This document shows positions 1 to 64,000 of a stretch of DNA of 64,000 nucleotides, piece by piece. Source of the stretch: Trichlorobacter thiogenes (GTDB lineage: Bacteria; Desulfobacterota; Desulfuromonadia; Geobacterales; Pseudopelobacteraceae); assembly GCF_900167465.1 (NCBI RefSeq), contig NZ_FUWR01000004.1, positions 62,001-126,000 of the forward strand, read 5' to 3'. The notes under the pieces were generated by a model. That model did no database searches. It was given only the letters and a program-made list of their open reading frames with translations, and was not told where the DNA came from. Position 1 is the stretch's first letter. Each line of letters opens with the position of its first letter. The translations under genes were made by a program, and so were the position numbers.

Positions 1-3000
1 GGATCCATAGCCTTTACCGGGCCTGGTAGCTGCAGTTATGTTACTTCATTCAGCAGCGGTCCCTATGCCGGACAGGCCGGTATTGAGTGCAGTGGCTTCA
101 GTCTGGGGGATGATACCTCATACCAACTTGGTTTTAAGGTGATTCCGATCTACCCGTATCCAGGGGGTGTGCCGAACACCTACATAAGTACCGCCACCAT
201 AACAACCACCACGGTTGAGAGCGATGCTCCCGGTTATGCCAATAACAGTGCCAGCCATACCGCACACATCACCATGCAGGCACTGGATTTAACGGTTACT
301 GATAACGATCCCGGCTATGATCCGACTGCCTTTGGCGATCCAATCGTCTACGAAATCAAGGTCCAGAATAACGGGCCATCCCAGGCCACCGGTTTCAAGC
401 TGGCGGTAACCCCCAAGCCGCCAGGGGTTTATACTATGCCGTTTGATTTGGCTGGCAGCGTATTGCCTAGTGGGGCGACCTGTTCGCAGCCTGGCGGGGC
501 GGATGGTACTAATGTTATCTGTTATCTGGGAGTAGATCAGGCCCACAGTATCATGGCTGCCAACACCAGCCAGACCTTTAATCTTAAATTCGGTACGTCA
601 GGGCCTACACCTGCAGGGTCACTAACCTATGGTACAACAGCAACCGTCAGCTCATACGAGACCACAAACATTCCCACCTATGACAGCCTGCCCGGCAATA
701 ACAGCGTGACGGAAACCACCACCGTACTACCCAAGACCGACCTGATTCTGGTGAGTAAAACTGTCTCAAAAGGCACGGTGGATATTAATGAGCCGTTTAC
801 CTACACGGTGAAGGTTGGCAACAAAGGGCCGTCAGATGTTTCGGGGCTAAAGATGACCGACATTCTGCCGGCTGGTTTTGTCATGACCGGGGCGGTAACG
901 GTAACACCGGGCAGTGGTGTCACGCTTGCTACCAACAGTTGTACGGCTCCGCCTGTCGGCAGCAATGGTACGGTGACCTGTAACCTCGGTCCGGTTCCGG
1001 TTGATGCTACTGGAATTGATGCTACAAAACAGGTGACCGTTACCATCCCGGTGCGTGCTGCCTATCCGTTCAGCGGTCCCTTTAATACCGATATTCCCAA
1101 TACTGCTTCGGTAGCTGTGCTGCCCGGCATATCACTTGATCCTGTTGTTACCAATAATACGCAGACGGTTAATGTTCAGGTGCGGAAAAACACGGTTACC
1201 GGGTATATCTTCCATGATACGGCGGCAAATAATCCGCCGGTACTGACAGCAAACCGGATCAGTGGCGTTCAGGTCACACTGGTTGGTACAGATGCGTATC
1301 TGGGGCAGGTAGTGTCCATTACGGCCCCAAATACCGACGCCAGCGGTGTATTCACCATCGATAATGTGCCACCTGGCACCTACACCGTCTCTGAAACGCA
1401 AGACACGGCACTTGACGGCTACTCAGACGGGCTGGAGAAGGTTGGTACCTTCTCTGCTACGCCAGGGGGTGAGTCAGCCGGTACTGCGCCGTCTACAAAC
1501 TGTGATGGTACCAATAACTGTTCAGCAGCCGTTGCCCATAACCAGATCACCGGCATTATCTTCCCGAAAGATAATAGTCTGACATTGTCGAATATCCTGT
1601 TTCAGGAACTGCAAAATGCCACCGTGAGCGGGTATGTCTACCATGATGCCAATAATGATGGTAATCGGTCAGGTGCTCTCGAAATCGGTACACACGGCAT
1701 CAACGGGGTAACTATCCGGCTGAGGGGAACCGATTATCGTGGTATTGCCTATGCTCCGGCGGATGCCTTGACCGCTGGCACTAACCCGAACGGTGCCTAT
1801 ACTTTTAGTAATGTGCCGCCTGGAACCGGCTATCAGGTTACAGAAATGGCACAACCTGGGGGGTATTTTGACGGTCTGGACCAGAACGGAACCGGGCTTC
1901 CCAATATGATTGTCGGTAGCAAAACAACCGATGTCATCAGTATCGGAAATATCGCCACCGGCACGACATACAGTGACCGTAACTTCGGTGAACTGCTTCC
2001 AGCCACCATCAGCGGTTATGTCTTTATCGACACCAATGGCAATGCAACCAGGGATGAAACCGCCGGTTTAACCGGGGTAACCATTACCCTGACCGGTACC
2101 GATGACCTAGGAGCAGCTGTCGGGCCACCGGATGCACACACAGCAGTGAACGGCTCCTATAGTTTTACCGGCCTGCGGCCGGGTAGTTATACCGTAACCG
2201 AGACGCTACCGACCGGTGTTACCCATACCGGCGCCTACGCAGGCAGCAACGGCGGCACCATTGCCGGTGTTGTGCGGGCAGCGAATACCGGAGTTCCAGG
2301 CATTGGTAACACCGCAATTTCCGCAATTACTCTTAACTCAGGTAACACGGCAACTAACTACAACTTTGGTGAAACCGGCCAGGGGTTGTCCGGGTATGTC
2401 TATATCGACAGTAACCGCAATGGCAGTAAGGATGCTGGAGAACCTGGAATCCAGGGTACCTCTATGGTTACGCTTTCCGGTCTTACCAGTGCCGGTACGT
2501 CTGTTTGCACTGCCATATCTCCCAATCCTTGTACGGTTCCCACCGATGTGAACGGGGCCTACAGTTTTGCCGGTCTGCCGGCAAGCGATGGCAGTGGCTA
2601 TACAGTGACCGAGAAGCTGCAGACCGCTGCGCCGTTGACCAACTACGGTGATGGCGCAGAATCAGTGGGTACGGTGAACGGTGCTAGCATGGGTAGTGCT
2701 GCGGTTAATGACAAGATCAGCAGTATTAAGGTGCTTGTCGGGGAAAGTGCCTTAAATTATAACTTCGGTGAGTATGCTGCTTCCCTTTCCGGCACGGTCT
2801 ACTATGATGCAAACAATGACGGTAGCATGTCCGGAGCCAGTGAAATCGGTATCAGCGGTGTTACCGTTACCCTGAGCGGCACCAACGCTGCTGGTACCGC
2901 TGTTAACATCACGGCGGTAACCGATGCCAGCGGTAACTACAGCTTCAGTAATCTGCCTGCCTCCAACGGCGCAGGCTTTACCCTGACCATCACCCAGCCT

Positions 3001-6000
3001 GCCAACTATGCCGACGGCAAGAAGGCAGCCGGGACTTCCGGCGGCACGGTCGGCCTGCCCGGAACTAGAACCATCAGCGGTATTACTCTTGCTGCCGGTG
3101 CCAATGCCACCAACTACCTGTTCGGTGAGACCCTCGGCAGTCTTTCTGGCACGGTCTACTTTGACGAAAATAATGATGGTGCGAAATCAGGCGCCGGTGA
3201 AGTGGGCCTCAGTGGCGTTACGGTTACCCTAAGTGGTACTGACGCATCCGGCGGTGCTGTTACCAGAACTGTGGTAACCGACGCAAGTGGCAACTACAGT
3301 TTTACAGAAATTGCAGCCTCAAATGGCAGCGGTTATACCCTGACCATCACCCAGCCGGTTAATTATGCTGATGGTAAGAAGGCGGCCGGTAGCTCCGGCG
3401 GTACTGCAAATGCACCCGGTACACGGACCATCAGCGGGATTCACTTTGCCGGTGGTGCCACGGCCACCAACTACCTGTTTGGCGAGACCCTTGGTGGCCT
3501 TTCCGGTACGGTCTACTACGATGCAAATAACGATGGTGCCAAATCAGGTGCCAGTGAAGTGGGTATCAGCGGTGTTACGGTTACCCTGAGTGGTGCCGAT
3601 GCCTCTTCTGCTGTGGTGAGCCTGACAGCGACCACCGACGCAAGCGGTAACTACAGTTTCAGTAATCTTCCAGCGTCCAATGGCAGCGGTTACACCCTGA
3701 CCATTACCCAGCCGGTTAACTATGCCGATGGCAAGAAGGCGGCTGGAGCCTCCGGCGGCACCGTCGGTCTGCCCGGCACCAGAACCATCAGCGGGATTGT
3801 ACTGGCAGCTGGAGCAAACAGTGGCAACTATCTGTTCGGCGAGACCCTGGGTAGCCTTTCCGGCACCGTTTACTACGATGTTAATAACGATGGTGCCAAA
3901 TCAGGCGCGGGTGAAGTGGGCATCAGTGGCGTTACTATCACCTTGAGCGGTACCGACGCCTCCAGTAATCCGGTAAATAAAACCGCGTTGACTGATGCAA
4001 GCGGTAACTACAGCTTTTCTGATCTTGCCGCCAGTGGTGCAGGCGGTTACACCCTGACCATTACCCAGCCGGTTAATTATGCCGATGGCAAGAAGGTTGC
4101 CGGCAGCTCTGGCGGCACAGCCGGTCTGCCTGGGGTGCGTACAATCAGCGGAATTACTCTTGCCGCCGGTGTTGCAACCACCAACTACCTTTTTGGTGAG
4201 ACCCTTGGCGGCCTTTCCGGCACCGTCTATGTTGATGCCAATAACAATGGTCTGAAGGATAGCGGAGAATCTGGTATCAGCGGTGTTACGATTACCCTGA
4301 CCGGTACCGATGCTTCTGGTGGCGCTGTTAACAGTACTGCGGTAACCGATGCGGCTGGTAACTACAGCATTACCGGTGTTGCAGCCAGTGGTGCGGGTGG
4401 TTATACGCTGACAGAGACCCAGCCGGTTAACTATGCTACGGGGATGCAGACTGCAGGAACCTTGGGAGGGATCGCCGGGGCGGTTGGTACAAACACCATC
4501 AGCGGTATTACGGTTCCAGCTGGTGCGTCCGGCAGTGATTATCTGTTTGGCGAACGTCTGGGCGGGTTGATTGGCAGTGTCTATCTGGATAGTAATAATA
4601 ACGGCCTGAGAGATGCCGGGGAACCGGGCATTGCAGGTGTGACGATTACCTTGTCAGGTAACGCCGCTTCGAATGTTAGTGTCTGTTCTCTTGCAACATG
4701 CATTACAACCACCGATGCTTCTGGGGCATACAGTTTTACGGATATCCCCAATGCTAATGCCTCCGGGTATACGTTGACTGAGACTCAGCCGGTTAACTAT
4801 GCTGATAGTGCTGTGACGGCAGGCAGTCTTGGTGGCACTGTTGGTGTAAATAGTATTTCAGGCATACCCTATGTAGGTGGTGCCAATGCCACCGGCTACC
4901 TGTTTGGAGAACATTTGGGTGGTTTAAGCGGCACCGTCTACTATGACGCTAACAATAACGGGACTAAAGATGTCGGTGAGGTGGGCATCACTGGTGTTGT
5001 GATTACCTTAACCGGTACGGATGCCTCCGGCACTGCAGTCAGTCGTACGATAAACACAGATGTAAACGGCAACTACACCTTCAGTAATCTTCCTGCCTCC
5101 AATGGTAGTGGTTATACCGTAACCGAGACCCAACCGGTCAATTATGCCAATGGTTCCACCACCAGTGGAACCGCTGGCGGAACTGCCGGTATAAATGTGG
5201 TGTCGGGGATTAACTTTCCTGCGGGAACCAATGCAACGAACTACCTGTTTGGTGAGCGTCTGGGCGGTTTGAGCGGCACCGTCTACTATGATGCTAACAA
5301 CAACGGAACGAAAGATGCCGGTGAGGTGGGAATCGCCAATGTTGTAATTACCTTGACCGGTACGGATGCCTCGGGCACTGCAGTCAGCCGTACGCTGAAC
5401 ACAGATGTAAACGGCAATTACACCTTCAGTAATCTTCCTGCCTCCAATGGTGGTGGTTATACCGTAACCGAGATCCAACCGGTCAATTATGCCGATGGTC
5501 AGACCACCAGCGGAACCGCTGGTGGTACAGCTGGCGTAAATGTGGTGTCGGCGATTAATTTTCCTGCAGGGACTAATGCCACCGGTTACCTGTTTGGGGA
5601 GCATTTGGGTGGTTTGAGCGGCTCCGTTTACTATGACGCTAACAATAACGGAGCTAAAGATGCTGGTGAGGTCGGTATTGCCGGTGTTGTAATTACCTTG
5701 ACCGGTACGGATGCCTCCGGCACTGCAGTCAGCCGTACGCTGAGCACAGATGTAAACGGCAACTTTAGCTTCAGTAATCTTCCTGCCTCCAACGGTAGTG
5801 GTTATACCGTAACCGAGACCCAGCCGGTTAACTATGGCGATGGCCAGCTAACTGCCGGTACAGCCGGTGGTACTGTTGGTGTAAACGTGGTTTCTGCGAT
5901 TATGTTTACTGCAGGAACCAGCGCAACTAACTATCTGTTTGGTGAACGGCTGGGTAGCCTTTCTGGCACCGTCTATGTTGATGTAAATGCCAACGGTAGT

Positions 6001-8430
6001 CAGGACGCTGGGGAGACTGGCATTGCTGGTGTTGTTATCAGTTTAGCCGGTACGGATGCTTCCGGCAGTGCTGTCAGTCGCACGGTGACCACCGATGCAA
6101 GTGGTAATTACAGCTTTATAGGCCTGCCCGCATCTAATGGCAGCGGTTACACTGTAACCGAGACCCAGCCCGCAGGTTATGGTGATTTTAGTGGGACGAG
6201 TGGCACTGCTGTTGGAACGGTTGATGGTGTCCTGAACGGCACTGTCGGAGTTAATATCATAAACCTTATCAGCCTGAACGCAGGTAAGGATGGTGTTCAT
6301 TATAATTTTCGCGAAAAGCGTTCAGGAATTAGCGGTGCTGTCTACGTTGATGGTAATAATAATGGTGTTTTTGATGCTGGCGAAGCAGGTATTGCAGGTG
6401 TTTCTATTGCCCTGACAGGTACAGATGTTAATGGGATATCAGTTAGTGCAACTACAATAACTGCGGCGGATGGTAGTTACAGCTTTGCAGAGCTACTTGA
6501 AGGCACCTATATTTTGACTGAAATTCAGCCGGTTATCTACCAAGACGGAAGAGAAACGGCTGGAACAGCAGGTGGAACGGTTGATAACGGCTCATTTACA
6601 CTTGCCCCGGCGCAGAATAGAATTAGTAACATTAATCTGGCAAGCGGTGCTTTGGTAACGGGGTATCTGTTTGGTGAGCGGACTGGTATGCCAGGCAGTT
6701 TCTCAGGTAAGGTCTGGTACAACAGTATCACCCGTGACCAGATTCAGCAGCCGGGTGAAGCGGGTCTGCCCGGCTGGCGGGTAGAGGTTGTGCATGGTGG
6801 TGTGGTGCGTGGGACAGCAACCTCTGCTGCAGATGGCACTTGGACAATTAGTGGACTTGCAGCAGGTTCCAGCTATGAGATCCGCTATCGCCATCCGCTA
6901 AACAGCGCGATCTACGGGAATCCGGTGTCTCAGGATCCTGGTTATATCGATTCAGCACCTGATTATACGGCCCATACCATTGCTAATCTGACCTTGCGTT
7001 CTGGCGGCAACGTGGTGCAGCAGAACCTGCCGATCGACCCTTCCGGGGTGGTCTATAACTCCATTACCCGTGCAACGGTTTCCGGTGCAACGGTTAGCAT
7101 TGCCGGCCCATCCGGGTTCAATGCTGCTACCCATCTGGTGGGTGGAGCTACAAACCAGAGTCAGACTACTGATGCCAGCGGTTTCTACCAGTTCCTGCTG
7201 CTGCCTGCAGCACCAGCCGGTACCTATACGCTAACAGTCAACGGACCGGCCGGCTATGTGCCCGGAGCCTCAAGCATTATTCCTGCGGTAACCACCGCTT
7301 TGACACCACCTGCCGGACCTGGCAACTATGAGGTTCAAGCCCAGGCAGCGGCTCCAACCGGCGCCCAGAGCACCACTTATTATCTGACCATCAATCTGAA
7401 TGCCGCTTCGGCAAATGTGGTCAACAACCACCTGCCGATCGACCCGATCCTGGGTGGGGCGATCTTTGTGACCAAGACCACCCCCAAGGTGAACGTACCC
7501 CGCGGTGATCTGGTGCCGTACACCATTCAGGCCCGCAACACCCTTTCTGCCAGCATTCCGAACATTGATCTGGTCGACGAGATCCCTCCTGGCTTCAAGT
7601 ATCGCAGCGGCAGCGCACGCCTGAACGGTCTGGCGGTTGAACCGCAGGCCAGCGGCAGGGTGCTGCGTTGGCCTAACCTGACCTTTGCCCCGAACGAGAC
7701 CAAGACCCTGACTATGGTTTTGGTGGTTGGTTCCGGTGTGGGTGACGGCGAGTATGTCAACCGGGTCTGGGCGCTGAATAATCTGGTGAACAGCGCGGTT
7801 TCCAACGTGGCCACAGCCACGGTCAGGGTGGTGCCTGATCCTACCTTTGACTGTACCGATATCATCGGCAAGGTGTTTGATGATCAGAACGCCAACGGGT
7901 ATCAGGACAGCGGTGAGCCGGGTATCCCCAATATACGAGTTGCCACAGCCAAGGGCTGGTTGGTAACCACCGATGCTGAAGGGCGGTTCCATGTGCCCTG
8001 TGCGGTAGTTCCCCAGATGGACCGTGGTTCAAACTTTATCATGAAGCTGGATGAGCGGACCCTGCCCAGCGGCTTTCGGGTCACCACCGAGAACCCCCGT
8101 GTTGTCCGGGCTACCCGCGGCAAGATGGTGAAGCTGAACTTTGGTGCAACCATCCACCGGGTGGTGCGGGTTGAGGTGAGTGGCGAGGCATTTGAAAAGG
8201 ATTCTGTCCAGCTGAAAGAGGAATGGAAGAAGCGCTTCGAAGCGTTGCCAGAGCAGTTACGGTCGCGGCCCAGTGTGGTCCGTCTGGTATTCCGTCAGAG
8301 TGTGAAGGATGAATCAAAGGCCAAAGAACGATTGAAGGAACTGACCAGTATGCTGCGACGAAAATGGGAGGCGCTGGACGAAGAGTACCCGCTCTCGATT
8401 GAAGATGAACTGCTGGAGGTGGCGAAATGA
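1..8430 (+). CDS. Giant multi-Ig-repeat surface protein (DUF11 and SdrD_B-like repeats), 5' end cut by window
   Basis: The reading frame is open from base 1, so the true start lies upstream; about 2,800 residues are visible. The first part (to about base 1190) reads as DUF11-like beta-sandwich domains with phrases such as YTVKVGNKGPSDVSGL and DILPAGF. From about 1192 to 6700 there are about fifteen SdrD_B/Cna_B-like domains, each opening with a form of LSGTVYYDANNNG, an EF-hand-like Asp/Asn-rich loop, and each closing near NYLFGE. The C-terminal part has another DUF11-like domain (about 7460-7830), a last Cna_B-like domain with VFDDQNANGYQDSGEPG (about 7861), then a charged Glu/Lys-rich tail. 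I see no LPXTG sorting signal. Families of this kind are extracellular stalks or adhesins. The stop overlaps the next start (ATGA), so the two are probably translationally coupled and work together. The exact role is inferred. Confidence 0.85.
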   Translation, partial: GSIAFTGPGSCSYVTSFSSGPYAGQAGIECSGFSLGDDTSYQLGFKVIPIYPYPGGVPNTYISTATITTTTVESDAPGYANNSASHTAHITMQALDLTVTDNDPGYDPTAFGDPIVYEIKVQNNGPSQATGFKLAVTPKPPGVYTMPFDLAGSVLPSGATCSQPGGADGTNVICYLGVDQAHSIMAANTSQTFNLKFGTSGPTPAGSLTYGTTATVSSYETTNIPTYDSLPGNNSVTETTTVLPKTDLILVSKTVSKGTVDINEPFTYTVKVGNKGPSDVSGLKMTDILPAGFVMTGAVTVTPGSGVTLATNSCTAPPVGSNGTVTCNLGPVPVDATGIDATKQVTVTIPVRAAYPFSGPFNTDIPNTASVAVLPGISLDPVVTNNTQTVNVQVRKNTVTGYIFHDTAANNPPVLTANRISGVQVTLVGTDAYLGQVVSITAPNTDASGVFTIDNVPPGTYTVSETQDTALDGYSDGLEKVGTFSATPGGESAGTAPSTNCDGTNNCSAAVAHNQITGIIFPKDNSLTLSNILFQELQNATVSGYVYHDANNDGNRSGALEIGTHGINGVTIRLRGTDYRGIAYAPADALTAGTNPNGAYTFSNVPPGTGYQVTEMAQPGGYFDGLDQNGTGLPNMIVGSKTTDVISIGNIATGTTYSDRNFGELLPATISGYVFIDTNGNATRDETAGLTGVTITLTGTDDLGAAVGPPDAHTAVNGSYSFTGLRPGSYTVTETLPTGVTHTGAYAGSNGGTIAGVVRAANTGVPGIGNTAISAITLNSGNTATNYNFGETGQGLSGYVYIDSNRNGSKDAGEPGIQGTSMVTLSGLTSAGTSVCTAISPNPCTVPTDVNGAYSFAGLPASDGSGYTVTEKLQTAAPLTNYGDGAESVGTVNGASMGSAAVNDKISSIKVLVGESALNYNFGEYAASLSGTVYYDANNDGSMSGASEIGISGVTVTLSGTNAAGTAVNITAVTDASGNYSFSNLPASNGAGFTLTITQPANYADGKKAAGTSGGTVGLPGTRTISGITLAAGANATNYLFGETLGSLSGTVYFDENNDGAKSGAGEVGLSGVTVTLSGTDASGGAVTRTVVTDASGNYSFTEIAASNGSGYTLTITQPVNYADGKKAAGSSGGTANAPGTRTISGIHFAGGATATNYLFGETLGGLSGTVYYDANNDGAKSGASEVGISGVTVTLSGADASSAVVSLTATTDASGNYSFSNLPASNGSGYTLTITQPVNYADGKKAAGASGGTVGLPGTRTISGIVLAAGANSGNYLFGETLGSLSGTVYYDVNNDGAKSGAGEVGISGVTITLSGTDASSNPVNKTALTDASGNYSFSDLAASGAGGYTLTITQPVNYADGKKVAGSSGGTAGLPGVRTISGITLAAGVATTNYLFGETLGGLSGTVYVDANNNGLKDSGESGISGVTITLTGTDASGGAVNSTAVTDAAGNYSITGVAASGAGGYTLTETQPVNYATGMQTAGTLGGIAGAVGTNTISGITVPAGASGSDYLFGERLGGLIGSVYLDSNNNGLRDAGEPGIAGVTITLSGNAASNVSVCSLATCITTTDASGAYSFTDIPNANASGYTLTETQPVNYADSAVTAGSLGGTVGVNSISGIPYVGGANATGYLFGEHLGGLSGTVYYDANNNGTKDVGEVGITGVVITLTGTDASGTAVSRTINTDVNGNYTFSNLPASNGSGYTVTETQPVNYANGSTTSGTAGGTAGINVVSGINFPAGTNATNYLFGERLGGLSGTVYYDANNNGTKDAGEVGIANVVITLTGTDASGTAVSRTLNTDVNGNYTFSNLPASNGGGYTVTEIQPVNYADGQTTSGTAGGTAGVNVVSAINFPAGTNATGYLFGEHLGGLSGSVYYDANNNGAKDAGEVGIAGVVITLTGTDASGTAVSRTLSTDVNGNFSFSNLPASNGSGYTVTETQPVNYGDGQLTAGTAGGTVGVNVVSAIMFTAGTSATNYLFGERLGSLSGTVYVDVNANGSQDAGETGIAGVVISLAGTDASGSAVSRTVTTDASGNYSFIGLPASNGSGYTVTETQPAGYGDFSGTSGTAVGTVDGVLNGTVGVNIINLISLNAGKDGVHYNFREKRSGISGAVYVDGNNNGVFDAGEAGIAGVSIALTGTDVNGISVSATTITAADGSYSFAELLEGTYILTEIQPVIYQDGRETAGTAGGTVDNGSFTLAPAQNRISNINLASGALVTGYLFGERTGMPGSFSGKVWYNSITRDQIQQPGEAGLPGWRVEVVHGGVVRGTATSAADGTWTISGLAAGSSYEIRYRHPLNSAIYGNPVSQDPGYIDSAPDYTAHTIANLTLRSGGNVVQQNLPIDPSGVVYNSITRATVSGATVSIAGPSGFNAATHLVGGATNQSQTTDASGFYQFLLLPAAPAGTYTLTVNGPAGYVPGASSIIPAVTTALTPPAGPGNYEVQAQAAAPTGAQSTTYYLTINLNAASANVVNNHLPIDPILGGAIFVTKTTPKVNVPRGDLVPYTIQARNTLSASIPNIDLVDEIPPGFKYRSGSARLNGLAVEPQASGRVLRWPNLTFAPNETKTLTMVLVVGSGVGDGEYVNRVWALNNLVNSAVSNVATATVRVVPDPTFDCTDIIGKVFDDQNANGYQDSGEPGIPNIRVATAKGWLVTTDAEGRFHVPCAVVPQMDRGSNFIMKLDERTLPSGFRVTTENPRVVRATRGKMVKLNFGATIHRVVRVEVSGEAFEKDSVQLKEEWKKRFEALPEQLRSRPSVVRLVFRQSVKDESKAKERLKELTSMLRRKWEALDEEYPLSIEDELLEVAK
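2785..4566 (+). repeat. Tandem 357-bp coding repeats (five Ig-repeat units)
   Basis: Successive copies of the codons for LSG at the head of each Ig repeat lie at 2785, 3142, 3499, 3856 and 4213, exactly 357 bp (119 codons) apart; the fifth unit is 354 bp. Nucleotide similarity is high, including phrases such as ACCCTGACCAT and GCCGATGGCAAGAAGG that recur in each unit. Equal length with no indels suggests recent duplication or gene conversion within the gene. Confidence 0.85.
4924..5958 (+). repeat. Tandem 345-bp coding repeats (three Ig-repeat units)
   Basis: A second, distinct repeat subfamily in the same gene. The LSG heads are at 4924, 5269, 5614 and 5959, exactly 345 bp (115 codons) apart. 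These units share DANNNG with KDxGE in the Ca-loop region and TDVNGNYTFSNLPASNG, unlike the 357-bp family, which has DANNDGAKSG. The two blocks therefore amplified separately. Confidence 0.85.
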
Positions 8431-11400
8431 AAACCATCTTCCACAGAACACTGATCACGATAACATTGGCCCTGTTGTGCAGCCTGCCCCTGCTGACCGC
8501 TGCGTCAGCTGAATGGTACTTTATTCAGGTGGGTGCCTATGCCCAGCAGCAGTATGTCGACGAAGAGCTGGACAAGCTGGAGAAGAAGGGGGTCAAGGCA
8601 GCATCGGGCAGGACGGTGCATGGTCTGACCAGTGTTTTCTTTGGTGATTTTCCCAGTAGAGCTGCCGCCAGCAAAGAGGCGGCAGGCATGAAAAAGGGTG
8701 GACAGCTTGAAGCGTACGCAATTATACCGGAAAGCGAACTTGTAAAGCCGCCAGCTACCTTTGATCAGAGCGGCAAGCGGGTGGATGACAGCCGCACCTA
8801 TCTTGAATTCCTGCCACCCAGCAGTGAACGGGCAACACCGTTTGGGGCTTCACTGCCCGGTTCGGTCTTTATGCCCCGTAACCAGAAGACAGCGGTTGTT
8901 GCCCCGGCGGCGTCCCCTGCCACCCCGGTGACGGTAGCAACGGCGGTTGAACCGGCAAAGCCTGCGGCACCACCCGTTGCTGCGGAAGGTACTGGACAAA
9001 AGGCTGCTGCAGCACAAGCTGCCCCGGTTATTCCGGCCCCCAAAGTGGTGGCCCGGATGGGTGACACCATGACCGGTGCCCTGTTTGAGTCCGGCAAGGA
9101 TCGCCTGCTGCCCGCTGCGATCAAGCACCTTGACCAGATTGTGGCCCGCTTGAAGGGCAAGCAGCAGATCCGGATTGAGGTGGTTGGCCACACCGACAAT
9201 GTGCGGATTGCAGCAAAGACCAGAAAGATATTTGCCAACAATCAGGTGCTGTCTGAGGCCCGTGCCGCTGCGGTGGCGCGCTATCTGCAGAAGGCGCTGG
9301 AGGTGCCGGATGCTGCAGTTGCCAGTAGCGGTAAGGGAGAGTCGGTGCCGATTGCCGATAACCGTTCTGAAGCTGGGCGAGCCCGAAATCGCCGAACTGA
9401 AATAGCCATCTGGTATGAAGATGAGCAGGAGCCGACTGCTCAGCAGCCGAAGCAACAGGCAGCGGTTGCTGTGCCAGCGACTCCGGCACCGGCAGCAGAA
9501 CCGGCAAAGTTGCCTGTTCCTGCCACTGCGGTTGCCAAACCGGCAGTGCCGACAGCTTCGGTCGGACCGCGCATTGTGCCGCCAGTACCTCCCCGGGGAC
9601 CGTGTGGCGCAGCAGGTCCTTCAGATATCAATAATCTGCCGTTCCGTATTACCGTGGATGGTCAGCCCGTTGGTAAAGATAATCTGATGCCTGAGGCAGA
9701 TCGTCAGCGTTGTGTTGACGTGGCCCTGGACAAGAACGATATCCAGGTCCGTTTTGACCCTCTGGAGGCAAAACCGGCCCTGAATACCTGGTCCTATCCC
9801 GATGGTGTGGTACGTGGCACAGCAGTTGAGTTTGGCGCCTATGCCAACTATCAGGCCTGGATCAAGAACGCTGAAATCAGGGTCTTTAGCGGCAAGCGTC
9901 CCAGTGGCAAACCGCTGGCGGTGATTCCTGCCAAATGGGATACCATGGTCAGCTGGACAGCGCCGCTGAATGCGCCGGAGGAGATGGTCTTCCTGCTGCG
10001 GGTCTATGACCGTTCCGGCCGTTTTGATGAGACCGCTCCCAAGCCGTTGCGGCTGTTGGACAAGTCACGTCCCCATAACGATTTAGAAAAGGCGGAGCGG
10101 GAGCGTCTGATAGGTTGGGGCCAGGATTCCCGTGCCCTGGCAACCATACCGGTACATGGTGGTACCGTAACCGTTAACGGTAAAAACATCCGTCCTGGTC
10201 AACGGGTTGAAAGCCTTGGCACCGTGGTACCGGTGGATAAGGACGGCAAGTTTGCCGTGCGTCAGATCCTGCCTGCCGGTCCCCATACGGTCAAAGTGTC
10301 GGTTACTGATCCAGACGGCAGCAAGGCCACCTTTTCCCGTAACCTGACCATTGCTGATCAGGACTGGTTCTATGTGGCTATCGGCGATCTGACCGTGGGT
10401 CAGAACCATACCAGTGGCCCGGCTGCACTGGTGAATGCCGATACCAAACATTATGATGCCAAGACCTATGTTGATGGACGGGGTGCCTTTTATCTGAAAG
10501 GCCTGATCAAGGGTGAGTACCTGCTGACCGCTGCTGCCGATACCGGCGAGCAGCCGGTTGAAGACCTGTTCCGCAATTTCTCATCCAAAGATCCCCGCTA
10601 CCTGTTGCGCCGGATTGATGCTGACCGCTACTACCCGGTCTACGGTGACGACAGCACCATGGTGGAGGATGCCCCCACCTACGGCAAGTTCTATGTCCGT
10701 TTGGAACGGGGAGACTCACAGATCATGTGGGGTAATTTCCAGACCCAGTGGACCGGCACGGAGCTGACCCAGTTCAGCCGTGCGCTGTACGGTGCCCAGT
10801 TGAAACTCAAGAGTACCGATATCACCTCTTTCGGTGAGAAAAAGTTTGATCTGAGCGCCTTTGCTGCTGAGCCGGGCACCCTGCAATCCCGTGATGAGTT
10901 CCGTGGTACCGGTGGATCGCTCTACTACCTGCGGCATCTTGATATTACCCAGGGTTCTGAAAATATCTGGGTTGAAGTGCGGGACAAGGATTCCGGTCTG
11001 GTGCTGGAGCGTAAACAGCTGGTGCCTGCCCAGGATTACGAGATGAACTATCTGCAGGGCCGATTGCTGTTGACCAGTCCGCTCTCCAGTGTCAGTGGCA
11101 GCGGTTCCTGGATCTCTACGGCCAATCTGTCCGGCAACCCGATGTATCTGGTGACCACCTACGAATATGTGCCGGGGGTTACGGCGGTTGATGGCTATTC
11201 CCTCGGTCTCCAGGGGCGCTGGTGGGTAGGTGATTATCTGCGGTTGGGGGTAACCGGATTCAGGCAGGGGGAAAATGAGCAGCAGCAACGCCTTGGTGGT
11301 GTTGATGTCATGGCACGCTATACCCAGAACACCTACATCAAGGCAGAGATAGCCCGTTCAGAAGGGCCGGGATCAGGCCAGCAGAATTCGGTTGATGGCG

Positions 11401-13055
11401 GCTTTGCCTACAGCAGCTCCGCAACCGTTGGTGACAAGGCCGATGCCAAGCGGGTTGAGGCGCAGGTGGATCTGAACGATCTGGCTGCAGGCGCCCAGGG
11501 TAAGGCCAGTGTGTACTGGCAGGACAAGGACAAAGGATTCTCCGGTCCCGGTCAGATCAGCGCCTCAAGTGAGGCGGAGCGCAAGCAGGGCGGACGTATC
11601 ACCGCTCCGGTTGTGCCAGGTGTGGATGCTGACGTGAAGGTTGATGATCGTCAGGCTGATTCACAGACCGCCCGCAGCTTTGAGGGTACCATCAGCTGGC
11701 AGATGTTACCGGAATGGCAACTTGGGCTTGCTGCCCGCCATGATGATCGCTGGACCGCCGTTGCCAATGCCAGCTCAATCCTGTCGGAAAACGGCGAGCG
11801 GACCGATATCCAGGGCCGTGTACATTATAAGCCGCTGACTGTCGGGAAAGATGGTAAGCCGCAGCCGGGCAACTGGGATCTGTACGGCTTCCTGCAAGGT
11901 ACTGCGGAGAAAACCGGCAACCGCAGTGATAATGATCGCGGTGGTCTGGGTGGTGGCTGGCAGGTGACTGACCGGTTACGTCTGAATGCCGAGGTGTCTG
12001 GCGGCGATGGCGGTATGGGCGGTCTGTTGGGTGGTGATTACCGGGTGAACGACCGTAGTAACGTCTACCTGACCTACAGCATGGAGTCACAACGTCCTGA
12101 CACCAATGCCCGTGGCCGTTACAGCACGGCGGTAACCGGTACCAAGTACCGGATTAGTGATGAGATGGCAATCTATGGCGAAACCAAGGCCACCAGTGGG
12201 GCCGGATCAGAAAGCCTGGTGAATGCCTTTGGTCTTGATCTGTCCCCCAATGATCGTTGGACCTACGGTTTTAAGGGTGAGATCGGCGTTGTCTCTGATG
12301 CCGTGGCAGGTGACCTGAAGCGGCAGGTGGCTGGTTTTTCGCTGGGTTACAAGAAGGACAAGATCAAATATGCCGGTAACCTGGAGTATCGCCATGAAGA
12401 CGGTAGCACCAGTGAACGTCATGTCTGGCTGGTGCGCAACTCGCTTTCCTATCAGGTTGATAAGGACTGGCGCTGGTTCCAGAAGGTGAACTTCTCCATC
12501 AGCCGTAACAACCGTGGTGCCTTCTACGATGGCGACTTTGTGGAGCTGGTGACCGGCGCGGCCTATCGTCCCGTGATGAATGACCGTTTGAATGCCCTGT
12601 TCAAGTATACCTATTTCCAGGATACCCCCACAGCCGGTCAGTTGACCGCCAGCAGCCAGGTTGCAGATTATGTTCAGCGTAGCCATGTCGTGGCAGCAGA
12701 TGCCATCTATGATCTCTGCAAGTATCTGTCAGTGGGTGGTAAGGTTGGCTATCGCTACAGCCAGTTGAAGCCCAGCAAGACCGTCGGGGAGTGGTTTGAC
12801 AGCCATGCGGTGTTGGGGGTTGCCCGGGCAGACTTCCATCTGATCAGAAAGTGGGACATTATGGGTGAGTACCGCACCCTGGCCGTTACCGAGGCCAAGG
12901 ATATGCGCAGCGGCTTCCTGACCGCCGTCTACTACCACCTGCATAAGAATTTTAAGGCCGGTGTCGGCTATAACTTTACTGATTTTTCCGATGATATGAC
13001 GGATCTTTCCTACCGCAGTCATGGCTGGTTCTTTAACGTGATCGGTAAGTTCTGA
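8427..13055 (+). CDS. Outer membrane protein with SPOR-like, OmpA-like and C-terminal beta-barrel regions
   Basis: A 1,542-residue protein. Residues 1-28 are a signal peptide ending ASA. Residues about 29-105 resemble a SPOR domain (WYFIQVGAYAQ), which binds peptidoglycan. Residues about 210-330 are an OmpA-type peptidoglycan-binding domain, with GHTDN at 254-258 and NRRTEI at 321-326. Pro/Ala-rich linkers flank it. A middle region (about 400-880) looks like periplasmic beta domains. The last 600 or so residues alternate polar and aromatic residues as in a transmembrane beta-barrel and end in Phe (FFNVIGKF), the usual BAM recognition signal. It starts inside the stop codon of the giant repeat protein (ATGA overlap). 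I infer that it anchors or exports that protein. I do not recognise a named family for the whole chain. Confidence 0.8.
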   Translation: MKTIFHRTLITITLALLCSLPLLTAASAEWYFIQVGAYAQQQYVDEELDKLEKKGVKAASGRTVHGLTSVFFGDFPSRAAASKEAAGMKKGGQLEAYAIIPESELVKPPATFDQSGKRVDDSRTYLEFLPPSSERATPFGASLPGSVFMPRNQKTAVVAPAASPATPVTVATAVEPAKPAAPPVAAEGTGQKAAAAQAAPVIPAPKVVARMGDTMTGALFESGKDRLLPAAIKHLDQIVARLKGKQQIRIEVVGHTDNVRIAAKTRKIFANNQVLSEARAAAVARYLQKALEVPDAAVASSGKGESVPIADNRSEAGRARNRRTEIAIWYEDEQEPTAQQPKQQAAVAVPATPAPAAEPAKLPVPATAVAKPAVPTASVGPRIVPPVPPRGPCGAAGPSDINNLPFRITVDGQPVGKDNLMPEADRQRCVDVALDKNDIQVRFDPLEAKPALNTWSYPDGVVRGTAVEFGAYANYQAWIKNAEIRVFSGKRPSGKPLAVIPAKWDTMVSWTAPLNAPEEMVFLLRVYDRSGRFDETAPKPLRLLDKSRPHNDLEKAERERLIGWGQDSRALATIPVHGGTVTVNGKNIRPGQRVESLGTVVPVDKDGKFAVRQILPAGPHTVKVSVTDPDGSKATFSRNLTIADQDWFYVAIGDLTVGQNHTSGPAALVNADTKHYDAKTYVDGRGAFYLKGLIKGEYLLTAAADTGEQPVEDLFRNFSSKDPRYLLRRIDADRYYPVYGDDSTMVEDAPTYGKFYVRLERGDSQIMWGNFQTQWTGTELTQFSRALYGAQLKLKSTDITSFGEKKFDLSAFAAEPGTLQSRDEFRGTGGSLYYLRHLDITQGSENIWVEVRDKDSGLVLERKQLVPAQDYEMNYLQGRLLLTSPLSSVSGSGSWISTANLSGNPMYLVTTYEYVPGVTAVDGYSLGLQGRWWVGDYLRLGVTGFRQGENEQQQRLGGVDVMARYTQNTYIKAEIARSEGPGSGQQNSVDGGFAYSSSATVGDKADAKRVEAQVDLNDLAAGAQGKASVYWQDKDKGFSGPGQISASSEAERKQGGRITAPVVPGVDADVKVDDRQADSQTARSFEGTISWQMLPEWQLGLAARHDDRWTAVANASSILSENGERTDIQGRVHYKPLTVGKDGKPQPGNWDLYGFLQGTAEKTGNRSDNDRGGLGGGWQVTDRLRLNAEVSGGDGGMGGLLGGDYRVNDRSNVYLTYSMESQRPDTNARGRYSTAVTGTKYRISDEMAIYGETKATSGAGSESLVNAFGLDLSPNDRWTYGFKGEIGVVSDAVAGDLKRQVAGFSLGYKKDKIKYAGNLEYRHEDGSTSERHVWLVRNSLSYQVDKDWRWFQKVNFSISRNNRGAFYDGDFVELVTGAAYRPVMNDRLNALFKYTYFQDTPTAGQLTASSQVADYVQRSHVVAADAIYDLCKYLSVGGKVGYRYSQLKPSKTVGEWFDSHAVLGVARADFHLIRKWDIMGEYRTLAVTEAKDMRSGFLTAVYYHLHKNFKAGVGYNFTDFSDDMTDLSYRSHGWFFNVIGKF

Positions 13056-13090
13056 TCGTGTTCTGCAAGGAAGATGATTGTTGAAAACAA

Positions 13091-13119
13091 AAGGCCCTTA
13101 CCGATCTGGTAAGGGCCTT
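13091..13119. terminator. Bidirectional rho-independent terminator
   Basis: A perfect 12-bp stem, AAGGCCCTTACC with GGTAAGGGCCTT, and a 5-base loop. On the minus strand it is followed by TTTTGTTTTC, so it ends the rimO transcript. On the plus strand a weaker T-rich tail follows, and it can also end the outer membrane protein transcript. Confidence 0.85.
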
Positions 13120-13164
13120 CTTGTTGGAATTTTTGAAACGTGAATTATCCTGTAAAAGCAGTTG

Positions 13165-13290
13165 TCCACGAAGTTCACGAAGAAACACGAAGGACAACGT
13201 ATTGTTTAAAACAAAAGAGCAGTCACCTTTTGGGAATCATTTGTTTGCTGTAAATGCTTTATCTTCGTGAAACTTCGTGTCCTTCGTGGA
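13165..13290. repeat. Inverted pair of CACGAAG heptamer triplets
   Basis: The left arm (13165-13192) reads TCCACGAAG, CACGAAG, CACGAAG with 2-3 base spacers. The right arm (13263-13290) is the same pattern on the other strand. The arms are about 70 bp apart and could form a long hairpin. It lies between the terminator and the 3' end of rimO and is not coding. It has the look of a dispersed intergenic palindromic element. Confidence 0.7.
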
Positions 13291-13311
13291 TATGGACTGC
13301 TGTTTTCAGGT

Positions 13312-14661
13312 CTATTCTTCAACCATCTCCGCCACCAGGTCATAATCCGATGAGTCAGTGATCTTGCAGGTAACAATATCGCCGATATCGGCATGGCCTG
13401 AGGTGATGTAGACCTGGCCATCAATATCCGGTGCCTGGCGGCTGGTGCGCCCCTTCAGGAGCAGTTCGGTCTCTTCACTGTAGCCTTCCACAATCACCTG
13501 TTCGATCTTGCCCACCATGGCCCGGTTACGGCGGAATGAGACCCGCGCCTGGGCCTTCATCAGCTTGCGGTGACGCTCCCGTTTGACCCGTTCTGAGACC
13601 TGATCCGGCATCTCTGCTGCCGGAGTGCCATCTTCTTTTGAGTAGCAGAAGACCCCCAGCCGATCAAACTGGGCCTTTTCCACAAACTGCAGCAGGTTCA
13701 GGAAGTCATCCACCGTCTCACCGGGAAAGCCGACAATCAGGGAGGTGCGTAGGGTAATACCCGGCACTTCAGCTCGCAGGCGCTCAATCAGATCGCGGAC
13801 CTGTTGTTCACTGCTGCGGCGCTTCATCTGCCTCAGGACGTTGTCGCTGATATGCTGGATCGGAATATCCAGATATTTGCACAGCTTGGGCTCGGTCTTC
13901 AGCAGCTCAATCAGCTCATCGGTAATGCCGTCCGGGTAGGCATAGAGCAGCCGGATCCATTTCAGGTCAGGAATGGCAGCCAGTTGCCGGATCAGTTCGG
14001 CCAGGCTACTGCTACCATCCATATCAGTGCCGTAGCGGGTGATGTCCTGGGAAACCAGAATCAGTTCCCGCACGCCACCTTTTACCAGCCGTTCCGCCTC
14101 AGCCACCAGGGCATCCATGGGGCGAGAACGGTACGGACCACGTAGGGAGGGGATCACGCAGTAGGTGCAGCAGTTGGAGCAGCCTTCACCGATCTTGAGA
14201 TAGGCGTACCAGCCTGGTGATGAGTTCAACCGTGGCAGGTTTTCATCATAGATGTAGTTGGGATCGCCCACATAGCAGATCTGTCCTGTCTGGGCCGTAT
14301 GTTCGGCCAGGATCTCTGCCACACGGGGATAGTCACCGGTACCGATGAAGATATCCACCTCTTCCAACTCTTTGGCCAGCTCCTCCTGGTAGCGCTGGGG
14401 CAGGCAGCCGGCCACGATCAGGGTCTTGCAGTTGCCGTCATTTTTCCGGTCTGCCAGATCCAGAATGGCGTCGACGCTTTCTTCCCGTGCCTCTTTGATA
14501 AAGGAACAGGTGTTGACGATGATAACGTCGGCCTCTTTTTCATCCATGGTGATCTCATAGCCCTGTTGGGACAATACCCCCAGCATTACTTCGGCATCCA
14601 CCAGGTTTTTGGGGCAGCCCAGGCTGACCATGCTTACTTTTTGTTTTGCCTGATTACTCAC
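13312..14661 (-). CDS. rimO: Ribosomal protein S12 methylthiotransferase RimO
   Basis: Radical SAM enzyme that adds a methylthio group to an aspartate of ribosomal protein S12. The N-terminal MTTase domain has the three cluster cysteines C16 (SLGCPKN), C52 (NTCSF) and C86 (AGCLPQR). The radical SAM motif CxxxCxxC is C161, C165, C168 ([14 protein letters not shown]). A TRAM-like domain closes the protein. At 449 residues it has the normal family length. It appears to start at GTG 12 bp after the yajQ stop, so it is probably the last gene of the gat-che-lolA-yajQ run, ahead of the terminator at 13091. Confidence 0.95.
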
Positions 14662-14673
14662 GGAGTCTATCCC

Positions 14674-15159
14674 CTATTCCCTGAAGTTCGTGAACTGCAT
14701 CTCTACATCAAGGTCTTTGCCCTTCAGAAGCTGGATCGTGTCCTGCAGGTCATCACGGTTCTTGCCGGTGACCCGTACCTGATCATCCTGAATCTGGGCC
14801 TGAACCTTGAGTTTGCTTTCCTTGATCACGGCGATGATCTCTTTGCCCTTTTCCTTGGATATGCCCTGTTGAACCGAGATGATCTGGCGCACCATGCCGC
14901 CAGAGGCAGGCTCTATCTTGCCGTACTGTAACGCCTTGATTGAGATATTGCGCTTCAGGAACTTGGTCTGCAGCACATCGATCACTGCCTTCAGCTTGTA
15001 ATCATCTTCAGAGAGGACCTTGACGCTGTCCTTTTCCTGGGTGATCTCACTCTTGGAACCCTTGAAGTCGTAGCGCTGCCCAATCTCTTTGATGGCCTGA
15101 TTAACTGCGTTGTCTACTTCCTGCATATCTACCTTTGATACAATGTCAAATGATGGCAT
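14674..15159 (-). CDS. yajQ: YajQ family nucleotide-binding protein
   Basis: 161 residues starting [19 protein letters not shown], the typical YajQ start, with a good GGAGGAAG ribosome site just upstream at 15162-15169; upstream in-frame codons are not used. YajQ proteins have two RNP-like folds and bind nucleotides; some homologues bind cyclic di-GMP and act as effectors. The sequence [13 protein letters not shown] near the C-terminus is typical. It lies 10 bp after lolA and before rimO, on the same strand. Family assignment is firm; the cellular role here is unknown. Confidence 0.92.
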
Positions 15160-15169
15160 GGACTTCCTC

Positions 15170-15883
15170 CTACGGTTTGATAATTTCGACGCCTTGCGGC
15201 ACTTTAAAGCTGAATTTTGCAGCGGAAAGGCCGCTGTTGGTCCGTATCCGGCTGTAGCTGATCCGGGTTTCAGTGCCGCTGCCATCAACTACCGTTGATG
15301 CGACCACCGGGAATGCCTCCTTTGTCTGGCCATCAGCCAACAGGGCATTGACCGCCTCTTCGTGGATGGTCAGGCGTAACCGGGACAGGATCGGGGTTGG
15401 CTTGCGGGGGGTCAGGTCAAGTAGGTAGTTGCCCTGTTTGTCACGGTTCGGCTTGGCAAATACGGCGTTGAAATCCTTTGATACGTTACCCAGTCCGGTC
15501 AGGTAGGCCATGCCGATGCTGTTGCCCCCCTTCATCATCCCTTCCAGTGAGGAAACCAGTACCTGTTTGTTCTCCGGCTGGTAGAACCAGACCTGCTTGC
15601 CGTTGGAGATGATGCTCTGCTTGGGCACGATATAATCAAAGCGGAACTGGGCGGTCCCCTGCGGGGGACGGCGCAGGGCCAGTTCGCCGTGCCCTTTCTG
15701 GGGCTTGGGAAATCCGGCCAGAGCCGTGGTCTGGCTAAAGCTGGCCTGCAGGTCCTGCAGTGAGGCATAGCCTTGTTCCAGGGTGGCGATGACCTGTTGT
15801 AGGGTGGCCTCGGCAGCCAGGGCCGGGTTGGAGCTGCAACAGAGTAAAACGGCAAGTACACAGGTGCTGATGAGCTGTTTCAT
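15170..15883 (-). CDS. lolA: Outer membrane lipoprotein carrier protein LolA
   Basis: Periplasmic chaperone that takes lipoproteins from the inner membrane LolCDE complex to the outer membrane. It has 237 residues with a signal peptide ending in PALAA (about residue 24), then the LolA pattern [11 protein letters not shown], the FRFDY strand, [11 protein letters not shown] and a C-terminal [14 protein letters not shown]. Length fits the family. It starts 3 bp after the cheA stop, with GGAG upstream, so it is probably cotranscribed with the chemotaxis pair. Confidence 0.9.
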
Positions 15884-15886
15884 GGT

Positions 15887-17521
15887 TTAGTTCTCCGTAC
15901 AAAGCCTGCCGACGCAGGCAGTTGGGTCAACAATAAAGACAATCTGGCCGTTGCCCAGCAGGCAGGAGCCGGAGATGCCGCGCAGATCTGTCAGGGGATG
16001 ACGCAGGGGGCGGGTAAAGATTTCCTGCTGGCCCAGCAGACGATCCACCAGTAGTCCGATCGGCTGCTTGTTTGATTCAGCCAGTAGTATCGGCAGTATT
16101 GCGTTGTCTGACAAGGTTTCACGCTGCCGGAAAAAACGGGGCAGGTTGCGGAGCGGTATCTCTGTGCCATCACGCAGCAGATACAGATCGCGCCCCTTCT
16201 GGATAATCTCGTTGCGCTGTACCTCGCAGGTGCTGGTAATGGCGCTGACCGGCACTGCCAGCTGGAGCTCACCACAGGCTACCATCAGGGCATGAATGAT
16301 GGCCACGCTGATCGGCAGCCGCAGGGTGATGATGGAGCCGTGCCCCGGAGTGGAGTCAATGGTCAGGGTGCCACCGATGGTCTGGATCGCATTTTGAACC
16401 ACATCCATCCCTACACCCCGGCCTGAGATGTCGGTTACGGTTGCGGCGGTTGAAAAACCGGGGCTGCAGATCAGCAGCAGGATCTCCTGTGCTGTCAGAT
16501 CGGCTGCCTGTTGTTCATTCAAGAGGCCCTGGCTAATCGCCTTGGAGCGGATTCGTGCCGGGTCCATACCCCGTCCGTCATCCCGAACCTCCAGCAGTAC
16601 CTGGTCAGCCAGTCGGCTGACGCTGAGGGAGAGGCTGCCGACCGGTGGCTTGCCGCAGGCCACCCGTTCTGCCGGGGTCTCTAATCCGTGGTCAACGGCG
16701 TTACGCAGCAGGTGTACCAGCGGTTCAATGATTTGCTCCAGTACTCCCCGGTCCAGCTCAATCGTGTCACCGTAGATCTGGAAGGTGATCTCTTTGCCAC
16801 TCTTGCGGGCCAGATCCCGTACCATGCGGGGATACCGCTCGGCAATTGATCCAAACGGCAGCATCCGGGCCTGGAATACCTCGTTTTGGAGTTGTCTGAG
16901 CAGGGTGGAAAGCTCTTTTAGCGGCGCTTGAAGCTGGTCAGCCTGATTGTGGTTGGTCCAGTCTTCCAGAGTGTGACGTACCGTCAGCAGCTCGCCGGAA
17001 ATGGTGACCAGTCGGTCAAGCAGCGCGGTGCGGACCCGGGTGGTGCTGTTTTCATCGCTGGCGCGGAAAAGAGACTCAGCTGGCTCTGCTGCCGGTTTGA
17101 TCTGGCTGGCAGTAGGCGTGGGATCTGTCGCTGCTGCCTCTTCTGCCGCTGCGGTATGGTTGCGGATCCGGCTGGCCAGATCGTCACTGTCCGGCAGTTC
17201 TCCCCCCTGTGCCACCAGCGCCACCAACTGCTCCAGGGTGTCAATGGCAGCCAGCATCAGGTCCACCGTGTTACGGGTAGGGCTGAAATGGCCATCGCGG
17301 ATCTGGGACAGCAGGTCTTCCAGGGCATGGGAGAGGGTGGTGATCGGGCCAAGCTGCATGGTGGCAGCCATCCCCTTCAGGGAGTGGGCATGGCGGAACA
17401 TCTCGTTGATGCTGTCGGAGTCGGCAGCTCCTTCTTCACAGCGCATGCTTAATGTGCCAAGAGTGGTCAGATGTTCACGGGCTTCACTGACAAACAGGTC
17501 CCGGTAGCGGGAGATATCCAT
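15887..17521 (-). CDS. cheA: CheA-type histidine kinase, short form
   Basis: Two-component kinase of chemosensory type, 544 residues. The N-terminal Hpt domain has phospho-acceptor His46 in FRHAHSLKGMA. A short linker follows and no P2 (CheY-binding) domain is visible. Then come a dimerisation region, the ATPase domain with N, G1 and G2 boxes (LLRNAVDHGLE, DDGRGMD, GRGVGMDVV), and a CheW-like domain at the C-terminus. It is 2 bp from the CheY-like gene and follows gatB on the same strand. No receptor, CheW, CheR or CheB gene is near, so the input and output are unknown. The assignment to CheA architecture is clear. Confidence 0.92.
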   Translation of the reverse strand: MDISRYRDLFVSEAREHLTTLGTLSMRCEEGAADSDSINEMFRHAHSLKGMAATMQLGPITTLSHALEDLLSQIRDGHFSPTRNTVDLMLAAIDTLEQLVALVAQGGELPDSDDLASRIRNHTAAAEEAAATDPTPTASQIKPAAEPAESLFRASDENSTTRVRTALLDRLVTISGELLTVRHTLEDWTNHNQADQLQAPLKELSTLLRQLQNEVFQARMLPFGSIAERYPRMVRDLARKSGKEITFQIYGDTIELDRGVLEQIIEPLVHLLRNAVDHGLETPAERVACGKPPVGSLSLSVSRLADQVLLEVRDDGRGMDPARIRSKAISQGLLNEQQAADLTAQEILLLICSPGFSTAATVTDISGRGVGMDVVQNAIQTIGGTLTIDSTPGHGSIITLRLPISVAIIHALMVACGELQLAVPVSAITSTCEVQRNEIIQKGRDLYLLRDGTEIPLRNLPRFFRQRETLSDNAILPILLAESNKQPIGLLVDRLLGQQEIFTRPLRHPLTDLRGISGSCLLGNGQIVFIVDPTACVGRLCTEN

Positions 17522-17523
17522 GG

Positions 17524-17889
17524 CTAGTGGGCTTCCAGTTGTTTAAGTACGGCAGCAACGGTTTCCTGGGTAAACGGTTTCTGCAGATAGGCTGCAGCAC
17601 CATGCTGCAGCGCCTTCTGGATGGTCTGTTCCTGGGAGATGGAGGAACAGATGATGACGTTTGTTGCCGGCAGACTGCAACGGATATCATCCAGTATCTC
17701 GATGCCGTTGGCATCAGGCAGGATGATATCCAGAAAGATCAGATCAGGTGTGACCGTGTGCAGGTATCGTTGGGCCTCAAGGCCGCTGCCAGCCTCAGCT
17801 ATTGTGTGATACCCGCAGTCTTCCAGCATGTTACGCAGGACCGTGCGGATGAACAGGGCATCATCGACAATCATGACGGTTTGAGGCAT
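17524..17889 (-). CDS. CheY-like single-domain response regulator
   Basis: 121-residue receiver domain without an output domain. Acidic residues D9 and D10, phospho-acceptor D54 (IFLDIILPDANG), Ser82/Ser83 at the Thr/Ser position and K104 (LQKPF) are all present. A GGAG ribosome site precedes the ATG. It is directly upstream of, and nearly touches, the CheA gene, so it is the likely phosphorylation partner. The target (motor, enzyme or other protein) cannot be read from the context. Confidence 0.92.
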   Translation of the reverse strand: MPQTVMIVDDALFIRTVLRNMLEDCGYHTIAEAGSGLEAQRYLHTVTPDLIFLDIILPDANGIEILDDIRCSLPATNVIICSSISQEQTIQKALQHGAAAYLQKPFTQETVAAVLKQLEAH

Positions 17890-17906
17890 GGTGTTCTCCA
17901 GAGGGA

Positions 17907-19334
17907 CTATCCTGCCAGTTTCTGTTTCAGAAGGTCGTTGACCACCGCCGGATTGGCCTTGCCCTTCATCGCCTTCATCACCTGACCGACAAAGAAGCCA
18001 AAGACCTTGTCCTTGCCGCCACGGTATTCCTCAACCTGTCCCATGTTGGCGGCCATGATCTGGTCTATGGCGGTCTCTATGGCGCCGGTGTCAGAGACCT
18101 GGGCCAACCCTTGCTGCTCAACAATGGCTGCTGCTTCGCCGCCGTTTTTCCACAGCTCTTCAAAGACCTTCTTGGCAATAGTACCAGAAATAGTGCCGCC
18201 ATCAATCAGCTTGATCAAATCAGCCAGTTGAACAGGGGAGACCGGGCTTTTCTCAACGGCAATCCCGTTGTCATTCAGAGAACGGGTCAGCTCACCCATG
18301 ATCCAGTTGGCAGCTGATTTGGCATTGTTGCAGGACTGGGCGCACTGTTCAAAATAGTCGGCCAGCGGGCGTGATGAGGTCAGCACATCGGCATCATACT
18401 CCGGCAGGCTGTAGTCAGTCAGGAAACGGTTGAATTTGGTCTCCGGCAGCTCAGGTAGATCGCCCTTGACCCGCTTGATCCAGTCGTTAGAGATCACCAC
18501 CGGCACCAGATCCGGGTCTGGGAAGTAGCGGTAGTCGTGGGCCTCTTCCTTGCCCCGCATGGAACGGGTGACCCCTTTGTTGGGATCGAACAGGCGGGTT
18601 TCCTGTACCACCTTGCCGCCATCCTCGATCAGTTCACACTGCCGGGAAATCTCGTACTCAATGGCGGCCTTGACAAACTTGAAGGAGTTGACGTTCTTGA
18701 TCTCTGCCCGTGTGCCGAAGGTGTCGGAACCAACCGGCATAACCGAGATGTTGGCATCACAGCGGAAGGAGCCTTCCTCCATGTTGCCATCGCAGATCCC
18801 CAGGTAGGTCACAATCTGGTACAGCTTTTTCAGGTAGGCCACCGCCTCATCGGCAGTGCGCATATCCGGCTCAGAGACCACTTCCAGTAAAGGAGTTCCT
18901 GCCCGGTTCAGGTCTACCCCGGAGCCGCCCCCCTGGCCGTGGACCAGCTTGCCGGCATCCTCTTCCATATGGATTCTCGTAATACCGATCCGCTTGGTCT
19001 GATCACCCACCGCAATATCCAGATGACCGGCCAGGCAGATCGGCAGATCAAACTGGCTGATCTGGTAGCCCTTGGGCAGGTCAGGATAGAAGTAGTTCTT
19101 GCGGGCAAAGATGTTGGTGGGGGTGATAGAACAGTTGGTGGCCAAACCGGCCATAATGGCAAACTCCACCACCTTCTGGTTCAGCACCGGCAGGGCGCCG
19201 GGCAGGGCCAGGCAGACCGGGCAGGTGTTCAGGTTGGGCTCAGCGCCAAAACGGGTGGAACAGCCGCAGAAGATCTTGCTGTCTGTCTTCAGTTGTACGT
19301 GGACCTCAAGTCCGATAACCGGTTGGAATTTCAT
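17907..19334 (-). CDS. gatB: Aspartyl/glutamyl-tRNA amidotransferase subunit B
   Basis: 475 residues starting [15 protein letters not shown]. GatB phosphorylates and transamidates misacylated Glu-tRNA(Gln) or Asp-tRNA(Asn) using ammonia from GatA. Signature phrases include RPLIAxx-like [17 protein letters not shown] (metal-binding cysteines), [14 protein letters not shown] and HMEEDAGK. The C-terminal YqeY-like tail ([19 protein letters not shown]) is complete. The ATG overlaps the gatA stop (ATGA), so translation is coupled. Confidence 0.96.
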
Positions 19335-20788
19335 AATGCTGCCTTCTTGGTATGCCACTGGGTGGCTTGTTCAAAATCAAAAGCCGCTCGCAGGATGCTC
19401 TCTTCGCCAAAGGGGCGTCCCAGCAGTTGCAGGCCGATCGGCAGGCCGTTGGCACTTATTCCAGCCGGAACCGAGATGCCGCAGATACCGGCCAGGTTAA
19501 CCGGGATGGTGAAGATATCGGACAGGTACATCTGCAGCGGGTCAGCGGTCTTTTCACCGATCTTGAAGGCCGGGGTGGGGGCCACCGGGGTCAGCAGCAG
19601 GTCTACGGACTTGAATGCCTCGATGAAGTCTTGCTGGATCAGGGTGCGCACCTTCTGTGCCTTGATGTAGTAGGCATCATAGTAGCCGGAGGAGAGGGCG
19701 TAGGTGCCCAGCATGATCCTGCGTTTGACTTCAGCCCCGAATCCTTCTGAACGGGACTGCATCATCAGGTCGATCAGGCCGGAACTCTCTTTGGCGCGGT
19801 GGCCAAAGCGGACCCCTTCGTAGCGGGCCAGGTTGGAGCTGGCCTCAGCAGTGGCGATCAGGTAGTAGGTGGCCACGGCATAGTTGGTGTGGGGCAGCGA
19901 AACCTCTACAAACTCTGCACCAAGCTGGCGATAGACCGCAATGGCCTGATCCATGGCTCGTTGCACATCAGGATCAAGCCCCTCTATAAAATACTCTTTG
20001 GGCAGGCCGATCTTAAGCCCTTTGACGCCTTGTTTCAGTGCTGCCATGTAGTCCGGCACCGGACAGTCTACGCTGGTAGAGTCCTTGGGGTCGTGTCCGG
20101 CAATGACTCTCAGCAGTAGGGCTGCATCAGTCACATCGCGGGTCATGGGGCCGACCTGATCCAGTGAGGAGGCATAGGCTATTACGCCGTAGCGGGAGAC
20201 CCGGCCATAGGTAGGCTTGAGGCCAACACAACCGCAGTGGGAGGCAGGCTGGCGGATGGAGCCGCCGGTGTCAGTGCCCAGGGTGGCTACGGCCTGTTGC
20301 GCGGCAATGGCGGCTGCAGAACCGCCGGATGAACCACCGGGGATATGCTCGCGGTTCCAGGGGTTGCGGGTCGGGCCAAAGGCACTGTTCTCGCAGGAGG
20401 AGCCCATGGCAAATTCATCCTGATTCAGCTTGCCAAGCAGGACGGCGCCTTGGGACTTCATTCTGGCCCAGGCAGTGGCATCATAGGGGGCGATGAAGTT
20501 GTCCAGCATCTTTGAGGCGCAGGTGGTGCGTACCCCTTCAGTCAGAAATATATCTTTCAGCGCCACCGGAATGCCGGTCAGGGGGGAGCAGTCACCGGAT
20601 GCAATCCGCTGGTCTGCTGCCGCTGCATCAAGCAGTGCCTGCTCTTTGGTGACGGTGATAAAGGCATTAATGGACGGGTCGGTGGATTCAATCCGGTTTA
20701 AAAAAGAATTGGTGATCTCAACCGAGGAGACCTGGCGTGCCTGTAACTGGCCCTGCAGGTCATGGATAGTCTGTTCGTAGAGTTCCAT
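19331..20788 (-). CDS. gatA: Aspartyl/glutamyl-tRNA amidotransferase subunit A
   Basis: Amidase-signature enzyme that frees ammonia from glutamine for the GatCAB complex. It has 485 residues. The catalytic triad is visible: K78 (PVALKDI), cis-Ser153 (PGGSSGGSA) and Ser177 ([11 protein letters not shown]). The gene sits between gatC and gatB in one operon (C-A-B). The presence of GatCAB implies that at least one of Gln-tRNA or Asn-tRNA is made by the indirect route. Confidence 0.97.
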
Positions 20789-20804
20789 AGATGTATTCTC
20801 GTAG

Positions 20805-21092
20805 TTATTCTATAACCGGGGGAACCCGGAAGTAGGTCTCGTTTTTGTCAGGGGCATTGGCCAGGGCGCGATCATGGCCAATGGACGGGGTCACGCAGTC
20901 AGGACGGAAGGCATTCTCCATCGGTACCGCGTGGGAGGTGGGGGAGATGCCATCGGTATTCAGCTCGTTCAGGGTCTCGACATAGGCCAGAATTGCCTCC
21001 ATCTGGCCGGTGAAGAGCTGCTTTTCGTCATCCCGCAGTGAAAGTCGGGCAAGCTTTGCCACATGTTCTATCTCGTGCTGATTGATACTCAT
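20805..21092 (-). CDS. gatC: Aspartyl/glutamyl-tRNA amidotransferase subunit C
   Basis: 95 residues starting [19 protein letters not shown], the normal GatC start, with an AAGGAA ribosome site upstream. GatC holds the GatA-GatB interface together. The conserved VAKLARL helix and the C-terminal RVPPVIE are present. The reading frame extends further upstream, but those residues do not match the family. It is the first gene of the minus-strand gat-che-lolA-yajQ-rimO run. Confidence 0.94.
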
Positions 21093-21130
21093 GGTTGATT
21101 CCTTGCAAAAACGGCGGTAAAAGTTCTGTC

Positions 21131-21160
21131 TCTGTAGCACAGAACCCACTTTCCTGGCAA
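21131..21160 (-). promoter_or_regulatory. Possible promoter for the gatCAB run
   Basis: On the minus strand TTGCCA (21155-21160) is 18 bp from TACAGA (21131-21136), which is preceded by TG plus one base as in extended -10 promoters. A 7-bp inverted repeat, GTTCTGT/ACAGAAC (21123-21145), overlaps the -10 and could be an operator. The match is modest. Confidence 0.3.
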
Positions 21161-21191
21161 CTGCGTTCGGGATGCGGGATATATTTTTTGC

Positions 21192-21220
21192 TTGACACTG
21201 TTTTGGTGGTCACGTATGGT
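21192..21220 (+). promoter_or_regulatory. Sigma70 promoter of rplM-rpsI
   Basis: A consensus TTGACA (21192-21197) is separated by 17 bp from TATGGT (21215-21220). Transcription would start near 21227 and leave a leader of about 68 bases before rplM. I do not recognise a known ribosomal leader in it. Confidence 0.75.
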
Positions 21221-21294
21221 ACACCTCTTCGTAAAACTAAGGCGGCGCTACGACCCAGCTGTAAAGCTCGTCGAGACCGTGTGTGAGGTTCGTA

Positions 21295-21723
21295 ATGAGA
21301 ACAGAAGTTGCTAAAAAAGAAACCGTTAACCACCAGTGGTTTGTGGTTGATGCTGAAAATGTTGTGCTGGGTCGCCTGGCTACCCAGATTGCTAACGTAC
21401 TGCGTGGTAAGCACAAGGCGATTTATACCCCCAGTGTAGACACCGGTGATTTTGTGGTGGTGCTGAATGCCGAGAAGATCGCTCTGACCGGTAATAAAGT
21501 TGCCGACAAGGTGTATTACAGCCACTCCGGTTTTCCCGGTGGTATCAAGTCCACTACCGCTGGTGAGCTGCTGGTTAAAAAGCCTGAAGAGCTGCTTCGC
21601 AAGGCTGTTAAGGGTATGCTGCCCAAGAACAAGCTGGCACGTCACATGCTGAAGAAGCTGAAAGTGTACAGTGGCAGCAGCCATCCCCATGAGGCACAGC
21701 AGCCAGCTCAGCTGTCCCTGTAA
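21295..21723 (+). CDS. rplM: Large ribosomal subunit protein uL13
   Basis: 142 residues, the same length as E. coli L13. The start is ATG ([20 protein letters not shown]) with GTGAGGT a few bases upstream; a GTG four codons earlier lies in that ribosome site and is less likely. Characteristic strings are [20 protein letters not shown] and [19 protein letters not shown]. It is followed by rpsI after 40 bp, the usual bacterial pair. Confidence 0.97.
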
Positions 21724-21763
21724 CCGTACAGATTACACGTTTCATTTTTGAGGAGATAAAGAT

Positions 21764-22156
21764 ATGGCAGCAGTCAGCTTCTACGGCACTGGCAAAAGAA
21801 AAAGTTCGATAGCTCGCGTTTGGCTCAAGCCCGGCGCAGGTCGTATCGTTGTTAACAACAAGACCCTTGATGAGTACTTTGGTCGTGAAACCTCCAAGAT
21901 GGTTGTTCGTCAGCCACTGGAACTGACCGAGAACGTCGGCAAGTTCGATGTATTCGTTAATGTTTGTGGTGGCGGTGACTCCGGTCAGGCCGGCGCTATC
22001 AAGCATGGCATTACCAAGGCGCTGCTTGAGGCTGATCCAGAACAACGTGCAGAGCTGAAGAAGGCTGGTTTTATTACCCGCGACTCACGGGTTAAGGAGC
22101 GGAAGAAGTACGGTCGCAAGGCTGCACGCGCCCGCTTCCAGTTCTCCAAGCGCTAA
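21764..22156 (+). CDS. rpsI: Small ribosomal subunit protein uS9
   Basis: 130 residues. The N-terminal [19 protein letters not shown] and the C-terminal RARFQFSKR, whose last Arg reaches the P-site tRNA, are diagnostic of S9. GAGGAG precedes the ATG. It is cotranscribed with rplM and ends at the hairpin at 22193. Confidence 0.97.
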
Positions 22157-22192
22157 TCGGATACTGGTTATACACTGCAAGGTGTGCTACAC

Positions 22193-22220
22193 GGGGGGAG
22201 ATCCGCAAGGATCTTCCCCC
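22193..22220 (+). terminator. Rho-independent terminator after rpsI
   Basis: GGGGGGAGATCC and GGATCTTCCCCC form a 12-bp stem with one G-U pair around a GCAA loop, followed by TTTTG. Confidence 0.85.
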
Positions 22221-22250
22221 TTTTGTATTGCATCTGCCTGAGAGGTCATC

Positions 22251-23336
22251 ATGGACCGTACCCTGCTGAAGACATTGTCTGCCTTTGTCGCTATCCTGCT
22301 TGGTATCTACCTGCTGGGCAAGATCCTGCTACCGTTTTTATCCCCCATTGCCTGGGCCTTGATCATCGGTATCATAACCTTTCCGGCCTATCGCCGCCTG
22401 CTTGGGCTTTTGAAACAGCGGGAGGGGTGGGCAGCAGGATTGATGACCCTGGCGGTTATGCTGATCTTTGTCCTGCCGGTGATCAGCCTGCTCTCGGTCC
22501 TGGCGCAGGAAGTTGCCCAGGTCTATCAGTTTGTAAGCAGTTCATTAACCAGTGGTGGTGCAGACAAGCTGCTCCAGCAGTGGTCGGCTCAGCCTCAGTT
22601 AGCCCCTTACGTGGCTAAACTAAAGTCTTTGATCGGTAGTAGCAGCTTTAATCTAACTGATAGTGTCATGGCCAATTCCAAGGAGGGACTGGCAAAGCTG
22701 CTTGGCTTTCTGACCTCTATCTTGGCAAACTCATTCAGTTTTCTTATGGATATGGTCTTTATGCTGTTTATTCTGTTTTTTGTCTATCTTGATGGTGAAC
22801 GGGCCCTGGTTTGGTTACATAGAAGGCTACCTATGGAGAGTGGCCTGCAGGAAAAGCTGTCCAGGGTAGTGCGGGATGTGCTGTCCGGCTTTATCTTTGG
22901 TACGTTGTTGACCTGTCTAGTGCAGGGGATTCTGGCTGGGGCAGCCTATCTACTGTTCGGTATTCCGTCTCCGCTGTTACTTGCAGTGTTAACCGCCATT
23001 GGCGGCTTGATTCCGGTGGTGGGTACGGCCATTATCTGGCTGCCAGCTGCCCTGTATCTCTACCTGCAAGGATCAGCAGTCAAGGCTATTATACTTATTT
23101 TGTGGGGTTTTCTTGCCGTCGGTATGTCAGATAACGTGGTTAAGCCGATCTTTATGAGCAGCCGGGTCACGTTGCCAATATTACCGATCATGCTCGGGGC
23201 TTTTGGAGGTCTGGCAGCCTTCGGGGTGCTGGGTGCCATCTTTGGCCCACTGCTGTTGGCCATTCTGTATGAACTGTATGTGATTGAACCGGTGCCCACT
23301 GCTGCGGCTCCGTATGTTTCTGAATCGGGAGAATAG
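22251..23336 (+). CDS. AI-2E family (PerM/YdiK-type) membrane transporter
   Basis: 361 residues with about seven or eight hydrophobic segments; two near the N-terminus (about 10-50), one at about 62-85, then a soluble stretch (about 90-145) and the C-terminal membrane bundle. The family pattern [22 protein letters not shown] and the late [20 protein letters not shown] are typical. Members include TqsA (AI-2 export) and Na+/H+ antiporters, so the substrate cannot be named. It starts 30 bases after the rpsI terminator and is followed by argC after 4 bp. Confidence 0.85.
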
Positions 23337-23340
23337 TACC

Positions 23341-24381
23341 ATGTTGAATGTTGCGATTGTCGGAGCCAGTGGATATACCGGCCTTGAATTGATCCGTCTG
23401 CTGGATCGTCATCCCGGTGTGGTGATCAGTTGTGTTACCTCTGAACAGAGTGCCGGTAAACGGATTTCTGAGATCTTTCCGACCCTGCGGGGACGTTGCG
23501 ACCTGATTCTGGAACCATTGGATCCGGCAGCCATTACAGCCAAGGCTGATCTGATCTTTACTGCCCTGCCACATCAGGCTGCCATGAAGGTGGTGCCTGA
23601 CTTTCTGGCAGCTGGCAAGAAGGTGGTCGACTTGTCAGCCGATTATCGTCTGCATGATCCAGCGGTTTACGGCGCCTGGTATGAACCCCACCTGAACCCT
23701 GAACTGTTGCCGGAAGCGATCTTCGGTCTGCCTGAACTGCGTCGCGAGAGCATCAAACAGGCGCGGTTGGTGGCCAATCCCGGCTGTTATCCCACCAGTG
23801 TGATCCTGGGCCTGAAGCCACTGCTGGAAAACGGTCTGATTGACATAACCACCATTATTGCTGATTCCAAATCCGGTACCAGTGGAGCCGGACGCAGTGC
23901 CAAGGTTGATTCACTCTACTGTGAGGTCAACGATTCCTTTAAGGCCTATGGCGTGGGTGGTGCCCACCGTCATACCCCCGAGATCGAGCAGGAACTGTCT
24001 GAACTTGCCGGTAAACTGGTTACTATTACCTTTACGCCTCATCTGGTGCCGATGGATCGAGGTATCCTTTCCACCATCTATGCCACACCAACCAGAACGG
24101 TGACGACTGATGAACTGGTAGCACTCTATGCTGATACCTACAAGGATGAGCCGTTTGTGCGTCCGCTAGCCAAGGGGCAGTTTCCTGCTACTGCCTTTGT
24201 GCGGGGCTCAAACTTCTGTGATATCGGCATCACCCTGGACAGCCGAGCCAATCGGATTGTGGTGGTCTCGGCCATTGATAACCTGGTCAAAGGGGCATCC
24301 GGTCAGGCGATCCAGAACATGAACCTGATCAGCGGATTTTCTGAAACCGCCGGGTTGGAAGGGCTTGCGATCTTCCCTTGA
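23341..24381 (+). CDS. argC: N-acetyl-gamma-glutamyl-phosphate reductase
   Basis: NADPH-dependent step 3 of arginine synthesis. 346 residues. The start is [20 protein letters not shown], with the dinucleotide-binding GxSGYxG; the catalytic Cys is C149 ([10 protein letters not shown]), and [15 protein letters not shown] holds the catalytic His region. In-frame codons further upstream fall inside the transporter gene and are not used. The other arg genes are 29 kb away at 52234-60075. Confidence 0.95.
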
Positions 24382-26201
24382 GCCGTCACCTGCCAATAAC
24401 GTTGGATGAAGCCCGCGGTCGTGGCTGGCATGAGCTGGACATTGTTCTGGTGACCGGCGATGCCTATATTGACCACCCGGCCTTTGGTGTGCCACTTTTA
24501 GGACGTTGGTTGGAGTCCCATGGCTTCAGGGTTGGCATCATTGCGCAGCCTGATTGGCGGTCAAAAGAGCCGTTTATGGCCTTGGGACGTCCCCGTCTGT
24601 TCTTTGGCGTATCAGCCGGTGCCATGGACTCGATGGTGGCTCACTACACCCCCCGCAAGAAGCTGCGTCACGATGATGCCTACACCCCGGGCGGCAAGTA
24701 CGGCGCTCGCCCTAACCGGGCGGCACTTAGCTATACCTCTCGCCTCAAAGAGGCGTATCGGGATGTGCCGGTGGTGTTGGGCGGCATAGAGGCCTCGTTA
24801 CGTCGGCTTGCCCACTATGATTACTGGGACGACAAGGTGCGGCGCTCTATTCTTCTAGATGCCAAGGCCGATCTGGTGGTGTATGGCATGGCAGAACAGC
24901 CGCTGCTTGAGCTTGCCAGGCGGATGAAGGGTGGGGAGCCACTTGAGCAGATCCGTGATCTGCGAGGCTCGGTCTATGCTGCCAAACAATTGCCTGAAAA
25001 CTGTGTTGAGCTACCATCCTTTGAACAGGTGAGTGGTTCAAAAGAGATCTATCTGGAGGCGTTTCGTCAGGCAGAGTCTGAACAGAACCCCTATTGTGGC
25101 AAGACATTGGTGCAGGCCCATGCTGAACGTTTCGTGGTCTGTAATCCGCCTGCATTGCCGCTGACAACCGCAGAGCTTGATGCGGTCTATGCCCTGCCAT
25201 TCAGCCGTGAACCGCATCCTTCCTACCGTGAATCAATTCCTGCCTTTGAGCAGATCAAGACATCGCTGACCAGCCATCGTGGTTGCTATGGCGGCTGCTC
25301 TTTTTGCGCCATCAGCTCACATCAGGGCAAATTTATCCAGTCACGATCTACTGGTTCGGTGACTGCAGAACTGCAGATCCTGACTAAAAAGCCCTGGTTT
25401 CGTGGTACGATCAGTGATCTGGGCGGCCCGACAGCCAATATGTACGGTACCTGCTGTGGTGCACCTGATGGTGGCAACAGTTGCAGGAGACCCAGTTGCC
25501 TGCATCCCAAGCCCTGTCCAAACCTGAAGGCTGATGATCGTCCTGCAGTGGCCCTGCTGCGCAAAGCATCCGGTTGCAGCGGTGTGCGGACCCTGACGGT
25601 TACCTCGGGTATTCGTAATGATCTTCTGGAGCTGCAGCCTGAGTACTGTAAAGCGTTGATTGAACAGCATGTTGGTGGCCTTTTAAAGGTTGCACCGGAG
25701 CATCTGGTGGATGCCGTTACCACGCTGATGCGTAAGCCTGGCAAAGCGCTGTTCGCCCGCTTCCTTGAGCGTTTCAGAGATGAAAGTCGCAAGGCAGGCA
25801 AGGTTCAGGCGGTGGTGCCCTACCTGATGTCAGGCCACCCCGGCTGCCGGGTGGATGAGATGGTGCTGCTGCTGAAGGAGTTGCAGCGTTTAAAGCTTAA
25901 AGTTGAGCAAGTACAGGAGTTTACTCCCACGCCTGGTACGGCTGCCACCTGTATGTACTACACCGGACTGGATCCGGACAGCGGCAAGCCGGTCTATGTT
26001 GCTCGAACTGATCGGGAGAAGATCCTGCAGAAGTCGATCCTGCTCTGGCACCTGCCTGAGGAACGGCAACGTGTGGTTAAGTTGCTGCGGGAATTGGGGC
26101 GGGCAGATCTGCTCAGGCTGCTTGATGAAGGACAGCAATCCGGCGGGGGGCAGCAACAGCGCCAGAGAAAAGGGCCTCAGAAAAAAAGAACGGCCCGCTG
26201 A
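24378..26201 (+). CDS. YgiQ family radical SAM protein
   Basis: 607 residues. It starts at TTG within the argC stop (TTGA overlap), which matches the family start region ([24 protein letters not shown]). The cobalamin-domain-like N-terminal half carries [19 protein letters not shown] and GGIEASLRR. The radical SAM motif is C303, C307, C310 ([18 protein letters not shown]). A basic, Gln/Arg/Lys-rich tail ends the protein. The reaction of YgiQ enzymes is not known to me. Its coupling to argC may be only positional. Confidence 0.9.
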
Positions 26202-26218
26202 TTGCTCAACGGGCCGTT
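26189..26218 (-). terminator. Terminator of the cold-shock gene, overlapping the end of the ygiQ-type gene
   Basis: A 9-bp stem AACGGCCCG/CGGGCCGTT with a 12-base loop. On the minus strand it is followed by CTTTTTTTC, so it ends the cold-shock transcript. It spans the stop codon of the convergent radical SAM gene and may also act on the plus strand, where the T tail is weak. Confidence 0.8.
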
Positions 26219-26240
26219 CTGGTTGGTTTGTGTCTGGAAT

Positions 26241-26444
26241 TTACTTCAGTTTTACAATGTTTGCAGCCTGCAGACCTTTCGGACCCTGAACAATGTCAAA
26301 ACTTACAGACTCACCCTCAGCCAGGGACTTGAATCCCTCGCTTTGAATAGCTGAGAAGTGCGCGAAAACATCCTCGCCGCCTTCTTGCTCGATAAAGCCA
26401 AACCCCTTGGTGTCGTTAAACCACTTGACCTTGCCTTGAGCCAT
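26241..26444 (-). CDS. Cold-shock domain protein (CspA family)
   Basis: 67 residues, one cold-shock domain. RNP1 is KGFGFI (13-18) and RNP2 is VFAHF (26-30), the surfaces that bind single-stranded RNA and DNA. The N-terminal [18 protein letters not shown] is typical. GGAGGAAG lies ahead of the ATG. A leader of about 150 bases separates it from a possible promoter near 26600, as is common in csp genes. Confidence 0.95.
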
Positions 26445-26595
26445 CTTTTACTTCCTCCTTCGTGTGTTGCCGGACAGCGCCGGATCAAAAAGATTTCTAA
26501 GTTTCCGGAGCTGTTGCAGGAGTGTCGCCAAGCAAGGCCAATCCAGCGGGTGCTTCGTGAGTACTGCTGTCACGTCCGAAACTTATCGCTGCGTC

Positions 26596-26624
26596 CCTGT
26601 AGCATAACACGATGTGGCTGTCAA
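26596..26624 (-). promoter_or_regulatory. Possible promoter of the cold-shock gene
   Basis: On the minus strand a consensus TTGACA (26619-26624) stands 17 bp from TACAGG (26596-26601). The -35 is perfect and the -10 weak; TATGCT nearby is at the wrong distance. It begins 15 bp after the mlaC stop and would give a leader of roughly 145 bases. Confidence 0.45.
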
Positions 26625-26638
26625 GATAATTGAGCTGG

Positions 26639-27235
26639 CTACATTTTTAGTTCGTTACTCTTGGCCTGTAATTTCTTGACCAGTTCAGCGTAGCCATTGG
26701 TGGAAATAATCTTGTTAAACTGGGTGCGGTAGTTGGATACCAGGCTGACCCCTTCAATCACCACGTCATACACCATCCAGCTGCCGTTTCCATGTTTCAT
26801 AAGCTTGTAATCAAGGGTGTACTCATCCTGCTTCGGGGTGATGACCTTGGATTTTACCTCAGCAAAATCGCCGTCAAGGGTCTCTTTGGTGTAGACAATT
26901 TTTTCATTGTTATAAGACTCAATCTTGCCGGCATAGGAGTTTTCCAGCAGGGTGGCAAACAGATCAACAAACTGCTTTTTTTCAGCGGGTGTGCGTTGAT
27001 TCCAATGTTTACCAAGGGTCCGCTTAGCCATCTCCTGGCTGTCAAAAATAGTGGCAATTGATTTCTTTATGGCCGTACGCCGCCGTTGTTCATTGCTTTT
27101 CTTTTTTAACTCTTTATCGGTCACGATATGGATGACATCGTTAACTGTCTTTTTGATGGTGTCAGTTACCGAAGCAAAGGCGGTGGTGGCAACAAAAAGG
27201 CAGAGGATTGCAAGCAGAGCTATACGTTTCAACAT
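26639..27235 (-). CDS. mlaC: MlaC family periplasmic phospholipid-binding protein
   Basis: 198 residues with a signal peptide (cleavage near AFAS, about residue 21). MlaC proteins carry phospholipids across the periplasm between MlaFEDB and the outer membrane. Family strings include FVDLFATLLENSYAGKIESY and WMVYDVVIEGVSLVSNYRTQFNKII. AAGGAG precedes the ATG. It is the last gene of the mla operon, after the TolC-family gene. No clear terminator separates it from the cold-shock gene. Confidence 0.9.
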   Translation of the reverse strand: MLKRIALLAILCLFVATTAFASVTDTIKKTVNDVIHIVTDKELKKKSNEQRRRTAIKKSIATIFDSQEMAKRTLGKHWNQRTPAEKKQFVDLFATLLENSYAGKIESYNNEKIVYTKETLDGDFAEVKSKVITPKQDEYTLDYKLMKHGNGSWMVYDVVIEGVSLVSNYRTQFNKIISTNGYAELVKKLQAKSNELKM

Positions 27236-27262
27236 TGATTGGACTCCTTGTGGGCAGTTAAA

Positions 27263-28642
27263 TTATTTGCTGGATGCGACCGGAGTATCACCCATTGCGT
27301 ACTCGAGATTGGCCTTGGCCATGTTGTAGTCAAAGATTGCCTGATAGTGGGCAGCCTTCATCTTGCCATAGATGCCAACGGCATCAAAGACATCACGGGG
27401 GTTGCCGATGCCAAAATCAAAGTTTGCCAGTGCTGCAGCTCCCCATTTCTTGGCGCTTTGGAATGCGTTCTGGGTGATCGTGACATTCTTTTTTGCCTCC
27501 TGCATCTCTAACCAGGCCTTTTGCGTCTGCAAGGGGATATAGCTGTCGGCGTAGGACTTGGTGCTGGAAAGGCGGTTAAGTTGGGCCTGCTCGGCGGCAA
27601 CCTTTGCGGAGGTAATGCCGAAATCAAGGTGCCATTTCAGTCCCAGTGCCACACCGCCGTAAGTGTGTTGAAAGGTGTCGCTGATGTAGGGGTTTTTGAT
27701 CCGGTCCCGGTTGTCTGCATAGGCCCAGGAAACCATGCCGGCCAGAAAAACATCCGGGTAGTAGTTTGCCTTGGCTGCCTCGACCAAGGCCGTGCGAGCT
27801 GCCATTCCTTCTTTCAGTTGCTTGAATTCAGGCCGCTGTGTCCTTGCTCTCTCAATAACACCGTTCAGTTCAGGGATAGTGTCGTTTGGTAACTCCAGTC
27901 GCTCCGTTGCAACACTAACATCAACGTTATCAGCCAGGCCCAGTCTGGCTTTCAAGGCCGCAGTAGCCAGGCGCTCGCCTTTTAATGCCTCTTCCATATA
28001 TTTGTTGATCTCGCCGGCGTAGGCGTCAATCTTGTAGAGGTCCATCGGGTCGCCGGAATCAGACTCTTTGTCAATCAGCTCCTGAATCTTCTGTTTCCCC
28101 TGCTGCATATATTGCTGTAGCTCAGTAAGAACGCCCTGGGTTTCACGGGCCAGCAGCACGCTGTAGTAGTACTTCTTGACCTCAAGGGCAACTTCACTCC
28201 CCTTTTGCTGCTTTTTCGCCTTGTCAACTTCAGTGCCATGGGTTGCAGCCTTCATGTTTTCACTGATCTTGCCAAAGGTCCAGAGTGGCTGGGTTACCAG
28301 CAGATCGGTGCTGGCAAACCAGGTCAGGTCCTTGATGGAAAAGCTTTTATTGGTGTTGATCGGGTTGAGGTCTTCCTTATGAGCGCCTGGTGCTGGTCCA
28401 AAAAGTGACATGACGTTGATCTGTGGGTAGCGATATGATTTTGCTTCATCAAGTTTACTGCTGGTGAGGGCAAGGTCAGCCTGGGCCTCGCCGATTTCAG
28501 GGGCTGCCTGCAGGGCTGTGCTGATGCAGGACTCAAGATCCAGCACCAGGGTGGTATGGCCAGGGCTGCCAGCCAGGGCGGGTGAAGCCGCCAGGATAGT
28601 CGTGAGTAACGCAGTCAGCGGAAGCTGTGTAAACCGTTTCAT
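27263..28642 (-). CDS. TolC family outer membrane channel protein
   Basis: 459 residues with a signal peptide ending ALAGS (about residue 25). It shows long alpha-helical Ala/Glu/Lys-rich stretches in a duplicated pattern, as in TolC, and starts its mature part with LDLESCISTALQAAPEIGEAQADLALTSS cut here to its sense: the typical TolC helix H1. It probably forms a trimeric outer membrane and periplasmic tunnel. It lies between mlaD and mlaC in the lipid transport operon, with GGAG upstream. That position suggests it serves the Mla machine rather than a drug pump, but this is inference. Confidence 0.85.
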   Translation of the reverse strand: MKRFTQLPLTALLTTILAASPALAGSPGHTTLVLDLESCISTALQAAPEIGEAQADLALTSSKLDEAKSYRYPQINVMSLFGPAPGAHKEDLNPINTNKSFSIKDLTWFASTDLLVTQPLWTFGKISENMKAATHGTEVDKAKKQQKGSEVALEVKKYYYSVLLARETQGVLTELQQYMQQGKQKIQELIDKESDSGDPMDLYKIDAYAGEINKYMEEALKGERLATAALKARLGLADNVDVSVATERLELPNDTIPELNGVIERARTQRPEFKQLKEGMAARTALVEAAKANYYPDVFLAGMVSWAYADNRDRIKNPYISDTFQHTYGGVALGLKWHLDFGITSAKVAAEQAQLNRLSSTKSYADSYIPLQTQKAWLEMQEAKKNVTITQNAFQSAKKWGAAALANFDFGIGNPRDVFDAVGIYGKMKAAHYQAIFDYNMAKANLEYAMGDTPVASSK

Positions 28643-28656
28643 TGTTCTCTATGCTC

Positions 28657-29109
28657 CTAATCCACTTTACCGTGGATAAATTTACTTACCAGCTCTTCGA
28701 TATCAATGGCAGATTCTGTTTCCCGGATTTTGCCGCCATTTTTTAACAGTTGGTCAGAGCCGCCAGGCTTCAGTTTAATGAATTTGTCACCTATAATGCC
28801 GCTGGTTCGTACTGAAGCGATCACATCATCAGTTATTTTGATGCCGTCTTTGATCTTCATGGTTACTTCAGCCTGATCGCCACTGGCATTTGAAAGGCCG
28901 ATCCGCTCAACCGTACCAACTTCAACGCCAGCCAGTTCAATCCGCGCGCCAGGTTTTAGTCCTGATACCGAGTCAAATCGTGCTGAAATACGGTAGTTGT
29001 TGCTACCAATCAGCTCCATTTTGCCCAGTTTGATGGACAGGTAGCCCAGGCAGAGGATGCCGATCAGCATGAAGATACCAACGGTCAGTTCAAGTTTTGC
29101 ACTGTTCAT
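28657..29109 (-). CDS. mlaD: MlaD/MCE-domain lipid transport protein
   Basis: 150 residues. One N-terminal membrane helix (about 8-28) anchors a single MCE domain (about 40-115) containing the family motif LKPGARIELAGVEVGTVERI and SGIIGDKFIKLKPGG. MlaD forms a hexameric ring on the periplasmic face of MlaFE and hands lipids to or from MlaC. It starts 3 bp after the mlaF stop with GGAG inside the end of mlaF. Confidence 0.93.
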   Translation of the reverse strand: MNSAKLELTVGIFMLIGILCLGYLSIKLGKMELIGSNNYRISARFDSVSGLKPGARIELAGVEVGTVERIGLSNASGDQAEVTMKIKDGIKITDDVIASVRTSGIIGDKFIKLKPGGSDQLLKNGGKIRETESAIDIEELVSKFIHGKVD

Positions 29110-29112
29110 AAG

Positions 29113-29865
29113 TTATGCTACTCCGCTATTGATCGGGCCATCAAGGCTGCCGCTGATGAATTGACGTACAACCGGGTGATCAGAGTTTTGAATCTCTTCT
29201 GGTGTACCAAACTGCAGGATTTCACCATGGTACAGCATGGCAATATGGTGTGCTACCTCAAAGATATCAGGGATGTCGTGGGAAACAATGACAGCGGTAA
29301 AACCGAATTTCTCCTGAGTTTCCTTGATCAGTTGATGAATCGCACGCCGGATGACCGGATCAAGTCCTGTGGTTGGCTCATCAAACAGCACAATCTGTGG
29401 CTGTAAAAGCAAGGCACGTGCCAGCCCAACCCGCTTTTTCATCCCGCCGGAAAGTTCGTCAGGATATTTATGATTCACCTTCTTCAGGCCAACCTCCTGC
29501 AGGGCTATGGCCACTCGTTCTTCGATCTCGCTCCGGCTTAAGGATGTTTTTTCCTCCAGCGGAAAGGCGACATTTTCATAGACGGTCATGGAGTCAAACA
29601 GTGCTGCATTTTGAAACACCATGGCAAATTTTTCCCGCACCTGATTGAGCTGTGAGCGGCGTAGCCCCACGATGCTCTTGCCATCCACCAGTACATCACC
29701 CTGATCAGGTTGCAGCAGCCCGATCATATGCTTTAACAGCACACTCTTGCCCTCGCCGCTGGGGCCGATCACGGCGGTGGTCTTGCCAACCGGGATGGTG
29801 AGGTTCAGGCCGTTCAAGACGGTCTGGCTGCCAAAGCTTTTATGGATATTGATAAGTTCGATCAT
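29113..29865 (-). CDS. mlaF: ABC transporter ATPase MlaF
   Basis: 250 residues starting MIELINIHKSFGSQ. Walker A is GPSGEGKS (34-41), the Q-loop follows in VFQNAALFDSM, the signature is LSGGM (138-142), and Walker B is IVLFDE with the switch His later in VSHDIPD. GPSGEGKS (Glu in Walker A) is typical of the MlaF/Ttg2A group. The ATG overlaps the mlaE stop (ATGA). Upstream in-frame codons lie inside mlaE and are not used. Confidence 0.95.
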   Translation of the reverse strand: MIELINIHKSFGSQTVLNGLNLTIPVGKTTAVIGPSGEGKSVLLKHMIGLLQPDQGDVLVDGKSIVGLRRSQLNQVREKFAMVFQNAALFDSMTVYENVAFPLEEKTSLSRSEIEERVAIALQEVGLKKVNHKYPDELSGGMKKRVGLARALLLQPQIVLFDEPTTGLDPVIRRAIHQLIKETQEKFGFTAVIVSHDIPDIFEVAHHIAMLYHGEILQFGTPEEIQNSDHPVVRQFISGSLDGPINSGVA

Positions 29866-30632
29866 AGTAGTATTGAGGTCAGGAAGTAGTCCCAAACCAG
29901 GATCAGGACGGAGGTGAGTACCACTGATTCTGTGGTTGCCTTGGAGACCCCTTCGGCACCGTGTCCAGCGTAATAGCCTTTGTAGCAACCGATCCAGGCG
30001 ATAATGATGCCGAAGGAGTACGATTTCACGAACCCTGAATAGACGTCCTTCCACTCGACAGCTTTATACATTTCGCTGAAGTAGGCTCCGGGGTTGACTC
30101 CCAGCAGCTTAACGCCCACTACCCAGCCACCATAAATCCCAACCACGTCAAAAATAGCGCAGAGCAGCGGCATTGAGATCATGGCAGCAATAAATTTTGG
30201 CGATATCAGATATTTGTAGGGATCAAGCGCCATGGTTTCCATGGCATCGATCTGTTCGCTGATCCGCATGATGCCGATTTCAGCGGTAATGGCCGAGCCT
30301 GCCCGACCGGTTACCATCAGGGCAGAGAGAACCGGCCCCAGCTCACGGATCAGTGACAGGGCAACGGCGGTGCCCAGCATCCCTTCAGAACCGAATTTGG
30401 TTAGGGTGTAGTACCCTTGCAGCCCCAGTACCATGCCGGTAAACGCGGCTGTCAGCACAATCACAAACAGGGATTTTGTGCCGATAAAGTTGACCTGCTT
30501 CAGAATATGTACCGGCCGACCGGGACGGCGCAGGATGGAGTACAGGGCATAGGCCAGAAACTGGCCGCAATTGCCCAGTTCTTGCAGCTGCTTAATGGTC
30601 CCGCGACCTATTGCCCGTAAAAAATTGGTCAT
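29862..30632 (-). CDS. mlaE: ABC transporter permease MlaE
   Basis: 256 residues, five or six hydrophobic segments. The MlaE family signature RELGPVLSALMVTGRAGSAITAEIG and the following MRISEQIDAMETMALDP are present. It is the inner membrane subunit of the phospholipid transporter. First gene of the operon mlaE-F-D-tolC-mlaC, 36 bases downstream of the start predicted from the promoter at 30675-30703. Confidence 0.95.
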   Translation of the reverse strand: MTNFLRAIGRGTIKQLQELGNCGQFLAYALYSILRRPGRPVHILKQVNFIGTKSLFVIVLTAAFTGMVLGLQGYYTLTKFGSEGMLGTAVALSLIRELGPVLSALMVTGRAGSAITAEIGIMRISEQIDAMETMALDPYKYLISPKFIAAMISMPLLCAIFDVVGIYGGWVVGVKLLGVNPGAYFSEMYKAVEWKDVYSGFVKSYSFGIIIAWIGCYKGYYAGHGAEGVSKATTESVVLTSVLILVWDYFLTSILL

Positions 30633-30674
30633 CTGCTGTGTTGGATACCTTTAGTCTGATTTAAGCGACTGGAT

Positions 30675-30703
30675 ACTATAGAGGGAAGTTACGGCGTTGT
30701 AAA
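30675..30703 (-). promoter_or_regulatory. Sigma70 promoter of the mla operon
   Basis: On the minus strand TTTACA (30698-30703) is 17 bp from TATAGT (30675-30680); each box matches consensus at five of six positions. It lies just after the hpnI stop, so the mla operon has its own promoter. Confidence 0.7.
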
Positions 30704-30712
30704 GTAATAGGA

Positions 30713-31849
30713 TTATAGCTCTTTAAGTTTTCCGTTTGATGAGATCAAAAAACAGTGTCCACGCCAGTTGACGCGATTTCCGGCAAAGGCCAGCAGCCAG
30801 GTGCCAAAGGCCAGCAGATCCCTCAGGGGGAGCAGCCAGGCCCAGCCAGGCAGCAGATTGTCGCGGAGGTACCGGCGACTGAAGAGCGAGGTCACTGTCA
30901 GACGGATAAGATAGAACAGGCAGATGGCAGACAGAGCCTGGAGAGGCGGTCCGATAAGGAAGGCGGCAACAATTGCCAGGCCCGGCAAGGTAATGCCGGA
31001 GGCCAGGTAGCCACCAGGACGGCTGACCCGCATGGTACGGGCCCAGCGCAGCTGGCGGGAAAAGATGGTGACCGGGCTTTCAGGTTTCAGCATGCTTTCC
31101 ACAAACTGATGATCCAACTTCAGTTGCCAGCCAGCGCGATGGATCTGATTGCCCAGCTGGTAGTCATCTGCCAGATAGTCCACCAATGCTTCCAGGCCGC
31201 CGATATCCTGTAGCGCCTGTCTGCGGAAGGTCATGGCTGCCCCCAGGGCAAAGGAGAGCCCCTCCAGTTTCAGCGCGGTCACCACATTAGGAACCATCTC
31301 AGAGGTAAAGGCCAGTGCCTCAAAGGCGGTGACGGCACCATGCACGGTTGAGCTGCGGTAGGGGGAGGTGACCAGGCCGACTTCCGGTGTGGAGAAATGG
31401 GCAGTGACGGATTGCAGAAATGTCGGTTCCACCCTGATGTCGCTATCGCAGATCATCAGCAGGTCATGCCTTGCCCTGGGAAAGGCGTTGATCAGGTTTG
31501 AGACCTTGTAATTAGGGCCGTGGATGGTCGGGTCAATATTCAGGCTGATGTCGTGGTGGGGGAAATCAGCCATCAGCTGTTGGATGACCTCAACAGCGGG
31601 ATCGTCGGCAGCGGCCACGCAAAAGATCAACTGCAGCGGTGCAGCGTAGTCCTGTCTGCAGAAGGAGGCAAAGTTTTCATAACTGCCTTCATCCATCCCT
31701 TTGACCGGCTTCAGGATTGAGATCGCCGTGTCCTGTTGTTTGGCTGGAACGCCTTGATCCTTAAAAAATTGCCAGCCGCACCACAGCGTGAGCAGTGAAT
31801 AAATGCTGGCAGGTAGAATGGCGATAAACGGCAGCAGATTAGCGGACAT
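30713..31849 (-). CDS. hpnI: Hopanoid-type glycosyltransferase HpnI
   Basis: 378 residues, ceramide glucosyltransferase-like family 2/21 enzyme. A membrane helix at the N-terminus is followed by the catalytic domain with ISILKPVKGMD, the metal-binding MICDSDIR, DYLADDYQLG and RQLRWARTMR (the QxxRW-type motif), then three hydrophobic segments. HpnI adds N-acetylglucosamine to bacteriohopanetetrol, and ceramide glucosylation is the alternative reading. The start is chosen at 31849, where GGAAGG sits at good distance; an in-frame ATG five codons upstream lacks a site. The start overlaps the end of the next upstream gene by 11 bp. Other hopanoid genes are not in the window. Confidence 0.8.
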   Translation of the reverse strand: MSANLLPFIAILPASIYSLLTLWCGWQFFKDQGVPAKQQDTAISILKPVKGMDEGSYENFASFCRQDYAAPLQLIFCVAAADDPAVEVIQQLMADFPHHDISLNIDPTIHGPNYKVSNLINAFPRARHDLLMICDSDIRVEPTFLQSVTAHFSTPEVGLVTSPYRSSTVHGAVTAFEALAFTSEMVPNVVTALKLEGLSFALGAAMTFRRQALQDIGGLEALVDYLADDYQLGNQIHRAGWQLKLDHQFVESMLKPESPVTIFSRQLRWARTMRVSRPGGYLASGITLPGLAIVAAFLIGPPLQALSAICLFYLIRLTVTSLFSRRYLRDNLLPGWAWLLPLRDLLAFGTWLLAFAGNRVNWRGHCFLISSNGKLKEL

Positions 31850-32465
31850 CAGAGGGCCTTCCATCTTGAATCAGCAGGCAGAATGGTGCATCAGAGGTTA
31901 CATTCAGCTGTCCCATCCGCCAGACAAAATAGCTGCGGGAGGAGAGAGACGTTGCCCATTCCTGTACTGCGGCTGCCTCTTGGTCTCCACCCGCATGGCC
32001 TGGGTAGCAGGTGATCAGCACCAGCCCTGCCGGTGCCAGCAACTGTAACGATGCTTCGAGGGCGGTCAGGGTGGTGGTGGTGCAGGTGGCAACCTCCCGG
32101 GGGGCACCTGGTAGCCAGCCCAGATTAAAGATAACCCCATGCAGTGGTGGCTCCACCAGATCCAGCATCCGTTCATGGCCTACATGCAACAGGGATACCC
32201 GTTGCTGCAGGTTTAGTTCTGCCAGGCGTTGGGCTGTGCGGTTCAGGGCTTCCTGCTGGATGTCAAAGGCCCAGACATGTCCCGTTTCTCCAACTAGATC
32301 GGCCAATAGAAGGGTGTCCTTGCCATTGCCGCAGGTGGCATCAGCGACCCGGTTGCCGGGTTGGATGAAGCGGCGCAGCAGCAGATGGCTGAGCGGGACC
32401 GGTCCGCGCAGGGCAGGGTATGGGGACAGATGATCTGACATGGGCAGGCAGGGTAGCAAACTCAT
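31839..32465 (-). CDS. YtqB-type class I SAM-dependent methyltransferase
   Basis: 208 residues. The SAM-binding loop is VADATCGNGKDTLLLADLVG, and the motif FNLGWLPGAPREV with ITCYPGHAGGDQE matches the rRNA_methylase/YtqB (MnmM) family, whose characterised members methylate the wobble uridine modification of tRNA. The start could also be eight codons later (MSDHLSPY); neither has a good ribosome site. It overlaps hpnI by about 11 bp and is divergent from the pseudouridine synthase. Confidence 0.75.
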   Translation of the reverse strand: MSLLPCLPMSDHLSPYPALRGPVPLSHLLLRRFIQPGNRVADATCGNGKDTLLLADLVGETGHVWAFDIQQEALNRTAQRLAELNLQQRVSLLHVGHERMLDLVEPPLHGVIFNLGWLPGAPREVATCTTTTLTALEASLQLLAPAGLVLITCYPGHAGGDQEAAAVQEWATSLSSRSYFVWRMGQLNVTSDAPFCLLIQDGRPSDVR

Positions 32466-32523
32466 CGGGCAGCTGCCAACAGGTTTATTTGCGATTTAAG
32501 CGTGCTTCGTGGTAGAGAGGGCT

Positions 32524-33411
32524 ATGATCAAGATATTCAGTGTGTCATCAACTATGGCAGGCCAGCGCCTTGACGAAGTCCTGGCGCAGTTGGCAGGAAT
32601 CAGCAAGGGTGAGGCTCGGCGGATCATTGACCGGGGCGGCTGTGCGGTCAACCAGTCCATGGTGCGGGTGGCTTCCCGCGGCATGAAGGCCGAAGATCAG
32701 CTGACAGTTGGTTTTATGGAGCAGGGCCGGTTTAAGGATTTGGTGCTGCCGCCTGAAGCGATCGTCTATCAGGATAAGGATCTGCTGGCAGTCAATAAGC
32801 CATCCGGGGTTGCCAGTCAGCGCACCCCTTATCAGCTGAAAGGGACGCTGGAGTACTGGGTTGCCGAAGAGTTTGCCCGTCAGGGGATTAAGGAACCGGT
32901 GCGGGTGGTGCATCGGCTTGACCGGGGTACCTCGGGGCTGATGCTGTTTCCCAAGCATCGTCAGGCAGCAGCATGGCTCTCGGAGCTGTTCAAGCAGGGC
33001 GACATTCATAAGCGCTATCTAGCCTTAGTTGCCGGTGAGTCTGCTGAACAGCGTTGGTCAGCAGATGGACCGATCGGTAAGTTGGGCAGTGCGCGGTGGG
33101 GGATCATGCCTGAAGGCCGGGCAGCCCTGACCGATTTTCGTCTGCTGAGTCAGGCAGACGGGCTGGCACTGGTTGAGGCGTTCCCGCGCACTGGTCGTAC
33201 ACACCAGATTCGGGTTCACCTCTCTGCAGCCGGCCTGCCGATTGTGGGTGATACAACCTACGGTGGATTGGTGTCTGAAAGACTCATGCTGCACTGTGTC
33301 GGGTTGCGGTTTGCCGGACGGAACGGGCAGCCCTGTAGCCTGGAGGCGCTGCCGGATTGCTCGTTTATTGCGCGGTGTGGTCTGTGCTGGGACACCGCGC
33401 TTACATCATAA
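32524..33411 (+). CDS. RluA family RNA pseudouridine synthase
   Basis: 295 residues. An N-terminal S4-like RNA-binding region (QRLDEVLAQLAGISKGEARRII) precedes the catalytic domain. The catalytic Asp is D133 in VVHRLDRGTSGLML. Late motifs TGRTHQIRVHLSAAGLPIVGD complete the RluA/C/D pattern. It isomerises uridines in rRNA or tRNA; the exact site cannot be told from sequence alone. ATG at 32524 follows GAGAGG; a GTG five codons upstream is an alternative. Confidence 0.9.
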   Translation: MIKIFSVSSTMAGQRLDEVLAQLAGISKGEARRIIDRGGCAVNQSMVRVASRGMKAEDQLTVGFMEQGRFKDLVLPPEAIVYQDKDLLAVNKPSGVASQRTPYQLKGTLEYWVAEEFARQGIKEPVRVVHRLDRGTSGLMLFPKHRQAAAWLSELFKQGDIHKRYLALVAGESAEQRWSADGPIGKLGSARWGIMPEGRAALTDFRLLSQADGLALVEAFPRTGRTHQIRVHLSAAGLPIVGDTTYGGLVSERLMLHCVGLRFAGRNGQPCSLEALPDCSFIARCGLCWDTALTS

Positions 33412-33505
33412 AAAGTTCTTTGCAGGCTCCACTGCTTTATGGTAGGGTTCCGAACTCGCACCTGACTCGTTCAATTCCAAATTTCCTCAGATCGAACAAT
33501 AGGTT

Positions 33506-34279
33506 ATGTCAAAAATTATCTGCATTGCAAATCAGAAAGGTGGTGTGGGCAAGACCACCACCGCCATCAACCTCGCTGCTGCGCTGGCTGCTGCTGAGCG
33601 GCCAACTCTGCTGGTGGATATTGATCCCCAGGGTAACGCAACCAGTGGTGTTGGAGTTGATAAGACCCAGCTGCAGCACTCGGTCTATGATCTGCTGATT
33701 AACGACGCAGAGCCAGCTTCGCTGGTGGTTGATACCGGTCACCCCTATCTGCATATCCTGCCGGCCACCGCTGATCTTGCCGGTGCGGAGCTGGAACTGG
33801 CCACCGAGAGCGGGCGTGAGCAGAAGTTAAAGAACGCCTTGTCGCTGTTGCAGGATCGCTACCAGTATATCCTGATTGATTGTCCGCCATCTTTGAGTCT
33901 TTTGACCGTAAACGCCATGACCGCTGCCGATACGGTTTTAATTCCCCTGCAATGCGAATTTTACGCGATGGAAGGGCTGTCTCAAATCCTTAATACCATC
34001 CGTCTGGTGCAAAAAGGTTTGAATCCCCGCATTACGATTGAGGGTATCTTGTTGACCATGGCTGATGCCCGTAACCGCTTGTCCAAGGATGTGGAGGATG
34101 AGATCAGGACTCACTTCCCCAAAGAGGCATTTGAGGTGGTAATACCCCGTAACGTCCGGCTTTCAGAGGCTCCCAGCCATGGTAAGCCGATCATTTATTA
34201 TGATATTACCTCCAAAGGTGCCACTGCCTATCTGCAGCTGGCCCGTGAGCTGATTCAGCGGGAGGTTGCCAATGCTTAA
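33506..34279 (+). CDS. parA: Chromosome partitioning ATPase ParA
   Basis: 257 residues. Deviant Walker A KGGVGKTT at 11-18 in IANQKGGVGKTTTA; the Walker A' region (LLVDIDPQGNATSGVG) and Walker B (YILIDCPPSLSLLT) are typical of Soj/ParA. It binds DNA non-specifically as an ATP dimer and moves ParB-parS complexes. It overlaps parB by 8 bp. I found no consensus parS site (TGTTTCACGTGAAACA) in the window. Confidence 0.95.
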   Translation: MSKIICIANQKGGVGKTTTAINLAAALAAAERPTLLVDIDPQGNATSGVGVDKTQLQHSVYDLLINDAEPASLVVDTGHPYLHILPATADLAGAELELATESGREQKLKNALSLLQDRYQYILIDCPPSLSLLTVNAMTAADTVLIPLQCEFYAMEGLSQILNTIRLVQKGLNPRITIEGILLTMADARNRLSKDVEDEIRTHFPKEAFEVVIPRNVRLSEAPSHGKPIIYYDITSKGATAYLQLARELIQREVANA

Positions 34280-35120
34280 AAAAGGTGGTTTGGGCAGGGG
34301 GATGGCGGCACTGTTGCCGGTGATGTCGGTTGCTGAAGATAAAAACTATTTCCTCTGTCCAATCGAGCAGATCAGGCCTAATCGCAATCAGCCCCGCAAG
34401 CAGTTTACTGCCGATAAGCTGGAGGAGTTGGCCTCCTCAATCCGCGAAAAAGGGATTATTCAGCCGCTGGTGGTCACCAAGAAGGATGGCTACTACGAGA
34501 TCATTGCCGGTGAGCGTCGTTGGCGCGCTTCGCAAAAGGCCGGGCTACGCGAACTGCCGGTGGTGATTCGTGAGGCCAGCGAAGATGCGGTCATGGAGCT
34601 GGCCCTGATTGAAAACATCCAGCGTGAAGATCTGAACGCCATTGAAGAGGCCCAGGCCTACAAATCACTGGTGGAGCATTTCGGTATCTCCCAGGATGAG
34701 GTGGCAAAACGGGTTGGTAAAAATCGTACAACGGTCACCAATGCGTTGCGTCTGCTGCGCTTGCCGGATGAAATTCAGAAGGATGTGGTTGAAGAGCGGC
34801 TTTCCATGGGACATGCCCGGGCATTGCTGGGGCTTGACAGTGAAGAGCTGATTCAAAAGGCACGCCATGAAATCCTGCACAGGATGCTGAGTGTCAGGGC
34901 CACGGAAGAGCTGGTTAACAAGCTTAAGCGGGGCACGCGGGTTGTTCAGAAGCCTGCCCGTCAGCCTGACCTTCTGATGGTTTCTCTGGAGGAGCAGCTG
35001 CAGAAACAGTTCCAGACCAGGATCGCCATTCGTCGTAACAGTGGTGGAAAAGGTGCGCTGGAAATACACTTCAATTCATCGGATGAACTGACCCGCATTA
35101 TTGACCTGTTGCAGTCGTAA
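34272..35120 (+). CDS. parB: Chromosome partitioning protein ParB
   Basis: 282 residues starting MLKKGGLGRGMAALLP; GGAGG ends 6 bases before the ATG, within parA. The CTP-binding ParB/Srx domain holds IRPNRNQPRK and GERRWRAS (80-87); the helix-turn-helix reads SQDEVAKRVGKNRTTVTNALRLL; a C-terminal dimerisation region follows. ParB loads at parS sites and spreads as a CTP-gated clamp. Confidence 0.95.
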   Translation: MLKKGGLGRGMAALLPVMSVAEDKNYFLCPIEQIRPNRNQPRKQFTADKLEELASSIREKGIIQPLVVTKKDGYYEIIAGERRWRASQKAGLRELPVVIREASEDAVMELALIENIQREDLNAIEEAQAYKSLVEHFGISQDEVAKRVGKNRTTVTNALRLLRLPDEIQKDVVEERLSMGHARALLGLDSEELIQKARHEILHRMLSVRATEELVNKLKRGTRVVQKPARQPDLLMVSLEEQLQKQFQTRIAIRRNSGGKGALEIHFNSSDELTRIIDLLQS

Positions 35121-35154
35121 CCCGTTGCTACAACAAAAAAACAGCTTTTTTTGA

Positions 35155-35184
35155 TTGACAGTCTGTGTTTAACCATGATAGCTA
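35155..35184 (+). promoter_or_regulatory. Possible promoter of the F1 ATP synthase operon
   Basis: A consensus TTGACA (35155-35160) is followed, 17-18 bp on, by ATAGCT/TAGCTA. The -10 is imperfect. It lies between parB and the b' gene, ahead of a hairpin at 35197. Confidence 0.5.
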
Positions 35185-35196
35185 ACCAACGTTTAC

Positions 35197-35216
35197 GCCT
35201 GACCACTCAGTCAGGC
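35197..35216 (+). terminator. Terminator-like hairpin in the atp leader
   Basis: GCCTGAC and GTCAGGC form a 7-bp stem with a 6-base loop, followed by ATGTTTTTG. It could end the parAB transcript, or act as an attenuator or 5' stabiliser for atp mRNA, since the candidate atp promoter is upstream of it. Confidence 0.55.
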
Positions 35217-35267
35217 ATGTTTTTGTGGGATACAGTATACAATTCACCGTAGGTTAAGGGGTAGGCC

Positions 35268-35693
35268 GTGATCAATCTCGATCTCGCATTTGCTGTCCAG
35301 ATTGTAAACTTCGGACTTCTGGTTCTTGTTCTGAATATCTTTCTGTACAAGCCGATCAGGGCACTGCTGGCCCAGCGTCGGCAGGAGATCCAGTCTGCCC
35401 GTGAGCGTGCAGTCTCTGTGGATCAGCAGGTGCAGGAAAAAGTAGCTCAGTACGAGGCTCGTCTGCGTGATGCCAAAGCTGAAGTCGGCGCCAAGCGGGC
35501 TGAACTGGTGAAAGAAGCTCAGGCAGAAGAGGCGTCGTTGCTGGACAAGGCACGCCAGGATGCTGCGGCATCAATCGCTTCGATTCGTGAGCGGGTAGCC
35601 AAAGAGTCTGCCGAGGCACGCACCCTGCTGCAAAAGCAGGTGGACGTCCTGTCTGGCGATATTTGTGAGAAAATTCTGGGGAGGAGTCTGTAA
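35268..35693 (+). CDS. atpX: ATP synthase subunit b' (second b-type stalk subunit)
   Basis: 141 residues from a GTG start with AAGGGG upstream. One N-terminal membrane helix (about 8-28, FAVQIVNFGLLVLVLNIFLY) is followed by a long charged coiled coil, the F0 b pattern. A second b gene follows directly, so the peripheral stalk is probably a b/b' heterodimer, as in cyanobacteria and several deltaproteobacteria. First gene of the operon b'-b-delta-alpha-gamma-beta-epsilon. Confidence 0.88.
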   Translation: MINLDLAFAVQIVNFGLLVLVLNIFLYKPIRALLAQRRQEIQSARERAVSVDQQVQEKVAQYEARLRDAKAEVGAKRAELVKEAQAEEASLLDKARQDAAASIASIRERVAKESAEARTLLQKQVDVLSGDICEKILGRSL

Positions 35694-35697
35694 GCCC

Positions 35698-36300
35698 ATG
35701 CTGATTCAGAATGATCGCCGTATGCAAAGAATCCTCTCCGGTCTGGCTGTTGTTGTCGCCATCCTGGTTCCAGTGCTGGCCATTGCTTCAGGCGGTGGTG
35801 AGCATCATGCTGATAGCGGTGCACAGCTGAAAGACTTTGGCTGGCGGGTAGTCGATTTTGCGCTGCTTGTTGGTATCATGGTCTGGGCCTTGAAAAAGGC
35901 TAATGTAAAAGGCTCGTTGGCTGAGCGTCAGCAGCAGATTGAAAAAAATCTTCGTGAGGCTGCTGAGGCTCGTGAAGCTGCTGAGGCCAAGCTGAAAGAA
36001 TATACTGACAAGCTTGAAAAGGCTAATCAGGAGATTGATGCACTGCGTGCCGCCATGTTGAAGGAGGCAGAGTCCGAGAAGCAGCGTATTGTTGCTGAAG
36101 CTCAGGCTGCTGCTGCCAAGGTTGCGGTGCAGGCTGCTCAGGCTGCTGATCAAGAGGTCTTGAAGGCTCGCACAGAACTGCGTGTAGAGGCTGCCCGGCT
36201 TGCGGTTGAACTGGCCGGAGGTAAACTTGGTGGTGCCGTGCAGAAGGCTGATCATGACCGCTTTGTACAGGATTACCTTGGGAAGGTGGTGCAACTGTGA
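35698..36300 (+). CDS. atpF: ATP synthase subunit b
   Basis: 200 residues. After a short basic start there is a hydrophobic, signal-like segment (about 9-31), then a second hydrophobic stretch (about 45-65, FGWRVVDFALLVGIMVWAL) and a long Ala/Glu/Lys coiled coil that forms the peripheral stalk. The extra N-terminal segment is seen in related deltaproteobacterial b subunits. ATG at 35698 is chosen with GGAGGAG upstream; an ATG eight codons later is possible. The stop overlaps the atpH start (GTGA). Confidence 0.88.
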   Translation: MLIQNDRRMQRILSGLAVVVAILVPVLAIASGGGEHHADSGAQLKDFGWRVVDFALLVGIMVWALKKANVKGSLAERQQQIEKNLREAAEAREAAEAKLKEYTDKLEKANQEIDALRAAMLKEAESEKQRIVAEAQAAAAKVAVQAAQAADQEVLKARTELRVEAARLAVELAGGKLGGAVQKADHDRFVQDYLGKVVQL

Positions 36301-36839
36301 TCAATAACGCCATTGCCAGACGGTATGCCAAGGCGCTGGTCCAGCTTGGCTCGGAAAAAGATTTGATTGATCGTTTCAGTCAGGAGCTGAAGGTGGTAGA
36401 CGGGGTGTTTGCTGGTAGTTCAGAACTGCGAGCAGCCTTTGGTAATCCTGCCTTTACTGCTGATCAAAAGAAGCAGATCATGCGTGACCTGATTGCACGT
36501 ATGCAATGCTCGGAGCTGGTGGCAAACTTCCTGTTGCTGCTGGTGGATAAAAACCGGGTTGCCTGTCTGTCGCAAATTGTTGAGACCTATGAGAAGCTGG
36601 CTGATGAACAGTCCGGTGTCATTCGTCCGGTAATTACGACTGCCTTTGCATTGGATGATACCCAGATCAATGCCATTAAAGGTGCGCTAGAGCAGAAGAC
36701 CGGTAAGAAGGTAGTGCCACAGGTACAAGTTGACCAATCTCTGATCGGTGGTGTTGTTACCCAGATCGGCGATATCGCCTATGATAGCAGTGTTAAAACT
36801 CAGTTAGCACGGATTCACGATATACTACAGAAGGGGTAA
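36297..36839 (+). CDS. atpH: ATP synthase subunit delta
   Basis: 180 residues. The start [17 protein letters not shown] is the classic OSCP/delta N-terminus and [25 protein letters not shown] the classic C-terminus. Delta joins the peripheral stalk to the top of the alpha-beta ring. GTG start overlapping the atpF stop; 8 bp before atpA. Confidence 0.95.
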
Positions 36840-36847
36840 ACGCTTCT

Positions 36848-38356
36848 ATGGAACTCAGAGCCGAAGAAATTAGCGAAATCATCAAGAAACAGATCAACGA
36901 GTATGGCAAAGAGGTAGAGGTATCGGAGACCGGTACCATTATCTCCATCGGAGACGGTATTGCCCGTATCCATGGCCTGGCTGGCGCCATGGCCGGTGAG
37001 CTGCTGGAATTCCCCGGCGGCGTATCCGGTATGGTTCTCAACCTTGAGGAAGATAACGTCGGTGCCGCTATTCTTGGTGAATTTGCCGAGATCAAAGAAG
37101 GCGATACGGTTAAACGTACCGGCCGGATTACCGAGGTACCGGTTGGTGATGCACTGATAGGCCGCGTTGTTAACGCCATTGGTCAGCCAATTGACGGCAA
37201 AGGTCCGATCAACACCAGCACCTTCAGCAAGGTAGAGATCAAGGCACCTGGTATTGTTGCCCGTAAATCGGTTCATCAGCCGATGGCTACCGGCCTCAAG
37301 GCGATTGACTCCATGGTTCCAATCGGTCGTGGTCAGCGGGAGTTGATCATTGGTGACCGTCAGACCGGTAAGACCGCTGTAGCCATTGACACCATCATCA
37401 ACCAGAAGGGTGGCGATGTTGTCTGTATCTATGTTGCCATCGGCCAGAAGCGTTCAACCGTTGCACAGGTTGTTTCCAAGCTGACCGAGCACGGCGCAAT
37501 GGATTACACCATTGTTGTTGCCGCCACCGCTTCCGAGTCCGCACCGCTGCAGTTCATCGCACCGTACACCGGCGTAACCATGGGTGAGTACTTCCGCGAT
37601 AACAAGAAGCATGCTCTGATCATCTATGATGACCTTTCCAAGCAAGCTGTTGCTTATCGTCAGCTTTCCCTGCTGCTCCGTCGTCCGCCAGGTCGTGAAG
37701 CATATCCTGGTGACGTTTTCTATCTGCACAGTCGTCTGCTGGAACGCGCCTGTAAGCTGTCCGATGAGTGCGGTGCCGGTTCTCTGACCGCCCTGCCTAT
37801 CATTGAGACCCAGGCAGGTGACGTTTCCGCTTACATCCCGACCAACGTAATTTCCATTACTGACGGTCAGATTTATCTTGAATCAGACCTGTTCTTCTCC
37901 GGCGTACGTCCGGCGATCAACGTCGGTCTGTCGGTTTCACGGGTTGGTGGTTCTGCACAGACCAAGTCGATGAAGCAGGTTGCCGGTACACTGCGTCTTA
38001 ACCTGGCTCAGTACCGTGAGATGGCTGCCTTTGCCCAGTTCGGTTCCGACCTTGACCGCGCTACCCAGCTGCAGCTTGCCCGTGGTGAGCGTCTGGTTGA
38101 GATCCTTAAGCAGCCTCAATATCGTCCAATTCCGAACGAGAAGCAGGTTCTGGTTATCTTTGCCGCCAACAACGGCTACCTGGATGACTATGCAGTATCA
38201 GCACTGAAGCGTTATGAAGTTGAAATGTACGCATTCTTTGATAACCGTCAGGCAGATGTACTCGCTGAATTGCGTGACAAGCAGGCAATCGGTGATGACC
38301 TGAAGGCCAAGCTGGTTAGTGCCCTTGATCAGTTCAAGAAGGAATTTACCGCTTAA
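36848..38356 (+). CDS. atpA: ATP synthase subunit alpha
   Basis: 502 residues, normal length. Walker A GDRQTGKT is at 169-176. The N-terminal [16 protein letters not shown] and the region [23 protein letters not shown] cut to [13 protein letters not shown] are standard. It forms the non-catalytic nucleotide sites of F1. Confidence 0.98.
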
Positions 38357-38374
38357 ACAAGGACGGTTTGAGAC

Positions 38375-39241
38375 ATGGCGAGCCTTAAAAGCATTAAAAA
38401 ACGGATTGTATCCGTAAAAAATACGCGCCAGATAACCAAAGCCATGAAGATGGTTTCGGCTGCCAAACTGCGCCGCGCACAGGAGAACGTGGTAGCTGCA
38501 CGTCCCTATGCCCAGAAGATGGGAGAAGTGCTGCAGTCTTTGGCCGGTAACCTGGAAGGTGATTTGCATCCCCTTCTGGAAAAGCGCGATGCAAAAAAAC
38601 TGCTTCTGATCGTTGTAACTTCTGACAGAGGTCTCTGTGGTGGTTTTAACTCAAACCTCTGCAAGGCTGGTGAGCGTTACATTAAAGAGAAACAGGCCGA
38701 GTTTGAGCAGATCTCGATCATGACGGTTGGCCGTAAAGGGTATGAATTTCTGAAAAACCGTCATACGGTTTACAAAAATTTCTCAAACATCCTTTCCAAG
38801 CCTAACTATCAGACAGCAGCAATGCTTGCTCAGGATGTGATCGAGGGCTATCTCTCGGAAGAGTATGATCAGGTTGTCATGCTGTTCAACTCTTTCCGTA
38901 CCGTTATGACCCAGGATATTACCTTCCAGCAGCTGCTGCCGATTGAACCTGAAGAAAAGGCTACGGTTGATGAAGTCGGTGTTGAGTTTATCTATGAGCC
39001 ATCAGTTAGCGACCTGCTGACTGAAATATTGCCAAAGAATATAGAAGTACAGATCTTCAAGGCGATGCTTGAGTCGGTGGCTGGTGAGCATGGCGCTCGT
39101 ATGACCGCCATGGACAGTGCATCAAAGAACGCCTCAGAGATGATTGGCAAGCTGACCCTGCAGTACAACCGTGCGCGTCAGGCTGCCATTACCACCGAGC
39201 TGATGGAAATCATCTCAGGCGCTGAATCGATTAAGGGATAA
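38375..39241 (+). CDS. atpG: ATP synthase subunit gamma
   Basis: 288 residues. The N-terminal helix [20 protein letters not shown] with [16 protein letters not shown] and the C-terminal helix [20 protein letters not shown] form the rotating central shaft. [10 protein letters not shown] marks the middle domain. It sits between atpA and atpD as usual. Confidence 0.97.
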
Positions 39242-39263
39242 TTACAAACGAATCACTATATGA

Positions 39264-40709
<1,446 letters not shown>

Positions 40710-40757
40710 TTTATTACCTGGCAGGGCAGAACCTCTGTCCCAACGGAGCTCCATACA

Positions 40758-41174
40758 ATGGCTGAAAAGATGAAGCTTGAAATAGTCACACCATACAGCA
40801 AGGTGCTGGATGAGCTGGTGGATGAAGTGACCGCAACCGGTAAAATGGGTGAGTTTGGCGTACTGCCGGGTCATGCACCCTTTCTGACCTCACTTAATAT
40901 CGGTGAGCTTTGCTACAAAAAAGATGGTGTTGCTGTCAGCATGGCTCTTAACTGGGGCTACTTCGAGGTTCAGGATGATAAGATTATTGTCCTGGTGGAA
41001 ACTGCCGAGCGCTCTGACGAGATCGATCTTGAGCGTGCCAAAGCTGCTCTTGGCCGCGCAGAGGATGCCCTTAAGAAGCTGACAGCAGAGGACAAGCAGT
41101 TCAAAGTATACGAAGCTGCGCTGGAACGTGCATTGATTCGGATGCAGGTAGCCGGCAAGGCTGCACGCAAGTAA
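40758..41174 (+). CDS. atpC: ATP synthase subunit epsilon
   Basis: 138 residues. The beta-sandwich domain has KLEIVTPYSKVLDELVDEVT and GEFGVLPGHAPFLTSLNIGEL; the C-terminal two-helix domain is complete (LERAKAALGRAEDALKKL). Epsilon is the rotor foot and a brake on ATP hydrolysis. Last gene of the F1 operon, followed by a terminator. Confidence 0.96.
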   Translation: MAEKMKLEIVTPYSKVLDELVDEVTATGKMGEFGVLPGHAPFLTSLNIGELCYKKDGVAVSMALNWGYFEVQDDKIIVLVETAERSDEIDLERAKAALGRAEDALKKLTAEDKQFKVYEAALERALIRMQVAGKAARK

Positions 41175-41200
41175 CACAGCTAACACAACCGAGGAATACA

Positions 41201-41222
41201 GGAGCGGCAGCAATGTCGCTCC
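41201..41222 (+). terminator. Terminator after atpC
   Basis: GGAGCG and CGCTCC form the stem, extended by an inner CA/TG pair around GCAA, and are followed by TTTTTT. Confidence 0.85.
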
Positions 41223-41234
41223 TTTTTTATTGCC

Positions 41235-42158
41235 ATGACCACTAAACGCTATACAACCTTTACAGAAGAGCTGCGGCACCAATTCGGCTGCCGGGTGCAG
41301 CGGGTTTCCCTGGATGCAGGTTTTAGCTGTCCCAATCGTGATGGCAGCCTGGGAACAGGTGGTTGTACCTTCTGTGGAGATCGTGGAGCTGCGGCGGTAG
41401 GTGTTCCTACTGAACTGCCGTTACAGCAGCAGTTGCAGAAGAGCAAAGCGTATCTGGTTAAAAAGTTCAGGGCTGAAAAGTTTCTGGCCTACTTTCAGGC
41501 CTACAGTAACACCTATGCAGCAGCAGATGAGTTGCGGCAGCTGTATGAAACCGCCCTGTCCGACAAAGACATTGTCGGGCTGATTATCGGCACTCGACCT
41601 GATTGCCTGCCTGATACTGTGTTGGACCTGCTTGCTGAGCTTAACCAGCGGACCTATCTCTGGCTTGAACTGGGGATGCAGACCATGCATGATCAGACCC
41701 TGCAGGCGATCAACCGTGGGCATGATCACGCCTGCTTTGTAGAGGCGGTCAAGCGTTGTAAGCAGAAGGGATTACGCATCTGTGCCCATCTGATACTGGG
41801 GCTGCCCGGTGAATCACGGGACCAGATGCTGGCATCGGTGGAGGAGTTGAATCGCCTCGGTGTTGATGGCGTTAAGCTGCACCATCTACATGTATTAAAA
41901 GGCAGTCTGCTGGAGGAACAGTACAGAAGCGGAGCACTACAACTGATGGACCGTGATGCCTACGTTACGCTGCTGGTGGATGCACTGGAACTGCTTGATC
42001 CTAGAATTCTGATTCATCGCCTGATGGGGGATGGTCGCACTGAGCTTGTTGCGCCGGACTGGTCACGCCGTAAATTGGAAGTCCTGAATTGTATTGATGC
42101 AGAGCTTGTAAAAAGAGACAGCCGGCAGGGCTGCCGGCTGTCAGAAAAACATCTATAG
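41235..42158 (+). CDS. YhcC/TIGR01212-type radical SAM protein
   Basis: 307 residues. Cluster cysteines are C32, C44 and C47 (FSCPNRDG then GGCTFCGDRG), the wide-spaced pattern of this family rather than plain CxxxCxxC. Other marks are IGTRPDCLPD, ELGMQTMHDQTLQ and KLHHLHVLKGS. These proteins resemble the Elp3 radical SAM core; their reaction is not established to my knowledge. It starts just after the atpC terminator, and its 3' end contains the terminator of the convergent tatA transcript. Confidence 0.9.
   Translation: MTTKRYTTFTEELRHQFGCRVQRVSLDAGFSCPNRDGSLGTGGCTFCGDRGAAAVGVPTELPLQQQLQKSKAYLVKKFRAEKFLAYFQAYSNTYAAADELRQLYETALSDKDIVGLIIGTRPDCLPDTVLDLLAELNQRTYLWLELGMQTMHDQTLQAINRGHDHACFVEAVKRCKQKGLRICAHLILGLPGESRDQMLASVEELNRLGVDGVKLHHLHVLKGSLLEEQYRSGALQLMDRDAYVTLLVDALELLDPRILIHRLMGDGRTELVAPDWSRRKLEVLNCIDAELVKRDSRQGCRLSEKHL
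42117..42142 (-). terminator. Terminator of the leuC-leuD-tatA side, inside the yhcC-type coding region
   Basis: A 12-bp perfect inverted repeat, GACAGCCGGCAG/CTGCCGGCTGTC, with only GG between the arms. On the minus strand it is followed by TCTTTTTAC; on the plus strand an A-rich stretch follows. It therefore ends the tatA transcript while coding for the last residues of the convergent gene. Confidence 0.75.
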
Positions 42159-42165
42159 TCGTAAC

Positions 42166-42351
42166 CTACGCTTTGTGTTCATCATCCTTCTTCGGCTTTA
42201 TCTCAATCTCATCCTTGCCATCTGAAGCATTCTTGAAATTCTTGATACTCTTGCCAAAGGCAGCACCAATCTCAGGCAGGCGTCCTGCCCCAAATACCAC
42301 CAGTACAATCACCAGAATAACAATCAGTTCCGGCATGCCAAATCCAAACAT
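42166..42351 (-). CDS. tatA: Twin-arginine translocase subunit TatA
   Basis: 61 residues starting [20 protein letters not shown], with GGAGG upstream. One membrane helix (about 7-20), then the hinge [10 protein letters not shown] and an amphipathic helix ([11 protein letters not shown]), then a charged tail. TatA oligomers help pass folded proteins across the inner membrane. TatB and TatC are not adjacent. An upstream in-frame start exists but lacks family similarity. Confidence 0.93.
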
Positions 42352-42405
42352 TACAGCCTCCTTACGAGCGTTGTGACGAGAGTATGGCAGGTGCTGCATG
42401 AAAAA

Positions 42406-42933
42406 TCAATATTTGGTGTCTGCGTAATCCACCCAGCCGCCAGCCAGAACTAGGGCCTTGTCAAAGGGCGACAGTTCAAAACTAAAGCTTTTCTGCTTAC
42501 CACCACCGGTCATAGTCAGGGTCTGAGCCTCAATGTCGATAGACATGGAAGCGTCAGCGTCCTGGGCATGTGAGAATATCAGATCAAGGTCTGCCTTTGG
42601 CAGCTCAATGGCAGCCATGCCGCAGTTAAACATGTTCTGGCGGAAGATCCGGGCAAATGACTCTGCCACAACCGCAGTGATGTTGTTGACTTCAAAGACC
42701 CATGGTGCATGCTCACGGGAAGAACCGCATCCGAAGTTTTCACGGGACACAACAACCCTGGCGTTCAGTGTTTTCTCGCCCTTTGGGTCAAATCCGTCCA
42801 GCTTCAGGTCTTCAAGCATGTACGGTTTCAGATCCTGTTTGGTGATCTCGGTCAGATACTTTGCCGGAATGATTTCGTCAGTATTGATATCGGCACGATC
42901 CAGAAACAGAACCGGCCCGCCAAAAGTTTTCAT
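42406..42933 (-). CDS. leuD: 3-isopropylmalate dehydratase small subunit
   Basis: 175 residues, LeuD-type swivelling domain. Motifs DINTDEIIPAKYLTEI and NFGCGSSREHAPWVF carry substrate-binding residues. With LeuC it isomerises 2- to 3-isopropylmalate in leucine synthesis; the archaeal/HACN-like short form could also use related substrates such as homoaconitate or citramalate-derived acids. It follows leuC by 26 bp with AAGGAG. Confidence 0.92.
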   Translation of the reverse strand: MKTFGGPVLFLDRADINTDEIIPAKYLTEITKQDLKPYMLEDLKLDGFDPKGEKTLNARVVVSRENFGCGSSREHAPWVFEVNNITAVVAESFARIFRQNMFNCGMAAIELPKADLDLIFSHAQDADASMSIDIEAQTLTMTGGGKQKSFSFELSPFDKALVLAGGWVDYADTKY

Positions 42934-42959
42934 GGAAAGCTCCTTGTTAAGTGTGTGAA

Positions 42960-44243
42960 CTACAGATACTTACGAGGGTCTGCAATCTTGCCCTCAATGG
43001 CGGTGGCAGCAGCCGTTGCCGGTGACATCAGGTGTACCATGCCGCCTTTACCCATCCGGCCGTTAAAGTTACGGTTGGTGGTAGAAGCGCAGACCTCGCC
43101 ATCAGCCAGCACGCCGTTGCTCATCCCCAGGCAGGCGCCACAGGTGGAGTTGGTGACGCAGAAACCGGCATCCAGGAAGATATCGATCAAGCCTTCCTTC
43201 ATGGCCTCACGGTAGATCTTGGGAGTGGCCGGGGAAAGGATGCCACGTACATTCTCGGCAAGTTTGTTGCCCTTCAGGATCTGGGCAGCAATCCGCAGGT
43301 CTTCCAAACGGCCATTGGTGCAGGAACCAAGGTAAACCTGATCAACCCGGTTGTCGCTGAATTCAGTTACCGCTTTAACCTGATCCGGCTTGAAGTTAAA
43401 GGTGGCAACCGGAACCAGAGCAGCAGCATCAATCTCAATGGTCTGCTCATAGGTGGCATCAGCATCTGAAGTCCACTGCTGATAATCAGCCAGTGCAGCC
43501 TCTTTGGAGGCAAACTCGTCCTGAATAAACGGCCAGAGGTACTCCACGGTGGTCATGTCAGGCATGCAGATACCGGAGGTGCCGCCTGCCTCAATGGCCA
43601 TGTTGCAGAGGGTCATACGGGATTCCATGGTCATGGCATCAATGGTGGTGCCACGGAACTCAATCACCCGGTCAGTGGCGCCATTGACGCCGATCTTGCC
43701 GATAATGGTCAGGATTACATCCTTGGCATAGACGCCTTTGGGCAACTGTCCATTGACATTAACACGGATTGATTTTGGTTCGCGAAAGGCGCAGACACCC
43801 TTCAGGATGCCCACTTCCAGGTCCGTAGTGCCAACACCGGCGGCAAAGGCACCGAATGCACCGTGGGTGCAGGTGTGGGAGTCACCCATGATGACGGTGT
43901 TGCCGGGTCGGATAAAGCCTTTTTCCGGGAACAGGGCATGGCAGACGCCATTGGCGCCCACATCGAAAAAGTCCTTGATGTTTTGGCGACGGGCCCAGTC
44001 ACGCAGGATCTTGGCCTGGGTGGCGGTCTTGGAATCTTTTGAGGGGGTAACGTGGTCAATAACAGCCTTGATTCGGGTTGGATCAAATACCCGGTCTTTA
44101 CCTCTGGCAATCAGATCATCAATGGCTATCGGGGTGGTAATTTCGTGGCAGAGTACCACATCCAGCTTCAGTACCTTGGTACCGCTGAACGGCTCATCCA
44201 CTAGGTGGGCGGCAAAAATCTTTTCTGCAGTGGTCTTACCCAT
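42960..44243 (-). CDS. leuC: 3-isopropylmalate dehydratase large subunit
   Basis: 427 residues, LeuC2-like length. The 4Fe-4S cysteines lie in YLGSCTNGR and in NSTCGACLG. GDSHTCTHGAFGAFAAGVG is the aconitase-family signature. GGAAGGA precedes the ATG. Its divergent neighbour is larB, about 200 bases away. The leucine role is the standard reading; the short LeuCD type is sometimes multi-substrate. Confidence 0.93.
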   Translation of the reverse strand: MGKTTAEKIFAAHLVDEPFSGTKVLKLDVVLCHEITTPIAIDDLIARGKDRVFDPTRIKAVIDHVTPSKDSKTATQAKILRDWARRQNIKDFFDVGANGVCHALFPEKGFIRPGNTVIMGDSHTCTHGAFGAFAAGVGTTDLEVGILKGVCAFREPKSIRVNVNGQLPKGVYAKDVILTIIGKIGVNGATDRVIEFRGTTIDAMTMESRMTLCNMAIEAGGTSGICMPDMTTVEYLWPFIQDEFASKEAALADYQQWTSDADATYEQTIEIDAAALVPVATFNFKPDQVKAVTEFSDNRVDQVYLGSCTNGRLEDLRIAAQILKGNKLAENVRGILSPATPKIYREAMKEGLIDIFLDAGFCVTNSTCGACLGMSNGVLADGEVCASTTNRNFNGRMGKGGMVHLMSPATAAATAIEGKIADPRKYL

Positions 44244-44446
44244 TCTTCTGTCCTTCCTTTCCGATGTTTCAGGTTGGACAGATGTAGCAGAAAATGGCCG
44301 GCAAGTCTACTGCTTTGGTTTGATAACATCCTGTTTTCGTATCAATAAACCGGTTTTTGAAGAACTGTGCAATGGTAAATTGCCAGGAAGGTGCTATAAG
44401 AAAAGGTCAGGTAGAGAAATTAAGGATAGAAGATGGAGTGATAGCT

Positions 44447-45172
44447 ATGGATCAAGAAGAATTGCAGGCTCTACTGCAGGCTATTGCGTCCGGTGCGACA
44501 ACGCCGGAGCAGGGGCTGGAACAGTTACGCCACCTTCCGGTTGAAGATTACCGCAATGTGCGTCAAGGCCAGCCAGAGGTAATATTTGGGCAGGGTAAGA
44601 CCGTTGAGCAGATTGCCATGATCATGGAATCGATCAGTAGCCGCGGCAGTAATCTGCTAGTGACCCGGCTGGATGAGACCCGGGCGGTTGAACTGTTGGC
44701 CGCCTTTCCCAAAGCCTTTTACCATGCCGATGCACGTTGTCTGACCCTTGAGATAACACCCCAGCAGGAACAGGGGCGGGGCACTATCCTGATTATCGCA
44801 GCTGGTACCTCTGACCTGCCGGTGGCCAGTGAGGCGCTGGTAACGGCGCGATTTATGGGTAATCGTGCAGAACTGCTCTGTAATGTTGAGGTTGCAGAGC
44901 TGCATCGGCTGTTGTCCCGCATAGAGCAGCTGCGTTCAGCAACGGTCTTGATCGTGGTGGCTGGTATGGAAGGGGCGCTTCCTTCGGTGGTGGGCGGTCT
45001 GGTTGATCGACCGGTGATTGCAGTGCCTACTTCGGTGGGATATGGTGCCTCGTTTGGCGGGATAGCGGCGTTGCTGGGAATGCTCAACTCCTGTGCCTGC
45101 GGAGTTACCGTGGTGAATATCGATAACGGCATTGGTGCTGCCTGCGCTGCCAGTTTGATGAACAGAGGATAG
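44447..45172 (+). CDS. larB: Nickel-pincer cofactor biosynthesis protein LarB
   Basis: 241 residues starting MDQEELQALLQA with GGAG upstream. LarB carboxylates and hydrolyses nicotinic acid adenine dinucleotide, the first step of the nickel-pincer nucleotide of lactate racemase-type enzymes. The PurE-like C-terminal domain shows AAGTSDLPVASEAL, NRAELLCNVEVAELHR and PTSVGYGASFGGIAALLGML. larC, larE and larA are not in the window. It is directly followed by pncC. Confidence 0.88.
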   Translation: MDQEELQALLQAIASGATTPEQGLEQLRHLPVEDYRNVRQGQPEVIFGQGKTVEQIAMIMESISSRGSNLLVTRLDETRAVELLAAFPKAFYHADARCLTLEITPQQEQGRGTILIIAAGTSDLPVASEALVTARFMGNRAELLCNVEVAELHRLLSRIEQLRSATVLIVVAGMEGALPSVVGGLVDRPVIAVPTSVGYGASFGGIAALLGMLNSCACGVTVVNIDNGIGAACAASLMNRG

Positions 45173-45173
45173 T

Positions 45174-45698
45174 ATGCCAGACCATTGCATCAACTCTAAC
45201 GCAGGTAGAATGGCCATGACCGCTGATCAGGAGCTGGCAGGGCTGTTTCTGGCCTCAGGGATGACCCTGGCCATGGCTGAATCCTGCACTGGTGGAATGA
45301 TTGCAGCACGTGTGACAGATAGCGCAGGTTGCTCTGCCTGGTTCAGGGGCGGCGTTGTGGCCTACTCAAATGAGGTGAAGCAGCAGTTGCTGCAGGTCTC
45401 CGGCACGCTTCTGGAACAGTATGGTGCGGTGAGCGAAGCGGTTGCCCGGGCCATGGCTGAAGGCGCACGAAGGGTCATTGGCAGTGACCTGGCCCTGGCG
45501 GTAACCGGTATTGCCGGACCGGAGGGGGGGACCAGCGAAAAACCGGTCGGTACGGTCTATATCGCCCTTGCCGATCAGGATGGCTGCGAGGTTGTTCGGT
45601 GCCAGTTTAATGGCAATCGTGCTGCCGTGCGGCAACAGACGGTAGAAATGGGGCTTTTGATGCTTAAAAAGCGACTTATGGTGTCAGAAACGGCTTGA
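45174..45698 (+). CDS. pncC: Nicotinamide-nucleotide amidohydrolase (CinA C-terminal domain)
   Basis: 174 residues, only the CinA C-terminal domain. The catalytic Ser is in AESCTGG; AVTGIAGPEGGTSEKPVGTV is the family signature. It deamidates NMN to NaMN and so recycles pyridine nucleotides. The start may be at 45174, 1 base after the larB stop, or at 45210 (MAMTADQEL) behind AGGTAGA. It shares nicotinate chemistry with larB and is next to recA, a common neighbour of cinA. Confidence 0.9.
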   Translation: MPDHCINSNAGRMAMTADQELAGLFLASGMTLAMAESCTGGMIAARVTDSAGCSAWFRGGVVAYSNEVKQQLLQVSGTLLEQYGAVSEAVARAMAEGARRVIGSDLALAVTGIAGPEGGTSEKPVGTVYIALADQDGCEVVRCQFNGNRAAVRQQTVEMGLLMLKKRLMVSETA

Positions 45699-45787
45699 AT
45701 AGGCCCAAATTAGCTTGCCGCTGGTTGTTTTGATGTGGTACGTTTCGCAACTCTTTCCAATTTTTCCCGTACCAAGGAGGTACTCCT

Positions 45788-46798
45788 GTGAGTGATAAGA
45801 ATAAGGCCATAGAGTTGGCCCTTTCCCAGATTGAAAAACAGTTCGGTAAGGGTGCCATTATGCGTCTCGGTAATGATGAGGCGTTGCCCGGTGTTGAGTC
45901 AATTTCAACCGGCGCCATCTCTCTTGACCTGGCTCTGGGGGTTGGTGGAGTACCCCGTGGTCGGGTGATTGAGGTCTATGGCCCAGAATCCTCTGGCAAG
46001 ACCACGCTGGCCCTGCATATTGTGGCAGAGGCGCAGAAAGTCGGTGGTATTGCTGCGTTTGTGGATGCAGAACATGCCCTGGATGTTGGCTATGCCCGGA
46101 AACTGGGGGTGCGGACCGATGATCTGCTGGTTTCGCAGCCTGATACCGGCGAGCAGGCCCTGGAGATTGCTGAAACATTGGTGCGTAGTGGTGCCATAGA
46201 TATATTGGTAATCGATTCAGTGGCAGCTCTGGTGCCCAAGGCGGAGATAGAGGGTGAGATGGGGGATTCCCACGTTGGCCTGCAGGCCCGCCTGATGTCT
46301 CAGGCACTGCGTAAGCTGACCGGCATCATCTCAAAATCAAACTGCTGCGTGATTTTTATCAACCAGATCAGGATGAAGATCGGGGTGATGTTCGGCAATC
46401 CTGAGACCACCACCGGTGGTAACGCGCTGAAGTTCTACGCCTCGGTTCGTCTGGATATCCGTAAGATTGCTACCCTCAAGCAGGGGGATCAGGTGATCGG
46501 TTCCCGTACCAGGGTCAAGGTGGTTAAGAATAAGGTGGCACCACCCTTTAAAGAGGCTGAATTTGATATCCTCTATGGAGAAGGTATCTCCCGTACCGGC
46601 GATGTGCTGGATCTGGCGGTAGACCGCAATATTGTTGATAAAAGCGGTGCCTGGTTCTCCTACAACAAAGAGCGGATCGGCCAGGGGCGTGAGAATTCCC
46701 GCCAGTTCCTGAAAGAAAATCCTGCCATGCTGGCTGAGATTGAAGCAAAACTGATGGAGTTGATCAAGCCAGCACCCAAGGAAGAAAAAGCTGAATAA
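45788..46798 (+). CDS. recA: Recombinase RecA
   Basis: 336 residues from GTG with AAGGAGGT upstream. Walker A GPESSGKT is at 65-72, Walker B and the MAW region [21 protein letters not shown] cut to [13 protein letters not shown] are present, and the L2 loop reads [18 protein letters not shown]. It forms DNA filaments for strand exchange and LexA cleavage. The upstream 89 bases contain no copy of the LexA box known from G. sulfurreducens (GGTT-N2-C-N4-G-N3-ACC), in line with reports that recA there is not LexA-bound. Confidence 0.98.
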
Positions 46799-46825
46799 AC
46801 CAAAGCAGGATTTCGGAGGTACCCC

Positions 46826-47989
46826 GTGGAGCTGAACGAAATTCTTACCATTGCTGTCAAGGCCCGTGGATCTGACGTTCATATCAAGACCGGTCTGCCA
46901 CCTATTGTCCGGATTGACGGCAAACTGCACCCGATTCCCAATGCCCAACGGCTTGGGCCAGATGTGGTTGCCAGTATTGCCAATATGATGATGAATGACC
47001 GCCAGCGGAGGATCTTTGAGGAGAACTCCGAGGTGGATATGGCCTATGCGGTGCCAGGCCTGGGGCGTTTCCGGGTGGCCTGCTATCGCCAGCGGGGGAC
47101 CATTGCCCTGGTCTTCCGGGCGATCTCAATGAAGATTCCGACCATGGAGGAGCTGAACCTGCCTCCGGTGTTGAAAAAACTCTGTGCAGAAGAGCGTGGC
47201 TTGATTCTGGTGACCGGCACCACCGGTTCCGGTAAGTCATCCACCCTGGCTGCTATGATCAATGAGATCAACAATAACCGGACCAGCAATATCATCACCA
47301 TTGAGGACCCGGTGGAGTTTTTGCATCGTGATAACAAGTGTATCATCAGCCAGCGGGAGGTGGGTACTGATACCCCTACCTTCTCAAGCGCGCTGAAAGG
47401 TGCCCTGCGTCAGGACCCGGATGTTATCCTGGTGGGTGAGATGCGGGATTACGAGACTATTGAAACCGCCATGACCGCTGCCGAGACCGGCCACTTGGTT
47501 ATGTCCACCCTGCATACCATGGATGCGCCGGAGACCATCAACCGGATTATCTCGGTTTTTCCTCCGTACCACCAACGGCAGGTGCGGATTCAGATGGCCA
47601 GTATCATCAAAGGGATTATCTCCCAGCGCCTAGTGCCCCGGGCTGATGGCAAGGGCAGGGTGCCTGCGGTTGAGGTACTGCTGGGTACGGCACGGGTCAA
47701 AGAGTGTATTGACGACAAGGACAAGACCAAGCAGATCAAGGATGCCATTGCCCAGGGCTTTGTCTCCTATGGTATGCAGACCTTTGATCAGTCTCTGATG
47801 AAGCTGTTTACCTCAAAACTGATTACCTATGAAGAGGCGTTGCGCCAGAGCTCCAACCCCGATGACTTTGCCCTTAAGGTGTCCGGTATTTCATCTACCT
47901 CTGATGCAACCTGGGATAACTTTGATAACAAAGAAGAAAAGGTTAATGAGGTGCTGAACGAGGATAAGATCAACGTTGACCGGTTCTAG
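46826..47989 (+). CDS. pilT: PilT-type type IV pilus retraction ATPase paralogue
   Basis: 387 residues from GTG with CGGAGG upstream. N-terminal PAS-like domain, Walker A GTTGSGKS (131-138), Asp box IEDPVEF, Walker B DVILVGEMRD, and His box TGHLVMSTLHT are complete, so it should be an active hexameric ATPase. At the place of the AIRNLIRE motif of canonical PilT it reads RVKECIDDKDKTKQIKD. It therefore looks like a paralogue rather than the main retraction motor. It lies between recA and recX and may be read with them. Confidence 0.9.
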   Translation: MELNEILTIAVKARGSDVHIKTGLPPIVRIDGKLHPIPNAQRLGPDVVASIANMMMNDRQRRIFEENSEVDMAYAVPGLGRFRVACYRQRGTIALVFRAISMKIPTMEELNLPPVLKKLCAEERGLILVTGTTGSGKSSTLAAMINEINNNRTSNIITIEDPVEFLHRDNKCIISQREVGTDTPTFSSALKGALRQDPDVILVGEMRDYETIETAMTAAETGHLVMSTLHTMDAPETINRIISVFPPYHQRQVRIQMASIIKGIISQRLVPRADGKGRVPAVEVLLGTARVKECIDDKDKTKQIKDAIAQGFVSYGMQTFDQSLMKLFTSKLITYEEALRQSSNPDDFALKVSGISSTSDATWDNFDNKEEKVNEVLNEDKINVDRF

Positions 47990-48458
47990 TCAGCCTAGCG
48001 ACTGCTATCTGGCAGCGCTCAGGCTGCTGACCGGACAGGATTATACCTGTGCCGCTTTGAGACGTAAGTTGCAGATGAAACGGTTTTCTGCTGAAGAAGC
48101 ACAGCAGGCGGTTGAACGGCTGATTTCAGAAGGCTATCTGCAGGATCAGCGCTACGCTGAACGTTTTGTTGCCGCAGCTCGGAACAGTGGGCGGTATGTC
48201 GGCTACCGGTTGCGGCAGGAACTGCGTCGTCGGGGGGTTGATGCCGAGCTGGTTGAACAGGTGTTGCAGGATGCTCCTGATGACGGAGATGATCTTATGC
48301 GAGCCAGAGAGCTGATTGAACGTCGCTATGCCGGCTTCAATCCGCAGGTGGCAGATGATCGCCAGCGACGTCGGATCGCTGGTTTTCTGCAACGGAGGGG
48401 ATTCCCTTCCAGGGTTGTAATGACGTTGCTCAACAGGGCATCGAGTAGTTTTGAATGA
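47976..48458 (+). CDS. recX: Regulatory protein RecX
   Basis: 160 residues. Three-helix repeats typical of RecX: CYLAALRLLTGQDYTCAALR, LISEGYLQDQRYAERFV, and YRLRQELRRRGVDAELVEQVL cut short; it limits RecA filament growth. The TTG start overlaps the pilT end by 14 bp and is uncertain; the first certain similarity begins near residue 9. Found two genes after recA, as is common apart from the inserted pilT. Confidence 0.85.
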   Translation: MTGSSQPSDCYLAALRLLTGQDYTCAALRRKLQMKRFSAEEAQQAVERLISEGYLQDQRYAERFVAAARNSGRYVGYRLRQELRRRGVDAELVEQVLQDAPDDGDDLMRARELIERRYAGFNPQVADDRQRRRIAGFLQRRGFPSRVVMTLLNRASSSFE

Positions 48459-48491
48459 GTACGTTCTATAAAATTATCAGAGGTATAGTAC

Positions 48492-51122
48492 ATGACCGGT
48501 AATGAGATTCGCGCACGTTTTCTGAAGTATTTTGAGGATCGAGGACACGTTGTGGTGGGCAGCTCAGGGCTGATTCCCCAAAATGATCCGACCCTGATGT
48601 TTACCAATGCCGGTATGAACCAGTTTAAGGACTGCTTCCTGGGGATGGAGGACCGGGGCTACTACCGGGCCGCTTCTTCCCAGAAATGCGTTCGGGCCGG
48701 TGGCAAGCACAATGACCTGGAAAACGTGGGACGGACAGCGCGGCACCATACCTTTTTTGAGATGCTGGGTAACTTCTCCTTTGGTGATTATTTCAAGAAA
48801 GAGGCGATCGCCTTTGCCTGGGAGTTTCTGACCAAGGATCTGGGGCTGGATACCAGTCGTCTGTATGTAACGGTTTATACCGATGATGATGAAGCTGCCG
48901 ACATTTGGCATCAGCAGGAAGGGGTACCTCGCGACCGGATCTACCGTTTTGGTGAAAAGGATAACTTCTGGTCCATGGGTGACACCGGCCCCTGCGGTCC
49001 TTGCACCGAGATCTTCTGGGACAACGGCCCGGAGGTGGGCTGTGGCTCACCGGACTGTGCCGTGGGCTGTGATTGCGACCGTTACATGGAGATCTGGAAC
49101 AACGTCTTCATGCAGTTCAACCGCACTGCAGACGGTGTGTTGCATCCACTGCCCAAGCCGGCCGTGGATACCGGCATGGGACTGGAGCGGATCACCACCG
49201 TGATGCAGGGAGTTCGTTCCAACTATGATACTGATCTGCTGCAGGGGATCATCCGTCATATCGAGCGTCACAGCGGCAAAAAGTACGGTGATGACGAGAA
49301 GGACAGCGTCTCAATGCGGGTGATTGCTGACCACTGCCGGGCAGTGACCTTCCTGATCTGCGACGGTGCCCTGCCCAGCAACGAAGGCCGCGGCTACGTG
49401 CTGCGCCGGATCATGCGCCGGGCAGCCCGCCATGCCAAGATGCTGGGGGTGGCAGAGCCGCTGCTGTGCAAGATGGTGGATGCGGTGCGGGAGATGATGG
49501 GCAATGCCTATCCTGAGCTGGCAGAACGTGAGGCCTATATCCGTAAGGTGGTGCTGGCCGAGGAAGAACGTTTTAACGAGACCCTTGACCGTGGCCTGGC
49601 TATCCTGAATGAGGAGGTCGCCAGCCTGCGTGCCAGCGGCAGCTCGGTTATTCCGGGTGAGACCCTGTTCAAGCTGTATGATACCTTTGGTTTTCCGGTT
49701 GATCTGACAGAGGATATTGTGCGGGCCGAAGGGTTCAGTGTGGACGAACCGGGTTTTGAGGCCTGTATGGAGCATCAGCGGGAGCTGGGGCGTGAGCATT
49801 GGAAAGGTTCCGGGGCTGCCGGTATTGCCGATGTCTATAAGGAGCTGCACAACCATGGCCTGCGTACCAATTTTGTCGGCTACGGCAGCCTGACCGCCTT
49901 TTCACCGGTCACTGCACTGCTGCGCAATGGCAGCAAGGTGCAGTCAGCAACCGCCGGAGACAAGATTGATCTGATCTGTGAAACCAGCCCGTTTTACGGT
50001 GAGTCTGGTGGCCAGGCTGGCGATACTGGTCTGATCTCCTCCGGAAGTGCTTACCTTGAAGTGCTGGCAACCTCCCGGCCTTTCACTGATCTGGTGGTGC
50101 ATCATGTCCTGGTTAAAGAGGGGGCTCTCAAGACCGGAGACGCCGTTAATCTGACCGTTGATAGCTCAGAGCGACGGGCAACCGCCCGTAACCATTCCGC
50201 AACCCACTTGCTGCAGGCTGCCCTGCGCAAGGTACTGGGCGAGCATATCAAGCAGGCTGGTTCGCTGGTTGAGCCTGATCGGCTCCGTTTTGACTTTACC
50301 CATTTTACCGGCATGACAAACGAAGATCAGCAACAGGTGGAGGATCTGGTCAATGGCTGGATCATGGAAAACGCCGAGCTGAACATACGTGAAATGGGGA
50401 TGCAGGAAGCGGTGGAGAGCGGCGCCACAGCACTGTTTGATGAAAAGTACGGCAGCACCGTACGGGTGGTGCGGATCGGCGAGGTCAGTGCCGAGCTGTG
50501 TGGTGGTACCCATGTGCGGGCAGCCGGTGATATCGGTCTGTTCAAGATTCTGTCCGAAGGCGGGATTGCTGCCGGGGTGCGCCGGATTGAAGGCGCCACC
50601 GGATTTAATGCATTGCATTTTGTCCGCCGTCTTGAAGGTGAACGTCAGACAGTGGCTGAGCTGCTCAAGGCTGACAGCAGCAAGCTGGTTGACCGGGTTG
50701 AAAAACTGGTGGAACGTCAACGTGAACTGCAGCGGGAGGTTGAGGCGCTGCAGGGTAAGCTGAATGCAGCCCAGTCCGGCGATCTATTGAGTCAGGCGCA
50801 GGAGGTGGCCGGGGTGAAGCTGCTTGCGGTGCAGGTGCAGGTTGCGGATATCAAGGCGCTGCGAGATCTGGCTGACCAGTTACGTGACAAGCTTGGATCA
50901 GGTGTCGTTGCGCTGGGGGCAGAGCTGGATGGCAAGGCCAACCTGCTGGTCACGGTAACCAAGGATCTGACTGACCGTTTCAAGGCTGGTGAGCTGGTGG
51001 GTAAACTGGCGCCGATTGTTGGTGGTCGGGGTGGTGGCAAGCCTGAACTGGCTCAGGCCGGTGGCAGCCAGCCGGAGAAGTTGCCGGAAGCCCTTGCTGC
51101 CGTAGCAGAACTTATGGGGTAG
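48492..51122 (+). CDS. alaS: Alanyl-tRNA synthetase
   Basis: 876 residues, complete. The class II core starts [19 protein letters not shown]; the editing domain has the zinc motif HSATH ([13 protein letters not shown]) and CGGTHV; the C-terminal oligomerisation and C-Ala domains are present ([15 protein letters not shown]). AGAGG precedes the ATG. It is followed 4 bp later by a response-regulator kinase. Confidence 0.98.
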
Positions 51123-51125
51123 CCG

Positions 51126-52226
51126 ATGCCAAATCGCTCCGGGCAACAGCTTGTGATACTGGTGGTGGATGATGAACTGGTCATCCGCGACCTCTGTAGC
51201 AAGGGGCTGAGGAAGTATCGGATTCTGCAGGCAGGCTCGCTTCAAGAGGCACTGGACTGCTATACCAGTCAACCGGTTGATCTGGTTCTAACAGATATAC
51301 AGATGCCCGGTGGCAGTGGAATTGACCTGCTGCGCAGGATTAAGCAGATTGATCCCAATGCCCTGGTTCTGGTTATGACCGGCTTTGGTGACAAAGAGAC
51401 GGTGCTGGAGGCGTTGCGGGCTGATGCCGATGACTTTATCCAGAAGCCGGTTAATCTGCTGCACCTGCAGACAGCAATTGAAAAAGCCCTGAGTAGGCGA
51501 GCCTTAAAGGAAGAACTGGCTGCCATGCAGTATCTTGACAGCCTGAAAGGGGCATTTCTTTCGCTTGTTTCCCACAAGCTGAAGACACCCTTGACCTCCT
51601 TGTCACTGGGGCTTGAAGAGCTTGAACGGTATGCGTCTCGACTCCACCAGACAGAGGCCTGCCACCTGCGGCTGGCATCCATGCGGGAAGACCTGGGTGC
51701 GCTTTCTGGATTGATGACATCGCTGGTCCGTATGCATCAGGCCTTGGGAGCACCGGGTAGTGGTCAGGTCAGCTGCGACCTGTCTGAGGTGGTGAAAAGT
51801 ACCGCAGAGTCAGTGGAACGGGCCTCTGCCAAGAGTGGCATTACTCTGACGCTTGATCTGGAAGCTGTCCCTGCAGTGCGTGGTAACCGTGACCGACTTA
51901 TTTTTGCGCTGCAACAGATACTTGAAAATGCGTTTAAGTTTACCAGCGAGGGTGGCTCCGTGGCGATTGGCCTGGCGTCTGACGGTCAGCATGCCACGAT
52001 CATTGTCAGAGACTCTGGTTGTGGTATTGCTGAAGATGAGCTGCCCAAGATCTTTGAACGGTTTTATCAGGTTGACCCGGATGCCACGGGCCAGATTCCT
52101 GGTTTTGGTCTGGGCCTGTTTTGTGCTCGGGAAATAATCAGGCAGCATGGTGGTTCGATAGCGCTGAGTAGTCAACCAGGTCAGGGAACAACGGTAACCA
52201 TTAATCTCAGCTGTTTAGAGGAGTGA
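51126..52226 (+). CDS. Soluble response regulator-histidine kinase hybrid
   Basis: 366 residues without membrane segments. An N-terminal receiver has D15/D16, phospho-acceptor D57 (LTDIQMPGG) and K107. A HisKA domain follows with H150 in [10 protein letters not shown], then an HATPase_c domain with ILENAFKFT (N box), [13 protein letters not shown] (G1) and [12 protein letters not shown] (G2). Such proteins take a phosphate signal from another kinase and change their own kinase activity. No partner regulator is next to it. Neighbours are alaS and argB. Confidence 0.9.
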
Positions 52227-52233
52227 TCAAACA

Positions 52234-53112
52234 GTGAAGCATCTGATAGAAAAAGCCAATAATCTGATGGAGGCATTGCCCTATATCAGGCGTTTTGCCG
52301 GTAAAACCTTTGTGATCAAGTATGGCGGCCATGCAATGTCAGATGAGCGGTTGAAGGAGTCCTTCGCCCTGGACGTGATCATGCTCAAGTCGCTGGGAAT
52401 CAATGCTGTGATTGTGCATGGCGGTGGTCCCCAGATCAATGAAACCCTGAAGCGGTACGGGATCGTCTCTGAATTTGTACGTGGTATGCGGGTGACCGAC
52501 AGCGAGACCATGTCGGTGGTTGAGATGGTGCTGGTGGGACAGGTCAACAAAGAGGTGGTTGGCTACCTGAACCTGCATGGTGGCAAGGCGGTTGGCCTGT
52601 GCGGTAAGGATGGCAGTCTGCTGTTGTCCAGAAAGCTGCTGCAGGAAGTAACCAGCGAGAACGGCACGGTTGAGCAGATAGATATCGGCTATGTGGGTGA
52701 TGTGGTCAAGGTTAATACCGATCTGATCAAGGCACTTGAACAGGGCGGCTACCTGCCGGTGATTGCGCCGGTTGGTGTCGGGCTTGAGGGGGAAAGCTAC
52801 AACATCAATGCCGATGTGGTGGCTGGACGGGTTGCTGCGGCCCTCAATGCGGAGAAGCTGATCCTGTTGACTGACACCCCTGGTGTGCTGGACAAGGATA
52901 AAAAACTGATCCAGAAGATCAGTGTTGCTCAGATGCATGGCCTGATTGAAGATGAATCAATCACCGGCGGTATGATACCGAAGGTGGTCTGTTGTGGCGA
53001 GGCACTGAACGATGGCGTGAAGAAGGCCCATATCATTGATGGCAGGATGGAGCATTCGGTTCTGCTTGAGATCTTCACGGACGTCGGTATCGGGACGGAG
53101 ATAACCAAATAG
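52234..53112 (+). CDS. argB: Acetylglutamate kinase
   Basis: 292 residues from GTG, with GAGGAG upstream. IKYGGHAM and [12 protein letters not shown] form the nucleotide and substrate loops; TDTPGVL and GGMIPKV complete the amino-acid-kinase fold. It carries out step 2 of arginine synthesis. The N-terminal helix [20 protein letters not shown] is of the hexameric, arginine-inhibited type, so feedback control by arginine is likely. Confidence 0.96.
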
Positions 53113-53136
53113 GCGCGTATGAAAGGAGATCAGACG

Positions 53137-53715
53137 ATGAAGAGACTTGCACTGGCTGTTGCTGTATTGGCTACTCTGTTGACCACCGCTGCTGCTGTTC
53201 AGGCCGCAGATCTCTGTGCCGGTAAAACCCCCGGGACGGTCACCTTTTTTGATCGTGAGATCGACCGGGATAAGCCGTTGCCTGCCCCGGTGACAGAGCT
53301 TGATTTCAGTAAAGAGATGTGGGCGCTGGTCTGCCTGACCGATCCGGTTGGTCCCCAGGCCGATGGTGGTAAAAAGTTCAGGGTGGTGCTGTATGTCAAG
53401 CAGACCAAGAGCTATGACGGCAAATATTCTTCCTATGCATCCAATGCCAAGCAGGAAGGGGTTTTTCGACCAGCCCTGTCCAAGCCTCGCAAGGATATCA
53501 TCCTGTTCCTGAATGAGGACTTTAGCACCAATAAAGGACTCAGCTACAAGCTTGATCCCGGTGAGTATGACTTCCGTCTACAGGCAGCCACTGAAAAAGG
53601 TACCGGCAAGCTGGACCTGACCATCGACTGGAAAAATGATGTGGCCTATATTCAAGAGTTGCGTAAGGCGGGCTACGTGGCTGATGGCAGGATCAAGGTA
53701 CTTAAGCAGAACTAA
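53137..53715 (+). CDS. Secreted protein of unknown function in the arg operon
   Basis: 192 residues. AAAGGAG precedes the ATG at 53137; an ATG six codons earlier has no ribosome site. A clear signal peptide (MKRLALAVAVLATLLTTAAA, cleavage after VQA) gives a periplasmic or exported product of about 165 residues, with two Cys in the mature part that could pair (DLCAGK and LVCLTD). The mature part is rich in beta-type stretches such as GKKFRVVLYVKQTKSYDGKY cut at 20. I do not recognise a family. It is inserted between argB and argD on the same strand with short gaps. Confidence 0.8.
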   Translation: MKRLALAVAVLATLLTTAAAVQAADLCAGKTPGTVTFFDREIDRDKPLPAPVTELDFSKEMWALVCLTDPVGPQADGGKKFRVVLYVKQTKSYDGKYSSYASNAKQEGVFRPALSKPRKDIILFLNEDFSTNKGLSYKLDPGEYDFRLQAATEKGTGKLDLTIDWKNDVAYIQELRKAGYVADGRIKVLKQN

Positions 53716-53726
53716 GGAAAACAGAA

Positions 53727-54926
53727 ATGACAAATCAGCAATGGGTTGAACGCTCAGATAAAGTAATCATGAAGACCTACGGACGGTATCCGATTGTACC
53801 GGTCAGGGGCGAAGGATGCCGTCTCTGGGATGCCGATGGTAAAGAATATCTGGATTTTCTGGCCGGTGTGGCGGTTAACAATCTTGGCCACTGCCACCCC
53901 AAGGTGGTTAAGGCGATCCAGGAGCAGGCTGCAACCCTGATCCACTGCTCCAACTACTACCAGATCCCTCAGCAGATAGAGCTGGCAGAACTACTCTGCA
54001 GCCATAGCTTTGCAGATAAGGCATTTTTCTGTAACTCCGGTGCAGAGGCCAACGAGGCGGCCATTAAGCTGGCCCGTAAATACAGCCGCGAGAAGCACAA
54101 TAACCCTGAACGGTATGGGATTATTACCGCTGCGGATTCGTTCCATGGTCGTACCATGGCCACGGTGTCAGCCACTGGTCAGGAGAAGGTGCAGCGCTTC
54201 TTTGATCCGCTGCTGCATGGCTTTGCCCATGTGCCGTTCAATGATCTGGCGGCCTTGGCGGCAGCTATCACCCCTCAGACCTGCGCGATCATGCTGGAAC
54301 CGATCCAGGGAGAGGGTGGCATCAATATCCCTTCAGTTGAATATATGCAGGGGGTGCGTGAACTGTGTGACCGTCACCAACTGCTGCTGATTCTGGATGA
54401 GGTGCAGGTGGGAATGGGGCGGACCGGCAAGCTGTTTGCCCATGAGCATTTTGATATCACCCCGGACATTATGACCCTGGCCAAGGCGTTGGCCGGTGGT
54501 GCGCCGATCGGTACCATGCTGGCACGGGATGAGGTGGCTGCCTCCTTTACCCCCGGTACCCACGGTTCCACCTTTGGCGGCAATCCGTTGGTGACCGCCG
54601 CCGCAATCGCCGCAGTGCGGGCTATTCTGGAGGAGGGACTGCTGAACCGTGCAGAGGAGATGGGTGAGTACCTGCATGGTGAACTGGAAACCCTGGGGGC
54701 CAAGTATCCCTTTGTCAAAGAGGTGCGGGGCATCGGTCTGATGATCGGCATGTCGCTGACTATTCCCGGTGGTGATATTGTCAAGAAAGGCCACGAGCGG
54801 GGTGTGCTGCTGAATGTGACCCATGATACCGTGCTACGGTTTGTGCCTGCCCTAACGGTCAGCAAGCAGGACGTTAATCAGATGATTCAGATTCTGGATG
54901 GAATTTTCAAGGAGATACAGGCATGA
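53727..54926 (+). CDS. argD: Acetylornithine aminotransferase
   Basis: 399 residues, class III PLP aminotransferase. PLP-binding region LILDEVQVGMGRTGKLFAHE and the Schiff-base Lys in TLAKALAGGAPIG are present, as is the substrate loop GSTFGGNPL. It converts N-acetylglutamate semialdehyde to acetylornithine and may also serve lysine synthesis. The stop overlaps argF (ATGA). Confidence 0.95.
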   Translation: MTNQQWVERSDKVIMKTYGRYPIVPVRGEGCRLWDADGKEYLDFLAGVAVNNLGHCHPKVVKAIQEQAATLIHCSNYYQIPQQIELAELLCSHSFADKAFFCNSGAEANEAAIKLARKYSREKHNNPERYGIITAADSFHGRTMATVSATGQEKVQRFFDPLLHGFAHVPFNDLAALAAAITPQTCAIMLEPIQGEGGINIPSVEYMQGVRELCDRHQLLLILDEVQVGMGRTGKLFAHEHFDITPDIMTLAKALAGGAPIGTMLARDEVAASFTPGTHGSTFGGNPLVTAAAIAAVRAILEEGLLNRAEEMGEYLHGELETLGAKYPFVKEVRGIGLMIGMSLTIPGGDIVKKGHERGVLLNVTHDTVLRFVPALTVSKQDVNQMIQILDGIFKEIQA

Positions 54927-55834
54927 CGCGGCACTTTCTGGCATTACACGATTTTACAAAGCAAGAGCTTGATGCCATGCTGGCTCTGGCTGCAGAGCTG
55001 AAACAGAAGCAGAAAAGCGGCATTGAGCATCACCTGCTAAAGGGCAAGACCCTGGCCATGATCTTTGAAAAGGCCTCCACCCGTACCCGTATCTCCTTTG
55101 AGGTGGGTATCTATCAGTTGGGTGGTCACGGCCTGTTTATCTCATCTGCCAATTCCCAGATGGGGCGGGGCGAGCCGATCAAGGATTCAGCCCGGGTCAT
55201 GGCACGCTATTGTGATGGTGTGATGATCCGTACCTTTGGTCAGGAGATCGTGGACGAGTTTGCCCGTTACTCCGATGTGCCGGTGATTAACGGCCTGACC
55301 GACCTGTTTCACCCCTGCCAGATCATGGCAGACCTGCAGACCGTGATCGAGCATAAAGGTGGGTATCAAGGTCTTAAGTTTGCCTGGGTGGGGGATGGTA
55401 ATAACATGGCCAACACCTGGATCGAGGCTGCCGCTATCTTCGGTTTTGATCTGGCTTTGGCCTGTCCTCAAGGCTATGAGCCGGACCGCCATGTCTGGGA
55501 CTGGGCGCAGAAGCAGGGCACTGCCACGATCACCATCACCGAAGACCCTGAAGAAGCGGTGCGTGATGCCGATGTGATCAATACCGATGTCTGGGCCAGC
55601 ATGGGGCAGGAATCAGAACAGAAACAGCGGGAATTTGCATTTCAAGGCTACTGTGTCAATGATGAACTGCTGGCGGCTGCCAAGCCAGACAGCATTGTGC
55701 TGCACTGCCTGCCTGCTCACCGTGGCGAGGAGATCAGCGACAGCGTGATTGAAGGGAAACAGTCCGTGGTTTGGGATGAAGCGGAAAATCGGTTGCATAT
55801 TCAAAAGGCCATTATGGCCACTCTGATGAAATAA
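54923..55834 (+). CDS. argF: Ornithine carbamoyltransferase
   Basis: 303 residues. Carbamoyl-phosphate loop EKASTRTRISFEVG, the FHPCQIMADL motif and the ornithine loop HCLPAHRGEEIS are all present. Catabolic and anabolic forms are hard to tell apart by sequence, but the position between argD and argG fits the anabolic role. Confidence 0.96.
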   Translation: MTRHFLALHDFTKQELDAMLALAAELKQKQKSGIEHHLLKGKTLAMIFEKASTRTRISFEVGIYQLGGHGLFISSANSQMGRGEPIKDSARVMARYCDGVMIRTFGQEIVDEFARYSDVPVINGLTDLFHPCQIMADLQTVIEHKGGYQGLKFAWVGDGNNMANTWIEAAAIFGFDLALACPQGYEPDRHVWDWAQKQGTATITITEDPEEAVRDADVINTDVWASMGQESEQKQREFAFQGYCVNDELLAAAKPDSIVLHCLPAHRGEEISDSVIEGKQSVVWDEAENRLHIQKAIMATLMK

Positions 55835-55858
55835 CAGAAATTTTTAAGGAGACACGCA

Positions 55859-57076
55859 ATGGCAAAAAAACAAGATGTTAAGAAGATCGTCCTGGCTTAC
55901 TCCGGCGGGCTGGATACCTCCATTATCCTGAAGTGGCTGAAGAATGAGTACGACGCAGAGATCGTGACATTCTCTGCAGATCTTGGGCAGGGTGATGAGC
56001 TGGAGCCGGTGCGTGAAAAGGCGCTCAAGACCGGCGCAAGTACCGTCTATATTGATGATCTGAAGGAAGAATTTGTTCGTGACTTCGTCTATCCGATGTT
56101 CCGGGCTAATGCTATTTATGAAGGCCATTACCTGCTGGGAACCTCCATTGCCCGTCCGCTGATCGCCAAGCGTCAGATGGAGATCGCCAAGATTGAAGGC
56201 TGTGATGCGGTCTCCCACGGTGCCACTGGTAAGGGTAATGATCAGGTCCGTTTTGAACTGGCCTATTACCATTTCGACCCCTCCATTACCGTCATCGCTC
56301 CCTGGCGGGATTGGAAGCTGAACAGCCGTAAGGCGCTGATCGCCTATGCCAAGAAGAACGATATTCCAATTCCGATCACCAAGAAGCGTCCCTGGTCTTC
56401 AGACCGTAACCTGCTGCATATCTCCTTTGAAGGTGGCATCTTGGAGGATACCTGGGCTGAGGCACCGGAAGAGATGTATGTGCTGACCTGCAAGCCGGAA
56501 AAGGCTCCCAACAAGGCGCAGTATGTTGAGATTGAGTTTGAACAGGGTAATGCCGTGGCGGTTGATGGTGTGCGGATGACACCGGCCCAGTTGCTGGCGC
56601 ACCTGAACACCATTGGCGGCCTGCATGGGGTAGGGCGGGTTGACCTGCTGGAAAACCGTTCAGTCGGCATGAAGTCCCGTGGTGTCTATGAGACTCCCGG
56701 CGGCACCATCCTGCGCGAAGCACACTCTGCTGTTGAGCAGATCACCATGGATCGTGAAGTAATGCGGATTCGTGACTCGCTGATTCCAGAATATGCCCGT
56801 CAGGTCTATGCCGGTTACTGGTTCTCCCCAGAGCGTGAAATGCTGCAGACCCTGATCGATGAATCACAGAAGACTGTTAACGGCGTAGCACGGGTCAAGC
56901 TGTACAAGGGACATTGCCGCACCGTTGGCCGCAAGTCCGAGACAAACTCGCTGTTCAACCTGGATTTTGCCACCTTTGAGAAGGACAAGGTTTATAATCA
57001 GGCAGATGCAGAGGGCTTTATCAAGATCAACTCCCTGCGCTTGCGGATCCGCTCCCTGATGCAGGGCAAGAAGTAG
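55859..57076 (+). CDS. argG: Argininosuccinate synthase
   Basis: 405 residues. ATP pyrophosphatase P-loop [12 protein letters not shown] near residue 15; [14 protein letters not shown] and [15 protein letters not shown] are typical. It condenses citrulline and aspartate. AAGGAG precedes the ATG. Confidence 0.97.
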
Positions 57077-57080
57077 GTTT

Positions 57081-57533
57081 GTGACCAAACCGCGCTACAG
57101 GAAGGAACATATCGTCACTTCTGTGGTGGCGGTGATTATTGATGAACAGGAACGGGTGCTCCTCACCAGGAGGAGCATCCCGCCCTTTAAAAATATGTGG
57201 GTCATGCCAGGCGGTAAGATTGATCTGGGGGAGCCGATAGCAACGGCACTCAGGCGGGAAGTGGATGAAGAGGTCGGGTTAGAGGTTGAGGTGGGCAGCC
57301 TGATTGATGTCTTTGAACACCTTACCCCCGGTGAAGAAAACTGCCACTACGTTATCCTGTTTTACCGTTGCAGACCGGTTCATTATGATCTGGCCCACAA
57401 TCCGGATGAGGTTGCCGAGGCAAGCTGGGTGCCAAGGCATGAACTTGCAGCCTACCTGATGCCTGACGGAACCCGTACCATCCTTGGGAAAATTTTCCCT
57501 GAGCTTGTCACAGTCGACCCGGAGTCGCGCTGA
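57081..57533 (+). CDS. Nudix hydrolase
   Basis: 150 residues from GTG, 4 bases after argG. The Nudix box is complete: G45, E51, R59, E60, E63, E64, G66 in GGKIDLGEPIATALRREVDE and the next residues. It hydrolyses a nucleoside diphosphate linked to another group; the substrate cannot be read. It overlaps the next gene by one base (TGATG), so the two are likely translated together. Confidence 0.9.
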   Translation: MTKPRYRKEHIVTSVVAVIIDEQERVLLTRRSIPPFKNMWVMPGGKIDLGEPIATALRREVDEEVGLEVEVGSLIDVFEHLTPGEENCHYVILFYRCRPVHYDLAHNPDEVAEASWVPRHELAAYLMPDGTRTILGKIFPELVTVDPESR

Positions 57534-58675
57534 TGCCAAAGATCATTGATACCAAGGTTAATCTTGCCTTTCCATTGGGGCATCATCTGCACTGCCTGAT
57601 TGCTCAGCTACCCAACCACCTGCATAAAACCTCTGGCTTTCATCCGGTAGAAGAACAACAGCAGTGGCAGGCGATCAATTCAGTCCTTGAGCTGGTGGCA
57701 GCAGGTGAAGGGAATCTTAAAAAGCTTCATTTTTTGCTGTTTCCTGAATCCAGTCTGCCGGTAAGCTGTCTTGATCAGCTGCTTGCAACCGTTGATCAGG
57801 GTTTCAGGCCCAATACGGTTACCATGATCGGCGTCGAGCATGTCAGCCTGCGGGAGTATCGTCGCTATCTTGAACGTTTCAAGGCTGATAATCAGGCGGC
57901 GATAGAGCTGGTTGATCAGGATATTGACTCGGGCGATGTGCTGGATATGCCGGTTAACTGGTGTCTGGTTCTGGTTAAGGAGGCAGACAGCAGGCTGCGG
58001 GTCTTTCTGGAGGCAAAGAGTCATCCCTTCCATGGTGAAGAGTTTATTGACAAGTACCATGATCTCTACCGGGGACGGCATTTTTACCTGTTACGCAGCA
58101 GAGCTTCTTGCTTTAATTTTATGGCGATTATCTGTCTTGATTATCTCTACCGTGACCTGTACAGCTCCAATATCAAGCAGATCATTGACCATGCAAATCA
58201 GCTCTATTTCAGTACCCGTCAGGGGCTTGATGCCCTGTTTGTGATCCAGTGCAATCCCAAGCCGGAGCATCAGGCCTACCGTGATGTGGTCAGCGGTTTC
58301 TACGGAGAATATCTGGAGGACACCCCTGGTGTGCGGGAGACGGTAACGGTTTTTGGCAACGCCTCTGATGAGACCCTGCTGGAAGGGGTGCCGCTGTCAA
58401 CCGGATTCGGACAATCCTCTGTGGTGATCAATCGCCATCACCGTCTGGAACAGGTGGTGTCAGAAGAGTTTGTTGCCGATGATTTTGCTGGCGCGCCGGT
58501 TTGCCGTTTACGGTTTGGTCGTGGCACACGCCTGCTCTATTTTAATCTGCCCTTGCACCATGAAATAGATCCGCGCAGTTCCAGGGTGCCGCTCAAGGTA
58601 CATGCCATTCTGCAGCGATCTGCTGAAGAAGGATGGGAAAAGGTGCAGTCAGCTACCTTCGTTGGTGGCATCTAA
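57533..58675 (+). CDS. Divergent carbon-nitrogen hydrolase (nitrilase-like) protein
   Basis: 380 residues, no obvious close family from memory. Three segments match the nitrilase superfamily triad in order and spacing: E72 in [11 protein letters not shown]162 in [13 protein letters not shown] and C201 in [15 protein letters not shown]169 may be the second conserved Glu. Later strands [11 protein letters not shown] and TVFGNASDE, then [10 protein letters not shown], fit the remaining core of that fold. No signal peptide or membrane segment. It is translationally coupled to the Nudix gene and sits between argG and argH, so an amide of arginine or nucleotide metabolism is a possible substrate. 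The triad is seen; the function is inferred. Confidence 0.65.
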
Positions 58676-58698
58676 CACGTAATCAAGGAGATTTTTGT

Positions 58699-60075
58699 AT
58701 GTCGCAGGACAAATTATGGGGTGGGCGCTTTACCCAGCCGACTGATAAGTTTGTGGAAGAGTTCACCGCCTCAATTGATTTTGACAAGCGGCTGTATCAT
58801 CAGGATATTCGTGGTTCGGTTGCCCATGCACGGATGCTGGGACGGCAGGGGATCATACCTCAGGATGATGTTGATAAAATTGTCCACGGTCTGGTAAATA
58901 TCCTGCAGCAGATCGAGGCAGGCGAATTTGATTTTTCCATCGGTCTTGAAGATATCCATATGAACATTGAGGCTCGCCTGTCCCAAAAGATTGGTGAGGC
59001 AGGCAAGCGGCTGCATACCGGACGTTCCCGAAATGATCAGGTGGCACTGGATATCCGGCTCTACCTGCGGGATGAGATTGTTGAGGTCGTGGCCTATCTT
59101 GAGATGCTGATTGATTCATTGCTGGAGCAGGCTGAAAAGAATATTGAGGTGGTGATGCCCGGCTTCACCCACCTGCAATCGGCTCAGCCGATCCTGTTTT
59201 CTCACCACATGCTGGCCTATGTCGAGATGTTTAAACGTGACAAAGGCAGGATGGAGGATTGCTTTAAACGGGTGAACGTGCTGCCTCTGGGGGCTGGTGC
59301 GCTGGCCGGTACAACCTTCCCGATAGACCGTGAATATGTGGCTGAGCAGCTTGACTTTCCTACGGTGACCCGCAATTCGCTGGATTCGGTTTCTGATCGT
59401 GATTTTGCCATTGAGTTTATCTCTGCCTCCTCAATTCTGATGATGCACCTTTCCCGTATGTCAGAAGAGTTGATCATCTGGTCCACCAGTGCCTTCCGTT
59501 TTGTGGATCTGTCCGACGGCTTCTGTACCGGCTCCTCGATCATGCCCCAGAAAAAGAACCCGGATGTGCCTGAGCTGGTGCGTGGCAAGACCGGGCGCGT
59601 CTATGGAAATCTGATGGCTTTGTTGACAGTGATGAAGGCATTGCCCTTGGCCTATAACAAAGACATGCAGGAGGACAAGGAACCGCTCTTTGATACGATT
59701 GACACCGTCAAGGGCTCTCTCAAGATCTTTGCCGACATGATCCGCGAGATGCGGGTTAATGCCGGTTCCATGGGGCGTGCAGCAGGCCAGGGATTCTCGA
59801 CTGCAACTGATGTGGCTGATTATCTGGTACGCAAGGGATTGCCGTTCCGTGATGCCCACGAGGCGGTCGGTAAAGCGGTGGCTTACTGTGTTGAAAACGA
59901 GATGGAGCTGGAAGAACTTTCTTTGGCTGAATGGCAGCTGTTTTCGCCGCACTTCAGTGATGACATCTTCGCAGCCATTACGGTTCAGGCAAGTGTCAAT
60001 GCCCGTAATGTGATTGGTGGTACTGCTCGCAGCCGTGTTGAAGATGAGATCCGGCGCTGTCGGGAAGGGAAGTAG
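58699..60075 (+). CDS. argH: Argininosuccinate lyase
   Basis: 458 residues starting [20 protein letters not shown], with AAGGAG at 58685. The fumarase/aspartase signature [12 protein letters not shown] is present, and [13 protein letters not shown] holds substrate-binding residues. Last step of arginine synthesis. Upstream in-frame codons overlap the previous gene and are not used. Confidence 0.97.
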
Positions 60076-60076
60076 C

Positions 60077-60835
60077 ATGCAGGTTAAACAGGTCGCCCTC
60101 ATGGCTGCATCAGCCGCCATGCTTATGACAGGCTGCGGTAAAAAAGGGCCGTTAATCTATCCTGATATGCTGATAGCCCAGCCGCCGCAGCAGTTGAAGG
60201 TTGAGCAACGTGGTTCTGCGTTGCGCCTTTCTTTTGATCTGCCGGATAAGGATCGTTCAGGCCGCAAGCTTCAAGATCTTGAGGCGATTCTGATTGGACG
60301 GCGCGTATATCAGGAAAATGACTGCGTCAGTTGCCAGGATCAGTATCAGGCGCTACAGAAGGTTGATCCTGCTTTCCCTGCGCCAGCACAACGTCAGGGT
60401 AACCGGCTTGTTGTCGTTGACACTGATGTTCGCAATGGTGAACGGTATCAGTATCGTCTGCAGACGGTGCAAAAGGGGGGCATTACCGGCGGTGCCACGA
60501 CAACCGCTATGGTAAAGCTTCTGGCGGCTCCCAACTCGCCGGAGTTAAAGGTACGCTCTGCCTTTGGCGGATTCATTGCCCTTGATCTTACTAGCGTTGC
60601 TCAGCAAGACGCACCATTGGTTGGCTACACCATTTACCGTGGGGAGGGGGCTGGAGCACTTGTTCCGGTGACCACCTTGACAGGAGGATCTACCCATTAC
60701 GAAGATCAGGCTGTGCAGCGTGGTGTGACCTACCGTTATGCTGCCAGCGTTGTGGTAAAGCGCGCTGATGGAATGCTGGCTGAAAGTGAGCCCTCTGCTG
60801 CTGTTGCCATCAGTGTTGCGGACGACCCAAGCTAG
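60077..60835 (+). CDS. Lipoprotein with LptM-like N-terminus and Fn3-like C-terminus
   Basis: 252 residues from ATG 1 base after argH. Lipobox at MTGC with the lipidated Cys at residue 20. The mature start CGKKGPLIYP closely resembles the LptM (YifL) pattern CGxKGPLY-P, known to help LptD mature. LptM is only about 50 mature residues long; here the mature chain runs on for over 200 residues and ends in a fibronectin III-like domain (VGYTIYRGE, YRYAASVVV). Genes of this sort often follow argH and precede lysA; here a terminator follows instead. Confidence 0.8.
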   Translation: MQVKQVALMAASAAMLMTGCGKKGPLIYPDMLIAQPPQQLKVEQRGSALRLSFDLPDKDRSGRKLQDLEAILIGRRVYQENDCVSCQDQYQALQKVDPAFPAPAQRQGNRLVVVDTDVRNGERYQYRLQTVQKGGITGGATTTAMVKLLAAPNSPELKVRSAFGGFIALDLTSVAQQDAPLVGYTIYRGEGAGALVPVTTLTGGSTHYEDQAVQRGVTYRYAASVVVKRADGMLAESEPSAAVAISVADDPS

Positions 60836-60860
60836 TTTTTAAGAAATAAAGCTTTCTAAA

Positions 60861-60899
60861 CAAGAAAAGGCGGCCGAATCACTCGGTCGCCTTTTCTTG
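60861..60899. terminator. Bidirectional terminator between the arg operon and atpE
   Basis: A 17-bp stem, CAAGAAAAGGCGGCCGA with TCGGTCGCCTTTTCTTG, one G-U pair, and an ATCAC loop. The A-rich and T-rich stem ends serve as tails for both directions. Confidence 0.85.
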
Positions 60900-60929
60900 T
60901 GTTGTGCAAGGAAAAAGAGGTTGCCCAAA

Positions 60930-61205
60930 TTACTTGGCAACGGTCTCCAGAGCCTTGATCATAACATCCTTGTAGGGGTTAGCGAACAGGATGATCAGAC
61001 AAACAACCAGAACGTAGATTGCCAGGGACTCGATCATGGCGAGACCGATCATCATGGTGGTCAGGATCTTGCCGGAAGCGCCGGGGTTGCGGGAAACGCC
61101 TTCAACAGCACTCTTAACAGCCATACCTTGGCCGATACCGGTACCGAAAGCGCCAATAGCCATACCAAAACCTGCAGCCAGCATACACATTGTGAAAAAG
61201 TTCAT
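60930..61205 (-). CDS. atpE: ATP synthase subunit c
   Basis: 91 residues, two membrane helices with the loop SRNPGA. The ion-binding carboxylate is E59 in the second helix (AMIESLAIY). Q26 in helix one (GIGQG), S60 and Y64 match, at the right spacing, the Q32, E65, S66 and Y70 of the Na+-binding c ring of Ilyobacter; the position of T67 is Leu here. The gene follows atpB and is about 20 kb from the F1 genes. Confidence 0.95.
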   Translation of the reverse strand: MNFFTMCMLAAGFGMAIGAFGTGIGQGMAVKSAVEGVSRNPGASGKILTTMMIGLAMIESLAIYVLVVCLIILFANPYKDVMIKALETVAK

Positions 61206-61268
61206 CTGTACTACCTCCGTGTGGTGTGTGCTCCTAAACAGTATAGGAGAAAAATGGATAATCGATAA

Positions 61269-61961
61269 TTAGTGCGCTTCTTCCAGTGATCCCTGAATAT
61301 AGATCATGGCCAGCAACATAAAGACGAATGCCTGAATAAAAGAAACCAGTACACCCATCAGCATCATTGGCAGAGGTACCAGGAACGGTGCCAGAGCAAA
61401 GAAGATCATCAGAACCAGCTCGTGGCCGTTCATGTTGCCGAAAAGACGTAGAGTAAGGGATACAGGACGTGAAAGGTGTCCGATCAGTTCAATGAAGAAC
61501 ATCAGCGGTGCCAGCCACCAGATCGGTCCCAGGAAGTGCTTCAGGTAGTGGAAACCATGGTGCTTGATGCCGATCACGTGGGTGGCTACAAATACAACAA
61601 TCGCGCAGGCCGCAGTGGTGTTGATATTGGCGGTCGGCGGATAGAAACCGGGGATCAGGCCCACCAGGTTGGACACCAGGATGAAAATAGCCAGTGTGGC
61701 AATTAACGGAAAGAAGGGACGACCATGCTCACCCATGGTCTCAACGATCATGTTTTCAATGCCATCGACCACAACTTCCATAAAGTTTTGTGTGCCGCTT
61801 GGTATGGTTTTCAGCGCACTGGTTGCAATCAGTGACAGCACCAACAGCAGTGCTATGACCGTCCAGGTATAGACAACTGCGTTAGCTGAAGCGTCAGAAA
61901 TATGCAGCAGGTGCTGCAGTTTTGAACTAAGGAACTGGAGAAACAACAACGGGTGGACCAT
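61269..61961 (-). CDS. atpB: ATP synthase subunit a
   Basis: 230 residues, five or six membrane helices. The essential Arg is in [18 protein letters not shown]. Subunit a forms the ion half-channels against the c ring. It lies between atpI and atpE on the minus strand. Confidence 0.95.
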
Positions 61962-61964
61962 GGG

Positions 61965-62345
61965 TCAATCTCCTTTATAAAACGCTGAATACAGAGTTAA
62001 CGCTATTATGACTGCCACAATGACCGAGAGACCAACGAGCAGGGCAATAATGGAAAAACGCCCGGAGGTCAGAACAGCATAGAGTATGACAGCAGTTATA
62101 CTCAATCGAAGCAGGTAACGGACTGCTGCAGAACCTGCAGATGGTGCGATCTGATGATCTAGCAGCTGGCGCAATGTCCTGCGCTGCCAGACAAAGTTAA
62201 TGATGGCGATGCTGCCGCCAGCAAGAATTCCAAGTCCAACCGGGGCGGTATAAAAAAGAAAACCGGTTGCTGTTGCAATGGCAAGCAGCACGACGCTAGA
62301 TTGCAAAATAAGCGCAGGCAGCCTTGCCTCGTTAATCGTTGTCAC
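61965..62345 (-). CDS. atpI: ATP synthase accessory protein AtpI-like
   Basis: 126 residues, four hydrophobic segments, with FVWQRRTLRQLLDHQ between the second and third. This is the ATP_synt_I pattern; AtpI proteins help c-ring assembly or ion supply. The GTG start overlaps the atpZ stop by 14 bp, and the stop is 3 bp from atpB. Confidence 0.8.
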   Translation of the reverse strand: MTTINEARLPALILQSSVVLLAIATATGFLFYTAPVGLGILAGGSIAIINFVWQRRTLRQLLDHQIAPSAGSAAVRYLLRLSITAVILYAVLTSGRFSIIALLVGLSVIVAVIIALTLYSAFYKGD

Positions 62346-62565
62346 GGTTCAGATTTTTTATCTCGCGCCGTGTGATGATATACACATTCTTAAACCCGGC
62401 AGCGATACCAATCATGAGGAAAATCCAGAAAAACCAAGGAGCCGTACCCAGCCAACGATCGATTGTCAGGCCAAACCAGACACCGATTGCGATGGCAAGT
62501 ACAACTGAAATACCCATGCTTGAAACGGTGCCAATGTTGCGGAAAATGTCACGAAGTTCGCCCAT
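62332..62565 (-). CDS. atpZ: AtpZ/AtpQ-like small membrane protein
   Basis: 77 residues with two membrane helices (about 14-34 and 43-62) separated by the short polar stretch TIDRWLGTAPW. This is the AtpZ pattern of the atp operon; AtpZ-AtpI pairs have been proposed as Mg2+ or Ca2+ channels. First gene of atpZ-I-B-E. Confidence 0.82.
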   Translation of the reverse strand: MGELRDIFRNIGTVSSMGISVVLAIAIGVWFGLTIDRWLGTAPWFFWIFLMIGIAAGFKNVYIITRREIKNLNRDND

Positions 62566-62606
62566 TTCCGCCTCCGGTCAGCAGGGATTGTATACAAAAC
62601 CTGTTT

Positions 62607-62636
62607 CTCATAGCACAGTGACGCTTGCAGTGTCAA
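62607..62636 (-). promoter_or_regulatory. Promoter of the atpZ-I-B-E operon
   Basis: On the minus strand a consensus TTGACA (62631-62636) is 18 bp from TATGAG (62607-62612), which is preceded by TGC as in extended -10 promoters. It begins 12 bases after the hemL stop, and no hemL terminator is seen. Confidence 0.7.
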
Positions 62637-62648
62637 TTGTTTCGTGAA

Positions 62649-63935
62649 TCATGCAATGAGTTTAAAGCACTTACGGGCTGCGGCAATAGTTGTCTCAATC
62701 TCCTGCTGCGTGTGTGCAGCTGACATAAAGGCTGTTTCAAATTGGGAGGGGGCCAGATAGATCCCTTCCTCAAGCATGGCTAGGAAATAGCGGGCAAAGG
62801 TCTTGGTGTCGCAGGCAGCTGCAGTGGTCCAATCAAAGACTTCGTGGGGGGTGAAGAAGGCGCAGAACATGCTGCCGACCCTGGTGGAATATAGTGGGTA
62901 TCCCGCTTCTTTGGCCGCTTGGGCGATCCCTTCTGCAAGCAGGCGGCTCTTCTCCTCCAGTTGCTGGTAAAAACCAGGCTGTTGTAACATCTTGAGGGTT
63001 TCGATGCCAGCGGTCATGGCCAATGGGTTGCCTGACAGTGTGCCGGCCTGGTAGACGCCGCCTGAGGGGGAGAGCTTTTCCATAATCTCGCGCTTGCCGC
63101 CAAAGGCGCCAACCGGCAGGCCGCCACCGATGATCTTGCCCAGGGTGGTCATGTCCGGGGTAACGCCGTAGAGCGTTTGTGCTCCACCGTATGCAACGCG
63201 AAAACCGCACATAACCTCATCAAAAATCAGTATAATGCCTTCGTTGGTGCAGAGTTCTCGTAGGCCTTCAAGGAAGCCGGGCCGGGGTGGCACGGTGCCC
63301 ATGTTGCCTGCAACCGGTTCAATAATGATGCAGGCGATCTGATCCTTGTTCTCGGCAATGAGTCTACTGACTGATTCCAGAGAGTTGTATTCTGCTGTCA
63401 GGGTGTGCTTGGCAAAATCTGCAGGAACGCCGGGAGAGTCAGGTACCCCAAAGGTGGCGGCGCCAGAGCCTGCTTTAACCAGCAGTGCATCTGCGTGGCC
63501 GTGGTAGCAACCGGAAAACTTTAAGATCTTGTCGCGACCGGTATAGCCGCGGGCCAGGCGGATGGCGCTCATGGTTGCCTCGGTGCCAGAGCTGACCATG
63601 CGCACCATTTCTATGGAAGGCACGGCATCTATCACCATTTGGGCCAGGGTAATTTCTAGCTCAGTTGGGGCACCGAAGCTTGAGCCGTTTTCCATACATG
63701 TCTTGACTGCGTTGACAACGGCAGGGTAACAGTGGCCGAGAATCATGGGGCCCCATGAGCCGACATAATCGATATAGCTGTTATCGTCTTCATCAACTAT
63801 CCGGCTTCCCAAAGCCTTTTTGATGAACAGTGGGTCGGCGCCAACTGATTTAAAGGCCCTGACCGGACTGTTAACGCCACCGGGAATAATCTGACGTGCT
63901 TGCGTAAATAATGTGTGAGAGCGTGTGTGGATCAT
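62649..63935 (-). CDS. hemL: Glutamate-1-semialdehyde 2,1-aminomutase
   Basis: 428 residues starting [20 protein letters not shown] with GGAGG upstream; a TTG six codons earlier lies in that ribosome site. Diagnostic strings are [40 protein letters not shown] and the PLP Lys in [17 protein letters not shown]. It makes 5-aminolevulinate, the tetrapyrrole precursor, by the C5 route, fitting a haem-rich organism. Confidence 0.97.
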
Positions 63936-64000
63936 AGAAATGTGTGCCTCCAATTTGTGAACGTAGGACAGTTGCGCTTTTGTACCTGTTGCTAGGTTCG

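Follow-up and report, generated by a model that had tools for sequence, protein, structure and literature searches.

The locus considered here raises the question of what a Nudix hydrolase and a 380-residue protein of no evident family, encoded side by side, are doing among the arginine biosynthesis genes of Trichlorobacter thiogenes. In the window (the whole stretch of 64,000 nucleotides that was analysed), argB, an ORF for a 198-aa protein, argD, argF, argG, the Nudix gene, the 380-aa gene and argH follow one another in this order on the + strand (Table 1), the arg genes being named by reading of their sequences. The gap between argG and the Nudix gene is only 4 bases, and the TGA stop of the latter has one base in common with the ATG of the 380-aa gene, so that an initial sequence-only reading, which had placed two ORFs overlapping by one base between argG and argH, was correct in this respect. 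The start of argH is probably the one that follows an AAGGAGA (the mechanical ORF start would be at 58633). Promoter-like sites within the operon are not in excess (3 versus 3.5 in shuffled sequences), while terminator-like sites number 7 versus 4.0 (sd 2.2) in shuffles. The nearest named record is a Trichlorobacter metagenome bin, with 97% identity. The 198-aa protein encoded between argB and argD (window 53119-53715) has a secretion-signal-like N-terminus and was found only in two of the loci scanned (L073 and L116).

Table 1. Features of the Nudix-nitrilase locus (positions in the window).
Feature	Position	Strand	Basis
argG, argininosuccinate synthase, upstream neighbour	55859..57076	+	ORF, named by reading its sequence; syntenic
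Nudix hydrolase (P0002), 150 aa, GTG start	57081..57533	+	Pfam NUDIX E=8.3e-26; box conserved
Nitrilase-superfamily protein (P0001), 380 aa	57533..58675	+	ORF; predicted fold; conservation
E72 codon	57746-57748	+	Invariant, on canonical Glu in profile alignments
K162 codon	58016-58018	+	Invariant, on canonical Lys in profile alignments
C201 codon	58133-58135	+	Invariant, on canonical Cys in profile alignments
N-x2-P-x-H motif (NPKPEH), codons 241-246	58253..58270	+	Common to two LmuA-model relatives
argH, argininosuccinate lyase, downstream neighbour	58699..60075	+	ORF, named by reading its sequence; syntenic

That the 380-aa protein belongs to no obvious family, as was thought at first sight, holds for general sequence collections, since none of its hits in Pfam, NCBIfam, PHROGs or PDB sequences reaches significance. 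In Pfam, the best hit to CN_hydrolase (PF00795) came from one of 46 family members with E=0.11 and, because the curated cut-off was not reached, the protein is not filed under this sequence family. A PDB profile search with its family returned one chance match (E=0.38). The same statement does not hold for models of antiphage systems: the PADLOC LmuA model (PDLC03850), which has matches in none of 14 control genomes, covers residues 6-300 with E=1.8e-27, and the protein is therefore not without known relatives. The PADLOC RT_UG5-nitrilase model also matches, weakly (E=0.0054). Profile-profile alignment by hhalign gave E=0.086 against four nitrilases of the same genome and E=0.068 (score 20.5) against 34 canonical nitrilases, for which 60 column shuffles scored 16.1 on average and 22.8 at most, and the reversed alignment 18.6. 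An attempt to prove nitrilase homology by sequence alone thus failed, the score of 20.5 lying inside the range of the 60 column shuffles.

Because the hhalign score is not significant, assignment of the protein as a putative Glu-Lys-Cys nitrilase rests on its predicted fold together with residue register and invariance. The fold was predicted by AlphaFold2 from an alignment of 46 homologues (A2), which comprises the window protein and 45 of 58 loci of the class (L054-L111) that were hand-chosen so as to cover different genera as well as paralogues, the 13 others mostly resembling retained rows closely. The resulting model (pLDDT 84.2, pTM 0.89) is a predicted alpha-beta-beta-alpha sandwich. 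In a Foldseek search of the PDB, 8/8 matches at E<=1e-3 were to the nitrilase superfamily (amidase, AmiF formamidase, N-carbamoylputrescine amidohydrolase, D-carbamoylase and apolipoprotein N-acyltransferase), with modest query-normalised TM-scores of 0.34-0.43. Similarly, 50 rows among the VIA matches listed were all nitrilase-superfamily proteins or contained such a domain (Z 14.3-16.1), including NAD-synthetase glutaminase domains and 1ems, which we take to be the structure of C. elegans NitFhit.

E72, K162 and C201, in which the sequence-only reading had seen a nitrilase-like triad, are each invariant in 46/46 rows of A2 and in 79/79 rows of a wider set (49 invariant columns out of 380), which goes beyond chance. 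Although the scores are not significant on their own, the hhalign register places the three residues on the catalytic Glu, Lys and Cys of canonical nitrilases, and C201 is located in the model after a strand (195-199) and before a helix (206-211), in a position resembling a nucleophile elbow. E169 and E170, candidates for the second glutamate of a catalytic tetrad, are invariant as well (79 rows), but they lie in a low-confidence loop (pLDDT <50 at 166-170). Three positions of a downstream N-x2-P-x-H motif, N241, P244 and H246, are conserved in 46/46 rows each, and in 78/79, 79/79 and 78/79 rows of the wider set, respectively. Neither a different predicted fold nor variation at E72, K162 or C201, the two outcomes that would have spoken against the initial proposal, was encountered. 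The fold is therefore well supported, and the 380-aa protein is almost certainly a nitrilase-fold cysteine hydrolase.

It is thus a branch of a known superfamily that has no Pfam or NCBIfam model. With canonical amidases (aliphatic amidase, AmiF, Nit2 and carbamoylputrescine amidohydrolase) it has in common the predicted fold and the order Glu-Lys-Cys, but it shows no significant sequence similarity to them, and the N-x2-P-x-H motif is absent from the Nit-type protein of its own genome (L195). That genome has five PF00795 matches. Judged by sequence and neighbourhood, one is a carbamoylputrescine amidase encoded next to an agmatine deiminase, two are NAD-synthetase glutaminases, and the others are Lnt and a Nit-type protein; with the 380-aa protein, which PF00795 misses, the number of nitrilase-fold proteins would rise to six. 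By reading, a glutaminase gene is followed by an NAD-synthetase-like gene twice in this genome (L197 and L198).

The partner is a more conventional enzyme. Besides matching Pfam NUDIX, it contains a full Nudix box, GX5EX7REUXEEXGU, at residues 45-67 (57213-57281), with conservation of the box residues of 97% or higher across 60 sequences, and its closest solved structures are of MutT and NUDT18 types. Whether the two proteins belong together could be assessed from their distribution, using cut-offs of E<=1e-3 for the nitrilase and E<=1e-30 for the Nudix protein. The nitrilase was found in 33/57 close relatives and, patchily, in 161/277 genomes of the class (119/187 of good quality), the Nudix protein in 165/277. 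Comparison by hand of the two full lists gave 155 genomes with both, six with the nitrilase only (G602, G491, G495, G511, G518 and G524), ten with the Nudix protein only (G637, G451, G453, G454, G456, G458, G459, G461, G462 and G567; eight of them from one family, f8) and 106 with neither, i.e. a phi of 0.88 among genomes that are related, which makes this a count rather than a test. The co-occurrence anticipated in the sequence-only reading is thus borne out.

A tree of argG (44 rows with the nitrilase and 24 without) calls for eight changes in nitrilase presence, three of which are forced by supported branches; over the corresponding three pairs, a number that cannot reach significance, the Nudix gene changed in the same direction in 2.8 on average and never in the opposite one. 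G050 was excluded from this tree for its broken argG match (L238 and L239), which covers residues 1-211 and 306-402 separately, leaves the middle unmatched and may reflect a deletion or an assembly fault. Among 25 genomes lacking the nitrilase, one has a Nudix orthologue (68% identity), the remaining Nudix matches being 27-46% identical. Conversely, of 27 nitrilase-bearing genomes in which the gene has an odd context, 21 have a Nudix orthologue (at least 50% identity). Such an orthologue occurs elsewhere in the genome in G046 and G053, which have an arg-type nitrilase, and in G455 and G449, where a paralogue-type nitrilase is the only match. The coupling is well supported and suggests that gain or loss of one gene is commonly accompanied by that of the other and that they share one job, for which no described function was found; it is very probable that the nitrilase shares one pathway with the Nudix protein.

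The pathway most readily suggested by the genomic context is that of arginine. According to the original proposal, the pair would repair or salvage a nucleotide- or amide-linked by-product of arginine synthesis; this could be a by-product of ArgG or ArgH, for example a cyclised or carbamoylated intermediate. The tight packing in the window is in accord with this scenario, and so is gene order elsewhere. In the 58 chosen loci, some of which are near contig ends so that absences are upper bounds, the Nudix gene adjoins the nitrilase gene in 47. Of these, 43 have argG on one side and argH on the other, in the same order as in the window; in one locus, argH is the only flanking arg gene. In a nitrilase tree of 79 rows (77 different), 44 rows have arg genes and an adjacent Nudix gene, a state that occurs on both deep branches, and four have an arg gene with no adjacent Nudix gene. 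However, 15 rows have an adjacent Nudix gene and no arg gene within the stretch examined, and 16 have neither. The pair is present away from arg genes in a Geobacteraceae clade of seven rows, and no adjacent Nudix gene was seen in two clades of the class that correspond to paralogue-type nitrilases. Moreover, argG is kept in all 25 genomes lacking the nitrilase: argH is downstream of argG with neither gene of the pair between them in 14, one still has the Nudix gene between argG and argH, and no argH lies within the short argG flank examined in the other 10. The Nudix protein is MutT-like, and no product of ArgG or ArgH is known to us to be hydrolysed by Nudix enzymes. Since argG is retained where the nitrilase is lacking, and pairs are found with no arg gene nearby, an arginine-specific role is conceivable and not favoured; we regard it as improbable. 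The arginine operon would rather be the ancestral address of the pair in the class, and not necessarily its pathway.

Outside the arg operon, no constant neighbour was found across 34 loci compared. Beyond the pair itself, one neighbouring gene recurs, encoding an ABC-F-like ATPase (8/34 loci: six from one Geobacteraceae clade, among which one place is represented twice, from two collections, and two from paralogue loci). In Pfam, nine of ten chosen neighbours could each be assigned to a different family or set with no relation to the rest (ABC ATPase, MFS, HD/OB, GGDEF, solute-binding protein, permease, TANGO2, PD-(D/E)XK and acetyl-CoA hydrolase), and the tenth lacks a match. In a phylum sample of 395 genomes, 14 match the nitrilase, 12 of them inside the class, the two others (E 7e-9 and 3e-8) being LmuA-like. 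A scan of named genomes gave 140 relatives, the best 80 of which are largely of Geobacter type and other Desulfuromonadales type. They also include relatives in bins labelled Holophagaceae, Cloacimonadota, Anaeromyxobacter or Myxococcales (L157, L160, L162, L181-L183 and L187-L191), which may be due to horizontal transfer or binning error; the pair is present in four of eight tree rows labelled Anaeromyxobacter/Myxococcales, and, of the four without it, L191 is truncated by a contig end.

The patchy presence in the class and the PADLOC matches could also point to a defence or toxin-antitoxin-like module, in which the nitrilase would be an effector as in LmuA or DRT1, and the Nudix protein would restrain it or remove its product. 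According to a review, C-N hydrolases are among LmuA effector domains (PMC10586767); the PADLOC LmuA model may cover this type. Two proteins matching this model align in register with the window protein: L112 (E=2e-11) at FPE, KxHP, IC and N-x2-P-x-H, and the fragment L113 (5e-14) at the Lys, the Cys and N-x2-P-x-H. The first is a 586-aa protein encoded, by reading, between sugar-nucleotide epimerase-like and 2-oxoacid oxidoreductase-like genes (L112:2539-4299), and the second, with 240 aa, overlaps an HsdR-like gene of type I restriction at the latter's end (L113:5905-6627, by reading). No Lamassu partner could be read among the ORFs listed beside either of them; neither has a plasmid match, and L112 has none in viral contigs. 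The Nudix protein in turn matches the PADLOC candidate model PDC-S07 (E=1.9e-20), the plain Pfam NUDIX match being stronger. For DRT1, the original report states that immunity is abolished by mutation of the nitrilase active-site Cys, and asks what this nitrilase acts on (PMC13275509).

Several features nevertheless seem difficult to reconcile with a defence role. Lamassu LmuA has LmuB (SMC-like) and LmuC as partners, whereas the window gene stands beside argG, the Nudix gene and argH, in a biosynthetic operon and in a position that recurs across the class. The C-terminal docking region of LmuA is absent, the match spanning profile positions 9-303 of 604. DRT1 and UG5 systems, which have a nitrilase domain in common with the window protein, contain a reverse transcriptase domain; none was found in P0001, a stand-alone gene with a Nudix partner. 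Because the partner genes of both systems are absent, the window gene is not filed as a Lamassu or DRT member. A mobile-element origin was rejected: at E<=0.01, neither the 72,556 plasmid records nor the 50,697 phage records contain a match to the nitrilase, and scanning viral contigs by pattern found none either. Finally, in six comparisons, part of them close to saturation at synonymous sites, dN/dS was 0.046-0.097 for the nitrilase, 0.047-0.149 for the Nudix gene and 0.011-0.037 for argG, and with values of 0.05-0.10 the 380-aa protein is under purifying selection. A defence module is accordingly a doubtful reading of the pair.

NAD salvage is another pathway in which both activities could meet, the Nudix protein making NMN from NAD(H) and the nitrilase deamidating NMN in place of PncC. 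NADH pyrophosphatases are found among Nudix enzymes, and NAD-synthetase glutaminase domains have the same fold as that predicted here. A PncC/CinA-type domain is, however, present in 53/57 relatives, including 45/45 of good quality, 28 of which have the nitrilase and 17 do not, and the Nudix protein is nearest to MutT and NUDT18 types. An NMN deamidase replacing PncC is therefore not supported, the PncC/CinA-type domain being present with or without the nitrilase, and this possibility is the most remote of those considered.

The explanation that we prefer is that the 380-aa protein is probably a cytoplasmic Cys-Glu-Lys hydrolase of the nitrilase superfamily, forming a two-gene module with the Nudix pyrophosphohydrolase whose gene lies directly upstream. 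In amide hydrolysis, C201 would act as nucleophile, E72 as base and K162 as stabiliser. Both enzymes may act sequentially on one nucleotide-linked amide, the Nudix protein cutting the pyrophosphate and the nitrilase the amide, or in the reverse order, and the role of the module would be one of dispensable salvage or damage control; it is this chemistry and this substrate that we infer. A coupling of a nitrilase to a nucleotide hydrolase has a likeness in the NitFhit fusion of worms and flies, although NitFhit is a gene fusion rather than two overlapping genes, and Fhit is a HIT-family protein, not a Nudix one. Taken as a whole, this explanation is given a rough probability of 0.55, while the proposal that a nucleotide-linked amide is handled as part of housekeeping is a tentative one.

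Among the articles that searches of open-licence PMC listed, none describes a Nudix-nitrilase pair in an arginine operon in its title or the beginning of its abstract. It is a long shot that the pair represents an undescribed pathway of nucleotide-amide salvage or repair, in which the nitrilase would be a relative, with a housekeeping role, of the LmuA and RT nitrilases of antiphage systems. If this were true, its physiological substrate would reveal what the LmuA and RT effectors act on. A nitrilase outside defence that has a dedicated Nudix partner would offer an experimental route to the question of the DRT1 nitrilase substrate, and the pair itself is conserved over much of a bacterial class, with one partner for which neither Pfam nor NCBIfam has a model.
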